Shown: in pieces, positions 1 through 64,000 of the stretch
Layout: each line of letters begins with the position of its first letter
How positions within the stretch are numbered: position 1 is the stretch's first letter
The notes under the pieces: generated by a model
What the model saw: the letters and a program-made list of their open reading frames with translations, nothing else
Database searches by the model: none
What the model was told of the DNA's origin: nothing
Position numbers and translations under genes: made by a program
DNA from: Methylobacterium sp. 17Sr1-1
GTDB lineage: Bacteria; Pseudomonadota; Alphaproteobacteria; Rhizobiales; Beijerinckiaceae
Direction of reading: 5' to 3'
Length of the DNA stretch: 64,000 bases
Assembly (NCBI RefSeq): GCF_003173775.1
Contig: NZ_CP029552.1
Location: forward strand, 707,001 to 771,000

Positions 1-1835
1 GCGGCGAGGGTCGGGCCGGTCAGCTCGCGGGCGCTCGGCAGGCGGATCTTCATCGGGTCGACGAAGCGGCCGTTGATCGCGACCTCGTAGTGGACGTGCG
101 GGCCGGTCGAGAGGCCGGTGGTGCCGACCGCGCCGATCACCTGGCCGAGGCGGACCCGGGCGCCGGGCGCGATGCCGCGGGCGATCCGCGCCATGTGGTT
201 GTAGGCGGTGGTGTAGCCGTTGGCGTGCTGGATCTCGACCCGGTTGCCGTAGCCGGAGCGAGCGCCCGCCGACACGATGGTGCCGTCGCCGGTCGCCATG
301 ATCGGGGTGCCGCGGGTCGCCGCCCAGTCGACGCCGTTATGCGGCCGGGAATAGCCGAGGATCGGGTGCAGGCGGAGACCGAAGGGCGACGAGATCCGCC
401 CCTCGGCCACCGGCCGGCGCATCAGGAATTTCTGGCTCGAGCGGCCGTTCGGATCGAGGTAGTCGACCTCGGACGAGCCCGGCACCCGGTAGCGGTAGAG
501 GCCGTAGGTCTCGTCGTGGATGCGCAAGGCCACGTAGAGCAATTCCGGCTTTGCATCCTCGTCCTCGGTGAAGAACAACTCGGCCCGGTCGCCCGGGGTG
601 GTGCGCTGCTGCAGGTCGGTGGAGGTCGCAAGCGCCATGACCATCTCCTCGATGATCGGGCGCGGCACGCCGTTCTTGAGCGCGGTGCCGTAGAGGCTCT
701 CGTAGAGGGTGACGCCGGCTTCCTCGTCGTCGTCCTTCGTGCCGCCCGGCCGGGGCGGGGCCACCGAGACGAAGCCGCCGCGGTCGTTGGCCGCCACGAT
801 CTCCTGGATGCCGTCCTCGCCGTAGAGGGTGACCCGAGCGATCCCGCGGCGCTCGGGGGTGCGGCCGTCGCCCTCCGGCGCGATCAGGAGCCGCACGTGC
901 TGGCCTTCCGCCAGGTCGTCGCGCGCGTGAGGGCTCAGGGCTCCCAACAGGGCGGCGAGCCGCGCCGGCTCGGCGCCGTTGCGCTTGAGGAGGTCCGCGA
1001 GGCTCTGGTCCTTGGCGAGCACGAGGTCGCGCTCCTCGACCAGCCGCGCGCCGTCCCCGCCGGTGCCGGTCTCGGCGATCTCGGTCAGGTTCTCGGGGAG
1101 GATCCGGACCTCGATGTTGCGGAAGCGTGCCTCCAGCCCGGGATCGTCGGGGAGCGCCGCCGGCCGCAGGGCCCGGGAGAGCAGGCGCTCGGCCGGGAAG
1201 GCCGGCGGCAGCGTCCCGCCGGCGAGCGTCTGGGTCTCGGCCACCAGGGAATCGACCTCGGCATCGCTGAGGGCCGGCGCGTCGTCCTCGACCGTCGCCT
1301 GGCCGAGCGGGCTGCGCACCAGGGTCACGGCGGTCTCGGCCGGGTCCGAATCGCCCTCGGGGGCGGCCGGCGCCTCGATGCGGGCGCTGCGCAGGGGATC
1401 GAAGGGCGGCACCGGCACGTCGGGTGCGCGCAGGGGCAGTTCGGTGGCGATCTGCACGTAGGCGTGGACGCGGATCACCTCGCGCTCGCCGGCGCGCTCG
1501 GTCATCGGCGCCTTGAAGGCGGTCTTGGCCGCCACGATCATCTCGTCGCGCACCAGCCGGTCGCCCTTGCGGGCGACGTCGCCGGCCGCGCCCTCGCCGT
1601 GGGACGGCAGCGCCCGCTCCGGCGGCGTCGCCACCACGCCATCGGCGGCGGCGAGGTAGAGCGCGACGCCGATCAGCCCGGCGCCGGTGATGCCGGTGAG
1701 CAGGCTGCCGGCGAGCCAGCGCAGGTTGAGGGCCTGCCGCGGCGGCCGCGACGCGGCGCTGGAGCCGGAGAGGGAAGGCGCGTCGACGAAAGCGGACAAC
1801 GAATCGGCCCTGGACGTAAGGCGGGTGGTGAGCAC
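1..1835 (-). CDS. M23-family murein metallopeptidase, C-terminus cut by window edge
   Basis: This is a membrane-anchored peptidoglycan endopeptidase of the LytM/M23 type, read leftward and running off the window start. One hydrophobic segment lies near residues 36-60, followed by a long Asp/Glu-rich periplasmic stretch and a C-terminal M23 domain. The zinc-site motifs are visible: RPHNGVDW near residue 497 and GPHVHYEV near residue 578. The frame opens at a GTG at 1835; a TTG at 1799 (product begins LSAFVDAPS) is the alternative start. Only a few C-terminal residues should be missing. The family cleaves cross-links in murein or activates amidases; the domain order resembles the large M23 proteins of Rhizobiales. 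The long open frame on the opposite strand is a composition shadow. Confidence 0.85.
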   Translation of the reverse strand, partial: MLTTRLTSRADSLSAFVDAPSLSGSSAASRPPRQALNLRWLAGSLLTGITGAGLIGVALYLAAADGVVATPPERALPSHGEGAAGDVARKGDRLVRDEMIVAAKTAFKAPMTERAGEREVIRVHAYVQIATELPLRAPDVPVPPFDPLRSARIEAPAAPEGDSDPAETAVTLVRSPLGQATVEDDAPALSDAEVDSLVAETQTLAGGTLPPAFPAERLLSRALRPAALPDDPGLEARFRNIEVRILPENLTEIAETGTGGDGARLVEERDLVLAKDQSLADLLKRNGAEPARLAALLGALSPHARDDLAEGQHVRLLIAPEGDGRTPERRGIARVTLYGEDGIQEIVAANDRGGFVSVAPPRPGGTKDDDEEAGVTLYESLYGTALKNGVPRPIIEEMVMALATSTDLQQRTTPGDRAELFFTEDEDAKPELLYVALRIHDETYGLYRYRVPGSSEVDYLDPNGRSSQKFLMRRPVAEGRISSPFGLRLHPILGYSRPHNGVDWAATRGTPIMATGDGTIVSAGARSGYGNRVEIQHANGYTTAYNHMARIARGIAPGARVRLGQVIGAVGTTGLSTGPHVHYEVAINGRFVDPMKIRLPSARELTGPTLA

Positions 1836-1884
1836 CCGCCTTGGCGCCGAAACCGTGACCGTTTTGAGACGCGGGGGCTCGCCG

Positions 1885-4053
1885 CTACTCCGCCGCCGCT
1901 CGCGGCGCGTAGCCGAGGCGCCCGTTCAGCTCGGCGATCAGCTCGGCCGCGGCCTCGGCGATGACGGTGCCGGGCGGGAAGATCGCCGAGGCGCCGGCCT
2001 GGCGGAGCGCCGCGAAGTCGCCCGGCGGGATCACGCCGCCGACGACGATCATCACGTCGGGCCGGCCGGCCTCGTCGAGGGCGCGCTTGAGCTCCGGCAC
2101 CAGGGTGAGGTGGCCGGCGGCGAGCGACGAGACGCCGACGATGTGGACGTCGTTCTCCACCGCCTGGCGCGCCGCCTCCTCGGGGGTGGCGAAGAGCGGA
2201 CCGATATCGACGTCGAAGCCGAGATCGGCGAAGGCCGAGGCGATCACCTTCTGGCCGCGGTCGTGCCCGTCCTGCCCCATCTTGGCGACGAGGATGCGGG
2301 GGCGGCGCCCATCCGCCTCCTCGAAGGTCTCGACCAGACCGCGCACCCGCTCGACCGCCGCCGACATGCCGCCCATCTCCCGCTTGTAGACGCCCGAGAT
2401 CGCCCGGATCTCGGCCCGGTGCCGGCCCCAGGCCCGCTCCAGCGCCTCCGAGATCTCGCCCACCGTGGCCTTGGCCCGCGCCGCCTCGACGGCGAGCGCC
2501 AAGAGGTTGCCGCTGCCTTGGGCGGCTTGGGTGAGTGCGGCGAGGCGCGCCTCGACCGCCTGCCCGTCGCGCTCGGCGCGCAGGCGCTTGAGCTTGTCGA
2601 TCTGGAGCGTGCGGACGTTGCCGTTGTCGACCCGCAGCAGGTCGATCGCCCGGTCGCCGTCCGGCTTGTAGCGGTTGACGCCGACGATGACCTGCTGGCC
2701 GGAATCGATCCGCGCCTGGGTGCGGGCCGCCGCCTCCTCGATGCGCAGCTTCGGGATGCCGGCCTCGATCGCCTTCGCCATGCCGCCTAAGCCCTCGACC
2801 TCGCGGATATGGGCCGAGGCCCGGGCGACGAGGTCCTGCGTCAGCCGCTCGACGTAGTAGGAGCCACCCCACGGATCGATGATCCGCGTCGTGCCGCTCT
2901 CCTGCTGCAGGAAGAGCTGGGTGTTGCGGGCGATGCGGGCCGAGAAGTCGGTGGGCAGCGCCAGCGCCTCGTCCAGCGCGTTGGTGTGCAGCGACTGTGT
3001 GCCCCCTTGCGTCGCCGCCATCGCCTCGAGGCAGGTGCGGGTGACGTTGTTGAACACGTCCTGGGCGGTGAGCGACCAGCCGCTCGTCTGCGAGTGGGTG
3101 CGCAAGGCCAGGGACTTGTCGGATTTCGGGGAAAAATCCTTGACCAGGGAGGCCCAGAGCAGGCGCGCCGCCCGCATCTTGGCGACCTCCATGAAGAAGT
3201 TCATCCCGATCGCCCAGAAGAACGACAGGCGGGGTGCGAACTTGTCGATGTCGAGACCTGCCGCCATCCCGGCGCGGATGTACTCGACGCCGTCGGCCAG
3301 CGTGTAGGCCAGTTCGAGGTCCTGCGTCGCCCCGGCCTCCTGCATGTGGTAGCCGGAGATCGAGATCGAGTTGAACTTCGGCATGTGGGCCGAGGTGTAG
3401 CCGAAGATGTCCGAGATGATCCGCATCGACCCGGCCGGCGGGTAGATGTAGGTGTTGCGGACCATGAACTCCTTGAGGATGTCGTTCTGGATCGTGCCGG
3501 CGAGCTTTTCGGGGGCGACGCCCTGCTCCTCCGCCGCGACGATGTAGAGGGCGAGGATCGGCAGTACCGCGCCGTTCATCGTCATCGACACGGTCATCTG
3601 GTCGAGGGGAATCCCCGAGAACAGCGTCCGCATGTCGTAGATCGAATCGATCGCGACGCCCGCCATGCCGACATCGCCCGAGACCCGCGGGTGATCGGAA
3701 TCGTAGCCGCGGTGCGTCGCGAGGTCGAAGGCGACCGAGAGCCCCTTCTGCCCGGCCGCGAGGTTGCGGCGGTAGAAGGCGTTCGAATCCTCCGCCGTGG
3801 AGAAGCCGGCATATTGCCGGATCGTCCAGGGCTGGGTCGCGTACATGGTGGGATAGGGGCCGCGCAGGAACGGCGCGATGCCCGGATAGGAGCCGGCGAG
3901 GTCGAGCCCCTCCCGGTCCTGCGGGCCGTAAGACGCCTTCACCGGGATCCCCTCGGGGGTCATCCACGGCTCGGCGGCGGTCGCCGACGCGGCGGGGCTG
4001 GCGGCCGCGGCCGGCGCGAAGGCGATTTCCGAGAAATCCGGGATGCGGGTCAT
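1885..4053 (-). CDS. scpA: Methylmalonyl-CoA mutase, large single-chain form
   Basis: This enzyme isomerises (R)-methylmalonyl-CoA to succinyl-CoA with adenosylcobalamin in the cytoplasm. The 722-residue length matches the catalytic chain. The N-terminal two-thirds is the TIM-barrel substrate domain, with the family signature [11 protein letters not shown] near residue 70 and [16 protein letters not shown] near residue 125. The C-terminal flavodoxin-like domain carries the cobalamin motif DGHDRG, which supplies the base-on histidine. I start at MTRIPDFSE (4053) because the upstream 46 residues are low complexity and the family begins here. Together with the propionyl-CoA carboxylase alpha chain at 52 kb it forms the propionyl-CoA to succinyl-CoA route, which also closes the ethylmalonyl-CoA pathway in methylotrophs. 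No small partner chain is adjacent, so it is probably a homodimer. Confidence 0.96.
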
Positions 4054-4162
4054 CGGCCTGCGGCTCTCGTTGCTGGCGTTCCTTGTCGATGACTTATAGG
4101 CGCGGGTGCCGCTGCGGCCAATGGGTCGAGGGTCCCGGGACGCGACGATCGGCGCCCGACGA

Positions 4163-4279
4163 TCAGCGCCGATCGTGGGCGCGGTCCTCACGCCCCGTCA
4201 CCCAGATCACCGCGAACGCCGTTGCCAGGACGGCCACGGGCGTGAGGAACAGGAGCCAAGTTGTCTCGGACGCGGTCAT
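4163..4279 (-). CDS. 38-residue single-pass membrane protein
   Basis: A short reading frame starts at ATG 4279 and ends at TGA 4163. A strong ribosome-binding site, AAGGAG, lies 5 bases upstream. The product [14 protein letters not shown]... has one hydrophobic helix over about residues 8-28 and a charged Arg/Asp/His-rich tail, so it is predicted to be N-out, C-in. Its ATG overlaps the stop of the upstream remnant by 4 nt, so the two were probably a translationally coupled pair. It resembles small accessory subunits or assembly peptides in size and topology, but I cannot name a partner and none is intact next to it. Confidence 0.6.
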
Positions 4280-4499
4280 GACGGCTCCTTCAAGCGCTCA
4301 AGGATCGCCCTTGCCGCCAAATGTAGGCAGGCGCCTACCAAATCCAGAACTGGGCAAGGCCTGTCGCCGAAGGCAGACTGACATTCGTCGTGATCGTGGC
4401 AACACCGGGCGCGATGGCGCCAATGGCGACAGCTGCAACGGCGATGCTGTTGAGCCAAGTCGCCGTCAGCTTGATTTATTCGTTGTGGGTCAGTGCCAT
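4276..4499 (-). pseudogene. Remnant of a small membrane protein gene (stop codon plus frameshift)
   Basis: Read leftward from an ATG at 4499 the frame gives MALTHNE, then TAA at 4476-4478. It then continues as a protein-like membrane segment (IKLTATWLNSIAVAAV and onward) to a TAG, while a second frame supplies a plausible tail (LDLVGACLHLAARAILERLK) ending in TGA at 4276. That TGA overlaps the ATG of the next small gene as ATGA, which is how coupled genes are normally arranged. I infer an originally intact small membrane protein of about 74 residues, broken by one nonsense change and one frameshift near 4330-4345. I do not recognise a named family. Sequence error is possible. Confidence 0.45.
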
Positions 4500-4588
4500 C
4501 GGTTCGCCAGGCTGCCGGAGGCGCACCGGCTCGAACCTCAGTTCGAATGACGTAAAGTCATCCGGCAAGCGATTTCACGAGCTGCCGT

Positions 4589-4693
4589 CTAGAGCATTTC
4601 CCGACGAAGTGGATGCCGTTTCGTCGTGGAAAATGCGGCAAGATCGAAGACCTCGAGTAGCTTCGCGATTGCAACGCGATCGTGAAGCGCTCG
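4589..4693. repeat. Dispersed palindromic intergenic repeat, family A copy 1
   Basis: The copy begins CTAGAGCATTTCCCGACGAAG, continues through a GGCAAGATC-type block and ends in an imperfect inverted repeat around GCTTCGCGATTG/CGATCGTGAAGC. Closely related copies lie at 7316-7440 and 49982-50087 in this window. It occupies the spacer between two leftward genes (4499 and 4810) and has no coding content. It may fold into a hairpin in RNA. Confidence 0.75.
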
Positions 4694-4809
4694 CGGGTCA
4701 TCAGCGCCCCCCGCACCCCTCACTCGACCGGACAGGTCCACATGAATCCTCGACCAGGACACGAGTCCTGGGAAGAGAGGTGCGAGCGGCGAACGATGCG
4801 ACCGTGATC

Positions 4810-5148
4810 TCAGCGCGCTTCCTCGCCCCCCGCGACCCGGCCGCGGGCCCGCGCCCGGACCCAGTCGCGCCGCCGCTGATCCGACTTCGATTCGGCCGCC
4901 TCCCGCTCCGCCGGCACGGTGGCGTAGAAATCCGCGACCGCGGCGCCGCCATGGATGCGCTGGCCGCGGCCAGCCTCGTCACGCAGCCGCCAGCAGCCGA
5001 GCGCCTGGCGCTCGCCGTCGCTCCGGGCGCGGGTGCAGGCCTCCGCCCGGGTGTCGCGGGGCGAGGCCGCGGCGCTGCCCGTAAGCGCAGCGAGCGCGAG
5101 GGAGCCGAGGAGCAGGGCGCGAGGGGACAGCAGCGGCTTGCGGAGCAT
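4810..5148 (-). CDS. Small secreted hypothetical protein
   Basis: The product is 112 residues, with a clear Sec signal peptide (MLRKPLLSPRALLLGSLALA, cleavage probably after SAAA). The mature part is charged and holds two cysteines (EACTRA and GCWRLRD) that could form a disulfide. The C-terminus is Arg/Glu rich. I chose the ATG at 5148, not the one at 5178, because the signal peptide begins there and AAAGG lies just upstream. The function is unknown; the protein should be periplasmic. It is transcribed away from the DUF817 gene. Confidence 0.6.
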   Translation of the reverse strand: MLRKPLLSPRALLLGSLALAALTGSAAASPRDTRAEACTRARSDGERQALGCWRLRDEAGRGQRIHGGAAVADFYATVPAEREAAESKSDQRRRDWVRARARGRVAGGEEAR

Positions 5149-5196
5149 TCCGGACCTTTCGTATGGGGAGGGCACCAAGCCTAGAGACTCGCGCCC

Positions 5197-6183
5197 ATGC
5201 CTGCAACCTTACCGGGTCCCCGGCCGGACAGCGCCGCGCGGCTCTGGGCGCCGCTCGCGCGGTTCTCCGCCCTGGAGGCGCGCCTCGGCGACGGGGCGCG
5301 GGCCCGCGGTCCGGTCGCGGCCGGCCTCTACGAGCTCCTGCGCTTCGGCGTGAAGCAGGGCTGGGCCTGCCTGTTCGGCGGGGCGCTGTGCGGGCTGATG
5401 ATCGTCACCTACCTGGCCTACCCGGCCGGCGTAACCCTCGCCCGCTACGATTGTCTGACCCTCGCGGCGGTGGCGATCCAGGTCGCGATGCTGGCCTTGC
5501 GCCTCGAGACCTGGGAGGAGGCCAGGGTCATCCTGGTCTTCCACCTCGTCGGCACCGCGATGGAGCTGTACAAGACCCAGATGGGCTCCTGGCTCTATCC
5601 CGAGCCGAGCTGGCTTCGCCTCGGCGGCGTGCCGCTCTTCAGCGGCTTCCTCTATGCCAGTGTCGGCTCCTACCTCGCCCGGGTGTGGCGCCTGTTCGAT
5701 TTCCGCTTCACCCGGCACCCGCCGCTGCCGGCCCTCGTCATCCTGTCGCTGGCGATCTACCTCAACTTCTTCACCCAGCACGTCGTGACCGATCTGCGCC
5801 TCGTGCTGTTCGCGGCGGCGGCGGCTTTGTTCGGCCCGGCGATTGTCCATTTCCGGGTCTGGCGGGTGCATCGGCGCATGCCGTTGCTGCTGGGCCTGGT
5901 CCTCGTCACCCTGTTCATCTGGATCGCCGAGAACATCGGCACGGCGACGCGCGGATGGATCTACCCCCACCAGGCCGCCGGCTGGGCGGCGGTGTCGCCG
6001 CAGAAATTCGGCTCGTGGTTCCTCCTGATGATCATTTCCTACACGCTGGTCGCCCTGGTGAGCCGGCCCAAAGTGTTCAGCAAGCCGTTCGCACCCGCCG
6101 GCGCCACCCCGAGCGCGGCCATTGACGCAGGGCCCGCCCGGCCCACTTCCCCGCCAGCGACAGCTGGTTCCCTTCCGGAGTAA
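5197..6183 (+). CDS. DUF817 integral membrane protein
   Basis: The product is 328 residues with a short cytoplasmic N-terminus and about eight hydrophobic helices. The family-typical stretches include YKTQMGSWLYPE near residue 125 and NIGTATRGWIYPHQ near residue 247. DUF817 proteins are bacterial inner-membrane proteins of unknown function. The start is the ATG at 5197, which faces the leftward secreted-protein gene across a 48-base divergent spacer. Its stop lies 8 bases before the HtrA-type protease start, so the two are probably co-transcribed. Confidence 0.85.
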   Translation: MPATLPGPRPDSAARLWAPLARFSALEARLGDGARARGPVAAGLYELLRFGVKQGWACLFGGALCGLMIVTYLAYPAGVTLARYDCLTLAAVAIQVAMLALRLETWEEARVILVFHLVGTAMELYKTQMGSWLYPEPSWLRLGGVPLFSGFLYASVGSYLARVWRLFDFRFTRHPPLPALVILSLAIYLNFFTQHVVTDLRLVLFAAAAALFGPAIVHFRVWRVHRRMPLLLGLVLVTLFIWIAENIGTATRGWIYPHQAAGWAAVSPQKFGSWFLLMIISYTLVALVSRPKVFSKPFAPAGATPSAAIDAGPARPTSPPATAGSLPE

Positions 6184-6191
6184 CGACGACG

Positions 6192-7310
6192 GTGCCCGAT
6201 CGCTTCCTGCGGGTCGCCCTGACCGCCGCCCTGGTGCTGCTCGCCCTGTTCGTCGCGCAGCCCTACGTCACGAGCCTGCTGTTCTCCGCCGATGCGCCCC
6301 GGGCGGTGACGGCGCGGGGCGACCTCTCGCAGGCCGAGGCCTCGACCGTGGCGCTGTTCGAGCGCGCGGCGCCGTCGGTGGTCTACGTCTTCGCCCGGGC
6401 GCAGCAGGGCGCGGTGTCGTTCGATCCCGAGACCGGCGAGCGCCGGCAGGGCGGGGGCGAGCAGACCGGCTCAGGCTTCGTCTGGGACGCCGCCGGCCAC
6501 ATCGTCACCAACAACCACGTCATCCAGGGCGGCGGCGACATCCAGGTCCGGCTCTCCACCGGCGAGGTGGTGCCCGCGACCGTGGCCGGCACCGATCCGA
6601 ACTACGACCTGGCGGTGCTGAAGCTTGGCCGCGTCTCCGCCGCGCCGCCGCCGATCGCCATCGGCACCTCCGGCGACCTCAAGGTCGGGCAGTTCACCTA
6701 CGCCATCGGCAATCCCTTCGGCCTCGACCACACCCTGACGACCGGGGTGGTGAGCGCGCTCCAGCGCCGGCTGCCGACCGCGGAGGGCCGGGAGCTGTCG
6801 GGCGTGATCCAGACCGACGCGGCGATCAACCCGGGCAATTCCGGCGGGCCGCTGCTCGATTCCGCCGGGCGGCTGATCGGCGTCAACACGGCGATCTTCT
6901 CGCCCTCGGGCGCGAGCGCGGGCATCGGCTTCGCCATCCCCGTCGACGTGGTCAACCGGGTGGTGCCGAACCTGATCCGCACCGGCCGTACCCCCAACCC
7001 GGGCATCGGCATCGTGGCGGCGAGCGAGGAGGCGGCAGCAAGGCTCGGCATCGACGGCCTCGTGGTGGTGCGGGTGCTGCCGGGCTCGCCGGCCGCGCAG
7101 GCCGGCCTCCAGGGCGTCGATCCGGCGACGGGCGAGCTCGGCGACATCATCATGGGGGTGAACGGCCGCCCGGTGCGGCGCCTCGCCGACCTCACCGCGG
7201 CGCTCGAATCCGCCGGCGTCGGCAGCCGGGTGACGCTCCAGGTCGAGCGCGACGGGCGGGCGATCACCCTCTCGGTCACCCCGGCGGATATGGGGCAGCG
7301 CCGGCGCTGA
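6192..7310 (+). CDS. HtrA/DegP-type serine protease with one PDZ domain
   Basis: This is a membrane-anchored periplasmic protease of 372 residues. An N-terminal helix (residues 7-30) acts as anchor or uncleaved signal. The chymotrypsin-like domain shows the full catalytic triad: NNHV near residue 113, the Asp of DPNYDLAVL near residue 141, and GNSGGPL near residue 217. A single PDZ domain occupies roughly residues 270-365. The single PDZ and N-terminal anchor resemble DegS or plant-type HtrA more than two-PDZ DegP. Translation starts at a GTG 8 bases after the DUF817 stop. The role is likely envelope protein quality control or regulated cleavage. Confidence 0.92.
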   Translation: MPDRFLRVALTAALVLLALFVAQPYVTSLLFSADAPRAVTARGDLSQAEASTVALFERAAPSVVYVFARAQQGAVSFDPETGERRQGGGEQTGSGFVWDAAGHIVTNNHVIQGGGDIQVRLSTGEVVPATVAGTDPNYDLAVLKLGRVSAAPPPIAIGTSGDLKVGQFTYAIGNPFGLDHTLTTGVVSALQRRLPTAEGRELSGVIQTDAAINPGNSGGPLLDSAGRLIGVNTAIFSPSGASAGIGFAIPVDVVNRVVPNLIRTGRTPNPGIGIVAASEEAAARLGIDGLVVVRVLPGSPAAQAGLQGVDPATGELGDIIMGVNGRPVRRLADLTAALESAGVGSRVTLQVERDGRAITLSVTPADMGQRRR

Positions 7311-7315
7311 ATGCC

Positions 7316-7440
7316 GGAGCATTGTCCGACGAAGCGGATGCCGGTTCGTCGCGGACGATGCGGCACAAGCAGAAACCGAGAGGATTTCCAGAAACCGAGA
7401 GGATTTCCCGATCGCGACGCGATCGGGAAATCCTCTCGGT
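7316..7440. repeat. Family A repeat copy 2, ending in a 23-bp perfect inverted repeat
   Basis: The first half matches copies at 4589 and 49982 (GAGCATTGTCCGACGAAGCGG). It is followed by a 19-bp unit (AGAAACCGAGAGGATTTCC) repeated at 7371-7389 and 7390-7408. The copy ends in a perfect palindrome at 7394-7440 with 23-bp arms around a single central A. It sits directly after the HtrA-type gene and could act as a transcript-end hairpin, although no T-run follows. Confidence 0.8.
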
Positions 7441-7495
7441 CGCGCCGCGGGGCCGGAGGCGCTATCCTGGCTCCGACCGCCCGGAGCCCGCCCCC

Positions 7496-7756
7496 GTGAC
7501 CGCACGCCTCCTCGCCGCCCTCGTCCTCGCCGCGGCCGCCCTGCCGGCCGCGGCCGGCGAGCGCGCCGCCGCCCGGCCCCGCCTGTGCCCGCAGGACGCC
7601 CCGCCCGGCGTCCGCCTGCCCGACCGGCCCGAATGCCGCGAGGCGCCCCCGGCCCCCGTCCGCGCCGCGGCCCCGGGCTTCATCGATCTCGGCAACGGCA
7701 CCTCGCTGCGGGTCAGCGGCCGGGCCGCCTACGAGGTCGGCTACACGGGACGCTGA
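7496..7756 (+). CDS. Small secreted hypothetical protein
   Basis: The 86-residue frame opens at GTG 7496 with GGAG about 9 bases upstream. It begins with a signal peptide (MTARLLAALVLAAAALPAAA, cleavage about residue 20). The mature part has two cysteines (RLCPQD and PECREA) and a C-terminal segment FIDLGNGTSLRVSGRAAYEVG that resembles the opening strand of Methylobacterium porin-like proteins. The resemblance is weak and the function is unknown. It is followed 113 bases later by another small gene on the same strand. Confidence 0.55.
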   Translation: MTARLLAALVLAAAALPAAAGERAAARPRLCPQDAPPGVRLPDRPECREAPPAPVRAAAPGFIDLGNGTSLRVSGRAAYEVGYTGR

Positions 7757-7869
7757 GCCCCGTTTCCCCCCTGATCCGATTCGGACCGAATCGCCCGTCC
7801 GAGGACTGCCCCGCCGGAACCCTCCCGACCTTCCCCGCATTCGCTCCCCGAGGCGAGAGGGAGGGCGCG

Positions 7870-8226
7870 ATGATCCTGGCAGCCTGCGAGGGCCGGCACT
7901 GGCAGTACGAGATCGTCGAGCATGCCGACGGCTACGTCGTGCGGATGCGCGACCTCGACACGGGCGACATCGAGGAGGACGGCGCCACGGTCTTCCGCAC
8001 CATGCCGGTCGCCTTCGCCTTCGCCGAGATGTCCGCCGCCTTCGACCGCTTCACCGCCTCGACCGAGGACGAGCCGGACGACGCCCAGACGGCCACCGAC
8101 TTCGCGGTGAGCGAGCAGGTTTTCTGCGATCTCAGCAGCCGCCTGTGCGACGGCGGGGTCGCTGGCAGCCTGGTCCAGGCCTGGGAGCGCCGGCCGGCGG
8201 ACGGGCCGCGGCTGACGCTGCATTGA
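7870..8226 (+). CDS. Hypothetical acidic cytoplasmic protein
   Basis: The product is 118 residues and acidic, without a signal peptide or membrane segment. It starts at ATG 7870 preceded by the purine-rich GAGAGGGAGGGCGCG. The N-terminal half reads like a small beta-sheet fold (HWQYEIVEHADGYVVRM). The middle is Asp/Glu rich and the C-terminus helical. I do not recognise the family. Confidence 0.6.
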   Translation: MILAACEGRHWQYEIVEHADGYVVRMRDLDTGDIEEDGATVFRTMPVAFAFAEMSAAFDRFTASTEDEPDDAQTATDFAVSEQVFCDLSSRLCDGGVAGSLVQAWERRPADGPRLTLH

Positions 8227-8302
8227 TGGGATGCGAGACCGGAGGATTTCTTCCGGATCTCGTCTCACAAGCCCGCGCGGTGGAGCCTACGGCGCCACAC
8301 AC

Positions 8303-8374
8303 CTGAGCGAAGCCGATCTCCGCATCGCGAAAGCGATTGCGCAGCAATCGCCGAGCGATCGATCGGAGATCGTC
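8303..8374. repeat. Family D palindromic repeat copy 1
   Basis: The core TGAGCGAAGC...CGCATCGCGAAAGCGAT is shared with a second copy at 27910-28018. Outer arms GATCTCCG (8315-8322) and CGGAGATC (8364-8371) are inverted, and an inner hairpin GCGATTGC-GCA-GCAATCGC follows the core. It lies between convergent genes (8226 and 8387) and could terminate both transcripts. Confidence 0.6.
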
Positions 8375-8386
8375 CGACCCGGATCC

Positions 8387-9700
8387 TCACGACCCGAGCC
8401 GCTTGAGCACGTCCCGCGCCGCCCGCTCGCCGTCGAGGGTCGCCCCGCCCACCGTCATCGCGCCGCCCCCCGCCGCCGCCTCGCCGGAGAGGAAGATCCG
8501 TTCCCCCACCGGCACCCGCAGGGCCTCGCGGGCGGCGAGGTGACCGGGTCGCGCGATCGAGTAGCTGCCGTGGGAATACGGGTCCGTCCACCAGGCGGCG
8601 AGGCGGCCTCCGGTGATCGCAGCACGGATGTCGGCGCCGAAGACGCTCACCAGATGGTCGGTCGCCACGCCCAAAGCCGCTGCCTCGCCGGCCTCGCACA
8701 GGGCGCGGGCGCCGTCGCCGCCGCAATGGAGCACCGCCAGGGGTTTTCCGAACGGTTGCATCTCCAGGTAGGCGGTGAGGCCGGGCGTGCCGCTCCGCAG
8801 GATCACCGCATCGCGCAGGTCCTGCGCCCGCAGCCGCGTGAGATCGAGGGATAGGCCGATCTTGGTGTAGGCACCCATCGTCAGCCCCGCCACGGCCTGC
8901 GCGGTCGCCGCCGGCAGGTCGGGGGTGAAGCGAAGCGACCCTGACGCCAGCACGCCGACCGGCACCGTCACGATGGCACACGCCGCCCGCAGGGTGCCGC
9001 GGGGCGTCTCGACAGTGACGCCCGGGCCGCGCCAGTCGAGTCCCGTCGCGGGCGTGTCCAGCCGCACCGGCAGGTCGGCGTAGTGGCCCGCCACCAGGGC
9101 GCCGTAGCCGTCGACCCAGATGTCGTCGCCGGACCAGAGCTGGTCGTAATCGGCGGTCGAGACCCGGTCCGGCTCCTCGCCGAGGGTGAGGCGGGTGAGC
9201 CCGGTTGCGGCGGCCCGCGCCGCCTCGTCCTCGCCCGCCACGGCCTGCGCCACCGAGCGGTCCGGGCCGGCCGGATGGTCGAGCAGCGCGCTCACCCGGC
9301 CGAAGCCCGACCGGCGCTGGCGCCGCTCGGCCTCGCTCGCCCGGACGCCGTCCTTCACCAGCACCGGCCAGGGGCTGGTGGCATCGTCGGAGGTGCGCAC
9401 CTTGGCTGCCAGCGCGATCTCGCGCCACGGGTTGCGCTCGGCCCAGTGCACGTACTGCCCGCCGGCATCGAAGCTGCGCCCCGGCCCGAGCGCCGTCTCG
9501 GTGAAGGCCCGCCCGCCGATGCGGCTGCGCGCCTCCAGCACTACGACGCTGTGGCCGCTCCGCCGGATCGTCGCCGCCGCGGCGAGGCCGGCGGCGCCAG
9601 CGCCGATCACCGCGACGTCGGCATCCGTCGCGGCACGGGCGCGGGTGGAGGCGGCGAGCGCGGCGGCGCCGGCGAGGAGGGAGCGACGCGACAGCGTCAT
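8387..9700 (-). CDS. Tat-exported flavin amine oxidase
   Basis: The 437-residue FAD enzyme starts at ATG 9700 with a twin-arginine signal (SRRSLLAGAAALAAS). Right after the signal comes the dinucleotide-binding motif VIGAGAAGLAAA and the amine-oxidase GG motif (IGGRAF). The C-terminus contains the second FAD-contacting segment (GERIFLSGEAAAGGGAMTVGGA). Family members oxidise primary or polyamines in the periplasm, producing aldehyde, ammonia and hydrogen peroxide; the substrate cannot be read from sequence. The longer frame to 9736 adds residues that would displace the Tat motif. Confidence 0.88.
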   Translation of the reverse strand: MTLSRRSLLAGAAALAASTRARAATDADVAVIGAGAAGLAAAATIRRSGHSVVVLEARSRIGGRAFTETALGPGRSFDAGGQYVHWAERNPWREIALAAKVRTSDDATSPWPVLVKDGVRASEAERRQRRSGFGRVSALLDHPAGPDRSVAQAVAGEDEAARAAATGLTRLTLGEEPDRVSTADYDQLWSGDDIWVDGYGALVAGHYADLPVRLDTPATGLDWRGPGVTVETPRGTLRAACAIVTVPVGVLASGSLRFTPDLPAATAQAVAGLTMGAYTKIGLSLDLTRLRAQDLRDAVILRSGTPGLTAYLEMQPFGKPLAVLHCGGDGARALCEAGEAAALGVATDHLVSVFGADIRAAITGGRLAAWWTDPYSHGSYSIARPGHLAAREALRVPVGERIFLSGEAAAGGGAMTVGGATLDGERAARDVLKRLGS

Positions 9701-10031
9701 CTCGGGTCTCCGTGTGAGTTGCCTGTGCGGTCTCACTTCGGCGGGGGCCGGGTCCCGGCAAGGCTCACGCGGCGAAATATCGCCCGGTCGGCCGCTTCAG
9801 CCCCGCCGCGCGGGCGTCGGTGCCGAAGATCGTCGGCCGGGTACCGGATCGACCACGACGGGTAGACAGCGGACGGGAGGCACCCCGACCGCGCTCATGA
9901 CTTGAGCGTTGTGGGCGTGGCGAGCCATTCCGCTCGGCTGTCCCCGCTCCTGCGACAGAGGTGTCGGCGACCTATCGGTATGGCCGAACGGGTGGAGTGC
10001 GGATGAAGTCCACTTCGACGCCTCATCACCA
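9701..10031. other. Intergenic stretch without a supported gene
   Basis: No frame here has a convincing start and composition. A short leftward frame ending near 9770 (TIFGTDARAAGLKRPTGRYFAA) reads like a protein C-terminus but has no start codon or upstream domain, so it may be the tail of a deleted gene. Confidence 0.4.
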
Positions 10032-10367
10032 TCAATTCCGCGGCGGACCGATCAACGGCAAGAATCGCGTCACCAGCGAGTCAGTGCAGCCGGCCTTGGT
10101 GAAATTACGGCTGAACGACCCGCTCGGGATACCGCCGGCGCCGGGGCACTTCGATTGCGATTTTACGAAATAACGAGTGCGCTTGCCGCGCATCTTTGCT
10201 GCGCCATTCCCGCAGGGCTTGTAGAACTGGCCGACTTATTCTGACATCTGGCGATCGGCGAAATAGGTCACCTCATAGTCGGAGCCGGGCGCGGCGTGCG
10301 CAGGGATCGCGGCCAGCGCGCCTGTTCCGGCTATTGCCGTGGCGAATGCAAGAAGCCATTTTCTCAT
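10032..10367 (-). pseudogene. Small secreted protein gene with in-frame stop (DUF6289-like)
   Basis: From ATG 10367 the frame encodes a signal peptide (MRKWLLAFATAIAGTGALAA, AHA-A cleavage) and a short mature start (APGSDYEVTYFADRQMSE), then TAA at 10236-10238. The same frame continues for 67 protein-like residues, beginning VGQFYKPCGNGAAK, to TGA at 10032. The YEVTYFAD...VG..Y.PCG pattern recalls the small DUF6289-type secreted proteins, in which a Gln or similar residue is expected where the stop sits. A single CAA to TAA change would explain it. Either a 43-residue truncated peptide is made or the gene is dead. Confidence 0.55.
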
Positions 10368-10531
10368 CGCGCCCTCCAGTGCATGACACCGTGCTGAATT
10401 TCTGTGTATTCCATGCGCTCTCCTCGGAGACCTGTCAGGTCGTCCACGAGAAGGAGAGACTTGGCGCGGTTCTTTTAAGACAAGGCCTATCGTATCTGAT
10501 CTGTGGAAGCGCTCGGAAGCGTCGCGGTGGA

Positions 10532-10674
10532 TAATTTTTCGTTCAAGGAGCAGCCGGACGACGTGGAGATGCGGATAGTATTCTATCCGATCGTCTTGTC
10601 CTGATGGCGAGAACTGCCGCTGGGCGCCGTTCTACCTGCGCAGCCTCCTGCCCGACGAGCACAAGAGTGTATAG
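10532..10674 (+). pseudogene. Short coding-like remnant with frameshift
   Basis: One frame reads VDNFSFKEQPDDVEMRIVFY and stops at TGA near 10602. A second frame continues with PDGENCRWAPFYLRSLL to TAG at 10672. The two halves read like one small protein interrupted by a frameshift near 10590-10605. No start codon, ribosome-binding site or family could be assigned. This is a weak call based on protein-like composition only. Confidence 0.25.
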
Positions 10675-10769
10675 CCGATAGCGGCGCGCGTCATGCCCGG
10701 CAGCTGATATTGTGGACGACTACGGAGGGTTGGTCACAAGCCGGCAATTCTGCGCAAGCAGTCTCGCCC

Positions 10770-11462
10770 TCACACCCGCCCCGCGAACGCCATCCGTCCC
10801 TGGTTGTGCCCGAGGTTGCGCGGCATCCGCTCCGCGGCGAAGCCGGCGGCCTTGAGCCGGGCCAGCATCTCGGCCTCGCCGTAGCGCGCGAGCCCGAGGC
10901 TCCGACGCAAGGTCCGGTAATCCGAGACGAGGGTGCGGGCGAGGCCGAGGAGCGCCGCCAGCAGAAAGCCGTCGCGCCGGGCGAAGGCGAGGAGGGCGGT
11001 CGCATCCGCGACGGCGCCGAGATGCGGCGGGATCACGTCGGCGAGGATCAGGCGGCCGCCGGGCCGCAACAGGCGGCGCCAGTCGCGCAGGCACGCGTCG
11101 AGTTCGGCAGCCGTGAGGTACTGCGCCAGGGAATTCGCCACCACGAGGTCGAGGCTCGCCGGCGGCAGCGCCGCGACCTCGTCGGGCGACAGGACGGCGA
11201 TCGCCGTGTTGCCGGAGAAGCGCCGGGCCAGGGCCTCGCGCTGGCGCGGGGAGGCGTCGCAGAGGAGGAGCCGGCCGCAATGCGCGGCGACGTGGTCGGC
11301 GGAGAGAGCCTCGCCGCAACCGTGGTCGAGGATCGCCGCGTCCGGATGCGGCACCAGGGCGGCGATGTCGTCAGCTAGCCCGGCATAGTGCCGGGCCTTG
11401 TGGCGCGCATTGACGTAGATCGGGGTGTCGCGGTCCCAGAATTCGCGCCAGGAGGTGACCAC
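10770..11462 (-). CDS. Class I SAM-dependent methyltransferase
   Basis: The 230-residue protein has a Rossmann-type methyltransferase domain. Motif I is ILDHGCGEA near residue 44, an acidic post-I residue follows in LLLCDAS, and the LDLVVANSLAQYL stretch near residue 103 is motif IV-like. The C-terminal part (GLARTLVSDYRTLRRSLG) is less conserved. It belongs to the broad methyltransferase type 11/12 group, acting on a small molecule or quinone-like substrate that cannot be specified. It lies 31 bases downstream of a small membrane protein gene on the same strand. Confidence 0.8.
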   Translation of the reverse strand: MVTSWREFWDRDTPIYVNARHKARHYAGLADDIAALVPHPDAAILDHGCGEALSADHVAAHCGRLLLCDASPRQREALARRFSGNTAIAVLSPDEVAALPPASLDLVVANSLAQYLTAAELDACLRDWRRLLRPGGRLILADVIPPHLGAVADATALLAFARRDGFLLAALLGLARTLVSDYRTLRRSLGLARYGEAEMLARLKAAGFAAERMPRNLGHNQGRMAFAGRV

Positions 11463-11493
11463 CCGACCCTCCCGCCTTGCGCGCGTGGCGGCG

Positions 11494-11865
11494 TCAGCCG
11501 CCGATCAGCAGGACCGAGACCGCCCGGTCGATCGAGAGATAGAACACCGCGAAGGCGACGAGGGAGGCCAGCGCGAACTCGGCGGCGTCGTTCGGCAGGG
11601 CGCGCAGCTCGCGCAGGGTCTCGCGGCCGTAGAGGGCGCCGAGCCAGGCCAGCGTCAGCACCACCGGCATCGCGAACAGGAACGACCAGGTGCTCTCGAC
11701 CCGGCTCGCCATCGGGTCCATCAGCGCGCGGATGTTGCGCACCCACGGCGCCTGGGTCGCGGCGGCGAGGGTGGTCACCCAGGCCAGCCCCACGGCGATG
11801 CCGAGATGGGTGGTGAAGGTGCGGTGCAGGCGCGAGAAGCTGTCGGTCGCGGCGTGGTCGGTCAC
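11494..11865 (-). CDS. Small multi-pass membrane protein
   Basis: The 123-residue protein starts at GTG 11865 (MTDHAATDSFSRLHRTF). It has three hydrophobic segments at about residues 20-40, 62-80 and 95-120. No catalytic motif is visible and I do not recognise the family. Codon use matches the neighbouring real genes. It is probably co-transcribed with the methyltransferase. Confidence 0.6.
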   Translation of the reverse strand: MTDHAATDSFSRLHRTFTTHLGIAVGLAWVTTLAAATQAPWVRNIRALMDPMASRVESTWSFLFAMPVVLTLAWLGALYGRETLRELRALPNDAAEFALASLVAFAVFYLSIDRAVSVLLIGG

Positions 11866-12002
11866 TGGGCAAGCCCCGAAATCGCGGCCCCGCGACGATC
11901 GTTCATCGTCGTCGCTCCAGGGCGGTGGACGGCCGAGAGAATCGGCCGCGAGTTCGGGTTTTTTGTGGCTGCGGCCGAAACCGGCCGCAACCTTTTTCGG
12001 AG

Positions 12003-13217
12003 TTACGCGTTGCCGCCTTTCGTCTCGCGCATGAGGCTGACGAAGCGGTCGAACAGGTAGTGGCTGTCCTGGGGGCCCGGCGAGGCCTCCGGATGGTGCT
12101 GCACCGAGAAGGCCGGACGGTCGGTGAGCGACAGGCCGCAATTCGAGCCGTCGAACAGCGAGACGTGGGTCTCGACCGCGTTCCCGGGCAGGCTCTTGGG
12201 ATCCACCGCGAAGCCGTGGTTCATCGAGACGATCTCGACCTTGCCGGTGGTGTGGTCCTTCACCGGGTGGTTGGCGCCGTGATGGCCCTGGCTCATCTTC
12301 ACCGTGCGGCCGCCGAGCGCGAGGCCCATCAGCTGGTGGCCGAGGCAGATGCCGAAGGTCGGGACCTTCTGGTCGAGGAGGGCGCGGATCACCGGCACCG
12401 CGTATTCGCCGGTCGCCGCCGGGTCGCCCGGGCCGTTCGACAGGAAGACGCCGTCGGGCTTGAGCGCCAGCACCTCGTCCGCCGTCGCGGTGGCCGGCAC
12501 GACGGTGACGTCGCAGCCCGCCTTGGCGAGCAGGCGCAGGATGTTGCGCTTCACGCCGTAATCGATCGCCACGACCTTGAGGCCCTCGCCCGCAGGCCGG
12601 CTGCCGTAGCCGGCGGGGTGCTGCCACACGGTCTGGCCCCAGGTGGTGGAGGCCTTGCTCGTCACCGGCGGCACGAGGTCGAGGCCCTCCATCGGCGGGA
12701 GCGCGGCGGCCTTGGCCTTCAGCGCCTCGCGGTCGAAGCGGCCGTCCGGGTCGTTCGCCAGGATCGCGTTCGGCATGCCGCGGTCGCGGATGAGGGCGGT
12801 CAGCGCCCGGGTGTCGACGCCGGTGATACCGACGATGCCGCGGGCCTTCAGCCAGCCGTCGAGGTGGCGCGAGGAGCGCCAGTTGGACGGGTTGGTGACG
12901 GCCGAGGCGATCACCGCGCCCCGCACGCCGGAGGCGGGGGCGTCGTCGAGGCTCTCGAGGTCCTCGTCGTTGGTGCCGACATTGCCGATGTGGGGGAAGG
13001 TGAAGGTGACGATCTGCCCGGCATAGGACGGATCGGTCAGGATCTCCTGGTAGCCGGTCATCGCGGTATTGAAGCAGACCTCGCCGGCGGCCTCGCCGGT
13101 GGCTCCGATGCCGAAACCCTCCAGAACCGTGCCGTCGGCGAGCACCAGGAGGGCGGTCGCGACGGGCTCGGCCCAGCCTTCGGGTTGCGCGGGGGCGGCC
13201 GCGTCGTCTTGCAGCAT
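12003..13217 (-). CDS. carA: Carbamoyl-phosphate synthase small (glutaminase) subunit
   Basis: CarA releases ammonia from glutamine and channels it to CarB for carbamoyl phosphate used in arginine and pyrimidine synthesis. The 404-residue length is standard. The N-terminal CPSase domain begins ALLVLADGTVLEG, and the C-terminal class I glutaminase carries the nucleophile motif FGICLGHQ and the His/Glu pair in VQHHPEASPGP. I start at ATG 13217 (MLQDDAAAPAQ), which is close to the conserved domain; the longer frame is unrelated sequence. It is divergent from the GatB/YqeY gene, with a 162-base shared promoter region. carB is not in the window. Confidence 0.96.
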   Translation of the reverse strand: MLQDDAAAPAQPEGWAEPVATALLVLADGTVLEGFGIGATGEAAGEVCFNTAMTGYQEILTDPSYAGQIVTFTFPHIGNVGTNDEDLESLDDAPASGVRGAVIASAVTNPSNWRSSRHLDGWLKARGIVGITGVDTRALTALIRDRGMPNAILANDPDGRFDREALKAKAAALPPMEGLDLVPPVTSKASTTWGQTVWQHPAGYGSRPAGEGLKVVAIDYGVKRNILRLLAKAGCDVTVVPATATADEVLALKPDGVFLSNGPGDPAATGEYAVPVIRALLDQKVPTFGICLGHQLMGLALGGRTVKMSQGHHGANHPVKDHTTGKVEIVSMNHGFAVDPKSLPGNAVETHVSLFDGSNCGLSLTDRPAFSVQHHPEASPGPQDSHYLFDRFVSLMRETKGGNA

Positions 13218-13379
13218 GATCGTGAACTCGCTTATGTCGCGGCCGGGCACGGCCGACGGGCGCGGCCGGCTGTTTACGAGGCCGGCGGCGGCCCGGTCAA
13301 TCTGGGGATGCCCCGGTATCCCCTCAAGTGCCCCGCCTTTCAAGTGTCTTGTAACACACGACAACACCAGGAGACCGGC

Positions 13380-13832
13380 ATGCTGCGCCAGCGCCTCACC
13401 GCCGAGATGAAGGAGGCCATGAAGGCCGGCGACAAGGCGAAGCTCGCCACCGTCCGGCTGATCCAGGCCGCGCTCAAGGACAAGGACATCGAGGCCCGCG
13501 GCCTCGGCAAGGAGCCGCTGGCCGAGGAGGAGATCTTCTCGCTGCTCCAGAAGATGATCAAGCAGCGCAACGAATCCGCCACGGTCTACGACCAGGGCGG
13601 CCGGCCCGAGCTCGCGGAAGGAGAGCGCGCCGAGGCCGCGATCATCACCCAGTTCCTGCCCCAGCAGATGGACGAGGACGAGACCCGCGCGGCGATCCAG
13701 GCCGCCATCGCCGAGACCGGCGCCGCCTCGCCGAAGGACATGGGCAAGGTCATCGCCGCCCTGAAGGGGAAGTATGCCGGCCGGATGGACTTCGCCAAGG
13801 CGAGCGGCCTGGTGAAGGGGATGCTGGCCTGA
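13380..13832 (+). CDS. GatB/YqeY domain protein
   Basis: The 150-residue protein consists of the helical GatB/YqeY tail domain alone: an N-terminal KEAMKAGDKAKLATVRLI helix, EEIFSLLQKMIKQR in the middle, and the C-terminal ALKGKYAGRMDFAKAS motif. Free-standing copies are thought to act around tRNA-dependent amidation, but their exact role is not established. The start at ATG 13380 has AGGAGA 6-7 bases upstream. Next to carA in the divergent direction, an arrangement also seen in other alphaproteobacteria as far as I recall. Confidence 0.9.
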   Translation: MLRQRLTAEMKEAMKAGDKAKLATVRLIQAALKDKDIEARGLGKEPLAEEEIFSLLQKMIKQRNESATVYDQGGRPELAEGERAEAAIITQFLPQQMDEDETRAAIQAAIAETGAASPKDMGKVIAALKGKYAGRMDFAKASGLVKGMLA

Positions 13833-14070
13833 TACCAACGGCCTAAGTGCACCTCACAAAACTCCCGCCGCGCTGACGCCGCCACAGCCAGCGACAACGG
13901 CGATCGGGAGTTCTGTGAGAGACACCAAGATGCTGACGCATCAACGTCGATCTCGGGCCTGCCCGAGATCGACGAGGCCGTTGACCCATCTCGCATTTTC
14001 GACACCAGGCCAAAGGCTCGGCGAAAATTCGAGAACGGAACCAAAGGCCGTCTTCAACGACCATTGGTAT
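13832..14070. repeat. Family B terminal-inverted repeat element, copy 1
   Basis: The element has ATACCAACGG at its left end and CCATTGGTAT at its right end. Internally it holds a perfect hairpin GTCGATCTCGGGC-CT-GCCCGAGATCGAC (13946-13973). A second copy lies inverted at 61839-61997 and is about 85% identical by eye over its full length. Without the nested insertion at 13848-13929 this copy is 157 bp, almost the same as the other copy. It is non-coding and begins at the stop codon of the GatB/YqeY gene. Confidence 0.8.
13848..13929. mobile_element. Nested 82-bp miniature element inside the family B repeat
   Basis: Comparison with the copy at 61839 shows an extra block between CGGCCTAAG and ATGCTGACGC. 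Its ends carry inverted repeats CTCACAAAACTCCC (13853-13866) and GGGAGTTCTGTGAG (13905-13918), which differ at one base. The block is flanked by AAG on both sides (13845-13847 and 13927-13929), consistent with a 3-bp target duplication. It has no coding capacity, so it would be a MITE-like element moved by a transposase elsewhere in the genome. Confidence 0.6.
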
Positions 14071-14400
14071 GAATTGCTCCGGGTCCCGCGCGGCGGGGCC
14101 CGGTCCGCCTCCCGCCGGAACGGGGGCCGCGAAACGGCTCCTCCTCGGCCCCACGAGGCGGGTTCGGCCTCGCGGCCGGCAGGGAAGGTGTGGGCGCTTC
14201 CGCTCGGTCGTTTCGTGATATTCGGCGCGAGACTTCACCGAAGGACCAGTCGCTCCCGCCGCCTGCACCGTATTCGGAAGCCGGATACCTACTTCAGCAG
14301 CCGGCCGCTGCGACAGTTAGGCCTTCATTAGGGAACTTGTCGTCATCTGTGGCCGAATGGAAGTGAAGCCTGTGCGGCTTTCAGCATTCGGAGGATCACG
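14071..14400. other. Intergenic region upstream of the chemoreceptor gene
   Basis: No supported gene is present. The segment near 14115-14190 is very G+C rich and can pair with itself. The last 60 bases contain an AT-richer patch (TTAGGGAACTTGTCGTCATC) that is a plausible promoter region for the chemoreceptor, but I cannot define -35 and -10 boxes with confidence. Confidence 0.35.
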
Positions 14401-16494
14401 GTGCGTTCGTTGTTGTCCATCCGGGCCCTGGTGCTCGGGATCGCGCTCGCGCTGGGCGCGATCGTCGGCGCCATGACGCTCGACGGAGTGGTCAAGGCCT
14501 GGGACGGCCACCGCAACGCCGGGACCGTCGCCGCCGCGGCGAAGCTCGACCAGCGCATCCTCGAGGCGATGCAAGCCTTCCGCTCCGAGCGCGGCGACAC
14601 CGCCGCGACCTTGGGCCTGTCGGGCGAGCAGGTCGGAGCGATGCGCAAGGTCATCGACGGCCATCGCGGCCGGGTCGACGCGGCGATCCGGGTGCTCCTC
14701 GCCGCGCCGGCCGACCTCGACGTGCCGGGCCTCGCCGAGACGCTGAAGGACCTGGATTCCGGCTACCGCGACCAGCTCGCCCTGCGGCAAGCGGCGGACG
14801 CGGCCTACGGCCTCGAGGCCGGCGCCCGCGACAAGGCCCTGGCGCCGCGGGTGCTGCAGACCGGCGACGCGGTGCTGGCGCGGCTCGAGCGGGTCTCGGC
14901 CGCGCTGGAGCGGCAGATGGGCCGCCTCGATCCCGGGAGCCGGGTGCTGACTGGCGCCAAGAACAACGCCTGGGCGACCCGGGCGACCGCCGGCTCGCTC
15001 GCCGTGGTGGTCAACACCGTCCTGTCGAGCCGGACGCCGCTGACGCCCGAGCAGGGCGAGGCGGTGCAGCTGCTGCGCGGCCGCTACGAGGCGACGTGGA
15101 AGCTCGTCGAGGCCGCGACCGCCGACCTGCCGCCCCGCATCGCCGAGGCGGTGACGGCGGCGCAAGGCGCCTACTTCACGCCCGAGGTGACGGCGACGAT
15201 CCAGCGCAACCTGCGCGCCTTCGCGCCCGGCGCCGAGCCGGCGATGACCCTGCCCGAGTGGCAGAAATTCGTCACCCCCAAGCTCAACACCATCGTGGCG
15301 GTGGCCAACGAAGCGCTCGCCGCCGGCGTGCAGGCGGCGGACGCCGCGGCCGAGGCGGCGCAGGGGCGGCTGATCGCCAACGCGGCCCTGTTCGGGGCGG
15401 CGCTCGTGCTCGTGGCCTTGAGCTGCGCGGTGGCGCATTTCCGCATCGCCCTGCCGATCCGGCGCATGACCGCCGCGATGCAGGCCCTGGCCGAGGGCGA
15501 CGCCGCCGTGACGGTGCCGGCGATCGGCCGCCGCGACGAGATCGGCGCGATGGCGGCCACCGTGCAGGTGTTTCGCGACAACCTGATCCGCACCCGGGCG
15601 CTTGAAGAGGAGACGGCCCTCGCCCGCGCCTCGGCCGAGGAGCAGCGCCGGGCCGGCATGCGCCAGATGGCGGACGCCTTCGAGCACGCCGTCGGCGGCA
15701 TCGTCGGCCAGGTCGCGGCCTCCGCCACCGAGCTCCAGGCCACCGCCGCGGTCATGACCGATGGCGCGACGCGGACCGCCGGCCGCTCCGGCGCGGTCGC
15801 CACCGCCGCCGGACAGACCGCCGAGAATGTCGGCACCGTCGCGGCCGCGGCCGAGGAGCTCGGCGCCTCGGTCCAGGAGATCGGCCGCCAGGTCTCGGGC
15901 TCGGCCGCGCTGGCGCGGACCGCCGTCGACGAGGCCGCGGGCACCGCCGGCCACATGCGCGAACTGAGCGAGGCGGTGGCCCGCATCGGCGACGTCGTCG
16001 GGCTGATCTCGTCGATCGCCAGCCAGACCAACCTGCTCGCCCTCAATGCCACGATCGAGGCGGCGCGCGCCGGTGCCGCCGGCCGCGGCTTCGCGGTGGT
16101 GGCCGCGGAGGTGAAGGAACTCGCCGGCCAGACCGCCAAGGCGACCGAGGAGATCACCGGCCAGATCGGCCGCATCCAGGGCAAGACCGGCGATGCGGTC
16201 GCGGCGATCGAGGCGATCACCGGGCGCATCGCCGAGATCAGCCGCGTCTCGGTGGGCATCGCCGCGGCGGTGGAGGAGCAGGGCGCGGCGACCCAGGAGA
16301 TCGTCCGCAACGTCGCCGAGGCGGCCTCGGGCACCCATGCGGTGACGCACACGATCACCGCCGTGGCAGGGGCGGCCGAGGAGACGGGAGCCGCGGCGAC
16401 GCAGGTGCTCGCGGCCTCGTCCGAGCTGTCGCGGCACTCCGAGCAGCTCTCGGCCGAGGTGGCGCGCTTCCTCGCCACCGTGCGGGCGGCGTGA
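14401..16494 (+). CDS. Methyl-accepting chemotaxis protein
   Basis: The 697-residue transmembrane receptor has a first membrane helix at residues 7-27, a large periplasmic helical sensor of about 300 residues, a second helix near residues 325-345, a HAMP domain, and a methyl-accepting coiled coil. The highly conserved hairpin tip ([21 protein letters not shown], near residue 538) contacts CheA and CheW. The C-terminus lacks a CheR-binding pentapeptide. It starts at GTG 14401 with GGAGGATCAC just upstream. The ligand is unknown. No che genes are adjacent, so this is an orphan receptor. Confidence 0.93.
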
Positions 16495-16578
16495 CGGCCC
16501 ATCCGCCGATCCCCGATCCGTTAGGACTCTGCTGACCAAGACGCGCTACAAGGCAGATCCCTCGATCGGACCGTCACC

Positions 16579-18489
16579 TTGCGCTATCCGCCCCACCTGC
16601 TCGAAGAGATCCGCTCCCGCCTGCCGGCCTCCGAGGTCGTCGGCCGGCGCGTGCGCCTCAAGAAGGCGGGCCGGGAATGGCGCGGCCTGTCGCCGTTCAA
16701 CGCGGAAAAATCGCCGTCGTTCTACGTCAACGACCAGAAGCAGTTCTATCACTGCTTCTCGTCGGGCAAGCACGGCGACATCTTCACCTTCGTGATGGAG
16801 ACCGAAGGGGTCTCGTTCCCGGAGGCCGTGGAGCGCCTGGCCAACGAGGCCGGTGTGGCGCTGCCGGCGCCGAGCGAGGCCTCGCGCGAGAGCGAGACGC
16901 GCCGCCGCGGCGCGCTCGAGGTGATGGAACTGGCCTGCGTCTTCTTCGAGGAGCAGCTGGCCGGCCGCGCCGGGGCCCGCGCCCGCGACTACCTCGCCGG
17001 CCGCGGCCTCGACGGCGAGGTGGGCCGCACCTTCCGCCTCGGCTACGCCCCGCCCGAGCGCTACGCGCTCCGCGACTACCTCGCGGCCCGCGACGTGCCG
17101 GCCGAGCTGATGGTGGAACTGAACCTGCTGACCACCGGCGACGACATCAAGGTGCCGTTCGACCGGTTCCGCGACCGCGTGATCTTCCCGATCCGCGACG
17201 TGCGCGGCCGTGTGGTGGCCTTCGGCGGCCGCGGCATGAGCCCGGATGCCAAGCCCAAATACCTCAACTCCTCCGAGACGCCGCTCTTCCACAAGGGGCG
17301 GATGCTCTACAATCACCACGCCGCCCGGAAGAGCGCCCACGACACCGGCCGGGTGATCGCGGTCGAGGGCTATGTCGACGCCATCGCGATGACGCTCGCC
17401 GGGCACCCGGAGGTGGTGGCCTCCCTCGGCACGGCGCTGACGGAAGACCAGCTCGCCCTGCTCTGGCGCATGGCCGACGAGCCGATCCTGTGCTTCGACG
17501 GCGACGGCGCCGGCCGGCGCGCCGCCTACCGCGCCCTCGACGTGGCGCTGCCGGCGCTCCAGCCCGGAAAGTCCCTGCGCTTCGCCCTGATGCCGGAGGG
17601 CCAGGACCCGGACGACCTGCTGCGCACCGGCGGCCCGGGCGCCATCGACCGGGTGCTCGACGGCGCCCGGCCGCTGGTCGACGTCCTGTGGTCGCGCGAG
17701 ACCGAGATGAGCCCGGTCGACACGCCGGAGCGCCGGGCCGGCCTCGCCCAGCGCCTGCGCGAGATCGTCAACGGCATCCGCGACGAGACCCTGAAGCGCT
17801 ACTACCGCGACGAGATCGAGGCGCGCTTACGGTCCTTGAGCCCCAACGGCGGCGCCCGCCGAGAGGGCGGCGCGGATCGGGCGTACCGGGAGCGTGCGCC
17901 CTTCGTGCCGCGCGGGCGCGGGCAGCCCCAGGCGCCGGTCTCGCCACGGCTCACCGCCCGGGCGAGTCCGTTGCTCGCCCGCTCGTCGCTGTTCTCCGGC
18001 GGCTCGTCCTCGCGCGAGGCCCTGATCGTCGCGGCCCTCCTGGTCCATCCGGAGCTGCTGGCCCGCGAGGCCGAGGAGCTGGCCGAGGTCGAGTTCGAGG
18101 GAGCGGATGCCCGCGCGCTGCGCGGCGCGCTGCTCGATCTCGCGGCGGAGGGCGGGGCGGGCGACGCCGCGTTCCTCGACGCGCGGCTGGAGCGGGCCGG
18201 GCTCGCGGCGGCGGCGGGTCGGATCGCCGGCTTGGTGCGCCCCGGTGACCGCTGGGTGCTCGATCCGCACGCCGATCCCGTGCGGCTGGAGGACGCGCTC
18301 CGACAGGCCGTGATCTTGCACCGCAAGGCCGGAACGCTACATAGCGAACTCCGGGCCGCCGAACGCGCCCTGGCGGACGAGGAGACGGAGGCCAACTTCG
18401 CCTGGCTGCGCGACGTGAAGACCCGCCTCTCCGTAGTGGCGGGCGCCGAAGCCGAGGCCGAGGCGACCGAAGAGACGGAATCGCCCTGA
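16579..18489 (+). CDS. dnaG: DNA primase
   Basis: DnaG makes RNA primers at the replication fork with DnaB helicase. The 636-residue protein has the CHC2-type N-terminal domain, the primase core, the TOPRIM catalytic centre (AVEGYVDAIAM near residue 263 and LCFDGDGAGRRAA near residue 306) and a C-terminal helicase-binding region. The zinc-site positions read S38-P-F-N41 and C59-F-S-S62, so three of the four usual ligands are replaced. I recall similar replacements in other Rhizobiales primases. The start is a TTG at 16579 (MRYPPHLLEEIRSRLP), which fits the family N-terminus. It is followed by rpoD, a common macromolecular-synthesis pairing. Confidence 0.95.
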   Translation: MRYPPHLLEEIRSRLPASEVVGRRVRLKKAGREWRGLSPFNAEKSPSFYVNDQKQFYHCFSSGKHGDIFTFVMETEGVSFPEAVERLANEAGVALPAPSEASRESETRRRGALEVMELACVFFEEQLAGRAGARARDYLAGRGLDGEVGRTFRLGYAPPERYALRDYLAARDVPAELMVELNLLTTGDDIKVPFDRFRDRVIFPIRDVRGRVVAFGGRGMSPDAKPKYLNSSETPLFHKGRMLYNHHAARKSAHDTGRVIAVEGYVDAIAMTLAGHPEVVASLGTALTEDQLALLWRMADEPILCFDGDGAGRRAAYRALDVALPALQPGKSLRFALMPEGQDPDDLLRTGGPGAIDRVLDGARPLVDVLWSRETEMSPVDTPERRAGLAQRLREIVNGIRDETLKRYYRDEIEARLRSLSPNGGARREGGADRAYRERAPFVPRGRGQPQAPVSPRLTARASPLLARSSLFSGGSSSREALIVAALLVHPELLAREAEELAEVEFEGADARALRGALLDLAAEGGAGDAAFLDARLERAGLAAAAGRIAGLVRPGDRWVLDPHADPVRLEDALRQAVILHRKAGTLHSELRAAERALADEETEANFAWLRDVKTRLSVVAGAEAEAEATEETESP

Positions 18490-18685
18490 CGCCGAACCCA
18501 ACTTGGGCGAGGTGCGGCTTGCGGCTTTCGTCCGGACTAGTTAACGGCAAGTCGATCGAATGGCTTGCACATTTGCGTGAGTTCCTGGGGCGGCTCGTGC
18601 GCCGTCCGACGAGACATCACGGTGCCGGCACGGCGGGAGCCTCCCCCGCCCGGGCACTGCCGACACCGGGAAGCATAGGCTGAGC

Positions 18686-20682
<1,997 letters not shown>

Positions 20683-20700
20683 GGCTGTGAGTCCGGCCAG

Positions 20701-20739
20701 AAAGGGCCCGGCAGGCGATCCGCCTCCCGGGCCCTTTTT
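20701..20739 (+). terminator. Rho-independent terminator after rpoD
   Basis: The sequence AAAGGGCCCGG (20701-20711) pairs with CCGGGCCCTTT (20727-20737) around a 15-base loop and is followed by further T residues to 20739. It lies 19 bases after the rpoD stop. The A-run on the left side means it may also serve the leftward DUF2798 gene that ends at 20742. Confidence 0.85.
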
Positions 20740-20741
20740 CG

Positions 20742-20996
20742 TTACCGCGGCGGCGCCACGATCCGCGCCACCGCGCGCCGAACCAGCGGCAGCACGAGCA
20801 GCAGCGTCGGGAAGGCGACGAGCCAGGAGAAGCCCCAGGCGCGCGGCCAGTGCCACAGGAGGTCCGGCGTGACCCCATGCGCGAGCAGGGTCGAGATGCC
20901 GGAGACGACGCAGGTCATCAGGATGGAGAGCAGGAACGCGGTCACCAGTGGCGCGGAGGAGGCCGGCAGGCGTCGCGGAGAGGAAGGAGACGACAT
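20742..20996 (-). CDS. DUF2798 small membrane protein
   Basis: The 84-residue protein has two transmembrane helices (about residues 15-38 and 50-72). The typical DUF2798 pattern of a first helix, a short loop with W.R.W, and a second helix ending in RRAVAR is visible. The function of the family is unknown. I start at ATG 20996 ([13 protein letters not shown]) since sequence upstream of it is not protein-like. It is convergent with rpoD across a shared terminator. Confidence 0.75.
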
Positions 20997-21268
20997 GGCA
21001 CGTCTTTCGAAACGGGCTCTCGGCCCGGACGATGCGGCACGCACCCGCCCGGTGCAGATCACCTGAGGGAGCGCGTTGCTTGACGTGAGACGCTTACGGC
21101 CGGCCGGAGCATGGCCCGGCGACGAACTCGGCTTTAGCAGGACCGAGGACCGATGCCAACCTGGCTGACCGGTTCTCCGCAGCCAAGCCTTCATCGCCAC
21201 GTCTTCGTAGCCAAGCCTTTCCAGAGTCAAGCCTTGCCGTCCCGCGGCGCAAAGCCCATGTCAGGGCG

Positions 21269-22516
21269 ATGTACGACCAGCCTCGCCCCACCTCCGTTCC
21301 GACGCCCACGGCCGCGGCGGACGGATCGGAGGCGAGCGACATCCCGATCGGCCTGTTTCGCGATTGCGTGGCGCTCCGCGACTGGTTGCTCAGCGAGGGG
21401 GCGCGACTGCCGGAATCCGGCGACCTCCTCGCCGGCATGGCCGAGCGGCTGAACGACCTCGGCGTGCCGGTCGACCGCGCCACCACCGCGATCGACGCGC
21501 TGCACTCGGACTATTCCGGCGTCGGCCGGTTCTGGACCCGGGAGGACGGCGTCAGCTTCCGCCTCTTTCCGCACGGCGAGGCCACCGAGCAGGCGCTCGC
21601 CCGCAGCCCCTTCGCCCATGTCTACGCCACCGGCGAGTGGCTGATCCTCGACCTGCGCGAGACGCCGGACGACCGGTTCAGCATCGTCCCGGAGCTGAAG
21701 GCGGCGGGCTTCACCCATTACATCACCGTGCCGCTGTTCTTCACCAACGGCACCAAGAACGGCGTCACCTTCGCGACCCGCGACCCGCGGGGCTTCGGCG
21801 ACGACGACCTGGCGATCCTGCGCTTCATCGTACCGACCCTGTCGGCGGTGATGGAGATGCGCGGCCTCAACGCCCGGCTCGACCACGTCTTGCGGGTCTA
21901 TGTCGGCGACGGGCCGCATCAGGCGATCCTCGCCGGCTTCATCCGCCGCGGCCAGGTCGAGCGGATCCGCTCGGCGATCCTGTTCGCCGACATGCGCGGC
22001 TACACCCGCCTCACCGACGCGCTGCCGCCCGAGGCTTCGGTCGAACTGCTGAACACCTATTTCGACTGCCTGGTGCCGCCGATCGAGAGCGAGGGCGGCG
22101 AGGTGCTGAAGTACATGGGCGACGGCCTGCTGGCGATCTTCCGCGAGAGCGGCGACGATCTCGGCGGCGCGGCGCAAGGCGCCCTCTCGGCGGCGCAGGC
22201 CGCGCTCCGCCGCGTCGAGGAGGCCAACCGCGCCGGGCGCTTCCCCACCCGCATCGAGGTCGGCATCGCGCTCCATCACGGCGAGGCGGCCTACGGCAAT
22301 GTCGGCTCCGGGGCACGCCTCGATTTCACGGTGATCGGCCGCGACGTGAACCTGGCCAGTCGGCTGGCCAAGCTCAACAAGGTCCTGTCCGAGCCGCTCT
22401 TGATGTCGAAGCCCTTCGTCGACTTCCTGTGGGGCGATCCCGAATTGCTCGGCACCCACCCCCTCGACGGCTTCGCCGAGGAGATGGCGATCTACCGTCC
22501 GGGCAAGGGCGGCTGA
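21269..22516 (+). CDS. Class III adenylate/guanylate cyclase with N-terminal sensory domain
   Basis: The 415-residue soluble protein has an N-terminal GAF-like region (about residues 25-205) and a C-terminal class III cyclase domain. The catalytic set is visible: metal-binding Asp in LFADMRGYTRL (near residue 236) and MGDGLLAIF (near residue 288), the Asp of LDFTVIG for base recognition, and the transition-state Asn/Arg in DVNLASRL. The domain therefore looks active and probably makes cAMP. Members with this architecture sit in the cytoplasm and respond to small ligands. No cAMP-binding protein is adjacent. Confidence 0.88.
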   Translation: MYDQPRPTSVPTPTAAADGSEASDIPIGLFRDCVALRDWLLSEGARLPESGDLLAGMAERLNDLGVPVDRATTAIDALHSDYSGVGRFWTREDGVSFRLFPHGEATEQALARSPFAHVYATGEWLILDLRETPDDRFSIVPELKAAGFTHYITVPLFFTNGTKNGVTFATRDPRGFGDDDLAILRFIVPTLSAVMEMRGLNARLDHVLRVYVGDGPHQAILAGFIRRGQVERIRSAILFADMRGYTRLTDALPPEASVELLNTYFDCLVPPIESEGGEVLKYMGDGLLAIFRESGDDLGGAAQGALSAAQAALRRVEEANRAGRFPTRIEVGIALHHGEAAYGNVGSGARLDFTVIGRDVNLASRLAKLNKVLSEPLLMSKPFVDFLWGDPELLGTHPLDGFAEEMAIYRPGKGG

Positions 22517-22582
22517 GGCGCGGTTGGAGGCCTGGCGGAAGACCGGTTGACGGCGGGCCCGTCCCTCGCCAGATAGCGGATG

Positions 22583-22693
22583 TTCCAGGGAGATCCCCGA
22601 CAAGGGGCTGAGACACCGCTGGACCGCCCTTTCAGGCCCGGTCAGCGCGGAAATCCTTCGAACCTGATCCGGCTCATACCGGCGTAGGGATTG
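22583..22693 (+). promoter_or_regulatory. TPP riboswitch (THI element)
   Basis: The conserved THI-box segments occur in order: GGGGCTGAGA at 22603-22612, the variable hairpin arm, and CGAACCTGATCCGGCTCATACC followed by GGCGTAGGGA ending near 22690. It lies about 70 bases upstream of thiO, so thiamine pyrophosphate should repress thiO-thiS. A small hairpin just downstream (GGGTTCC-GC-GGGACCC region, about 22699-22714) may be part of the expression platform. Confidence 0.95.
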
Positions 22694-22760
22694 GACAGGG
22701 TTCCGCGGGACCCGCGCGCATCACCGGCAATCGGGCGCAGTCCACTCCCTTCGGGCCACC

Positions 22761-23978
22761 GTGGAGACGAGGGTGCACGCGCAGACGATCGGACGGCGGG
22801 GCGGACCGGCCCCGAGCCCGGAGAGCGACCGGTTGCCTGAACGAGCCGAGGTCGCGGTGATCGGCGCCGGGCTGATCGGCCTGTCGGTCGCGTGGCGCCT
22901 GGCGCGCGCGGGTCTCTCCGTCGCGGTGATCGAGCGCGGCCGGGCCGGGGACGGCGCCAGCCTCGCCGCCACCGGCATGCTGGCCGCGGCCGCCGAGCAC
23001 GAGCCCGGGGGCGAGGTCCTGTCGCCGCTCTGCCTCGAAAGCCAGCGCCTCTGGCACCCGTTCCGCGACGAGCTGGAGGCCGAATCGGGCCTCTCCATCG
23101 ATTACCGCCGCGAGGGCACCCTCGTGATCGCGCTCGGTCGCGACGAGGTCGAACGGCTGCGCTTCCGTCACGAGTTGCAGCGCCGCGACGGTCTGTCCGT
23201 CGAGTGGCTGTCCGGCTCCGCCATTCGCGCCCGCGAACCGGGACTGCGCCCCACCGTCACTGCCGGCATCTTGTGCCCCGACGACCACCAGGTCGATCCC
23301 GCCCGCGTGATGGCCGCCCTGCGCCGAGCCTTCCGAGCCGTGGGCGGGCGCCTCGTCGAGGAGACCACGGTCACCGCATTCGCCCGCGAGGGCGGCCGGG
23401 TCACCGGGGTCGAGACCTCCGCCGGTTCGTTGAGGGCCGGCACCGTCGTGCTCGCCTCCGGTGCCTGGGCCGGGGAGGGGAGCCTGGTGCCCGACCTCGC
23501 CCTCCCGGTGCGCCCGCTCAAGGGCCAGTCGATGGCGCTGCAGATGACGCCGCGCAGCGGGCTCCTCTCCCACGTGGTCTGGACCGAGCAGGTCCACATG
23601 GCGCCGAAGGGGGATGGCTCGCTCATCGTCGGCGCCACCGTGGAGGAGACCGGCTTCGACCCGCACCTCACCGGCGGCGGTCTCTACGCCCTGCTGGAGG
23701 GCGCCCGCCGGGCGCTGCCGGGAGTCGAGGAGATGCGGGTGGCGGGCATCTGGAGCGGCTTCCGCCCGACCTCCGACGACGACGCCCCGATTCTCGGCGA
23801 GGCCCGGCCCGGCCTGGTGCTGGCCGCCGGCCACCACCGCAACGGCTACCTCCTGGCCCCGGTCACCGCCGAGGCCGTCGCCACCCTGATCCTGCGCGGC
23901 GAGACGCTGCCGGTGGCCGCCCCCTTCGGCCTGTCCCGGTTCGCCCCGCCTCCCTCCCTTCGAAGCGAGACCGCATGA
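22761..23978 (+). CDS. thiO: Glycine oxidase, thiamine thiazole pathway
   Basis: ThiO oxidises glycine to dehydroglycine (iminoacetate) for the thiazole ring of thiamine. The 405-residue flavoprotein has the FAD motif VIGAGLIGLSVAWRLARAG near residue 33 and the DAO-family C-terminal segment GLVLAAGHHRNGYLLAPVTA near residue 351. The frame opens at GTG 22761; a GTG at 22773 has GGAG 6 bases upstream and may be the true start. Its stop overlaps thiS by ATGA, and a TPP riboswitch precedes it. Confidence 0.93.
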   Translation: METRVHAQTIGRRGGPAPSPESDRLPERAEVAVIGAGLIGLSVAWRLARAGLSVAVIERGRAGDGASLAATGMLAAAAEHEPGGEVLSPLCLESQRLWHPFRDELEAESGLSIDYRREGTLVIALGRDEVERLRFRHELQRRDGLSVEWLSGSAIRAREPGLRPTVTAGILCPDDHQVDPARVMAALRRAFRAVGGRLVEETTVTAFAREGGRVTGVETSAGSLRAGTVVLASGAWAGEGSLVPDLALPVRPLKGQSMALQMTPRSGLLSHVVWTEQVHMAPKGDGSLIVGATVEETGFDPHLTGGGLYALLEGARRALPGVEEMRVAGIWSGFRPTSDDDAPILGEARPGLVLAAGHHRNGYLLAPVTAEAVATLILRGETLPVAAPFGLSRFAPPPSLRSETA

Positions 23979-24186
23979 AGCTCTTCGTCAACGGCGAATC
24001 CCGCGACAGCGAGGCCGCCACCCTCGACGCCCTGTGGCGCCAGGAGACCGCCGACCTGGACCTGCCCGGCCCGCAGGGCTTCGCCATCGCGCTCAACGGC
24101 GCGGTGGTGCGCCAGCGCGACTGGGCGGCGACGGCGCTCGCCGAGGGCGACCGCGTCGAGATCGTGCGGGCCATGCAGGGGGGTAG
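23975..24186 (+). CDS. thiS: Thiamine sulfur carrier ThiS, stop codon lost by apparent frameshift
   Basis: ThiS is a ubiquitin-like carrier whose C-terminal Gly-Gly is adenylated and thiocarboxylated for thiazole synthesis. The first 70 residues (MKLFVNGESR ... VEIVRAMQGG) are a normal ThiS ending in the required GG. As given, no stop follows: CAG GGG GGT reads on for about another 100 unrelated residues to 24496. With one more G in the run 24178-24183 the frame would read CAG GGG GGG TAG and end exactly after GG. I infer a missing base. ThiG and ThiE, usual neighbours, do not follow. Confidence 0.85.
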
Positions 24187-24263
24187 GACGAGCGGGACGA
24201 CGCGGAGGGTTTGGAAACCCGGTCCTGTTCCTCGCAACGGACCCTATCATCGAGACCGGCGGG

Positions 24264-24473
24264 TCAGAACCCCCCGGTCCGCCACAACGCCAAAGCCGCC
24301 GCGACCAGCATGGCGACCCAGGCGCCGGCGACCAGCGTCAGCACGCGGCGTCCGGATCGGGGCCGGTTGTCGTTGGCGGCCCGGCGCAGCCTCACGGCGG
24401 CGGCGGCGTAGCCGTGGGTGGACGCCGCGATCGTGGCCGGGCGGGCAGGGGCGGTCTTGCGCAGGCTCGTCAT
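24264..24473 (-). CDS. Small single-pass membrane protein
   Basis: The 69-residue protein starts at ATG 24473 (MTSLRKTAPARPA). It has a basic N-terminal half with the segment RRAANDNRPRSGRR and one C-terminal hydrophobic helix (about residues 46-64), so it is probably anchored with its N-terminus in the cytoplasm. The AANDN patch is common in short Rhizobiales proteins. Function unknown; convergent with thiS. Confidence 0.5.
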   Translation of the reverse strand: MTSLRKTAPARPATIAASTHGYAAAAVRLRRAANDNRPRSGRRVLTLVAGAWVAMLVAAALALWRTGGF

Positions 24474-24546
24474 GGCGATTCGTGCTCGTCGGATGACGAT
24501 AGCACGCGCGCGAGCGGAGCGTGAGCCGGCCGAACGACGCAAGCCG

Positions 24547-24792
24547 TCAGGACGAGAGCCGGATCGGGCGCGCCATGGTCCGGGGAGCGTGTTCGTCGAT
24601 CCAGCGAGGGCTGAGCACGGCGCCGTCCTCGGTCACGATCCACGGCAGCGCCTCGGGATCCTTCGCCGCGACGGCCGCCGCCAGGGCTGCGCGCAGGGTG
24701 GGATAGCGGCGCGTCTCCCGCGGCCCCGGCGCGGCGCGGGCGCCGTGCCAGACCATCAGCTCGGCCGGGCGCTCCATCTGCGGCTGCGACAT
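24547..24792 (-). CDS. Small hypothetical protein
   Basis: The 81-residue protein starts at ATG 24792 (MSQPQMERPAELMVWHG). It has a compact alternation of helix and strand (RRYPTLRAALAAAVAAKDPEALPWIVTEDGAVLSPRWI), without membrane segments or a signal. The pattern resembles other short conserved Methylobacterium proteins, but I cannot assign a function. GAGAGGAGTCCGACG upstream offers a good ribosome-binding site. Confidence 0.6.
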   Translation of the reverse strand: MSQPQMERPAELMVWHGARAAPGPRETRRYPTLRAALAAAVAAKDPEALPWIVTEDGAVLSPRWIDEHAPRTMARPIRLSS

Positions 24793-24918
24793 CGTCGGAC
24801 TCCTCTCGGGCCGCCAAGCCTTGGCAAGGCTCGAATTCGCGGCGAGCCGAGGGGAGGATGGCGGATCCGGGATGGAGCGGCGCTTAACCGAGGATTGCGA
24901 TTCGGTAACGAAGCCGGG

Positions 24919-26742
24919 TCACGACTCCGCCGGCGCCTCGCGGTGCGGCCGCAATTCCGGGGCCCCGAGCTCGGGCTCGGCCTCCGCCGCCGGCTCGGCC
25001 CGGCTCTCGGCGCGGCTGGTATCGATGAACAGGCGCGCCTCGCCCTCGCTCAGCCCCAAGCTGCGCAGGGAATAGAGCGCCATGCCGAAGCCGACCTCGC
25101 GCTCGGCCATCAGCACCAGCCCGACCTTGTCCTCCTCGAGGTTGCGCCGCTCGGTGTCGCTGTGGGTGCGCACCACGGTGTCGATCCCCGGATTGGCCTC
25201 GCGGGCGATCTCGATCAGGCGGCGGGCCTGGTGCGCGTCCGGGCTCGCCACCACGAGCAGGCGCGCCCGCCCGATATCCGCCGCCTCGAGGATGCCCGGC
25301 GCGCCGGCATCGCCGAACACCGCCGCGATGCCCGCCGTTCGCAGCTCCTCGACCCGGCGCCGGTCGCGCTCCACCACCACGAAGGGCAGCTCCCAGGCCG
25401 CCAGCGCCTTGCCGATGGCGCCACCGACCCGGCCGTAGCCGACCACCACCGCGTGGCCCTCGCGGCCCTTGGCGTGGGCGGAGACCGCGATCTCGTCGGC
25501 CCCGCGCTCGAACCGGGCGGCGAGCCGCGGCCGCGCCTCGACGAAGCCGCTCAGGCGGCTCAGGCCGGCGAAGATCAGCGGGTTGAGGGTGATCGAGAGG
25601 AGCGAGCCGGCCAGGATCAGGTCGCGCCCCTCCGGCGGCAGCAGCTTCAGGCCGATGCCGAGGCTCGCCAGGATGAACGAGAACTCGCCGATCTGCGCCA
25701 GACTCGCCGCGATGGTGAGCGCCGTCGAGAGCGGGTGGCGGAAGGCCAGCACGATCGCGACCGCCGCGAGCGACTTGCCGACCAGGATCACCGCCAGGGT
25801 GGCGAGCACGGCGAGCGGCTCGCGCAGGAGGATCGTCGGGTCGAACAGCATGCCGACCGAAACGAAGAACAGGACTGCGAAGGCGTCCTGCAGCGGCAGG
25901 GAATCCGCCGCGGCCTGGTGGCTGAGGTCTGATTCGGCCAGCACCATGCCGGCGAAGAATGCGCCGAGGGCGAAGGAGACGCCGAACAATTCGGCCGAGC
26001 CGTAGGCGATACCGAGCGCCAGCGCCAGCACCGCCAGGGTGAACAGCTCGCGCGAGCCGGTGCGGGCGGCCTGATCGAGGAGCCAGGGCACCACCCGGCG
26101 GCCGCCGGCCAGCATCAGCCCGGCGAAGGCCGCCACCTTGGCCAGCGTGAGACCGAGGGTGAGCCAGATGTTGCCGTCGCCCGCGATACCGTGCGCCGCA
26201 CCCGCGCTCTCGCCGCCGAGCGGCCCGGCGAGCGCCGGCAGCAGGACGAGGGCCAGCACCATCGCCAGGTCCTCGACGATGAGCCAGCCGACGGCGATGC
26301 GGCCTTTGTCGGAATCGAGGAGGCTGCGCTCCTCCAGCGCCCGCAGGAGGACCACCGTCGAGGCGACCGAGAGGGCGAGGCCGAAGACCAGGCCGGCCCC
26401 CAGGCCCCAGCCCCAGGCGAGGCTCAAGCCCAGCCCCATCAGGGTCGCGACCGCGATCTGCACCACGGCGCCGGGCAGCGCGATGGCGCGCACCGACATC
26501 AGGTCGCCGATCGAGAAGTGCAGGCCGACCCCGAACATCAGCAGGATCACGCCGATCTCGGCGAGCTGCCCCGCCAGTTCCGCGTTGCCGACGAAGCCCG
26601 GCGTGTGCGGGCCGACCGCGACGCCCGCCAGGAGATAGCCGACCAGCGGCGGGAGCTTCAGCCGCTGCGCGAGCATGCCGCCGATGAACGCGAAGACGAG
26701 CCCGAGGGCGATGATGGCGATCAGCTCGGAGGCGTGCGGCAC
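24919..26742 (-). CDS. KefB/CPA2-type cation:proton antiporter with TrkA-N domain
   Basis: This inner-membrane transporter has about 12-13 helices (residues 5-385) of the Na+/H+ exchanger family 2, followed by a cytosolic TrkA-N (RCK) nucleotide-binding domain (VVVGYGRVGGAIGKALA near residue 420) and an acidic tail. Members extrude K+ or Na+ in exchange for H+, gated by NAD(H) or glutathione adducts. The 607-residue length fits. I start at GTG 26742 (VPHASELIAIIALG); an AAAAGGAG ribosome-binding site lies about 11 bases upstream. The longer frame upstream is not protein-like. Confidence 0.92.
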   Translation of the reverse strand: MPHASELIAIIALGLVFAFIGGMLAQRLKLPPLVGYLLAGVAVGPHTPGFVGNAELAGQLAEIGVILLMFGVGLHFSIGDLMSVRAIALPGAVVQIAVATLMGLGLSLAWGWGLGAGLVFGLALSVASTVVLLRALEERSLLDSDKGRIAVGWLIVEDLAMVLALVLLPALAGPLGGESAGAAHGIAGDGNIWLTLGLTLAKVAAFAGLMLAGGRRVVPWLLDQAARTGSRELFTLAVLALALGIAYGSAELFGVSFALGAFFAGMVLAESDLSHQAAADSLPLQDAFAVLFFVSVGMLFDPTILLREPLAVLATLAVILVGKSLAAVAIVLAFRHPLSTALTIAASLAQIGEFSFILASLGIGLKLLPPEGRDLILAGSLLSITLNPLIFAGLSRLSGFVEARPRLAARFERGADEIAVSAHAKGREGHAVVVGYGRVGGAIGKALAAWELPFVVVERDRRRVEELRTAGIAAVFGDAGAPGILEAADIGRARLLVVASPDAHQARRLIEIAREANPGIDTVVRTHSDTERRNLEEDKVGLVLMAEREVGFGMALYSLRSLGLSEGEARLFIDTSRAESRAEPAAEAEPELGAPELRPHREAPAES

Positions 26743-26903
26743 GGTCGGGTCAGCTCCTTTTCGGATTCCGGCGCCGCAGCGGCAGCCCATTCTCCGAAGA
26801 CTAGCAGACTTTCCGGGTTCCGGCGGTGCCGCACCGCACCAAAACGCACCGACGCTCCCCGAAATCCCCGCATCCGGCGAGGAGCCGCCGGAGCGTGCAG
26901 GCT

Positions 26904-27041
26904 TTAGCGCCCGAACGGCCGCCGGGCGGCACCGGCCGCGCGGGGGAGCCGCGGCAGGCTGGCTCCCGGCCGGGCGGCGAGCACGATGACGATCGCCCCC
27001 AGGGTGGCGGAGGTCATCACGAGGAGCTCGGTCGTGAACAT
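26904..27041 (-). CDS. Possible 45-residue membrane peptide
   Basis: A short leftward frame from ATG 27041 encodes MFTTELLVMTSATLGAIVIV, one hydrophobic helix, followed by a basic Pro/Arg-rich tail. The ribosome-binding site is weak. The hydrophobic-then-basic arrangement is typical of small membrane proteins, but no homolog comes to mind, so this is a tentative call. Confidence 0.4.
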   Translation of the reverse strand: MFTTELLVMTSATLGAIVIVLAARPGASLPRLPRAAGAARRPFGR

Positions 27042-27309
27042 GCGGCAGCCCTGGCGGTGAGGGGACGCCGCTGTGCGGCAGTCGAAAATATCGTCGTTGC
27101 TTGCCGGATGGACGATTGCCGCCCGGCGGTGCTGCTCTAGCTCGCCGCAGGAGCGGCCGGCCATGTGACATCCCGCCGTGAGGCAGCATGTCCGCATCGA
27201 CCGCCCACGATTCCGACGCAATGGGCCGGCCTCTGGCGTCCGGCCGCGCGATGCGGCATCAGCGACGGACAATGACGTGCGCGGGCCGCACCAGACGAGG
27301 GTATGCAGT

Positions 27310-27894
27310 ATGAAGAAGGTCCTGACCGGGGCGCTCGTGGCCCTCGGCCTGTCGTCGGGCGCAGCGCTCGCGGCACCGAAAGACCCGAGCGGGACTTGGT
27401 TGACCGAGGACGGCCGGGCCCGCATCCGGATCGAGAAGTGCCCGGGCCGCGCCGACCGGGTCTGCGGCTACGCCGTGTGGCTCAAGACTCCCAACGACGA
27501 CAAGGGCCAGCCCCGGGTCGACTTCAAGAACACCGACGCCAAGAAGCGCAGCCGTCCCTCGCTCGGCCACCAGCTGATCATGGGGCTGAAGCCGAACGCG
27601 GATAACCGTTACGAGGGACAGATCTACAACGCCGACGACGGCAAGCTCTACGACGTCTCGATCTGGACCGAGGAGCCGGGCGAGCTCAACGTGCGCGGCT
27701 GCCTGATGGGCTTCCTGTGCGGCTCCCAGACCTGGACCCGCGTGAACGACGTGGCCCCCGGCCAGCTCACCGCCGCCACCGGCGCCCCGAACGGCCCGCG
27801 GCCGGACGCCGAATGGGCCGCGGCGCCCAAGGCCGCCGCCCCCGCGGCGCCGGCCAAGCCCGCTGCCGCGCCGGCTGCCGCGCCGAAACAGTGA
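27310..27894 (+). CDS. DUF2147 secreted protein
   Basis: The 194-residue protein has a signal peptide (MKKVLTGALVALGLSSGAAL, cleavage after ALAA) and a DUF2147 domain from about residue 23 to 145. The typical GTWLTEDGRARIRIEKC opening, YEGQIYNADDGKLYDVSI middle and GCLMGFLCGSQTWTR end are present. DUF2147 proteins are periplasmic, beta-rich and of unknown function. The final 45 residues are a low-complexity Ala/Pro/Lys linker not found in all members. Start ATG 27310 has GAGGG 7 bases upstream. Confidence 0.85.
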   Translation: MKKVLTGALVALGLSSGAALAAPKDPSGTWLTEDGRARIRIEKCPGRADRVCGYAVWLKTPNDDKGQPRVDFKNTDAKKRSRPSLGHQLIMGLKPNADNRYEGQIYNADDGKLYDVSIWTEEPGELNVRGCLMGFLCGSQTWTRVNDVAPGQLTAATGAPNGPRPDAEWAAAPKAAAPAAPAKPAAAPAAAPKQ

Positions 27895-27909
27895 GACGGC
27901 GTCCGAACG

Positions 27910-28018
27910 ATCTGTCCGGAAACCGCCTCGGCATCCCTGCGCGGCGCGTGAGCGAAGCTTGTTGCCGCATCGCGAAAGCGATCCGACAGGATCGCCTGGA
28001 GCGGCCAGTCGGACAGAT
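27910..28018. repeat. Family D palindromic repeat copy 2
   Basis: The core TGAGCGAAGC...CCGCATCGCGAAAGCGAT matches the copy at 8303. The outer arms are different in sequence but again inverted: ATCTGTCCG (27910-27918) and CGGACAGAT (28010-28018). It begins 16 bases after the DUF2147 stop and may end its transcript. Confidence 0.6.
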
Positions 28019-28085
28019 TTGAGACGCCTCCCGGGCGACCGACCCGCGCCGCAGCGTGGGCGGTCCTTCTGGCGAGTTTTCATCG

Positions 28086-28116
28086 GGGCACCTGCCGGTC
28101 GCGGCAGGTGCCCTTT
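28086..28116 (+). terminator. Hairpin terminator candidate
   Basis: GGGCACCTGCC pairs with GGCAGGTGCCC around a short loop and is followed by TTTCTC. It is about 190 bases after the DUF2147 gene and upstream of the first mucR gene, so it may isolate the two transcription units. Confidence 0.6.
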
Positions 28117-28139
28117 CTCGTTCGCGCACCGGCCTCGAA

Positions 28140-28160
28140 AATACAATCAAAGATTGTATT
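28140..28160. promoter_or_regulatory. Perfect AT-rich palindrome upstream of the first mucR gene
   Basis: AATACAATC (28140-28148) and GATTGTATT (28152-28160) form a perfect 9-bp inverted repeat around AAA. It sits in the 370-base leader of the mucR gene at 28517, a stretch much richer in A+T than the surroundings. MucR/Ros regulators bind AT-rich targets and repress their own genes, so this is a candidate operator by inference. Confidence 0.45.
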
Positions 28161-28516
28161 CTTTGCGGTTGCGCCGGTGTCGAGTCCGCCATCGCTGCGG
28201 ACGTCACCGGCACGTCTCGCAACCTCAAGTAATGATCACGTCAGATCGCGACGTGCCGCGCTACCTCTGCGTTGCCGGCGGCCCCGTTACGTTCGGGCCT
28301 CCCGCTCGGGATAACCGTGAGATCAAGATGCGAGCAAAAATTCCTTTTGCAACCAGCTATACGTGAATCAGAACTTGCCGGTAAAGCAGCGGCTGTGGGG
28401 TGAGCCCCTGCACGGGGCTGTCGGCTCCTCCGATCTACTCGCGAATCAAATTCTCCATTGACTGCCAGGGGTTTTGGCGCCATGTGCAAAGAAGTATTTC
28501 AAAACAAGGGGCGTCC

Positions 28517-29014
28517 ATGAACGCGAACGAGCCGGCACCGACCTCGCAGTTGATCAATCTGTCGGCCGATATCGTGTCGGCCTACGTGTCGAAGAACTCG
28601 GTTCCGGTGGGGGAACTGGCGAACCTGATCGCTGCCGTGCATGCGTCCCTCGAGCGCGTCGCCGCGCCCCCGGCGCCCGAGCCCGAGAAGCCCACGCCGC
28701 CGGTGCCGGTCCGCAAGACGGTGACGCCGGACCACATCATCAGCCTGGAGGACGGCAAGCCCTACAAGTCGCTCAAGCGCCACCTGACGACCCGCGGGCT
28801 CACCCCCGAGCAGTACCGCCAGAAATGGGGCCTGCCGCCGGACTACCCGATGGTCGCCGCCAACTACGCCGCCCAGCGCTCCGAACTCGCCAAGAGTCTC
28901 GGCCTCGGCCAGATCCGGCGCGACCGCGCGGCCGCGGCCCGGCTCGCGGCCGGGCAGGACGGCGAGGACGAGACGGCGCCGGCCCGCCGGGGCCGGCCGC
29001 GCAAGGGCGAGTGA
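28517..29014 (+). CDS. MucR/Ros-family transcriptional regulator, paralog 1
   Basis: The 165-residue DNA-binding protein has the MucR layout: an N-terminal helix pair (LSADIVSAYVSKNSVPVGELANLI), a Pro-rich linker, the Ros DNA-binding domain (SLEDGKPYKSLKRHLTT near residue 75), the conserved segment LTPEQYRQKWGLPPDYPMVA, and a basic tail GRPRKGE. The usual zinc ligands are absent: SLED replaces CLEC and the second His pair is incomplete, so folding must be zinc-independent, as described for some Mesorhizobium homologs. MucR proteins control exopolysaccharide, motility and symbiosis or virulence genes. A near-identical paralog lies at 36740. Start is ATG 28517. Confidence 0.9.
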   Translation: MNANEPAPTSQLINLSADIVSAYVSKNSVPVGELANLIAAVHASLERVAAPPAPEPEKPTPPVPVRKTVTPDHIISLEDGKPYKSLKRHLTTRGLTPEQYRQKWGLPPDYPMVAANYAAQRSELAKSLGLGQIRRDRAAAARLAAGQDGEDETAPARRGRPRKGE

Positions 29015-29143
29015 CGCCGGCGCGAGAGATCCTGGCGCGAGCGGTGCCGGGGGCTCGCGTCCCGGTGCCCCCGGTGAAGGTCGAGCTCCGGACCGCCCCG
29101 CTTCCGCCCGAGGTGGCGCGCGCCGCGAGGCCGTCGGACAAAG

Positions 29144-29170
29144 AAAAACCCCCGCCGGATCCGGCGGGGG
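29144..29170 (-). terminator. Hairpin terminator for the leftward DUF6481 gene
   Basis: CCCCCGCCGGA and TCCGGCGGGGG are adjacent inverted arms at 29149-29170. On the leftward strand the stem is followed by a run of T (AAAAA at 29144-29148 on the upper strand). It lies 76 bases beyond the DUF6481 stop. On the plus strand it lacks a T-run and is probably not a terminator for mucR. Confidence 0.7.
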
Positions 29171-29245
29171 CTGAACTTCGGCAGCTGAACCTGGCAGCCT
29201 GAACTCGGCAGGCCGACCCGATGTCTCGCCTGCGTGATGTCTCGC

Positions 29246-29593
29246 CTACTTGCGGCGCGCCTTGCGGGCGGCGTAGCGGGCGTCGCGGGCAGCCTTGCGC
29301 TCGATCTCCAGGGCCGCCTCGCGCTCCGCCGCCTCGGCCGCCTCGCGCTCGGCGCGGGCCTTGGCTTCCGCCTCCTCGGCCGCCCGGCGCTCGGCCTCGG
29401 CCTGCTTGGCGGCCTCGCGCTCCGCGGTGCGGGCGGCGCGGGCCTCGGCGATCTTCTGGCGCTCCGCCAGGCGGGCCTGGACCTCCGGATCGTCGGCGGC
29501 GGGCTTGGCCCGGAACTTCTCCAGCAGGGCCTTCTTCGCGTCCGCGGACGTGCTCCGCCGATCGTTGAAGTTCTGGTCCTTGAAGCCGGCCAT
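29246..29593 (-). CDS. DUF6481 charged coiled-coil protein
   Basis: The 115-residue protein begins MAGFKDQNFNDRRSTSADAK, the recognisable DUF6481 N-terminus, followed by a long Ala/Glu/Arg helix (residues 35-110) that should be a coiled coil and ends in a basic tail. The family is common in Methylobacterium and relatives and its role is unknown; the composition suggests nucleic-acid or ribosome association, which is speculation. It has its own hairpin terminator downstream. Confidence 0.8.
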   Translation of the reverse strand: MAGFKDQNFNDRRSTSADAKKALLEKFRAKPAADDPEVQARLAERQKIAEARAARTAEREAAKQAEAERRAAEEAEAKARAEREAAEAAEREAALEIERKAARDARYAARKARRK

Positions 29594-29874
29594 CGTGTTC
29601 GTCTCGTCGTCCTGCGTGCGAAGGCGCGCCCGTCCGTGGGAATCGCGCCGGGATCCGTCATGGTCTGTCCGGCTCCCGCGTCACGCGCGAGGGCCGTCGC
29701 ACGTGCTCTAGCGCCGACGGCGTCCGGTTTCAAAGCCAAAGACGCCGCGGTCACCGAAGTGAGGGGCGCAACCTCGGTCGATCGGGGTAAAACCGCGACC
29801 TTGGGTCAGGGGATTGTCAAGGTTTCCCCGGCAGGTTCGCCGGGTGGTGGCGATCCCCTGCCGGAGGAGACCTC

Positions 29875-30921
29875 ATGCGTGCGATCGTCCTCGACGATGC
29901 CGAACTCAACAACCTCCTGATGCTCGAGGCGTTGCGGCCGATCGCCGATTGCCGGCCGCAGAGCTTCACGCGGCCGGCGGACGCGCTCGCCTTCGCGGCC
30001 TCCCATACCGACGAGATCGGCATCGTCCTGACCGATTACGAGATGCCCGGGATGGACGGGCTCGCGGTGATCCGGGCCCTGCGGGCGCTGCCGGGCTTCG
30101 CGCATGTGCCGATCGTGATGGTGACGAGCTTCGACCAGCGCGCCCTGCGCCGCGCCGCCCTGGAGGCCGGCGCGACCGACTTCGTCAACAAGCCCTGCGA
30201 CCCGGTCGAGATCCGGGCCCGCGTCACCAACCTGCTCGCCCTGCGCCGGGCCTACCAGGCCGAGCACGCCCAGGCCGCCCGACTCGCCCGGGAGGTCGCC
30301 GCCGCGGTGGCCGAGGTCGAGGCGCGCGAGCGCGAGATCGTCACGGTGCTGATGCGCGCGGCCGAGCACCGCGACACCGATACCGGCGACCACGTCGCCC
30401 GGGTGGCGACCTACACCCGGCTGATCGCCGAGGCCCTCGGCCTGCCGCCCGAGCAATGCCGGCTGATCAGCCTCGCCTCGACGATGCACGACGTCGGCAA
30501 GATCGCGATCCCGGACGCGATCCTGCTCAAGCCCGGCCCCCTGACTTCCGAGGAGCGCCGGGAGATGGAGCGCCACGCCGAGCGCGGCGCCCGCATCCTC
30601 GCCAACAGCTCCTCCGACGTGGTGCGCCTCGCCGCCGAGATCGCGGTGAGCCACCACGAGCGCTGGGACGGTGCCGGCTATCCCAACGGGCTCTCCGGCA
30701 CCGCCATCCCGCTCCCGGGCCGCATCGTCGCGGTGGCCGACGTGTTCGACGCCCTGACCAGCGACCGGCCCTACAAGCGTGCCTGGACCCTGGAGGCCAC
30801 CCACGCCTTCCTGCTGCGGGAGGCCGGGGCGCATTTCGACCCGGCGGTGGTCGACGCCTTCCTGTCCCGCTGGGACGCCGTCGCGGACTTGGTCGGCCAG
30901 GCCGCGAGCCGCGCCGCGTGA
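29875..30921 (+). CDS. Response regulator with HD-GYP phosphodiesterase domain
   Basis: The 348-residue cytoplasmic protein has an N-terminal receiver domain with the phosphorylation Asp in LTDYEMPGMDG (near residue 53) and Lys in FVNKPCD (near residue 106). A helical linker leads to a C-terminal HD-GYP domain: HD in STMHDVGKIAIPD (near residue 205) and GYP in HHERWDGAGYPNG (near residue 267). It should hydrolyse cyclic di-GMP when phosphorylated. The start ATG 29875 has GGAGGAG upstream. Its stop overlaps the hybrid kinase start by 4 nt (GTGA), which strongly suggests a functional pair. Confidence 0.93.
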   Translation: MRAIVLDDAELNNLLMLEALRPIADCRPQSFTRPADALAFAASHTDEIGIVLTDYEMPGMDGLAVIRALRALPGFAHVPIVMVTSFDQRALRRAALEAGATDFVNKPCDPVEIRARVTNLLALRRAYQAEHAQAARLAREVAAAVAEVEAREREIVTVLMRAAEHRDTDTGDHVARVATYTRLIAEALGLPPEQCRLISLASTMHDVGKIAIPDAILLKPGPLTSEERREMERHAERGARILANSSSDVVRLAAEIAVSHHERWDGAGYPNGLSGTAIPLPGRIVAVADVFDALTSDRPYKRAWTLEATHAFLLREAGAHFDPAVVDAFLSRWDAVADLVGQAASRAA

Positions 30922-33900
30922 AGGAATTCGAAGCCGTGACGACCGGGATGACGGATGCGCCGGAAGACTCTTCTCCCGCGGGCGGGCCGGGACAGAACCG
31001 GAGCCTGCGCGCCCGGGTGATCCGCGCCGCGGATCCTGGCGCGGGAACCGGCGGACCGGCGCAGACCCCGCCCGGCCCTCGCGGGCGGCCTCCGCGGCTG
31101 CGTGCCGCGTTCCGGGCGGAGCGCGCCCGGGCGTCCGGTGCCGACATTACCCCTGCCGAAGTTCCTGACGACAGTCCTGCCGAGCTTCTTGCCGAAGGCG
31201 TCCGGGCCGGCGCCGTGCGGATCGAGGCCGTGCCCGTTCCGGCCGAAGCTCCTGCACCGGCCCCGTCTTCTGCCTCGTCGCCCGCGCGGTCCCGTCCGGC
31301 CCGCAGCCTCGCGGCCCGCCTCGGCCGGGCGGTGCTCGGCGCGGTGATGGTCGCGCTGGCGGCCGGAACGGCGCTCGGCGCCTGGTCGGAGGTCGACCGC
31401 TACGCCGCCGATACCCGCCGGGCGCTCACCGGCCTCGCCTCAGTCTTCGCCGCCGCCGCCGCGGGCGCCGCCGCGGCGGACGACGCCGCCGGCGCCCACG
31501 CGGCGCTCCGGGCGATCGGCCGCCAGGACGGCATCGTCTATGCCGGGCTGACCCGCCCGGACGGCACCGCGCTCGCCGAGCAGGGGACGGGCCTGCGCCT
31601 CGCCGACGACCTCGACCTCGACGAGGCGGGCCTGACGCCGCTCGCCCTCGTGCTGGCCCGCACGGTCAAGGTCAGCGTGCCGGTGGTGGAGAACGCCCGG
31701 ATCGTCGGGCGCGTGACCCTGATCGCCGACACCGCCGACCTCGTCGGGCGCCTGTTCGACGTGGTGCGCAACGCCCTGATGGGTGCGGCCCTCGCCATGG
31801 CGGTCGGCTTCGCGGTGGCCTGGCGCCTCGGCCGCGCCCTGACCCGGCCGCTCACGGCGCTCGCCCGCACCATGGACGCGGTGCGCGAGAACCACGATTA
31901 CGGCCGCCACGCCGTGCTGCCGTCCGGCGCCGAATCCGGCGACGAGGTCGGCCGGCTGGCGACGAGCTTCAACGGCCTCATCGACGCGGTGCGCGAGCGC
32001 GACCACCGCCTCGTCGAGCACCAGGGCCGGCTGGAGCAGGAGGTGAGCGACCGCACCCACGACCTCAGCGAGGCCAAGGAGGCGGCGGAGGCGGCCAACA
32101 GCGCCAAGTCCTCGTTCCTGGCGACGATGAGCCACGAGATCCGCACGCCGATGAACGGCATGCTGGTGATGGCTGAACTCCTCGCCGCCGCCGAGCTGCC
32201 GGCGCGCCAGCGCCGCTACGCCGAGGTGATCGCGCGCTCGGGGCAGAGCCTACTCGCGATCATCAACGACATCCTGGACTTCGCCAAGGTCGAGGCCGGC
32301 AAGCTCACCTTGGAGCGCATCGCCCTCGATCCGGCGGAGGTGGCGGACACCGTCGCGACCCTGTTCGGCGAGCGTGCCCGGGGCAAGGGGCTCGACCTCG
32401 CGGCGATCATTGCGCCGGACGTGCCGCGGACGATCCAGGGCGACCCCGTCCGGCTCGGCCAGGTGCTGGGCAACTTCGTCAACAACGCCCTCAAGTTCAC
32501 CGAATCCGGCCACGTCCTGATGCGGATCGAGACGGTGGACCGGGGCGCGACCTTGCGCCTGAGCGTGACCGATACCGGCATCGGCATCCCGGCCGAGACC
32601 CTGCCGACCATCTTCTCCGCCTTCTCGCAGGCGGACGGCTCGACGACCCGGCGCTTCGGCGGCACCGGCCTCGGCCTGTCGATCGCCGAGCGCCTCGTTT
32701 CCGCGATGGGCGGGCGGATCGGGGTCGAGAGCACCGTCGGCCAGGGCTCGACCTTCTGGGCCGAGATTCCCCTCGACGGCGCGGTTCCGGCGGAGCCGGT
32801 GCTGCGGGCGGGCGGGATCGTCCCGGCGGTCATCGTCGCGGTGGCAGGACCGGCGACGCGGCTCGTCCTCACGGAAGGCCTCCGCGAGGCCGGCTTCGCG
32901 CCGGGCGAGGGGGGGCAGGGCGCGCATCACCTCGTCGAGGCCGACGACCTCGCCCGGGCCGGGTGCCGCCCGGCGGGAGCCGGCCGGGTCATCGCCGTCG
33001 CCGCGATGGGCGATCCGAGCGGGGCCGCGGTGCTGTCCTCAGGGATCGCCGACGCCCTGCTGCGCTGGCCGCTCGCGCAAGGCGAGTGGCGCCCGGCCCT
33101 CGCGGCGCTCGCCACGGGGGGCAGCTTCGCGGGCATCGGCGCCGAGGCCGGCCCGGTCGCCGCCCTGCCGCGCTTCCCCGCCGCACGGGTGCTGGTGGCC
33201 GACGACAACCCGGTCAACCGCGAGGTCGCGGCCGAGGCGCTGGGCCGCCTCGGCGTGACCCGGGTGGTGACCGTGGAGGACGGGTTCGGGGCGCTCGAGG
33301 CGGCCCGCGAGGGCGGGTTCGACCTGATCCTGATGGACGGCTCGATGCCGGGCCTCGACGGCTTCGACGCCGCCCGGGCGATCCGGCAATGGGAGGCTGC
33401 GACCGGCTCGCGCCCCGTCCACATCGTGGCGGCGACCGCCCACGTCGTCGGTACGGCGGCCGGGGCCTGGCGCGAGGCCGGGATGGACGGCGTTCTGGCA
33501 AAGCCCTTCACCCTGACCGACCTCGTCCGCACGCTGGCGGCGGCCCTCGGCGCGAGCGGGGAGACGGGCGCGGCGGTGGAGCCGGACGAGGTCCCGGAGG
33601 CGGAGGCCCCGGCCCCGACCTCGCTCCTCGATCCCGACACCCTGGCCGGGCTCGCCGAGATGGCCGAGGGCTCCGGCTCGGCCTTCGTCGAGCGGGTGCT
33701 CGGGCTGTTCGCGGCCCACGGGCCCGACGGCCTCGCGGCCCTGCGGGCGGCGGACGACGCGGAGGCCGCGGCCCGGGCGGCCCACGGGCTCAAGTCGATG
33801 AGCCTCAATGTCGGCGCCGCTTCGCTCGCCGGGCACCTGCGGGAGATCGAGCACGCGGCCCGCGTCGGGGGCCAAGTGCCCGACGAGCCGACGCTGGCGC

Positions 33901-33992
33901 CGCTCGACGGCCTGCTCACGGACAGCATCGCGGCGCTCTACGGCCATTTCGGGCTGAAAACCCCCGCGCCTCCCTTGCGCGACGCCGCCTGA
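30918..33992 (+). CDS. Hybrid sensor histidine kinase with receiver and HPt domains
   Basis: The 1024-residue membrane kinase has a low-complexity N-terminus of about 130 residues, a first helix (about 135-160), a periplasmic Ala-rich sensor, a second helix and HAMP domain (to about 345), HisKA with the phospho-His in MSHEIRTPMNG (near residue 408), HATPase with the NNALKFT N-box and GTGLGLS motif, a degenerate receiver, a canonical receiver (VLVADDNPVNREVA near 757; Asp in LILMDGSMPG near 810) and an HPt domain (AAHGLKSMS near 954). All phosphorelay residues are present. GTG 30918 overlaps the HD-GYP stop. The HD-GYP regulator is a likely output. Confidence 0.93.
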   Translation: MKEFEAVTTGMTDAPEDSSPAGGPGQNRSLRARVIRAADPGAGTGGPAQTPPGPRGRPPRLRAAFRAERARASGADITPAEVPDDSPAELLAEGVRAGAVRIEAVPVPAEAPAPAPSSASSPARSRPARSLAARLGRAVLGAVMVALAAGTALGAWSEVDRYAADTRRALTGLASVFAAAAAGAAAADDAAGAHAALRAIGRQDGIVYAGLTRPDGTALAEQGTGLRLADDLDLDEAGLTPLALVLARTVKVSVPVVENARIVGRVTLIADTADLVGRLFDVVRNALMGAALAMAVGFAVAWRLGRALTRPLTALARTMDAVRENHDYGRHAVLPSGAESGDEVGRLATSFNGLIDAVRERDHRLVEHQGRLEQEVSDRTHDLSEAKEAAEAANSAKSSFLATMSHEIRTPMNGMLVMAELLAAAELPARQRRYAEVIARSGQSLLAIINDILDFAKVEAGKLTLERIALDPAEVADTVATLFGERARGKGLDLAAIIAPDVPRTIQGDPVRLGQVLGNFVNNALKFTESGHVLMRIETVDRGATLRLSVTDTGIGIPAETLPTIFSAFSQADGSTTRRFGGTGLGLSIAERLVSAMGGRIGVESTVGQGSTFWAEIPLDGAVPAEPVLRAGGIVPAVIVAVAGPATRLVLTEGLREAGFAPGEGGQGAHHLVEADDLARAGCRPAGAGRVIAVAAMGDPSGAAVLSSGIADALLRWPLAQGEWRPALAALATGGSFAGIGAEAGPVAALPRFPAARVLVADDNPVNREVAAEALGRLGVTRVVTVEDGFGALEAAREGGFDLILMDGSMPGLDGFDAARAIRQWEAATGSRPVHIVAATAHVVGTAAGAWREAGMDGVLAKPFTLTDLVRTLAAALGASGETGAAVEPDEVPEAEAPAPTSLLDPDTLAGLAEMAEGSGSAFVERVLGLFAAHGPDGLAALRAADDAEAAARAAHGLKSMSLNVGAASLAGHLREIEHAARVGGQVPDEPTLAPLDGLLTDSIAALYGHFGLKTPAPPLRDAA

Positions 33993-34165
33993 ATCCGGCG
34001 GCGTTGGAACGGGTGCAGGTGAACGGGGGCCGCGCCGGCGACCTCGACGTGAGATGGCTCCGCATGGCGAGCCGTTACGCCGCCGCGCGGCCCTGATGCG
34101 CCACGCTGGCCGAGGTCGTCTCGGTCCCGATCCGGATGATGGCTGATCCGCCTTTGCGTCGGCCT

Positions 34166-34885
34166 CTATGGCTTCAGCGCGTATCCACCATCGGGATAGA
34201 GCGTCGATCCGGTCATGAAGCGATTGGTCATCAGAAAAAGAATGGCCTGCGCGACTTCCTCCTCGGTCCCCGTCCGTCGCAAGAGTGCCATGTCCCGCCA
34301 GCCCTCGAAGGCGGCCTCGCGCACCGCGTCAGGACGGCTCCGCCACAATGAGCCGTCGATCGTACCCGGGGACACCGTGTTCACGCGGATCGGTGCCAGT
34401 TCGATGGCCAATGCGCGCCCCAACCCCTCGATCGCGCTGTTGCACGCGGCATAGGCCGACCCGCCTTTCAACGGTCTCGCACCGGCCGCTCCTGCCATCA
34501 GGGTGATGGAGCCCGACGACGAGATGGAGGGCAGCGCGGCCCGGATGGCGCGGTACTGGCCCCAGAACTTCGAGCGGAACGGGCTCTCGGCGGCCTCGTC
34601 ATCCAGGTCATCGATGGCCACGACGCTGTAGGTCGCTGCGGTGACCAGCAGGTGATCGAAGCGGCCGACCTGCGCGAAGAAGGTCTCGATCGACGCGCGA
34701 TCGGCCGTATCGACCTCGATCGCGCGAGCCTCGGTGCCGAGCCCGGCGACTGCGGCGTCGAGCCTGCCCCGGGTTCGCCCGCCCACCACCAGCCGAGCCC
34801 CTTCGCCGTGTGCCATGGTGGCGACGGCAAGGCCTATCCCCGACCCCCCTCCAATAATCACCACCGTCTCGCCGTGCAGGCGCAT
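34166..34885 (-). CDS. Short-chain dehydrogenase/reductase
   Basis: The 239-residue SDR starts at ATG 34885 (MRLHGETVVIIGGG). It has the nucleotide motif GGGSGIGLAVA near residue 12 and the catalytic Tyr/Lys-type region altered: the expected YxxxK is AYAACNSAIEG (YAACN), so the Lys is replaced by Asn, while a Ser lies upstream. The C-terminus has the tetramer-interface sequence FMTGSTLYPDGGYALKP. The Arg in VGGRTRGR suggests NADP(H). With Lys missing, catalysis by the normal mechanism is doubtful. G+C is a little lower than in neighbours. Confidence 0.85.
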   Translation of the reverse strand: MRLHGETVVIIGGGSGIGLAVATMAHGEGARLVVGGRTRGRLDAAVAGLGTEARAIEVDTADRASIETFFAQVGRFDHLLVTAATYSVVAIDDLDDEAAESPFRSKFWGQYRAIRAALPSISSSGSITLMAGAAGARPLKGGSAYAACNSAIEGLGRALAIELAPIRVNTVSPGTIDGSLWRSRPDAVREAAFEGWRDMALLRRTGTEEEVAQAILFLMTNRFMTGSTLYPDGGYALKP

Positions 34886-35361
34886 CGCCAGATCTCCATC
34901 ACCAATGCCGGGCACCGCCTGCTCCGGGGGCGATCGATCTCGCCGGCGCTCGGGATACGACCAGATGTTCCCGCCGAGGAGGTCACGCCCCACCTGCACC
35001 AGGCTCTCCCGTCATGCCCTCTGCGTCCGGGACGGCGCCGCCGTCCCGATCGTTGGTCTGAATCGGAATGGGTGCTCCCGCAAGGTCAGCCAGGTCTCCA
35101 TGCTGCTCACGACACGGATGCACGGGCGGCCTTCGCTCAAGGCTTTCCCACGTTGGCGGCACACGCGACGGCAAAACGGCGATATTCTTGCCGGCGCGAG
35201 CTGCAACCACGGTGCGCATAGTGGGCACGGCGCCAATCCTGCGGGACGATGCTCGCGGGCGGCAGGAATCACCGCGGCCGGCAGGACCCATCCGCCGTCC
35301 CGCGGCGTTATTGTCGTCAGTCACGGCCACGCTCGCCGGGCGAGGGGGAGGCTCAGAGCAC
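34886..35361. other. Intergenic region without a supported gene
   Basis: Several overlapping short frames exist on both strands, but none has a good start, ribosome-binding site or recognisable domain. A leftward 126-residue frame (34983-35363) is open but low complexity. It could hold a decayed gene related to the dehydrogenase neighbourhood; I see nothing decisive. Confidence 0.35.
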
Positions 35362-36330
35362 ATGGCTCACGAGAGCGGCGGCGCGATCTACACCGCCGCC
35401 GGCGCGAATCTGGCGATCGCCGCGGCGAAGCTCGTCGGCGCCTTCTTCACCGGCAGCAGCGCGATGCTGGCCGAGGGCGTCCACTCGATGGTCGACACCG
35501 CCAATCAGATCCTGCTGCTCGTCGGATTGAAGCGGGCGCAGAGGCCGGCGGATGCCCGCTTCCCGTTCGGCTACGGCCGCGAGGTCTATTTCTACGCCTT
35601 CCTGGTGGCGCTCCTGATCTTCCTCGGCGGCGGCGCCTTCGCGGTCTACGAGGGCATCCACAAGCTCCAGCACCCGGAGCCCGCCGCCGATGCGGTGATC
35701 TTCGGGCGCAGCATCCCGGGCTTCTACGTCAACCTCGCGATCCTCGGCTTCGCGGTCGCGGCCGAGGGCTATTCCTGCTTCGTCGCCCTCAAGGCGTTCT
35801 GGGGCGAGAAGGGCGAGCGGCCACCGATCACCGCGATCCGCCGCAGCAAGGATCCGGCCCTGTTCACCGTGCTGGTCGAGGATGTGGCGGCGCTCACCGG
35901 CCTCGTCGCGGCGCTCGCCGGCGTGATCCTGGCGGAGACCCTGAAGCAGCCCGCCTTCGACGGCATCGCCTCGATCGTCATCGGGTTGATCCTGATCGGC
36001 ATGGCGATCTTCCTGATGATCGAGACCCACGGTCTGCTCGTCGGCGAAGCGGCGGAGCCCGAGCTGGTCGCCGGCCTGCACGAGATCGTCCGGTCCGAGC
36101 CGGGGGTTCAGCACGTCAACGAGGTGCTGACGCAGCATCTCGGTCCGGCCGACATCCTGGTCAACGTCAGCCTCGACATGGACGACCGCCTCTCCGCCGG
36201 CGAGATCGAGCGGTTGGTCGGTCACCTGGAGACGCGGATGAAGACGTTGAGCCCCAAGGTGCGACGCGTCTTCATCGAGATCCAGGCCCGGCACGATGCC
36301 GTCGCGCGGCAGCCGGACAAGGTGGCCTGA
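35362..36330 (+). CDS. Cation diffusion facilitator family transporter
   Basis: The 322-residue inner-membrane protein has six helices and a cytosolic C-terminal domain. The first metal site is HSMVD in AMLAEGVHSMVDTANQ (near residue 43), and the second helix-5 site reads VLVEDVAALTGL, the variant typical of the CDF group with a conserved Glu-Asp pair. It exports a divalent metal (Zn, Mn, Fe or similar) in exchange for protons; the metal cannot be read from sequence. The start is ATG 35362 (MAHESGGAIYTAAG), which precedes the first helix. Confidence 0.9.
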   Translation: MAHESGGAIYTAAGANLAIAAAKLVGAFFTGSSAMLAEGVHSMVDTANQILLLVGLKRAQRPADARFPFGYGREVYFYAFLVALLIFLGGGAFAVYEGIHKLQHPEPAADAVIFGRSIPGFYVNLAILGFAVAAEGYSCFVALKAFWGEKGERPPITAIRRSKDPALFTVLVEDVAALTGLVAALAGVILAETLKQPAFDGIASIVIGLILIGMAIFLMIETHGLLVGEAAEPELVAGLHEIVRSEPGVQHVNEVLTQHLGPADILVNVSLDMDDRLSAGEIERLVGHLETRMKTLSPKVRRVFIEIQARHDAVARQPDKVA

Positions 36331-36739
36331 AGCCCCAAACCGGCCCCGCCTCGCCGGATCGCCTAGCCCCTCATCCGGCCGCCGCTGGCGGTCGGATCTA
36401 CGCCAGAGCTCTCATCGTGGCTCCTCACGCCAAATACCGCCCCGCGATAGATTTTTATGCAATTATCGGCAACGTGAACTCAAAAATTACAACCTTGAGT
36501 ATATTCAGCTTGGTTGTATCGCACTGAAATCCACAGGAACTACCTGATTTGACCCCTGCGTTGCTGCTACCAGCTTGCGGACGGGCATGAGAGTTGCCAC
36601 CAAGTCTGAGGGACCGGGTGATCGCGCCTGCGGATTTGGGTAGCGAACGGTCCTCAAGAAGACCGGGTGGCGGCACGGCGCCGGGCCGGCCCCGCTGCAA
36701 CGCCTCCGTCCACCACACCCTCGAAGCGGAAACCCTAGA
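36331..36739. other. AT-rich leader region upstream of the second mucR gene
   Basis: No gene is supported here. At about 36435-36525 the sequence becomes strikingly A+T rich. It includes TTACAACC and GGTTGTAT as an imperfect inverted repeat (TACAACC arms around an 18-base spacer, about 36487-36516). The layout parallels the leader of the first mucR gene, so autoregulation through AT-rich sites is plausible. Confidence 0.45.
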
Positions 36740-37165
36740 ATGTCAGACGTGGATACTCAGGATCAGGAGCCGGGCGAACTCGTCATGCTCACGGCCGATA
36801 TCGTCTCGGCCTACGTGTCGAAGAACTCGGTCCCGGTCGGGGAGCTCGGCAGCCTGATCGCCGCCGTGCACTCCTCCCTCGAGCGCGTCGCCGCCCCTCC
36901 GGCGCCCGAGCCCGAGAAGCCCACGCCGCCGGTGCCGATCCGCAAGACCGTGACGCCGGACTACATCATCAGTCTGGAGGACGGTAAGCCCTACAAGTCG
37001 CTCAAGCGGCACCTCACCACCCGCGGCCTCTCCCCCGAGCAGTACCGCCAGAAGTGGGGCCTGCCGCACGACTACCCGATGGTCGCCGCGACCTACGCCG
37101 CCCAGCGCTCCGAGCTCGCGAAGAGCTCCGGCCTCGGCCAGCAGCGCAAGAACCGCGGGCGGTAA
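36740..37165 (+). CDS. MucR/Ros-family transcriptional regulator, paralog 2
   Basis: The 141-residue regulator is almost identical to the one at 28517 through residues 15-125 (both have VSAYVSKNSVPVGEL, the same Pro-rich linker, and SLEDGKPYKSLKRHLTTRG), and differs in the N-terminal dozen residues and in a shorter C-terminus. The zinc ligands are again replaced (SLED for CLEC). The two copies lie in the same orientation 7.7 kb apart and likely arose by duplication. They could form mixed dimers or compete for shared AT-rich targets. Start is ATG 36740 (MSDVDTQDQEP). Confidence 0.9.
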   Translation: MSDVDTQDQEPGELVMLTADIVSAYVSKNSVPVGELGSLIAAVHSSLERVAAPPAPEPEKPTPPVPIRKTVTPDYIISLEDGKPYKSLKRHLTTRGLSPEQYRQKWGLPHDYPMVAATYAAQRSELAKSSGLGQQRKNRGR

Positions 37166-37235
37166 GGGGCGTCAGATCGGCGTGCAGGCTTCTTCCCGTG
37201 GGAGCGGGGAGGGGCCGCGTGCGGACACCCGCCAT

Positions 37236-37375
37236 GTCATTCCGGGGCTCGCTGCAAGCGAGAACCCGGAATCCATAACCGCCGACGTCTGAGAAAGAAG
37301 CGGATCTCGGTCCGTCTTGTCCTGGACCGTCAGCGTTCATGGATCCCGGGCTCCGCTTTCGCGGCCCCGGGATGA
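37236..37375. repeat. Family C long palindromic repeat, copy 1
   Basis: The 140-base element begins TGTCATTCCGGGG and ends CCCCGGGATGAC, so its ends are inverted. Inside are CATAACCGC and a second ATGGATCCCGGG block. A matching copy of 139 bases lies at 48039-48177 in the same order. It is non-coding and sits in the convergent gap between the second mucR and rimM. Confidence 0.8.
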
Positions 37376-37430
37376 CCAGGAGGGACGGCAGGACTGTTGC
37401 GGGAGGCGGTCCGCCCGCCCGAGCAGGCGC

Positions 37431-38126
37431 TCAGGCCGCGTCGGGATCCCGCGGCGCCGCCGGGGCGAACAGATCCTCGGGCGGATCGACCACGACCCGG
37501 CGGCCCGCGACGTCGATCTCGGGCACGAAGGCCTTGGTGAAGGGGAGGAGGGCCGGGCTGCCGCCGGTGGCCGGTGCGATCTCCAGGAGATCGCCGCCGC
37601 CGTAATTCGGCACTGCCCGCACCGTGCCCACGGAATGACCGTCGCGATCCACCACCGCCAGCCCGACGAGGTCGGCGGCGAAGAACTCGTCCTCGTCCTC
37701 CGGAGCCCCGAGGCGGTCGCGGGCGACGTAGAGGGCGAGACGGTTCAGGCTCTCGGCTCCGTTGCGGCCGGAGACGCCGGCGATGCGGGCGATCAGCATG
37801 TCGGGAGCGCCGGCGGCCGGGCGCAGGGACGCGATCTCGATCGCGCGGCCGTCGGCCCCGGTGAGGGGGCCGTAGGACCCGATCGCCATCGGGTCGGCGG
37901 TGTAGGATTTCAGCCGCACCTCGCCATTGAGGCCGTGGGCGCGACCGAACTCGCCGAGCAGCACGAAGCCGGGATCGGTGGCGATCCCGGCCTCGGGGCG
38001 TGCCGACGCAGGATTGGCACGCCGCGGTGCGGGCGCGCCTGCGCCCCGGCGCGGATCGGAGCCCCCCGGGCCAGACCCCTTGGGGGCCTGGCCGCGCGGG
38101 GGACGGGCGTCGGGGCGGCGCGCCAC
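37431..38126 (-). CDS. rimM: 16S rRNA processing protein RimM
   Basis: RimM helps 30S maturation by binding ribosomal protein S19. The 231-residue protein has a long Pro/Arg-rich N-terminal extension (about 45 residues, starting [13 protein letters not shown]), the RimM domain ([21 protein letters not shown] near residue 56) and the PRC-barrel ([16 protein letters not shown] near residue 147). The family core is about 170 residues; a start further in is possible, but the frame is open and codon use fits. It lies 10 bases after rpsP in the same operon. trmD and rplS, which usually follow, are absent. Confidence 0.93.
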
Positions 38127-38136
38127 GGTCTCGAGC

Positions 38137-38496
38137 TTACTCGGCCGAGTCGGCGGCGGCGCCGGCCTTCTCGGCGCGGGCGGCGGCGCGCTCCTTGGCC
38201 TTGGTGCCCGGCTCGGCCTTCTGCGGGTTGTTGCGGGTCGGACGCTTGGCGAGGCCGGCGGCGTCGAGGAAGCGCAGGACGCGGTCGGTCGGCTGGGCGC
38301 CCTTCGCGAGCCAGGCCTGGACCTTCTCGGTCTCCAGGATGACGCGGGCCGGATCGTCCTTCGGCTTCATCGGGTCGTAGGCGCCGACCTTCTCGATGAA
38401 GCGGCCGTCGCGGGGGGCGCGGGCGTCGGCGACGACGATGCGGTAGTACGGGCGCTTCTTGGCGCCGCCGCGGGTCAGGCGAATCTTGAGGGACAT
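38137..38496 (-). CDS. rpsP: 30S ribosomal protein S16
   Basis: The 119-residue S16 has the standard start [20 protein letters not shown] and [13 protein letters not shown] motif. After the core of about 80 residues, an Ala/Lys/Glu-rich tail extends the protein, as in other Rhizobiales. Transcription is with ffh upstream and rimM 10 bases downstream. Confidence 0.97.
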
Positions 38497-38573
38497 GGGT
38501 CTCTTCCTGTCTTGTTAGGGTTCGAGGGTCGTTCGACGTCGCGGGCGGGTGGGGTCTAAAGACCCCGCGCCAC

Positions 38574-40169
38574 CTACTTCTTCTTGCCGAAGGGGAGGCC
38601 GCCAAGGCCGGGAAGGCCCGGGAGCTTGCCGCCTAAGCCCGGCAGGCCGGGAGCGGCGGGAGGCGCTTTGCCGGTCGGGCCGGGCGCCTTTGGACCGCCG
38701 AGGCCGGGAGGCATCGGCGGAAGGGTAGTGCCGGGGGGCAGGGATTTCTGCAGCTCGGCGAGCATCTCGGGTGTGGGCTGGGGCATGCCGCCCATCATCT
38801 TGCCCATCGCACCCATGCCGCCGCCACCCAGCCCGAACATGCTGCCCAGCGCCTGGCCGATGCCGCGCTTGCCCGAGCCCATGGCCTTCATCATGTCGGC
38901 CATGGTGCGGTGCATCTTGAGGAGCTTGTTGATCTCCGAGACGTCGACGCCGGCGCCCTTCGCCACGCGCTTCTTGCGCGAGGCCTTGAGCACGTCGGGA
39001 TTGCGGCGCTCCTCGGGGGTCATCGACGAGATGATGGCACGTTGGCGCTTGAACATCTTCTCGTCGAGGTTGGCGCCCTCGACCTGCTTCTTGATCTGGC
39101 CCATGCCGGGCAGCATGCCCATCAGGCCGCCGATGCCGCCCATCTTCTCCATCTGGGCGAGCTGCATCGACAGGTCGTCGAGGTCGAACTTGCCCTTGCG
39201 CATCTTCTCGGCGACGCGAAGGGCCTGTTCCTGGTCGATGGTCTCGGCCGCCTTCTCGACGAGCGAGACGATGTCGCCCATGCCGAGGATGCGGTTGGCG
39301 ACGCGGGCGGGGTGGAACTCCTCCAGCGCATCGACCTTCTCGCCGGTGCCGACGAGCTTGATCGGCTTGCCGGTGACCGCCCGCATCGACAGCGCCGCGC
39401 CGCCGCGGGAATCGCCGTCCATGCGGGTGAGCACGATGCCGGTGACGCCGAGCCGCCCGTCGAAGGCCCGCGCCGTGTTGACCGCGTCCTGGCCGGTGAG
39501 CGCGTCGGCGACGAGCAGCACCTCGTGCGGGCCGGTGGCCGCCTTGACGTCGGCGGCCTCCTGCATCAGCGCCTCGTCGAGGGTGACGCGGCCGGCGGTG
39601 TCGAGCATCACCACGTCGAAGCCGCCGAGGCGGGCGGCCTCCATGGCGCGCTTGGCGATCTGCACCGCCGACTGGCCGGCGACGATCGGCAGCGACTCGA
39701 CGCCGACCTGGCTCGCCAGCACCGCCAGCTGCTCCATGGCGGCCGGGCGGCGGGTGTCGAGGGAGGCGAGCAGCACCCGGCGCTTGTCGCGCTGGGTCAG
39801 GCGGCGGGCGATCTTGGCGGTGGTGGTGGTCTTGCCCGAGCCCTGGAGGCCGACCATCAGGATGCCGACCGGGGCCGGCGCGTTGAGGTCGATGACCCCC
39901 GCCTCGCCGCCGAGCATCGCCACGAGCTGGTCGTTGACGATCTTCACGACCATCTGGCCGGGCGTCACCGACTTCAGCACCACCGCGCCGACGGCCTGCT
40001 CGCGCACCTTCTCGGTGAAGGACCGCACGACCTCGAGGGCGACGTCCGCCTCCAGCAGGGCGCGGCGCACCTCGCGCAGGGCGGCGGTCACGTCGGCCTC
40101 GGTCAGGGCGCCGCGGCGGGTCAGCCCGGACAGGATGCCGGAGAGGCGGTCGGAGAGGCCTTCGAACAT
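38574..40169 (-). CDS. ffh: Signal recognition particle protein Ffh
   Basis: Ffh (SRP54) binds signal sequences and 4.5S RNA and docks with FtsY. The 531-residue GTPase has the helical N domain, the G domain with GLQGSGKTTTTAKIA (near residue 105) and the DTRRPAA and DTAGR motifs, and the Met-rich M domain. The C-terminal 60 residues are an unusual Gly/Pro/Met/Leu-rich low-complexity tail ending in FGKKK. It lies 77 bases upstream of rpsP and 19 bases after the small cysteine-rich gene at 40189 on the same strand. Confidence 0.97.
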   Translation of the reverse strand: MFEGLSDRLSGILSGLTRRGALTEADVTAALREVRRALLEADVALEVVRSFTEKVREQAVGAVVLKSVTPGQMVVKIVNDQLVAMLGGEAGVIDLNAPAPVGILMVGLQGSGKTTTTAKIARRLTQRDKRRVLLASLDTRRPAAMEQLAVLASQVGVESLPIVAGQSAVQIAKRAMEAARLGGFDVVMLDTAGRVTLDEALMQEAADVKAATGPHEVLLVADALTGQDAVNTARAFDGRLGVTGIVLTRMDGDSRGGAALSMRAVTGKPIKLVGTGEKVDALEEFHPARVANRILGMGDIVSLVEKAAETIDQEQALRVAEKMRKGKFDLDDLSMQLAQMEKMGGIGGLMGMLPGMGQIKKQVEGANLDEKMFKRQRAIISSMTPEERRNPDVLKASRKKRVAKGAGVDVSEINKLLKMHRTMADMMKAMGSGKRGIGQALGSMFGLGGGGMGAMGKMMGGMPQPTPEMLAELQKSLPPGTTLPPMPPGLGGPKAPGPTGKAPPAAPGLPGLGGKLPGLPGLGGLPFGKKK

Positions 40170-40188
40170 GCGCGTCGTCTCCGGGGAT

Positions 40189-40410
40189 CTACTCGTTCAC
40201 GCCCGCGGAGGCGGCGCGCCGGGCCTGCAGGGCGCCCTCGAAATGGGTGAGCGCCCGCTCGAACTTGTCGCGGCAATCGGGATTGCAGAAGCCCACGACC
40301 GCGCCGTTGTAGAGCGTCAGCGAATCCGCCGCGATCGGCTTGCCCGACCAGGGGCAGAGCGCGTTCACCGCGTCCTCGATGCGCAACGGCGTGGGGTCGG
40401 TCGTGGTCAT
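40189..40410 (-). CDS. Small cysteine-rich YHS/TRASH-like protein
   Basis: The 73-residue protein starts at ATG 40410 with GGAG just upstream. It contains the motif CPWSGKPI (near residue 19) and GFCNPDCRDKFERA (near residue 40), which together look like a small zinc- or metal-binding treble-clef as in YHS/TRASH domains. Proteins of this type are found next to ffh in several alphaproteobacteria. Its role is unknown; it is first in the ffh-rpsP-rimM operon. Confidence 0.7.
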   Translation of the reverse strand: MTTTDPTPLRIEDAVNALCPWSGKPIAADSLTLYNGAVVGFCNPDCRDKFERALTHFEGALQARRAASAGVNE

Positions 40411-40641
40411 CCGGTCTCCTGCGAGGCCGCCCGGCTTCGGGCAGCGGGTGGCGAGGTCGCGCGCAACGCCAGTCGCGCCCGAGGGCGCGTCGCGCTGTCG
40501 GGCGTTGACCTCCGGCCTCACGGGGCCGGTCGGCGTCGAGACGAGACCTCGTCCTTTGGAGGCCGGGGCCTACCCCCCTGCGCCGGCGATGTCAATGTCC
40601 GAGATCCGGCCGATCGGCATCGGGGCCGCATTTACCGCTTC

Positions 40642-40661
40642 TTAACCATGCGGGAGGTTAA
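40642..40661. promoter_or_regulatory. Inverted repeat TTAACC-N8-GGTTAA upstream of the coiled-coil gene
   Basis: TTAACC (40642-40647) and GGTTAA (40656-40661) form perfect arms around 8 bases, 31 bases before the GTG start of the gene at 40693. The TTAA halves resemble those of a CtrA site, but the spacing (12 rather than 7 bases between TTAA halves) does not match the CtrA consensus. It is a candidate operator for an unknown regulator. Confidence 0.35.
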
Positions 40662-40692
40662 CTGGCGGTCAAGATTCGCGAGGAGATGCGGC

Positions 40693-41157
40693 GTGTCCGA
40701 ACCGGCCTTGAAGACGCAGACCACCGCCGGGGCGCGGCAGCCCTCGGGCCCGCTGCAGGACTGGCTCGCGACCCTGTCGCGGATCGACGCCGCCGACCAG
40801 GCCCGCGCCGCGCCGCGCCGGCCGGCCGAGCCCCAGCCGACCTGGGAGCCCCGCATCGTCGCCCCGGCCGAACCGGCCCCGACGGTCGAGCCCGCGGCGC
40901 CGCCGGCCCCGCCGGCGGCCGCGGAGCAGGACGACCTCGCGGCGCTGATGGCCGAGAACATGATGCTCAAGGCCCGGCTGCGGCAGGAGCACGGGCGCTA
41001 CGACGAGCTCCAGGCGCTGCTCGCCGACGAGCTGCGCTCCCTGCGCGCCCATGTCCAGCACGAGGTGGACAAGGCCGAGGAACTGCGCGCCGAGCGCGAT
41101 CTGTGGATGGCCCGGGCCGAGGCCCTGGCCCAGCCGCTGTTCCAGCCGCGGCGCTGA
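40693..41157 (+). CDS. Hypothetical Pro/Ala-rich coiled-coil protein
   Basis: The 154-residue protein starts at GTG 40693 with AGGAG 7 bases upstream. The first 75 residues are Pro/Ala-rich and probably disordered. The rest is a continuous heptad-rich helix (AALMAENMMLKARLRQEHGRYDEL...LAQPLF) likely to dimerise. No membrane segment or enzyme motif is visible, and I do not recognise a family. A good hairpin terminator follows. Confidence 0.6.
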   Translation: MSEPALKTQTTAGARQPSGPLQDWLATLSRIDAADQARAAPRRPAEPQPTWEPRIVAPAEPAPTVEPAAPPAPPAAAEQDDLAALMAENMMLKARLRQEHGRYDELQALLADELRSLRAHVQHEVDKAEELRAERDLWMARAEALAQPLFQPRR

Positions 41158-41199
41158 GCGAAGCGGGCGCGCCCGTACCACATCCCGCGTCACGTCCCG

Positions 41200-41227
41200 C
41201 GCCCCGGCATCGCTGCCGGGGCGTTTT
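41200..41227 (+). terminator. Rho-independent terminator after the coiled-coil gene
   Basis: CGCCCCGGCA (41200-41209) pairs with TGCCGGGGCG (41214-41223), followed by TTTT. It lies between the plus-strand gene ending at 41157 and the convergent glycosyltransferase gene ending at 41306. Confidence 0.85.
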
Positions 41228-41305
41228 GCCGTCGAGGGCTGATCCTCCGCGGCGCCGGCCGCTCCCGGGGGTGATCCGCGCCGGGACCCGGCGCGGATCG
41301 CGGGA

Positions 41306-44300
41306 TCAGGCCCGCTTCGCCTCGCTCGCGTCGACGACCTCGCCGTAGATCACCGCCAGTTCCTGCGCCTGCTGGTCCGCGGTCCGGATCGGGGCGGTGT
41401 AGTCGGGCGAGCGCAGGTGGACGCCTGGATTCGCGTCGATGAACCGGAGCGCGGCGAGCAGGCCGGACTCGTCCGCGACGTCGACGACGTAGCCGTTGCG
41501 GCCCTCGACGACGCAATCGGCCACCGCGCCGCGGTTGGAGGCGACGACCCAGCAGCCGGAGGCGATCGCCTCCCGGGTGACGAGGCCGTAGCTCTCCGGC
41601 CAGACCGACGGCGCCAGCAGCACGTCGATATGGGCGTAGAGGCCGCCGACATTCGACTGCGAGAACTTGCCCCGGATCTCGACCGGCACGTTGCCCCACA
41701 ATTCCTCCACCCGCTCGCTCGGGTGCATGGCGTGGTCGATCAGCAGCAGGCTGAGATTCTCGAACGTCTCGTTGATGATCACGTTGCGGATCAGGCCGTA
41801 GCCCTTGTGGTCGGCCAGGCCGCCGATGAAGCCGAGACGGACCCGGCCGGTCGGGCTCGCGATCCGGTGGACCTCCGGCAGGCGCGACACGCCGTTCTCG
41901 ACCACCTCGACCCGGTCGAGGCCGACGCCGCGGCACAGCGCGCCGAAGGGCTGCGACACGGTCAGCACGCGCGCGGCGCCCTTGATGCAGCGCAGCAGCG
42001 TCCGCGCCCGGGCGTAGCCGTCGCTCACGTAGGTGTCGAGGGAGGCCTTGCCGCTGAAGTCGTAGGTCTCCACCACCCGGTTGCCGTTGGTCAGGAACTG
42101 GTGCGGCGAGATCCACCAGCCGTCATGCATCGTGATCAGGTAGGGGATGCGGCGCCGGATCGCGGCGGTGACGCAAGTCGTGGTCAGCCGCTGGATGCAG
42201 TGGAAGTGGATCAGGTCCGGATCGATCCTGTCGAGGACGCCATCGAAAACGCGCCCCATCTCCGGATCCTCGACCAGGGTGTCGATGTCGGGGTGGTTGG
42301 CGGCGGTGATGCAGAACACCCGCACGCCGTCGCGCACGTACCAGTCGAGGGCGTAGGGGACCGGCCCGCCTTCCAGGGTGCAGATCACGTCGATCTGCCA
42401 CTCGGGTCCCAGGATCGCACGCAGCGAGCGGACGTTGTCATGAACGACCCGGGTCGCGCCGCCGATGGCTTGCGGCGGGTAGAACACGTTGACGATGACG
42501 AGCTTCTTGCGCGGGGCGAGCTGTCGGGAGGTCGACCGGTCGATGATCCGGCGGAGCTCACCGGCCTGCCGCTCCAGCCCGTAGCGCTCGAGCACGACCT
42601 GCCGCGCCGCCTCGCCGATCCGCCGACGCTCGTCGGACGAACGAACCAGGCGGTCGAGGGCGGCGTGGAACGCCGCGCTCGACTCGCACAGGAAGCCGGT
42701 CTCGCCCTCGACGATCACCTCGCGATGCGTCTGCGTGCCGCTGACCACGGACGGGATGCCGAACATCGCGGCCTCCATCCACTTGATCTCGCTCTTGCAG
42801 TCGTTGAACACGTCCGGCACCAGCACCGAGATGTTGATGTCGGCCTCGCGCAGCAGGTCCCAGTACGACGCGACGTTGGCGATCGGCCGCGAGGCGATGA
42901 TGTACTCCGCCCAGGGGCGCAGCAGCGCCGAGAGCGTGATGTCGCCGATCACCACGACGCGGATCCGGTCGCGATGAGTCTCGAACAGCCGCGCCAGGGC
43001 CGGCTCGATCAACTGCTCGAAGTCGAGCTTGTGAGCCTTGGTTCCGGAGCCGTAGAAGATCGTGACGACGTCGCCGGTCTTCGTCGCCTCTCCCTGCATG
43101 CTGACGAGGTGCGCGCTGTGGAGCGCGTTCGGCTGGTGGAAGACCGTCCCGGTCCTGACCTGGCCTTCGAGGTGCCGGGCGAGGCTCGGCGTCGAGACCA
43201 TGCCGTAATCGCACAAGGACGCGGCCTCGGCGAACAGGCTGACGCCGCAGGCCATCGACGCGTGCTGACGGGCATCGATCAGCCCGGCATAGCTTTCGAG
43301 CGCCGGCGGAAAATATGTCGGCTCGAATACCAGGTCGTCGATGTCGTAGATTGTCACGATGCCGAGATCGGCAGTCTTGTCGATGGCGTCGATCACGTTC
43401 GGGAACGCCGGTACCCGGTAGAAGATCGTATAGTCGATCTCCGCGAGGTCGGCCATGTAGGCGTCATGGTCTTTGGTATAGTTGTAGACCTTGACGTCGT
43501 AGCCGGCCGCCGCGAGCTGCTCGGCACGCTGGTCGACCCGGTAGAAGCGGCACTGCGCCAGATCGCAATTGGCGTAGACGGCGACGCGGCGGACCCGGTC
43601 CGCATTGACCACCGGCCGTTCCCCGTCCCGGGCCAGGCGCTGCGCCGCCTCGGTCACCCGCGCGCGCGCCTCATCGTAGCCGACCTCGAGGGCGACGTCC
43701 GCGCTCTTCTCCCAGACGTCGTAGAAGTACTTTTCCCGGGTCTCGCGCAAGCGGCGGCGCAGGCCGACATCGCCCGGGTACTTGGCCACGCCCGCCGCCA
43801 TGGCGCGCTCGGCGGCCTCCGGCTCGCCGAGATCCAGGAGGCCTTGGGACAGGTGGATGAAGGTCCACTCGTTGCTGCGGTCGAGGGCGACGATCTGCCG
43901 GCGCAGGCTGGTGGCCAGGGCCAGGTTGCCGCCGCGATGGATCAGGTCCGCCCGGTGATTGAGGCCGCGCGGATGGTCGGGGACGCGGGCCAGGGCGCGG
44001 GCATAGAGCTCGGCGGCCTCGACGCTCCTGCCCTGCCTGGCGCGGGCATCCGCGACGTCGACGAAGAAGGCGGCGACCGCCGGCTCGCTCACGTCGAGCG
44101 TCCAGGCGAGCAGGTCGTCGACGGCCTGGCTCGGCTTCGTCCCTCGTCCGATCTGCGATGCGACCGCCGCATCGACCGCGCGCGGCAGCTTCGCCCCGTG
44201 GGTCTGGTGCACGAGGACCCGCAGGTTCGGGTAGAGCGGGTCGTCCGCCCCGCTCCTCAGCCAGCGTGCGTAGCGCTCCTGCCGCGACGAGGATGTCGGG

Positions 44301-45157
44301 CCGTCGCTCTCGTACTCGGCACGAAAGAAGTCGTCGTCGAACGCGCCCCGGCGCGAGATGTCGAACTGCTCGCGCTGACCGACCTCGCAGAAATGCCGGA
44401 TGCATTCGGCGCGGTTGAAGAATTTTTCGCTGTGCCTGAGCTGCTGGTAGCGGTAGAGATCGTGATCGAAATACTCAGAAAAATATGGAATATTGATGTC
44501 GTGGAATTTTGCGATCTCGTCTTCGTTGAAATAGATCGGCTGGTCGTCCGGCGGCTGCAGCCGCTGCTTGACGGCGACGACCACCTCCTCGACGCTCATG
44601 CCCCGTGGGACGGTCACGCCGTACAATTGCGCGATGAAGTCCGGATCGTAGAAGAGGGGGAGGTAGCTGCGCTTCTCGGCGCGTCCGTGCTCGGCATAGT
44701 GCTTCAGGCGCCCGGCATTCGACGCGATCACGCGCGCGATGTCGGGATTGCAGACGACGTAGCTCGCGAGGTTGAAGCTTGGCGGGAGGCCGGTTCCGGC
44801 GTGGCCGGCCGCCGGGTGCGACGCGCCGCCATAGGGCCGCCTCTCCGCCCGGCCATGCTCGATGTAGTGGAGGGCGCCTTGAAAATCCCATGTGATCGCG
44901 GCCGCGACGTCCGGGTTCAGCCGGAGATACGTCGCGACGTCGAAATCGCTCGGCAGCTTGTCGCGGGCCGTCGCCGCCGCGTGCGCGCTCGCTTCGTTCG
45001 GGAAGCGCCCTTCGCTCCGCCCGAATTCTTCCCAGTGCTTGACGACCGCATCATCCGTCGCATCGGCGAGGTCCGCGTAGTAGGCGCGATAAAAATCGAC
45101 GTCGAGCGCCGCATCCTTCTTGCGTGCGATGCGTCGCGCCAGCTTGAAGAAACTCAT
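41306..45157 (-). CDS. Tandem glycosyltransferase with TPR and N-terminal repeats
   Basis: This 1283-residue cytoplasmic protein has, in order, several copies of a short repeat with core NPDV...HY.EHGRAE.R (about residues 20-290), a TPR-like helical region (about 360-470), a first GT-B domain of the GT1/GT4 type (YDIDDLVFEPTYF near 613; SEIKWMEAAMFG near 795) and a second one (YLITMHDGWWISPHQ near 1007; PESYGLVTREAIASG near 1182). It probably builds a surface polysaccharide or protein-linked glycan. MSFFKLARR at ATG 45157 has GAGGGG 5 bases upstream and is preferred over upstream ATGs at 45178 and 45190. A patch near 44400-44530 is unusually A+T rich. Confidence 0.9.
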   Translation of the reverse strand: MSFFKLARRIARKKDAALDVDFYRAYYADLADATDDAVVKHWEEFGRSEGRFPNEASAHAAATARDKLPSDFDVATYLRLNPDVAAAITWDFQGALHYIEHGRAERRPYGGASHPAAGHAGTGLPPSFNLASYVVCNPDIARVIASNAGRLKHYAEHGRAEKRSYLPLFYDPDFIAQLYGVTVPRGMSVEEVVVAVKQRLQPPDDQPIYFNEDEIAKFHDINIPYFSEYFDHDLYRYQQLRHSEKFFNRAECIRHFCEVGQREQFDISRRGAFDDDFFRAEYESDGPTSSSRQERYARWLRSGADDPLYPNLRVLVHQTHGAKLPRAVDAAVASQIGRGTKPSQAVDDLLAWTLDVSEPAVAAFFVDVADARARQGRSVEAAELYARALARVPDHPRGLNHRADLIHRGGNLALATSLRRQIVALDRSNEWTFIHLSQGLLDLGEPEAAERAMAAGVAKYPGDVGLRRRLRETREKYFYDVWEKSADVALEVGYDEARARVTEAAQRLARDGERPVVNADRVRRVAVYANCDLAQCRFYRVDQRAEQLAAAGYDVKVYNYTKDHDAYMADLAEIDYTIFYRVPAFPNVIDAIDKTADLGIVTIYDIDDLVFEPTYFPPALESYAGLIDARQHASMACGVSLFAEAASLCDYGMVSTPSLARHLEGQVRTGTVFHQPNALHSAHLVSMQGEATKTGDVVTIFYGSGTKAHKLDFEQLIEPALARLFETHRDRIRVVVIGDITLSALLRPWAEYIIASRPIANVASYWDLLREADINISVLVPDVFNDCKSEIKWMEAAMFGIPSVVSGTQTHREVIVEGETGFLCESSAAFHAALDRLVRSSDERRRIGEAARQVVLERYGLERQAGELRRIIDRSTSRQLAPRKKLVIVNVFYPPQAIGGATRVVHDNVRSLRAILGPEWQIDVICTLEGGPVPYALDWYVRDGVRVFCITAANHPDIDTLVEDPEMGRVFDGVLDRIDPDLIHFHCIQRLTTTCVTAAIRRRIPYLITMHDGWWISPHQFLTNGNRVVETYDFSGKASLDTYVSDGYARARTLLRCIKGAARVLTVSQPFGALCRGVGLDRVEVVENGVSRLPEVHRIASPTGRVRLGFIGGLADHKGYGLIRNVIINETFENLSLLLIDHAMHPSERVEELWGNVPVEIRGKFSQSNVGGLYAHIDVLLAPSVWPESYGLVTREAIASGCWVVASNRGAVADCVVEGRNGYVVDVADESGLLAALRFIDANPGVHLRSPDYTAPIRTADQQAQELAVIYGEVVDASEAKRA

Positions 45158-45499
45158 CTCGCCCCTCGCCGTTGCCATTCGTCTTGCCAAATACTTGTGT
45201 ATGGTACTTCGTCATGAGATCGTGATCTGAAATTGCCGCAGTACTGATCTCGGATCGCGCTTGCTTCGCGGGACGTAATATTTCTCTCGCATTGCAAAAA
45301 TCGAGAGGATGTATGAGCCGGGCGACGACGATGTCAAGCTGCCCCCGGTGCGCGGTCCCGGCCGGCCGGAACCGCCGCCGACGGTCGAACCGGGCGTATC
45401 CGGCCCGGGTTGCCCCGGCGGCTCCCGGTCGGCGCGCGAGATCATTTCCCGTCCGGCACAAAATGCTCTAGAGCGACGCCGCCATCTCACGTAGCCACC
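45158..45499. other. Divergent intergenic region between the glycosyltransferase and aroC
   Basis: The first 110 bases are A+T rich (AAATACTTGTGTATGG, TAATATTTCTCTCG) and probably hold the glycosyltransferase promoter. A 61-residue Pro-rich frame (45309-45494) has no proper ribosome-binding site. The sequence AAATGCTCTAGAGC at 45461-45474 resembles an end of the family A repeat. Confidence 0.4.
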
Positions 45500-46615
45500 A
45501 TGTCGCACAACAGCTTCGGCCACCTCTTCCGCGTCACCACCTTCGGCGAGAGCCACGGCCCGGCCCTCGGCTGCGTCGTCGACGGCTGCCCCCCGCTGAT
45601 CCCGCTCGAGGCGGCGGAGATCCAGGCGGAGCTCGACCGCCGCCGGCCGGGCCAGTCGCGTTTCACCACCCAGCGCCAGGAGCCCGACCAGGTCCGCATC
45701 CTCTCGGGCGTGTTCGCGGACGAGCGCACGGACGGGCGTCAGCTCACCACCGGCACGCCGATTGCGCTGATGATCGAGAACGTCGATCAGCGCTCCAAGG
45801 ATTATTCGGAGATCCGCGACAGCTACCGGCCCGGCCACGCCGACTACGCCTACGATGCCAAGTACGGCATCCGCGACTATCGCGGCGGCGGCCGCTCCTC
45901 GGCCCGCGAGACCGCCGCCCGGGTGGCGGCGGGGGCCGTCGCCCGCAAGGTGCTGCCCGGGGTGACGATCCGCGGCGCCCTGGTCCAGATCGGCCCGCAC
46001 GCGATCGACCGCGCCCGCTTCGACTGGGACGAGGTGAACAACAACCCGTTCTTCTGCCCCGACGCGACCGCCGCGGCGCAGTGGGCGGAGTATCTCGACG
46101 GCATCCGCAAGGCCGGCTCCTCGGTCGGCGCGGTGATCGAAGTGGTGGCCGAGGGCGTGCCGGTCGGCCTCGGCGCTCCTGTCTACGGCAAGCTCGACGC
46201 GGACCTCGCCGCCGCCATGATGTCGATCAACGCCGTCAAGGGCGTCGAGATCGGCGACGGCTTCGCCGCGGCCGCCTTGCGCGGCGAGGAGAATGCCGAC
46301 GAGATGCGGCCCGGCAACGACGGCCGCCCGATCTTCCTCGCCAACCATGCCGGGGGCGTGCTCGGCGGCATCTCCACCGGCCAGCCGCTGGTCTGCCGCT
46401 TCGCCGTCAAGCCGACCTCCTCGATCCTGACCCCGCGGGCGAGCGTCAGCCGCGACAACCGCCCGGTCGACGTGCTGACCAAGGGCCGCCACGACCCCTG
46501 CGTCGGCATCCGGGCGGTGCCGGTGGGCGAGGCGATGATGGCCTGCGTGCTGGCCGACCACTGGCTGCGCCACCGCGGACAGGTCGGGGAGGGGGATGGT
46601 TTTCAGCCCGGGTGA
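45500..46615 (+). CDS. aroC: Chorismate synthase
   Basis: AroC converts 5-enolpyruvylshikimate-3-phosphate to chorismate using reduced FMN, the last common step of aromatic amino acid synthesis. The 371-residue length is standard. Signatures are visible: GESHGPALG near residue 16, [14 protein letters not shown] near 110, [19 protein letters not shown] near 130, and [13 protein letters not shown] near 330. The start is ATG 45500 ([16 protein letters not shown]). It is 53 bases before the RibB-type fusion gene on the same strand. Confidence 0.97.
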
Positions 46616-46627
46616 ACCTCGCCATCC

Positions 46628-46644
46628 TTTCAGTTTGACTGAAA
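46628..46644. promoter_or_regulatory. Perfect palindrome TTTCAGT-TTG-ACTGAAA between aroC and ribB
   Basis: The 7-bp arms (46628-46634 and 46638-46644) are perfectly inverted around TTG. The site is 24 bases upstream of the GTG start of the HTH-RibB fusion. Because the fusion protein carries a Cro-like DNA-binding domain, a self-operator is an attractive inference, not a demonstrated one. Confidence 0.5.
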
Positions 46645-46668
46645 CGGCCGTCAGGCTATGACGGGGGC

Positions 46669-47985
46669 GTGAAACTCGGCGACTGGCTCCGACAGCAAGG
46701 CGTGACCCGCCTCGACTTCGCGCGGCGCTGCGGGCTCTCGCCGGCGGCGGTGACGGGGTTGTGCAACAATCCCGAGCCCTGGCTCTCGCGGGAGACGGCG
46801 GCCGCCGTCGCGCGGGAGACCGGCGGCGCCGTCACCCCCAACGACTTCTTGGGGAAAGAGCTTCTGGGGCTCGCGCCCCCGGGACAGGAGATGCCCGTGA
46901 CCCACGCGTCCATCATCGAGGCCATCGACGCCTATGCTCGCGGCGAGATCGTGATCGTCACCGACGACGACGACCGCGAGAACGAGGGCGATCTCATCAT
47001 CGCCGCCTCGCTCTGCACGCCCGAGAAGATGGCGTTCATCATCCGCAACACCTGCGGCATCGTCTGCGCGCCGATCACCGCGGCGGAGGCCAAGCGCCTG
47101 CGCCTCGAGCCGATGGTCGCCTCGAACGACGCGCCCCTCGGCACCGCCTTCACGGTCACGGTCGACGTCAAGCACGGGCTCACCACCGGCATCTCGGCCG
47201 AGCAGCGCTGCAACACCGTGCGGGCGCTCGCCAACGGCAACATGGGCGCCACCGACTTCGTGCGGCCCGGCCACGTCTTCCCGCTGATCGCCAAGGACGG
47301 CGGCGTGCTGATGCGCTCCGGCCATACGGAGGCGGCCGTCGACCTCTGCCGGCTGGCGAAGCTCCCGCCCGTCGGCGTGATCTGCGAGCTCGCCAACGAC
47401 GACGGCACGGTGATGAAGGGGCCGCAGATCACCGCCTTCGCCGAGAAGCACAATCTCAAGCAGATCTCGGTCGCCGAGCTGATCTCCTACCGCCAGGCCC
47501 GCGAGAAGTTGGTCGAGCGGGTCGGCACCTTCCCGGTCAAGACCGAGTGGGGCGACCTGACCGGCTACGCCTACACCACGCCGTTCGAGCCGATGCAGCA
47601 ATTCGCCTTCGTGCACGGCCGCATCGGCGAGGGCCGCGACGTGCTGGTGCGGCTGCACCGCTCGAACGTGGTGGCGGACGTGATCGAGGGCGGCCGCACC
47701 ATCGAGGCGGTGATGCGCCGCTTCGCGCAGGAGGGCCGCGGCGTGCTGGTCTACCTGCGCGACGGCACCGCCGGCGTGCCGCTGTCGCAGCTGCCCGACG
47801 GGGCCGGCGAGGACGGGGCCGAGGCGGCCCGCGTGCGCCAGTGGCGCGAGGTGGGCTTAGGGGCCCAGATCCTGCGCGACCTCGGCGTCGTCTCGATCCG
47901 CAACATCTCGAGCGCGGCGCGCTCCTATGTCGGCCTGTCGGGCTTCGGCATCGAGATCGTCGCCGACGAGCCGCCGGAGGGGTAG
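46669..47985 (+). CDS. ribB: 3,4-dihydroxy-2-butanone-4-phosphate synthase with N-terminal HTH and RibA-like tail
   Basis: The 438-residue frame starts at GTG 46669. Residues 1-65 form a Cro/YdaS-like helix-turn-helix (MKLGDWLRQQGVTRLDFARR, LSPAAVTGLCN, ETGGAVTPNDFL). Residues about 77-280 are the DHBP synthase domain (DDDDRENEGDLIIAA, GHTEAAVDL) that makes a riboflavin precursor from ribulose 5-phosphate. Residues about 290-435 resemble GTP cyclohydrolase II but lack its zinc-binding cysteines, so this part is probably inactive (RibBX type). A second start, GTG 46897 (or ATG 46891), has CAGGAG close upstream and would give the enzyme without the HTH; both forms may be made. Confidence 0.92.
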   Translation: MKLGDWLRQQGVTRLDFARRCGLSPAAVTGLCNNPEPWLSRETAAAVARETGGAVTPNDFLGKELLGLAPPGQEMPVTHASIIEAIDAYARGEIVIVTDDDDRENEGDLIIAASLCTPEKMAFIIRNTCGIVCAPITAAEAKRLRLEPMVASNDAPLGTAFTVTVDVKHGLTTGISAEQRCNTVRALANGNMGATDFVRPGHVFPLIAKDGGVLMRSGHTEAAVDLCRLAKLPPVGVICELANDDGTVMKGPQITAFAEKHNLKQISVAELISYRQAREKLVERVGTFPVKTEWGDLTGYAYTTPFEPMQQFAFVHGRIGEGRDVLVRLHRSNVVADVIEGGRTIEAVMRRFAQEGRGVLVYLRDGTAGVPLSQLPDGAGEDGAEAARVRQWREVGLGAQILRDLGVVSIRNISSAARSYVGLSGFGIEIVADEPPEG

Positions 47986-48038
47986 GGCGCCTCGTCGGTG
48001 CCTGCTCACCATCCCCAACGGTGGTGAAACTCTTCGGG

Positions 48039-48177
48039 TCATCCGGGGGCCGCGAAAGCGGAACCCGGGATGCATAACCGCTGAGGTTTCAGGATGAAGC
48101 GGGACGCGTACCGCGTGGTTCCGCATCGTCGGCGGTCATGAATCCCGGGTTTCCGGCTGCGCCGGGCCCCGGGATGA
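48039..48177. repeat. Family C long palindromic repeat, copy 2
   Basis: GTCATCCGGGGG at the left and CCCCGGGATGAC at the right are inverted ends. CATAACCGC and CATGAATCCCGGG in the interior match the copy at 37236. It lies in the convergent gap between ribB and the deacetylase gene, as the other copy lies between mucR and rimM. Confidence 0.8.
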
Positions 48178-48229
48178 CGCGGAGGTATAGTGGCAAGCCG
48201 GCCCGAATCCACGCCGGTCGAACGCGCCC

Positions 48230-49159
48230 TCACCGCCCCATCAGCGTCTCGACATGCGCGGCGACCGACTTCGACAGCCCGATCAGGTCGTAGCCGCCCT
48301 CGAGCAGCGACACCACCCGGCCGCCGCAGCGGCGGTCGGCGATGCTCATCACCTCCCGGGTCGCCCAGGCGAAATCGGCCTCGGTGAGCTTCAGGTTGGC
48401 CAGCGGATCGCGCCAATGCGCATCGAACCCGGCCGAGATCACGATCAAGTCGGGCCGGAAAGCGTCGAGGCGCGGGAGCACGCCGTGGGCGAAGGCCTCG
48501 CGGAAGGTGTCGCCGTCGTCGCCGGCATGCAGCGGCACGTTGACGATGGTGTCGTGCTCGCCGCGCTCTGAGGCCGCGCCGGTGCCGGGAAACAGCGGCA
48601 TCTGGTGGGTCGAGAGGTACATCACGCTGGCATCGTCCCAGAAGATGTCCTGCGAGCCGTTGCCGTGATGGACGTCCCAATCGACCAGCGCCACCCGGGC
48701 GGCGCCGTGGTGCTGCCGCGCGTGGCGCGCCGCCACCGCGGCGGTGTTGAACAGGCAGAAGCCCATGGCCCGCTCGCGCTCGGCGTGGTGGCCGGGCGGG
48801 CGCATCGCCGCGAAGGCGTTGGCGACGTGGCCGCCCATCACCTCGTCGACGGCCCGGACCGCCGCACCCAGCGCCCGGCGGGCGGCCTCGAGCGAGCCCG
48901 GCGACATCACCGTATCGGAATCGAGGCCGATGAGCCCCTCGTCCGGCGCGGCGGCCGCGATCGCCGCGACGTAGTTCTCCGGATGCGCCAGGCCCGCCAC
49001 CGCGAGGTCGGCCAGGGGCGCCTGCTCGCGCACCAGGGCGGCGAAGCGCTCGTCCTCCAGCACCCGCTCGATCACCCGGATGCGGTCGGCCCGCTCGGGA
49101 TGGCCCGGCGGCGTGTCGTGGTCGAGGGAGGCCGGATGGCAGAGGTACAGCGTCGTCAT
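48230..49159 (-). CDS. Histone deacetylase family protein (acetylpolyamine/acetoin utilisation type)
   Basis: The 309-residue zinc hydrolase shows all active-site motifs: RPPGHHAERERAMGFCLFN (near residue 121, His pair), DWDVHHGNGSQDIFW (near 160, zinc Asp/His) and SAGFDAHWRDPL (near 245, zinc Asp), plus the C-terminal EGGYDL. Bacterial members deacetylate acetylpolyamines or lysine residues; the substrate cannot be read here. The start is ATG 49159 (MTTLYLCHPASLDHD). Confidence 0.93.
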   Translation of the reverse strand: MTTLYLCHPASLDHDTPPGHPERADRIRVIERVLEDERFAALVREQAPLADLAVAGLAHPENYVAAIAAAAPDEGLIGLDSDTVMSPGSLEAARRALGAAVRAVDEVMGGHVANAFAAMRPPGHHAERERAMGFCLFNTAAVAARHARQHHGAARVALVDWDVHHGNGSQDIFWDDASVMYLSTHQMPLFPGTGAASERGEHDTIVNVPLHAGDDGDTFREAFAHGVLPRLDAFRPDLIVISAGFDAHWRDPLANLKLTEADFAWATREVMSIADRRCGGRVVSLLEGGYDLIGLSKSVAAHVETLMGR

Positions 49160-49369
49160 CGTGCCCGCTTCAAGCGTTCCCGTCGGCCGGTGTCATGACC
49201 GGCCGTCCCCGCCCGCACCGTGGCAGGGCCATGGCCCGGACGCAACACAGGCGCGGCAACTCGCGCGGGAGCGTCATCCCCCGCTTCGCGCACCAACAGC
49301 CACGCTTTACGCTTCACGAGACGACTGATTCGCGGGCTTGGGCCCGCCGCCTTGCAAGGTTCCGCCCCG

Positions 49370-49984
49370 ATGCGCCGCCCCCACCCCGTCCTCGCCCTCG
49401 TTCTGACGGGGGCCGTCTCAATGGGGGCCGTCCTGGCGCTGCCGGGCTGCATGTACCGCGCCACCCCCGATCCCGAATTGTCGGCCCGGGACAAGGAGTG
49501 GATGGCGATGGTGCCGGAGCCCGAGATCGATCGGCGCTTCGCCCGCTACATGATCGAGGACCCGACCGGCGAAGCGCCGGGCACCATCGTGGTCGAGACA
49601 AAGGAACGCCAGCTCTACTACGTCCTGCCCGACCGCAAGGCGATCCGCTACGGCGTCACCGTCGGCGACGAGGCCTATGGCTGGACCGGCACGGCGCGGA
49701 TGTTCCGCAAGGCCGCCTGGCCGGATTGGCATCCGCCGGCCGAGATGATCAAGCGCTGGCCCCACGTCCACGCGATGCAGGGCGGGCCCGCCAACCCCCT
49801 CGGTGCCCGCGCCCTCTACCTGGCGGACGGCACCGGCAAGGACACGCTCTACCGCATCCACGGCACCAACGAGCCCGAGCGGATCGGTCAGGCGGCCTCG
49901 TCCGGCTGCATCCGGATGCGCAACATCGACGTGGTCGACCTGTACAACCGGGTCGGCGCGGACGCGAACGTGATCGTGCGGTAG
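49370..49984 (+). CDS. L,D-transpeptidase lipoprotein (YkuD)
   Basis: The 204-residue protein has a lipoprotein signal with lipobox ALPGC (Cys near residue 24), so it is anchored to a membrane on the periplasmic side. The YkuD domain covers about residues 65-204, with HGTNEPERIG (near 163) and the catalytic Cys in SSGCIRMRN (near 179). It forms 3-3 murein cross-links or attaches proteins to peptidoglycan. I start at ATG 49370 (MRRPHPVLALVLTG), where the signal peptide begins. Its stop abuts a family A repeat. Confidence 0.9.
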   Translation: MRRPHPVLALVLTGAVSMGAVLALPGCMYRATPDPELSARDKEWMAMVPEPEIDRRFARYMIEDPTGEAPGTIVVETKERQLYYVLPDRKAIRYGVTVGDEAYGWTGTARMFRKAAWPDWHPPAEMIKRWPHVHAMQGGPANPLGARALYLADGTGKDTLYRIHGTNEPERIGQAASSGCIRMRNIDVVDLYNRVGADANVIVR

Positions 49985-50087
49985 AGCGTTTTCCGACGAA
50001 GTGGATACAGGTTCGTCGAAGAAAATGCGGCAAGATCAAAGACCTAGAGAGCTTCGCGATTGCTACGTGATCGTGAAGTGCTCTAGA
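49982..50087. repeat. Family A palindromic repeat copy 3
   Basis: The copy has TAGAGC (49982-49987) and GCTCTA (50080-50085) as inverted ends, the block TTTTCCGACGAAGTGGAT, GGCAAGATC, and the GCTTCGCGATTG/CGATCGTGAAG arm pair. It matches 4589-4693 most closely. The first bases overlap the stop codon of the L,D-transpeptidase. Confidence 0.75.
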
Positions 50088-50115
50088 CATTCCTCGCTTT
50101 TTTCGAGGAGTCCCG

Positions 50116-50664
50116 ATGTACCTGACGCAGTGTCTCGTCCCTGCCTACGCGCAGATGCTGCGCGCCCTGTCGGGCTGGCTCGACAAGGCCCGCGACCATG
50201 ACGGCGCGGAGGGGGTGATGGCCGGCTGCCTGGCCCCGGACATGTTCCCGCTGGCCTCGCAGGTCCGCTTCGCCTGCCTGCAGGCACAGGAGGCCAACCT
50301 ACCGGCTCGGTGGCGAGCCCGTGCCGCCGGTGCTCGACGACCTCGCCCGCGAGGGTCGGGAGGCCGGCGAGCGGCCGGGCTCCCTCGCGGATGCGCAAGC
50401 CCGCATCGCCGAGGCCCTGGCCCGGCTTGACGCCGTCGCGCCGGGCGCGCTCGATGCCGGGAGCGCCCGGCCGGTCACGCTCGAGCCCGGCGCCGGTCTG
50501 GTCTTCGACAGGGCGACGACTACGCGCGGGACTGGGCGCTGCCGCAATTCTACTTCCACCTCGTGACCGCCTACGCGATCCTGCGCCATCACGGCGTGCC
50601 GCTCGGCAAGGCCGACTACGTCCCGCACATGTTCGCCTACCTGCGGCCGGGAACAGCCGCATAA
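50116..50664 (+). pseudogene. DUF1993 protein gene broken by two frameshifts
   Basis: Three frames together spell a complete DUF1993 protein. The first starts at ATG 50116 (MYLTQCLVPAYAQMLRALSG) to QAQEA near 50297. The second runs from RLGGEPVPPVLDDLA to GAGLVFDR near 50511. The third runs from DDYARDWALPQFYFHLVTAYA to TAA at 50662. The breaks are explained by one extra A near 50299-50300 and one missing G in the run near 50512-50514. DUF1993 proteins are cytoplasmic, about 175 residues, of unknown function. Either sequence error or real decay is possible. Confidence 0.8.
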
Positions 50665-50695
50665 CAACCGTCACTTTGTACGTCATCCGTGCGCG

Positions 50696-51100
50696 TTAGA
50701 GCCAATTCTCGACGATCAGCCCACGAACACGACGAAATTCCGCTTCGTTGGCCGTGACGACCGGGACGCCAAGCGCGAGCCCCTGCGCGGCGATCAGGAG
50801 ATCGTTGGGGCCGATCAATCGGCCGGCAGCCTCCAGCTCGGCTCGCAGGCGACCATACTCGGCATCGGCCGGAGATTCGAACGGCACGATCTCAATTCCT
50901 TGCAGCACGGCTTCGACCTGCTGGAGCAGCCGCGTGGATCCACGCTTCGCGCACCCATATCGAAGTTCGGCGACCGAAATAATGCTCGTCGCGATGCCGT
51001 GGCTGCCGATTTCGCTGATCCGCCGGGCCACGCTGCCTGATGGGTTGCGGACGAGATCGGACACGACGTTGGTGTCGAGGAGGAAGCGCAGCGCGCTCAC
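50696..51100 (-). CDS. vapC: VapC-type PIN-domain toxin
   Basis: The 134-residue protein is a PIN-domain ribonuclease. Acidic active-site residues are visible in LLDTNVVSDLV (Asp near 9), SVAELRYG (Glu near 45), GPNDLLIAA (Asp near 98) and the TANEAEF segment near 116. The start is GTG 51100, overlapping the antitoxin stop by 4 nt (GTGA). VapC toxins cut tRNA or rRNA when freed from VapB. Confidence 0.92.
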   Translation of the reverse strand: MSALRFLLDTNVVSDLVRNPSGSVARRISEIGSHGIATSIISVAELRYGCAKRGSTRLLQQVEAVLQGIEIVPFESPADAEYGRLRAELEAAGRLIGPNDLLIAAQGLALGVPVVTANEAEFRRVRGLIVENWL

Positions 51101-51354
51101 GACGGATCTTCCTCTAGAGGCGGCAGCATCTCATCGAAGTCGGGGAAATCCTCCTCGATCGGCTCCAGCGTTGCCAGGATCGCCAGCAGATCCCTCTTGC
51201 CGACTGGCTCCAGAATGAGGCGGTCGCCGTCGCGGCTGATGCGCACCCGATCGCCGGGGAGGGCGAACTCGGCCGGGATGCGTACTGCCTGGCTGCGGTT
51301 GTTGCGAAACAACTTCACCTCTCGCGGCTGCGGACTCGGGAGCGAGTTTGCCAT
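51097..51354 (-). CDS. vapB: VapB-type AbrB/SpoVT antitoxin
   Basis: The 85-residue antitoxin has the swapped-hairpin AbrB domain (REVKLFRNNRSQAVRIPAEF near residue 11, then GDRVRISRDGDRLILEPV) and an acidic tail that should wrap around the toxin (EEDFPDFDEMLPPLEED). I start at ATG 51354 (MANSLPSPQPREVK) since a palindrome that looks like its operator lies just upstream. The pair is transcribed VapB first. Confidence 0.92.
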   Translation of the reverse strand: MANSLPSPQPREVKLFRNNRSQAVRIPAEFALPGDRVRISRDGDRLILEPVGKRDLLAILATLEPIEEDFPDFDEMLPPLEEDPS

Positions 51355-51372
51355 GCTGATACCTCGGATGGG

Positions 51373-51387
51373 ATATGCCAAGCATAT
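51373..51387. promoter_or_regulatory. Palindromic operator candidate for vapBC
   Basis: ATATGC (51373-51378) and GCATAT (51382-51387) are perfect arms around CAA, about 18 bases upstream of the vapB start. AbrB-type antitoxins repress their own operon by binding such sites, so this is a likely autoregulatory operator. Confidence 0.6.
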
Positions 51388-51614
51388 ACCTATCTTGGCG
51401 CCGTCTCCAGGGCTTTCCCTCACCGTCACGTCATTGTCGTCCGTCGATATCTCGTGGCCCTCGCAACCCTTTAGCAACGCCGTCCCGTTGCCAGGCTTTA
51501 ACCTGAACAGGGATTCAGATCCCGCCGTTAACCTGTCGAAGGCCTCCCGTCCCGCATAGTCCTCCTCACACAGGGACAAGCACCGGCACAACAAAGGCCG
51601 GGGAGGACAGACAG

Positions 51615-52064
51615 ATGATCAACGCTTCGCTGCAACACTTCTGCAACCGTATCATCGCCGCCGGCGCCGTCAGCCTGGAGGACGTGCGCGAGCTGAACCG
51701 GACGGTGCTGCCCGACGGGCTGACCTGCCGCGACGAGGCCGACATGCTGTTCGGTCTCGACCGGGCGATCCCGCAGGCCGACGAGGCCTTCGGCGACTGG
51801 CTGGTGGCGGCGGTCGTCGATTTCGCGGTGTGGGGCGAGCGGCCGACCGGCCACATCGACGCCGACACCGCCCACTGGCTCGCCGCCTCGCTGGGCTGCG
51901 GCCGCGGCCCGACCGCCACGGGCGCCCGCATCGCCGTCGAGGTGGTGCGCGAGGCCGAGACCAACGACCCGGCGCTGATCCGCTTCGCGCTTCACGCCAA
52001 CCGCGCCCGGGCCGGCGCCGAGGACGCGGTCGAGGAGATCCTGTTCTACGCGGTGGCCGCGTGA
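51615..52064 (+). CDS. Hypothetical conserved protein
   Basis: The 149-residue soluble protein starts at ATG 51615 (MINASLQHFCNRIIAAG) with GGGGAGGACAGACAG upstream. It appears all-helical, with the segments LEDVRELNRTVLPDGLTCRDEA and DWLVAAVVDFAVWGERPTGHI. No catalytic motif is recognised. Similar small helical proteins occur in Methylobacterium and relatives, function unknown. It lies 129 bases upstream of the carboxylase gene. Confidence 0.7.
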   Translation: MINASLQHFCNRIIAAGAVSLEDVRELNRTVLPDGLTCRDEADMLFGLDRAIPQADEAFGDWLVAAVVDFAVWGERPTGHIDADTAHWLAASLGCGRGPTATGARIAVEVVREAETNDPALIRFALHANRARAGAEDAVEEILFYAVAA

Positions 52065-52192
52065 GCGGGAGCTTCGCCCATCTGGCCGAGAAGACCCGGC
52101 TTTGCGGCGCACGCGCCATGCTTTAACGGGGGTGAGCTTGGGTGTGACCCACCCCGGCCCGGCTTCCCCCTAAGGCTCGAGTGCGCGCTCCG

Positions 52193-54196
<2,004 letters not shown>

Positions 54197-54209
54197 CGGC
54201 CGGCCTTTC

Positions 54210-54626
54210 GTGCCGCTGTACTTCGCCTACGGCTCCAACATGGACCGGGCCGCCATGGCCCGGCGCTGCCCCGCCTCGCGGGTGCTCGGCCTCGGCCGGC
54301 TCAACCGCCACCGCCTCGTGATCATGCGGGAGGGCTACGCCTCGGTGGAGCGCAGCCCCGCCGGCACGGTCTGGGGGGTGCTCTGGGAGCTGAGCCTCGC
54401 CGACGTGCCGGCCCTCGACCGCTACGAGGGCGTGGCGAGCGGGCTGTACGTCAAGGCGCAGCAGCCGGTCTCGACCGAGGGCGGAGTGCGGCGGGCGCTG
54501 GTCTATCTCGGGCGCGGCAGCGGCGGAGTGCCCCGGCCGGGCTACCTGGAGGGCGTGATCGCGGCGGGGCGCGAGAACGGGCTGCCGGACACGTATCTGC
54601 GGGGATTGCTGGCGCTGAAGCGGTGA
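54210..54626 (+). CDS. Gamma-glutamylcyclotransferase family protein
   Basis: The 138-residue protein has the typical N-terminal YFAYGSNMD motif (near residue 4), the central GVLWELSLADVPALDRYEG (near 56) with catalytic Glu-type residues, and a YLEGVIAAGRENGLP tail. It should release 5-oxoproline from gamma-glutamyl or related substrates. It starts at GTG 54210, 14 bases after the carboxylase stop, and is likely co-transcribed with it. Confidence 0.88.
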   Translation: MPLYFAYGSNMDRAAMARRCPASRVLGLGRLNRHRLVIMREGYASVERSPAGTVWGVLWELSLADVPALDRYEGVASGLYVKAQQPVSTEGGVRRALVYLGRGSGGVPRPGYLEGVIAAGRENGLPDTYLRGLLALKR

Positions 54627-54991
54627 TGACCTAAACCCTCCCCCCTCCGCGGCGGGGCTGTCCGGGGAAAGAGGGGAATACCCGCGCATCGCCCTTCCCC
54701 CGGGCAGCCCTGCGTGCTGCGGGGGTGTCCGCGGACGTTACGGGTAGAGGAGGGGAGGGCCGGGCTCCGGTCGGGAAGCGCGGCGAGCCCGCAGGGCGAG
54801 GGTGAGAGGGTATCTCCGGATTGGATGCCTCCGGCGCTTCGCCTCCGCTCGCCGCATCACCTGAACGGTGGTGGGATCTTCGATCCCCAAGCTCTCTTCC
54901 AAGCCCTCTCCCAAGCCCTCTCCCGGTGCCGCCGCGAACCCGGATCGCTTCGAACAGTTAGACCCTCGGATCTCATATACTCCGAGGGAGC
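54627..54991. other. G+C-rich intergenic region without a supported gene
   Basis: The first 130 bases contain an imperfect long inverted repeat (CCTCCCCCCTCCGCGG against CCGCGGACG...AGGAGGGGAGG) that recalls intergenic palindromes. The end of the region includes a short A+T-richer patch (ATCTCATATACTCCGAGGGAG), a likely promoter and ribosome-binding site for the transporter. Confidence 0.4.
54889..54924. repeat. Three tandem 12-bp repeats
   Basis: CAAGCTCTCTTC (54889-54900), CAAGCCCTCTCC (54901-54912) and CAAGCCCTCTCC (54913-54924) lie head to tail about 70 bases upstream of the transporter start. The first copy differs at two positions. The unit length of 12 bp suggests slippage or a regulatory site array. 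Confidence 0.7.
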
Positions 54992-56329
54992 ATGTCGGCA
55001 CCCGAACCCCTCTCCCGCGCGCGGGCCGATGCGGCGAATCCGTCCGCGCTCGACCACCCGGCCCCCGAGCCCCGAAAGAAGCGCGGCCTCCTGCGCCTCG
55101 TCGGCGGCGGGGTGATCACCGGGGCGGCGGACGACGATCCCTCCGCGATCGGCACCTATGCCAGCGCCGGGGCGAAGTTCGGCCTCGGATTCCTGTGGAT
55201 CGCCCCCGTCCTGCTGCCGATGATGGTGGTGGTGGTCTATGTCTCGGCGAAGCTCGGCCAGGTCTACGGCAAGGGCCTGTTCGCGGCCGTGCGCGACCGC
55301 TACCCGCGCTGGATCCTCTACCCGGCGGTCCTCTTCGCCTTCACCGGCAACGTCATCGAGGCGGCGGCCAATCTCGGCGGCATCGGGGCCGCCCTCAACC
55401 TGCTGGTGCCGCTGCCGGTGCCGCTCATCGTCGTGATCGCGGCAGCCGTGATCCTGGCCTTCCAGATCCTCGGCTCCTACGCGCTCCTGCGCCGCCTCTT
55501 CCGCTGGCTGGCGCTGGCGCTGTTCGCCTACGTCGCCGCAGCGATCATGGCCCGGCCCGATCCGGCAGAAATCCTGTCTCGCACCTTCGTGCCGCGCCTC
55601 ACCCTCGACAGCGAGGCGCTGGCGATGATCGTCGCCTGCATCGGCACCTCCCTCTCGGCCTACATCTACACCTGGCAGTCGAACCAGGAGGTCGAGGAGG
55701 AGATCGGCCAGGGCCGCCGCACCCTGCGCCAGCGCAAGGGGGCGACCGACGCCGAATTGCGGCGCACCCGGCGCGAGGTGATCACCGGGATGCTGTTCTC
55801 GAACCTGATCCTCTACTTCATCATCCTGTCGACCGGCGCGACCCTGCACCCGGCCGGGCAGACCGCGATCGACAGCGCCGCCCAGGCCGCGTCCGCCCTC
55901 GAACCCCTGGCCGGCTCCGGCGCCAAGATCCTGTTCGCGCTCGGCGTCGTCGGCGTCGGCTTCCTGGCGGTGCCGGTGATGACGACGGGCGCGGCCTACG
56001 ACCTCGTCCAGGGCCTCGGCCGCGAGGGCAGCCTGCATGCCAGACCCTCCGAGGCGAAGCTGTTCTACGGCACCATCGCGGCGGTGACGGCGGTCGCGGT
56101 CGGCCTGAACTTCCTCGGCTTCAACCCGATGCGGGCGCTGGTCTGGTCGGGCATCGTGCAGGGCATCTCGGTGCCGCCGCTCCTCTGCCTGATCATGCTG
56201 ATGACCGGCGACCGAAGGATGATGGGCGAGCGGGTCAACGGCCGGCTCGTCACGGTCCTCGGCTGGGCGACGGTGGCGGTGACCTTCGCGGCCACCGCCG
56301 GCCTCGCCGCCACCTGGATCATCGGCTGA
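54992..56329 (+). CDS. Nramp-related divalent metal transporter
   Basis: The 445-residue inner-membrane protein has about 11 helices of the LeuT fold. The helix-1 motif reads [15 protein letters not shown] (near residue 50) in place of the classical DPGN, and helix 6 reads [13 protein letters not shown] (near 215), so the Nramp MPH motif is missing. These changes resemble the Nramp-related magnesium/manganese transporters (NRMT), but that assignment is by pattern only. The start is ATG 54992 ([16 protein letters not shown]). The gene is convergent with the acetyltransferase, with 11 bases of overlap. Confidence 0.85.
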
Positions 56330-56939
56330 CCGGCTCTCCCTTCAGGGCCCGCACCAGGGCGTCGGCCTTGCCGCTCTGGAGCAGCGGCACCAGGGCCCGC
56401 ACCCGCTCCGGCGGCAGCTCCCACCAGGCGGTCTCGACCAAAGCCGCCACAATCTCCGGCGGGAAGCGGTGGCGGATCACCCGGGCCGGGTTGCCGGCGA
56501 CGATCGCGTAAGCCGGCACGTCGCGGGTGACGACCGCGCGGGCCGCCACCACGGCGCCGGGGCCGACCGTGACGCCCGACAGGACGAGGCACCCGGATCC
56601 GAGCCAGACGTCGGCGCCGATCACCACGTCGCCCCTTGAGGCGTGGTAGCCTTCCGGCGCGTCGAGATCCGGCCACAGGCCGCGCATCGCCGCGAACGGA
56701 TAGGTCGAGACCCAGTCGGTACGGTGATTGCCCCCGAGCAGGATCTCGACCTTGTCGGCGATCGAGCAATACGGGCCGATCGACAGTCGCGCGCCCGATT
56801 CCGGGAAGCGGATCTTCGGCCTGCCGTAGGAGTAGGGGCCGATCCGGAAGCCGTAGCGGGCAGCGAGCCTGGCCAGGTGCAGGCGGGTCTCGTTGTGAGG
56901 GTTGCGCCCCTGCCGCAGGCGGTGCAGGAAATCCTTCAC
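56319..56939 (-). CDS. CatB-like left-handed beta-helix acetyltransferase
   Basis: The 206-residue hexapeptide-repeat protein starts at GTG 56939 ([17 protein letters not shown]). The repeat region ([29 protein letters not shown] near residue 105) and the loop [13 protein letters not shown] (near 80; catalytic His) match xenobiotic and sugar O-acetyltransferases of the CatB type. The acceptor may be an antibiotic or a surface sugar; it cannot be decided here. Its stop overlaps the convergent transporter gene. Confidence 0.88.
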
Positions 56940-57011
56940 CCGCGGGCACCTTGGTGAGTCGCGGGCGGGGCGGCGGGCCCGAGCGTTCGGGCGATCCGGG
57001 GAGAGAACGCG

Positions 57012-59351
57012 GTGAGCAGCAACATTTCGGACGATCTGAAGAGCGGCGCGCTGTTCTATCACCGTCATCCGAGACCCGGGAAGCTGGAGATCCAGCCGAC
57101 CAAGCCGCTCGGCAACCAGCGCGACCTCGCGCTCGCCTACTCGCCGGGCGTCGCCGCCGCCTGCGAGGCGATCGCCGCCGATCCCGAGGAGGCCGCGACC
57201 CTGACGGCGCGCCAGAACCTCGTCGCGGTGGTCTCGAACGGCACCGCGGTGCTCGGCCTGGGCGATATCGGCCCGCTCGCCTCCAAGCCCGTGATGGAGG
57301 GCAAGGCGGTCCTGTTCAAGAAGTTCGCCGGCATCGACGTCTTCGACATCGAGCTGAACGAGAAGAACGTCGACAAGCTCGTCGACGTGGTGGCGGCCCT
57401 GGAGCCGACCTTCGGCGGCATCAACCTGGAGGACATCAAGGCGCCGGAATGCTTCGAGGTCGAGGAGCGCTGCCGGGCCCGGATGAACATCCCGGTCTTC
57501 CACGACGACCAGCACGGCACCGCGATCATCGTGGCGGCCGCCGTCCTCAACGGCCTCGAATTCGCCGGCAAGCAGATCGCCGACGTCAAGATCGTGACCT
57601 CGGGCGCCGGCGCCGCGGCTCTGGCCTGCCTCAACCAGCTCGTCTCCCTCGGGGCCCGTCGCGACAACATCTTCGTCACCGATCTCGAGGGCGTGGTCTA
57701 CAAGGGCCGTGAGACGCTCATGGACCGGTGGAAGTCGGTCTACGCCCAGGAGACCGAGGCCAGGACGCTGGCCGAGGTGATCCCGGGGGCGGACGTGTTC
57801 CTCGGCCTCTCGGCCGGCGGCGTGCTGAAACCCGAGATGCTCGAGCGGATGGCCGAGAAGCCGCTGATCCTGGCGCTCGCCAACCCCTATCCGGAGATCA
57901 TGCCGCCGCTGGCCGAGGAGAAGCGCCCGGACGCGATGATCTGCACCGGCCGGTCGGACTTCCCGAACCAGGTCAACAACGTCCTGTGCTTCCCCTACAT
58001 CTTCCGGGGCGCGCTCGACGTCGGGGCGACCACGATCAACGAGGAGATGAAGGCGGCGGCCGTCAAGGCGATCGCCGGGCTCGCCCGCGAGACCCCGTCC
58101 GACGTCGTCGCCCGCGCCTATGGCGGCGAGGCGCGGCCCTTCGGCCCCCACTCCCTGATCCCGAGCCCGTTCGACCCGCGGCTGATCCTGCGCATCGCCC
58201 CCGCGGTCGCGCTGGCCGCCATGGAATCCGGCGTCGCCAAGCGGCCGCTGCCGGACGTGCAGGCCTATACCGACTCCCTCGACCGGTTCGTGCACCGCTC
58301 CGGCTTCATCATGAAGCCGGTCTTCACCGCGGCCAAGGAGGATCCGCGCCGGGTCGTCTACGCCGAGGGCGAGGACGAGCGGGTGCTGCGCGCCGTCCAG
58401 GCGATCGTGGAGGAGGGGCTGGCGAAGCCGATCCTGATCGGCCGCCCGAGCGTCATCGAGACCCGCCTGAAGCGCTTCGGCCTCGCGATCCAGCCGGGCC
58501 GCGATTTCGAGCTGATCAACCCGGACGACGATCCGCGCTACCGCACCTACGTCCAGACCTACATGGACCTCGCCGGCCGGCGCGGCATCACGCCCGACGC
58601 CGCCCGGACGCTGGTGCGCACCAACAACGCGGTGATCGGCGCGCTGGCTGTCCGCCGCGGCGAGGCCGACGCGCTGATCTGCGGCCTGGAAGGCCGGTTC
58701 GAGAGCAAGCTGCGGGTGATCCGCGACATCATCGGGCTGGCTCCCGGCGCTCGCGACTTCGCGGCGCTCAGCCTGATCGTCACCTCGAAGGGCGCCTACT
58801 TCCTGGCCGACACCCACGTGCGGCCGGATCCGAGCGCCGAGGAGATCGCCGACGTCGCCATCGCCTGCGGCGACACCGCCCGCCGCTTCGGCCTGTCGCC
58901 GAAGATCGCGCTGGTCAGCCACGCCGATTTCGGCTCGTTCGACACCGCCTCCTCCCGCAAGATGCGCCAGGCCCTCGCCCTCCTGCGCGAGCGCGCCCCC
59001 GACCTCGAGGTCGACGGCGAGATGGCGGCCGACACCGCCCTGTCGCAGGCGATCCGCGACAAGGTGCTGCCCGGCTCGCGCCTCAAGGGCGAGGCCAACG
59101 TGCTGATCATGCCGAACCTGGATGCGGCCAACATCGCGTTCCAGTTCTCGAAGATGCTGGCCGACGCGCTGCCGGTGGGGCCGCTGCTGCTCGGGCCGGC
59201 GCGCCCCGCCCACATCCTCACGCCGTCGGTGACGGCGCGCGGCATCGTCAACATCACGGCGGCTGCCGTGGTCGAGGCGCAGGGGCAGGAGGTGCTGACG
59301 GTCGAGGCCGATAGCACCGCGGAGGCGGGGACGCCGTTGGTGTCGGCGTAA
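57012..59351 (+). CDS. maeB: NADP-dependent malic enzyme with phosphotransacetylase-like domain
   Basis: MaeB oxidatively decarboxylates malate to pyruvate. The 779-residue protein has the malic enzyme N-domain ([16 protein letters not shown], near residue 40), the NAD(P)-binding domain ([15 protein letters not shown] near 196), and a C-terminal phosphotransacetylase-like domain (about residues 440-779) that is regulatory in homologs. It starts at GTG 57012 with GGGGAGAGAACGC upstream. A strong hairpin follows the stop. Confidence 0.95.
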
Positions 59352-59358
59352 GCGGGAT

Positions 59359-59393
59359 GAGACGGCCCGGTGAGATGAGCGCCGGGCCGTCTC
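59359..59393 (+). terminator. Hairpin terminator after maeB
   Basis: GAGACGGCCCGG (59359-59370) and CCGGGCCGTCTC (59382-59393) are perfect 12-bp arms with an 11-base loop. The T-run is weak (GCTCTAC), so it may need a factor. It marks the start of the low-G+C insert. Confidence 0.65.
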
Positions 59394-59971
59394 GCTCTAC
59401 AGGGACATTTCAAAGTCGGGCGAGGCGCCTGTCTCCCACGCGGGTAAGAAAGCCCCCAGCTTCCAAGCCGAGGCTGGACCTCATTAGCTCGGCCATGGGC
59501 GAATCCGCTCTCGATCCGTTGCGGTCGATCCGGCTATCACGCCCGGACGTGAGAAAAGCAGGTGTTTCCCGACGACCGAGATGGCCAGCTGGGCATGTTG
59601 GCTGGCGCATGACGGGCGCTCCATGGCTCTGCTTGCAACCCAGCTTGGATATCTCAGCTGCGCTCGCGCAATCCATGCTGCCGACCCAAAGCGATCCTTC
59701 CATGAGGAAGTGGATCCCGCTACTTAAGTCGAGGCGAACGAGAGCCGGACAGGAAGCAGCCCACCGTGCTGGCACCTGTTTCCGCGCTGAGAGCGATCGG
59801 GTGCCGAGTCGCCGATAAATTGAGAGCTCACACAGACGGGAGCGCCTGAACGAACGTTCGAACACTACAATTTTACGCGAGATTTTTCCATAGATGCGTA
59901 TTGCTGAGTATTATTATCTACTTCCAACAATCTATAACAACGATTTATATCGCTGACAAGGGAGAAGAAGC
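59394..59971. other. Lower-G+C intergenic region before the esterase gene
   Basis: Two overlapping open frames (59357-59818 rightward and 59410-59865 leftward) look like random translation and have no recognisable domain. The final 110 bases are strongly A+T rich (TTTTACGCGAGATTTTTCCATAG, TATTATTATC) and probably hold the esterase promoter. CGAACGTTCG near 59852 is a short palindrome. Confidence 0.4.
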
Positions 59972-61627
59972 ATGATGAGAGGCTCGCGACTGCTTGTGCT
60001 GGCAAGTTTGACGATTGGTCTCGCTGCGACGGGTAATGGGGCGGCCCTGGCGCAGAACGTCGGATCCTTCAGGGATGCCGGACGAGGCGCCTTCGATTAC
60101 ACGAAGATTGCTGCCATGCCGCAGAAGGAGTGCGCCAAGCTTGGGCATTCGGTTTCCGCGGTCGAGGGAACGCGGCTCACCATCCTCGTTGCCGAAACCA
60201 TCGCAGCCTCCGAAAGCGTCCCAGGCTTCTGCCGCATCGTGGCGGTTCTCGACCCGGAAATCCAAATCGAGGTGGCTCTGCCTCTCGGCTGGAACCGCCG
60301 GCTCTACATGCGCGGCAACGGCGGGTATGCAGGCGAGAAGCTCGATGCACCCAACCGGGTGGCCTTCCGTGACGAGGCGCTGAAGCGGGGCTTCGTGGCC
60401 GCGCAGACCAATACGGGCCATGATGCCGTGGCCCAGCCACTCGGCTCCTTCGCACAGAACGATCTGGCTAAGCTGATCGACTACAGCCATCGCGCCGTTC
60501 ACCTGACGGCACAGGCTGCCAAGGATCTGGCGTCCGCATTCTATGGTCGCGCGCCCGCCTTCTCATACTTCGACGGATGCTCGACGGGTGGACGCCAAGG
60601 GCTGATGTCCGCTCAGCGTTACCCAGGTGATTTCGACGGCATCGCCGCCGGCGCGCCGGTCCTCAACTTTACGGGGACGATGTATCACTATGTATCCTAC
60701 TCCCCAAGTCTGGCCAAAGCCGCCTTCACACCCACCCTCCTCACGACACTGGGACGCGCGGTCATTGCAAAGTGTGACGCAGCCGATGGCCTGAAGGACG
60801 GACTGATCGCGGATCCGCGCCAGTGCAAGTTCGATCCGAGAGCCGACCTTCCACGCTGCCCCGCAGAGGGGACCTGTTTCAGCGAGGACCAAGTGGCTGC
60901 GCTGGAGGTGATCCATGGCGGCATGCAGCACAACGGCCGCACCGTCTTCCCAGGTTGGCCCTGGGGCTCGGCGGCACCAGATGCGTCAGGCGTCAGCGGT
61001 TGGGCAGAATGGTTCGTTCTGACTCCTCCGCCGCCTTCTCCTCCCGGCGCCCGCCTCGCCTCGGCTGGTCAGGCGCTCCCGCCCGGCGAGACCCGCCAAA
61101 GTGCCTATGCGCAAACCTTTCTGCGCTACTTCGCCGATCAGCCGGCGAGCCGGCCCGACGCGGATTGGCGCACGTTCAACCTTGCCGAGGGCTATCGGTC
61201 GGGAGGCCTCATCAGCCAGCTCGTCAACGCGACGAACCCGGACCTGACTGCCTTCAAATCACGTGGCGGGAAGATGATCACGTATTTTGGCTGGGCGGAT
61301 CCGGCGCTGAATCCCCTCATGGGTATCGGTTATTACGAGGATGCAGCTCGCGCGACACCTGGGATCGAGGATGTCTATCGCTTGTTCATGGTGCCGGGCA
61401 TGCAGCACTGTGGCGGAGGCGACGCCCCGAACGTCCTTGATCCAGTGACGGCTGTGATCGATTGGGTGGAGACTGGCCGCGCGCCGACGACGCTCACGGC
61501 TGTCCAACGTCGGCCCGATGGTTCCGAGCGCAGCAGGCCGCTTTGCCCCTATCCGCAGGTCGCCCGTCACACCGGCGGCGATGCGGACAAAGCCGAGAAC
61601 TTCGTCTGCAAATCCATCTCGGAGTGA
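59972..61627 (+). CDS. Secreted tannase/feruloyl esterase family protein
   Basis: The 551-residue protein has a signal peptide (MMRGSRLLVLASLTIGLAAT, cleavage near residue 27) and a tannase-fold alpha/beta hydrolase. The nucleophile motif is GCSTGGRQG (Ser near residue 207); a C-terminal Asp and the His of VPGMQHCGGGDAP complete the triad, and the CS...HC pair forms the family disulfide. It hydrolyses gallate, ferulate or terephthalate-type esters in the periplasm or outside. Codon use and G+C are clearly lower than in neighbours, suggesting horizontal transfer. GGGAGAAGAAGC precedes the ATG. Confidence 0.9.
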   Translation: MMRGSRLLVLASLTIGLAATGNGAALAQNVGSFRDAGRGAFDYTKIAAMPQKECAKLGHSVSAVEGTRLTILVAETIAASESVPGFCRIVAVLDPEIQIEVALPLGWNRRLYMRGNGGYAGEKLDAPNRVAFRDEALKRGFVAAQTNTGHDAVAQPLGSFAQNDLAKLIDYSHRAVHLTAQAAKDLASAFYGRAPAFSYFDGCSTGGRQGLMSAQRYPGDFDGIAAGAPVLNFTGTMYHYVSYSPSLAKAAFTPTLLTTLGRAVIAKCDAADGLKDGLIADPRQCKFDPRADLPRCPAEGTCFSEDQVAALEVIHGGMQHNGRTVFPGWPWGSAAPDASGVSGWAEWFVLTPPPPSPPGARLASAGQALPPGETRQSAYAQTFLRYFADQPASRPDADWRTFNLAEGYRSGGLISQLVNATNPDLTAFKSRGGKMITYFGWADPALNPLMGIGYYEDAARATPGIEDVYRLFMVPGMQHCGGGDAPNVLDPVTAVIDWVETGRAPTTLTAVQRRPDGSERSRPLCPYPQVARHTGGDADKAENFVCKSISE

Positions 61628-61654
61628 GGGGAGAGGGTTTGGGGCGAGGACACT

Positions 61655-61681
61655 GGCTGCCCACCAGCTTGGCAGCCTTTT
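61655..61681 (+). terminator. Hairpin terminator after the esterase gene
   Basis: GGCTGCC (61655-61661) pairs with GGCAGCC (61671-61677), followed by TTTT. It lies 28 bases after the esterase stop. Confidence 0.75.
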
Positions 61682-61838
61682 ACTGGTTCCGGCTGGCTAA
61701 GGCAGCGCCGATCCGGATCGGCGAGGTACCCCCGTGGTTTGTAGCATAGAGGACGGTCGTCCACCTCACGCGGTCGTTCAGCATCTCAGAGCCGGGTGTA
61801 TGGAAAACATGTGTCTGCCGACAGGGTAATGATCTATG

Positions 61839-61997
61839 TAAGACCAACGGTCGTTGAAAACGACCTTTGGTTCCGTTCTCGAGTTTTCGTCGCGCCTCTG
61901 GCTTGGCATCGAACATTCGAGATGGATCAACGGTCTCGTCGATCTCGGGCCTGCCCGAGATCGACGTTGATGCGTCAGCATCTTAGGCCGTTGGTAT
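61839..61997. repeat. Family B terminal-inverted repeat element, copy 2 (inverted)
   Basis: The copy reads AGACCAACGGTCGTTGAAAAC at its left and GGCCGTTGGTATAAG at its right, and includes the perfect internal hairpin GTCGATCTCGGGC-CT-GCCCGAGATCGAC. It is the reverse complement of the copy at 13832 but lacks the nested 82-bp block. It is part of the insert between malic enzyme and lptA. Confidence 0.8.
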
Positions 61998-62377
61998 AAG
62001 CTGACGTGCCCGTCCTTCAGGCTGCGGCCGTAACGTTTGCGCGGCAAGCCCTGTCGGATTGGCAGAGTGCGCGGAAACGTGGCTACAAGGATTTTCCGCA
62101 CATGCCGGCCGGGTGCCAGCAACGCCTCAGTCTGCCGTTCATTCAAGATTGCCCGCATGACGCTAATCGGCAAGCTTGAGCAGATCGGCTGCAAATGCCC
62201 GCGAGGTAAGCAGGAGTACCCGACGAGGTAGCCCTTGTTGAGCGACGGGATGAAACCGAGGTGTGTGATGCTCAAGCCTGCGGGCCGCCCCCATTCTCGG
62301 CAGCCGGCCGCACTGTCGAGCCGAACGGCTTGAGGGCTTACGATTCCGCTGCAGATCGATCGCCCTCAACTCCCCGC
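61998..62377. other. Intergenic region without a supported gene
   Basis: A leftward open frame (61778-62275) has a protein-like start (MSITHLGFIPSLNKGYLVG) but no ribosome-binding site, no domain and it runs into the repeat. A leftward segment reading ILNERQTEALLAPGRHVRKILV is weakly protein-like and might be a fragment of a mobile gene. I cannot assign it. Confidence 0.3.
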
Positions 62378-63217
62378 CTACCCCCGCGGCTTCGGCGCCG
62401 CCTTCCCTGCCTGACCGGCCGGCTGCGCACAGCCCGCCTGCTTACCCTTGGCGCTGTCGTCCTTGCCGCCGGGCACGAACATCGCCGAAACCCGCCCACC
62501 GGCGACCGGATCCATGTTCGCTCGGCCGGTATTCATGTCGTAGACGAGGCGCGAGCCGCGTGTGACGTTCTGGCACTGGCTCAGGACCACGTTGCCGGTC
62601 AGCACGACCCGGTTCGCCACCCGGTCGAACACCGCGTTGTCGCCGCTCGCCACCTGGTCCTTCGACACCACCGTGACCGGGCCGGCGCAGACCACCTGGC
62701 GGATCGCGCTGCCGTCGGTGGGATCGGACGCCTTCTCGGCCTTGGCCTCCGCCTTGGGCTCGGGCTTCACCTCGACCTTCGCCGCTTTCTCGACGGGCTT
62801 GGCCTCCGCCGGCTGGGCGATGGACGCCTTCGCGTCGGGCTTCACCTCGGGCGCCTTGGGCTCTGCGCCCTTGGGCTCTGCACCCTTGGCCTCGGCCCCC
62901 TTCGCCTTCGGGTCCTTCTCCTTGCGCTGGTAGTGCACGGTCATGCTGGAGCAGCGGATCGTGCTCTCGCCCTGCACCGCCACGACGTTGCCGGCGAAGA
63001 CCGCCTTGTTCTCGCGGTCGAACACGTCGAGCCGGTCGGCGTCGATCTTGATCGGCTCCTTGCCGCCGCCGCTGCCGAAGGCGCCGAAGCCGGAGCCGGC
63101 CTCCTTCTTCTTGGCGGCAGGCGCGGCCGGGGTCTCGGCCCGCGGGGCGGAGGGCAGGGCGAGGGCGCCGAGGGTGAGGCAGCCGAGCGCCGCGAGGGCC
63201 GGGAGACGGGGACGCAC
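62378..63217 (-). CDS. lptA: LPS transport periplasmic protein LptA
   Basis: LptA forms the periplasmic bridge for lipopolysaccharide. The 279-residue protein has a signal peptide (MRPRLPALAALGCLTLGALA, cleavage after PRAE-like site), an OstA-like beta-jellyroll beginning PIKIDADRLDVFDRENKAV (near residue 55) and ending GRASMDP-like. A long Lys/Ala/Glu-rich insertion (about residues 100-165, KAKGAEAKGAEPKGAEPKAP) splits the fold and is unusual in length, although similar tracts occur in Methylobacterium. It starts at GTG 63217, 4 bases after the lptC stop, so both are one operon. Confidence 0.92.
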   Translation of the reverse strand: MRPRLPALAALGCLTLGALALPSAPRAETPAAPAAKKKEAGSGFGAFGSGGGKEPIKIDADRLDVFDRENKAVFAGNVVAVQGESTIRCSSMTVHYQRKEKDPKAKGAEAKGAEPKGAEPKAPEVKPDAKASIAQPAEAKPVEKAAKVEVKPEPKAEAKAEKASDPTDGSAIRQVVCAGPVTVVSKDQVASGDNAVFDRVANRVVLTGNVVLSQCQNVTRGSRLVYDMNTGRANMDPVAGGRVSAMFVPGGKDDSAKGKQAGCAQPAGQAGKAAPKPRG

Positions 63218-63221
63218 GGGC

Positions 63222-63968
63222 TCAATCGTCCTTGATCTGGGCCTCGGTGGTCCGCAGCGGCGGAGTCTCGTCCGAGGAATCCTGGGGGGCGTGGCTGGTA
63301 AAGACCGCCTTGACGTTGCCGACGAACGAGATGGTCTTGCCGCTCTCGGTCACCTCCAGCCCGTCGGCCTTGATCGAGCCGGTCGGCATCGTGACGGTGA
63401 CGGCCTCGCGCGACGACATCGCACCGGCCTTGAAGTCGACATGGGCCGAGGTCAGCCGGGCCTCCTGGCCCTTGTCGGTCCAGAGGCGGATGTGCTGGCT
63501 CAATTCCAGCGCCTCCTTCTGGGTGTCGAAGATGCCGGCGGTGGCCTCGATATGGGCCAGCCCCCCCGATTCGTCGGTGGTGAGGCGGCCGAGCATGTTC
63601 TGCAACTCGATCACGAAGGGCTTGCGCACGTCCTGGAGCGCGGCCTTGGCGGTGACCACGTAGGGGCGGTTGTCCTTCGAGCGGTAGCCCGAGAGGCGCG
63701 GGCTCTCCATCGTCACCTTCGAGCCCGAGACGCCGATCGAGCCGAGGCTGACCGAGACGCCGAGATCGGCGAAGGGATTGAGCCAGGTCCCGACCACGAT
63801 GGCGAGCCCCGCAGCAGCCGCCCCGAGGGGGATCGCGCGCCGCAGCCAGCGCACCTGGGCGCTGTGGCGGCGCGCCCGGGCATGGGCGCGCAGGCGCCGG
63901 GGATCGAGGCCCGCGGAGGGGAGCGCGTCGAGCGGGGAAGCTTGCAGCAAGGTCGTGGCCACCTGCAT
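63222..63968 (-). CDS. lptC: LPS export protein LptC
   Basis: LptC is the bitopic inner-membrane protein that passes LPS from the LptBFG transporter to LptA. The 248-residue protein has a cytoplasmic basic N-terminus of about 40 residues, one helix (about 47-63) and a periplasmic LptC/YrbK domain with the conserved MESPRLSGYRSKDNRPYVVTA near residue 87. The start ATG 63968 (MQVATTLLQASPLDAL) is the only good one. Upstream sequence leaves the window. Confidence 0.92.
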   Translation of the reverse strand: MQVATTLLQASPLDALPSAGLDPRRLRAHARARRHSAQVRWLRRAIPLGAAAAGLAIVVGTWLNPFADLGVSVSLGSIGVSGSKVTMESPRLSGYRSKDNRPYVVTAKAALQDVRKPFVIELQNMLGRLTTDESGGLAHIEATAGIFDTQKEALELSQHIRLWTDKGQEARLTSAHVDFKAGAMSSREAVTVTMPTGSIKADGLEVTESGKTISFVGNVKAVFTSHAPQDSSDETPPLRTTEAQIKDD

Positions 63969-64000
63969 CGTGCCGGGGTGCGGCGGGACGTCAGCGCCCC

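Follow-up and report, generated by a model that had tools for sequence, protein, structure and literature searches.

In archaea, the genes for vitamin B2 are regulated by RbkR, in which a helix-turn-helix (HTH) domain is fused to a riboflavin kinase. In bacteria, riboflavin genes are mainly under the control of the FMN riboswitch, as stated in the accessible parts of a 2026 review (PMC13028884). RibBX proteins, known from Shewanella, Aeromonas, Acinetobacter (structure 6mnz) and Bradyrhizobium ORS285, combine RibB, i.e. DHBP synthase, with a GCHII-like X domain that has lost its zinc ligands, and in Shewanella the X domain is reported to regulate RibB activity by a mechanism that the accessible sections of the source call unknown (PMC10012899). 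In Wolbachia, i.e. among the Alphaproteobacteria, the Xre-type HTH proteins wBmxR1 and wBmxR2 bind the promoter of ribA, which encodes a RibBA (PMC3518464, accessible sections). Finally, trigger enzymes such as NadR, BirA and PutA are metabolic enzymes that carry a DNA-binding domain and act as transcription factors (PMC8249747, accessible sections). Here we describe HTH-RibBX, which, as judged from comparative genomics, is a real and conserved fusion of enzyme and transcription factor, very probably with an autoregulatory function. Neither a fusion of this kind nor its operator is described in the mainly open-access literature that we searched, which comprised the accessible parts of PMC13028884, PMC9478397, PMC10012899, PMC5343134, PMC8249747 and PMC3518464, among others.

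The hth-ribBX gene is located on the forward strand of the window, i.e. the whole 64-kb stretch of DNA analysed, at 46669..47985; it starts with GTG and encodes 438 amino acids, and the fusion recurs in relatives. Pfam recognizes a DHBP_synthase domain at residues 84-274 (46918..47490, forward strand; E 1.3e-80), followed by a GTP_cyclohydro2 domain at residues 284-432 (47518..47964, forward strand; E 4.1e-26), the former assignment being backed by invariant residues, the latter by alignment and Foldseek. R103, E104, D108, H219 and E240 show no variation among 75 aligned fusions, that of the window being one of them, and are displaced, as we take it, by 66 positions throughout relative to the catalytic residues of E. 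coli RibB; since they match these catalytic positions, the RibB part of HTH-RibBX should be enzymatically active. It is also the only RibB match in the 6.54-Mb single-contig genome, in which two further matches to the GCHII domain are found elsewhere. The X domain can be aligned with GCHII and contains no counterpart of the motif cysteines of E. coli GCHII, which are presumably the zinc ligands. The protein scores below the cut-offs of the models for bifunctional RibBA, the zinc cysteines of an active GCHII being absent, and Pfam and NCBIfam scans of it revealed no CTP-dependent riboflavin kinase domain as in RbkR. Foldseek matches are 4i14 and the RibBX structure 6mnz (TM 0.81 for 6mnz, by target length). 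RibB with a zinc-less RibA-like tail is the RibBX architecture, already known and not new in itself. The original prediction, made from the letters of the window, of an HTH joined to DHBP synthase and a RibA-like tail without zinc cysteines agrees with Pfam, models and alignment.

The N-terminal head (residues 1-61; 46669..46851, forward strand) is assigned to the lambda-repressor-type HTH domains on the basis of AF2 models, fold matches and a Pfam HTH_3 hit at residues 7-52 that is just below the 23-bit cut-off (21.1 bits, E 3.3e-4); in one type B relative (see below) HTH_3 scores above the cut-off. The models show five helices with a block pLDDT of about 85-97, and the best folds found by Foldseek are the CapH NTD, LexA-like, ClgR, SinR-DNA and HigA, all with E above 0.001, a sequence search of the HTH against the PDB having returned chance matches only. 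The third helix of the model is the putative recognition helix, PAAVTGLCN (residues 25-33; 46741..46767, forward strand), which is changed in the type B family, whose palindrome also differs. Residues 63-77 form a linker with a pLDDT under 50. The HTH codons are under purifying selection, with Ka/Ks values of 0.04-0.28 in 10 comparisons (RibB: 0.11-0.18).

A perfect 17-bp palindrome had been claimed 24 bp upstream of the GTG and is present at 46628..46644. This putative proximal operator, TTTCAGTTTGACTGAAA, is conserved in relatives; it is the sole match with up to three mismatches in the 64-kb window (0.21 expected; 19 of 100 shuffles have one) and the sole perfect site in the 6.54-Mb genome, where four others have two mismatches, none of them near ribH (C1:787637). 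At 46601..46617, overlapping the stop codon of aroC, there is a putative degenerate distal operator, TTTCAGCCCGGGTGAAC, which has four mismatches and stands in the register where many relatives carry their best site. Another palindrome, TTTCCGT-N3-ACGGAAA, occurs in two copies 9.6 kb apart in the same genome (C1:977126 and 986717). Known RNA elements were considered as well: positions 44000-50000 contain no Rfam match, neither to the FMN riboswitch nor to any other known RNA, and a search of the entire genome did not find the riboswitch either, in line with the earlier statement that none is visible here; the control for this search gave a match in 7 of 14 named genomes.

The inverted repeat stands directly behind aroC in the window (reading frame 45410..46615, forward strand; name read from the sequence), and it might thus work as RNA, i.e. 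as an aroC terminator or a leader hairpin, instead of as an operator. We regard this as the most improbable of the explanations, as transcription from the promoter described below would begin at the start codon and hence leave the repeat out of the mRNA, and as the region has no match in Rfam. Moreover, of 85 fusion rows, two of which are duplicates, no more than 45 have an aroC match upstream, and four loci without such a match (L084-L087) carry perfect sites.

The operator was followed through 83 distinct fusions (70 with a type A head, 12 with type B and 1 with an unrelated HTH) and a sample of 72 HTH-less ribBX loci, 44 of which come from the genus of the window. L098 and L095 had been dropped as duplicates of L001 and L031, and L070 for having no RibB; a locus at a contig edge (G344) was left out, and L035, with its other HTH, was counted among the 73 non-type loci. 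The N-terminal extension of RibBX at L035 (genome G099) reads as an XRE-type HTH of another kind and may represent a third fusion that arose independently. Under one criterion for all, a palindrome of type A or type B stands at 78 of the 82 loci with this HTH and at 0 of the 73 other ribBX loci. Phylogenetically independent pairs are few: of 7, an average of 5.1 pointed in the same direction and none in the opposite one, and the sign test, with a median p of 0.0625, stays above 0.05. At the 70 type A loci, the best match to TTTCAGT-N3-ACTGAAA within 100 bp upstream is perfect in 32 and has one mismatch in 25, the remainder having two (nine loci), three (two), four (one) or five (one). At HTH-less loci the best type A match in 340 bp has four to eight mismatches (four in two loci, five in three, six or more in 67). 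The type B loci carry TATTAGC-N3-GCTAATA, perfect in 7 of 12 and with one, two and four mismatches in two, one and two loci, respectively. Both checks proposed with the original prediction, a search for the HTH-RibB architecture in related genomes and an alignment of upstream regions, thus came out in its favour: fusion and TTTCAGT-N3-ACTGAAA recur together in many genera, and the site is missing at the HTH-less loci examined and altered where the recognition helix is altered, which supports the interpretation given there.

Many factors bind palindromes, and another regulator might bind the site, the HTH of RibBX being a structural leftover. The co-occurrence of site and HTH, the change of the site with the recognition helix, the single perfect copy in most of the fusion genomes (see below) and the purifying selection on the HTH codons all argue against such a regulator, which we consider very improbable.

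For a broader view, the 70 type A loci were pooled with 80 named loci (the best 80 of 211, retrieved by a search with HTH sequences), and these 150 were thinned to a non-redundant set of 93, window included. The named loci have 29 perfect sites, 29 with one mismatch, seven with two, five with three, two with four, six with five and two with six; ten of them lack the string DRENEGD and are still RibB, nine reading DREGEGD and one DREDEGD. In the 100 bp next to the start, the 93 loci show zero to six or more mismatches in 35, 32, 11, 5, 2, 6 and 2 cases, respectively, i.e. 67 have a site with at most one mismatch, whereas 100 dinucleotide shuffles gave none at zero or one and on average 0.04 loci at two and 0.41 at three. 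In sites with up to three mismatches, a selection that inflates the arms, arm columns are mostly 0.8-1.0 conserved as compared to about 0.3-0.6 in most flanks. In a profile that scores complementarity alone, without a motif, the eight most palindromic offsets fall without exception at -50..-53 and -22..-25, i.e. there are two palindrome registers separated by about 28 bp. The sites contain eight symmetric double changes, six of them still complementary, as compared to 3.7 expected, a modest excess.

Ten of the 93 loci have four or more mismatches within 100 bp, and nine of these have different recognition helices, with TQ replacing TA or TG. Other palindromes with six of seven positions paired are found at four poor-match loci (L083, L227, L235, L250); at the other six (L092, L228, L232, L233, L242, L255) the best alternative pairs only five of seven, and L242, which has the usual helix, carries a perfect site just past 100 bp. 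Five loci from metagenome-assembled genomes with an ITQLCR helix (L227, L228, L231, L232, L235) are without TTTCAGT and share TTTTATC...TAAAA in the same 17-bp register and at the same distance, perhaps representing a third operator specificity.

Perfect sites were also counted throughout 37 fusion genomes, hand-picked, many of them for a site already known to be perfect, mismatched sites having been searched in the genome of the window. Exactly one perfect site exists in 27 genomes, none in nine and three in one (G392), and all 27 single sites as well as one of those in G392 map to hth-ribBX promoters. This mapping suggests that the control is probably private to the hth-ribBX gene. A wider regulon was considered and rejected, the genome of the window having a single perfect site and G392 alone among the 37 having more than one. 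An extra perfect site of G392 (L186, C8:567212) is located among ORFs of phage-like look.

The fusion is widespread and patchy. Of 119 genomes searched, that of the window included, 70 others belong to its genus, and 10 of these 70 have a full-length match; in the other 60 the match begins at residue 16 or later, i.e. they lack the HTH or most of it. Partial matches with stop codons had prompted a search for HTH remnants, yet tblastn gave no HTH match at the HTH-less Methylobacterium loci L014, L015, L022, L056 and L059. Across the order (397 genomes), the fusion occurs in at least eight families (f1, f20, f23, f28, f35, f36, f42 and f50), and a protein search with residues 1-70 returned 100 matches, 99 of which have a RibB domain. 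The best 80 of 211 named loci include Methylobacterium, Bosea, Phreatobacter, Stappia, Pannonibacter, Roseibium, Pseudovibrio, Ancylobacter, Azorhizobium, Labrys, Prosthecomicrobium, Zavarzinia and others, the closest HTH matches of the window among them being Methylobacterium species. The type B HTH, 30-40% identical to type A in the 10 loci where BLAST aligned, was seen in family f23 only (12 loci), which includes Aestuariivirga, judging by proteins among the matches listed. On the tree of the RibBX core the type A head needs eight changes, at least six of them forced by well-supported branches, which indicates that the head has repeatedly been lost, or moved.

The spacing to aroC is informative in this respect. 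At 61 of the 72 HTH-less loci aroC is the upstream neighbour, and the distance from its stop to the codon matching residue 80 is 14-83 bp in 52, an overlap in one and 142-190 bp in eight; in the fusion rows with aroC upstream, it is 258 bp or more in 43. For the two others, L113 and L120, 143 and 146 bp were measured; aroC would then end within the HTH codons, so that its end is probably misplaced there. The spacing suggests that head, promoter and operators are gained and lost together. Elsewhere in the window, small ORFs next to each other at 50696-51594 (reverse strand) were read by eye as a VapC PIN toxin with a VapB antitoxin.

The promoter itself is tightly coupled to the start codon. 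In the window, a -35 box, TTGACT (46635..46640, forward strand), lies inside the proximal operator and a -10 box, TATGAC (46657..46662, forward strand), ends 6 nt before the GTG. TTG is found at -34..-37 in 84 of the 93 loci, in 58 of which its first letter stands exactly at -35 from the start codon, and TA is found at -12 in 55 of the 93, the medians over all positions being 1 for TTG and 2 for TA; SD-like letters precede the HTH start in only 3 of the 93 loci. As the spacing of both boxes is fixed relative to the start codon, +1 is expected at the start codon itself and the mRNA is expected to be leaderless. A proximal site with up to four mismatches is present in 60 of the 93 loci and encloses the -35 TTG in 56 of these 60; a distal site is present in 56 loci, and 38 have both.

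The main rival to repression is activation: HTH-RibBX would contact RNA polymerase and thereby switch on its own promoter, chiefly through the distal site, which is centred near -60, where activators can also work. In many genomes, e.g. in Bosea, the best site is indeed the distal one, ending near -51, which is close to the position of a class I activator. In addition, the one case in the papers covered in which Xre-type regulators act on a riboflavin gene is activation, namely of a ribA reporter by the Wolbachia regulators (PMC3518464, accessible sections). Against activation stand the proximal sites, nearly all of which lie over the -35 TTG, and loci such as L031, L089-L091 and L104, in which only the proximal site is strong. 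At all type B loci but one (L144; 11 of 12), too, the site ends 7-9 bp ahead of the ATG, i.e. where the -10 box would lie; for the ten with at most two mismatches the distance is 7-8 bp. On balance we consider activation unlikely.

The linker contains a second potential start. The original prediction had pointed to a start at 46897 with a good ribosome-binding site, and AGGAG-N6-GTG is present at 46886..46899 (forward strand), an internal SD that recurs in relatives. An in-frame ATG, GTG or TTG with an SD of dG <= -5 kcal/mol is found in the linker of 83 of 87 loci, six of the 93 having been left out as their RibB motif was unmatched; synonymous resampling gives 46.75 expected with the protein fixed, so the excess derives in part from the residues themselves. 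The median SD is -7.4 for the linker start as compared to 0.4 for the HTH start, and 23 of the 87 loci reach P <= 0.05 on their own (window locus: P 0.52). Because an SD-bearing linker start recurs across loci, an HTH-free RibBX isoform is plausible. Translation from 46891/46897 alone, named beforehand as a refuting case, is unlikely given the selection on the HTH codons and a promoter fixed to the HTH start codon; the internal start is perhaps also used.

Taken together, the fusion, the operator, its absence without the HTH, its change with the recognition helix and its overlap with the promoter all emerge from comparison, and from them we infer DNA binding, a repressing and not activating action and the geometry of the dimer. 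We thus consider it highly likely that HTH-RibBX is a trigger enzyme, i.e. a DHBP synthase that doubles as DNA-binding autorepressor of its own gene. RibB works as a homodimer. Two HTH heads, joined via this homodimer, would bind the 17-bp palindrome, the flexible linkers allowing them to reach half-sites 10 bp, i.e. one helical turn, apart. One or two such sites would be occupied at the gene's own leaderless promoter; as the proximal site covers the -35 box, binding there would shut off transcription and thereby cap the amount of enzyme that the cell makes. The distal site may contribute cooperativity or else serve as an activation site, and the linker start may additionally yield head-less RibBX.

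Candidate ligands for such a switch are a flavin, sensed via the X domain, and ribulose-5-phosphate, sensed via RibB, or there may be none. In the latter case autorepression would be constitutive and a homeostat of enzyme amount only, which is quite possible, if somewhat short of probable: no finding here indicates a particular ligand, and the site is usually the sole perfect one in the genome. A sensing role of the X domain is nevertheless plausible, as the domain is retained throughout the aligned fusions and is reported to regulate RibB activity in Shewanella (PMC10012899, accessible sections). HTH-RibBX may thus suggest a job for an as yet unexplained domain.

A second system suggests that coenzyme enzymes of these bacteria have gained a DNA-binding head on more than one occasion. 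In one protein (P0101), encoded by a metagenome-assembled genome, an HTH of the VTPNDF type, as in hth-ribBX, is fused to CoaBC. In another genome (G105), Bradyrhizobium-like by our reading, CoaBC bears a FitA-like RHH instead (PF22513, E 3.9e-14). In a search of family f36, 77 of 80 genomes match, 41 of them, by our count, from residue 1 or 2, two of these 41 with an internal stop codon. The RHH-CoaBC loci (L294-L323 in family f36, and L193:1399-1461) combine the FitA-like RHH with an upstream palindrome, TGATNGCANTGCNATCA; an RHH start was found in 29 of 30 CoaBC loci (L312, without one, was left out), and in 27 of these 29 the palindrome, whose motif was derived from these very loci, occurs with up to two mismatches no more than 100 bp from that start, often with a second copy 22-23 bp away. 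Our literature search found no report of an RHH-CoaBC fusion. Tentatively, we speculate that HTH-RibBX is a flavin-responsive autorepressor, in which the X domain or the RibB site senses the state of the pathway and thereby governs how the HTH dimer binds tandem operators at a leaderless promoter, the internal start supplying HTH-free enzyme, and that, together with RHH-CoaBC, it represents a general enzyme-repressor control of coenzyme synthesis replacing riboswitches. We hold this to be possible, yet rather doubtful as a whole; if the flavin-responsive reading is true, one gene encodes both thermostat and heater.

The FMN riboswitch serves the same task, i.e. matching riboflavin synthesis to need, but it is RNA-based, whereas HTH-RibBX and its operator would constitute a protein-based control with a predicted target site defined to the base. 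RbkR differs in its enzyme, a kinase and not a DHBP synthase, and belongs to another domain of life, and for HTH-RibBX its own gene is apparently the only target. For RibBX, no HTH head is reported in the accessible sections of PMC10012899, and the HTH-less ribBX loci examined here are without the operator. The loci thus form a natural experiment: another recognition helix comes with another palindrome, and no head with no palindrome. wBmxR1 and wBmxR2, unlike the fused HTH-RibBX, are separate proteins, do not bind their own promoters and activate, and the ribA operon of Wolbachia includes secretion genes (PMC3518464, accessible sections). None of the trigger enzymes named in the accessible sections of PMC8249747 is related to riboflavin. 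Like them, HTH-RibBX is an enzyme fused to a DNA-binding domain, for which comparative genomics points to a specific target site, and it probably autoregulates, usually with one perfect site per genome.
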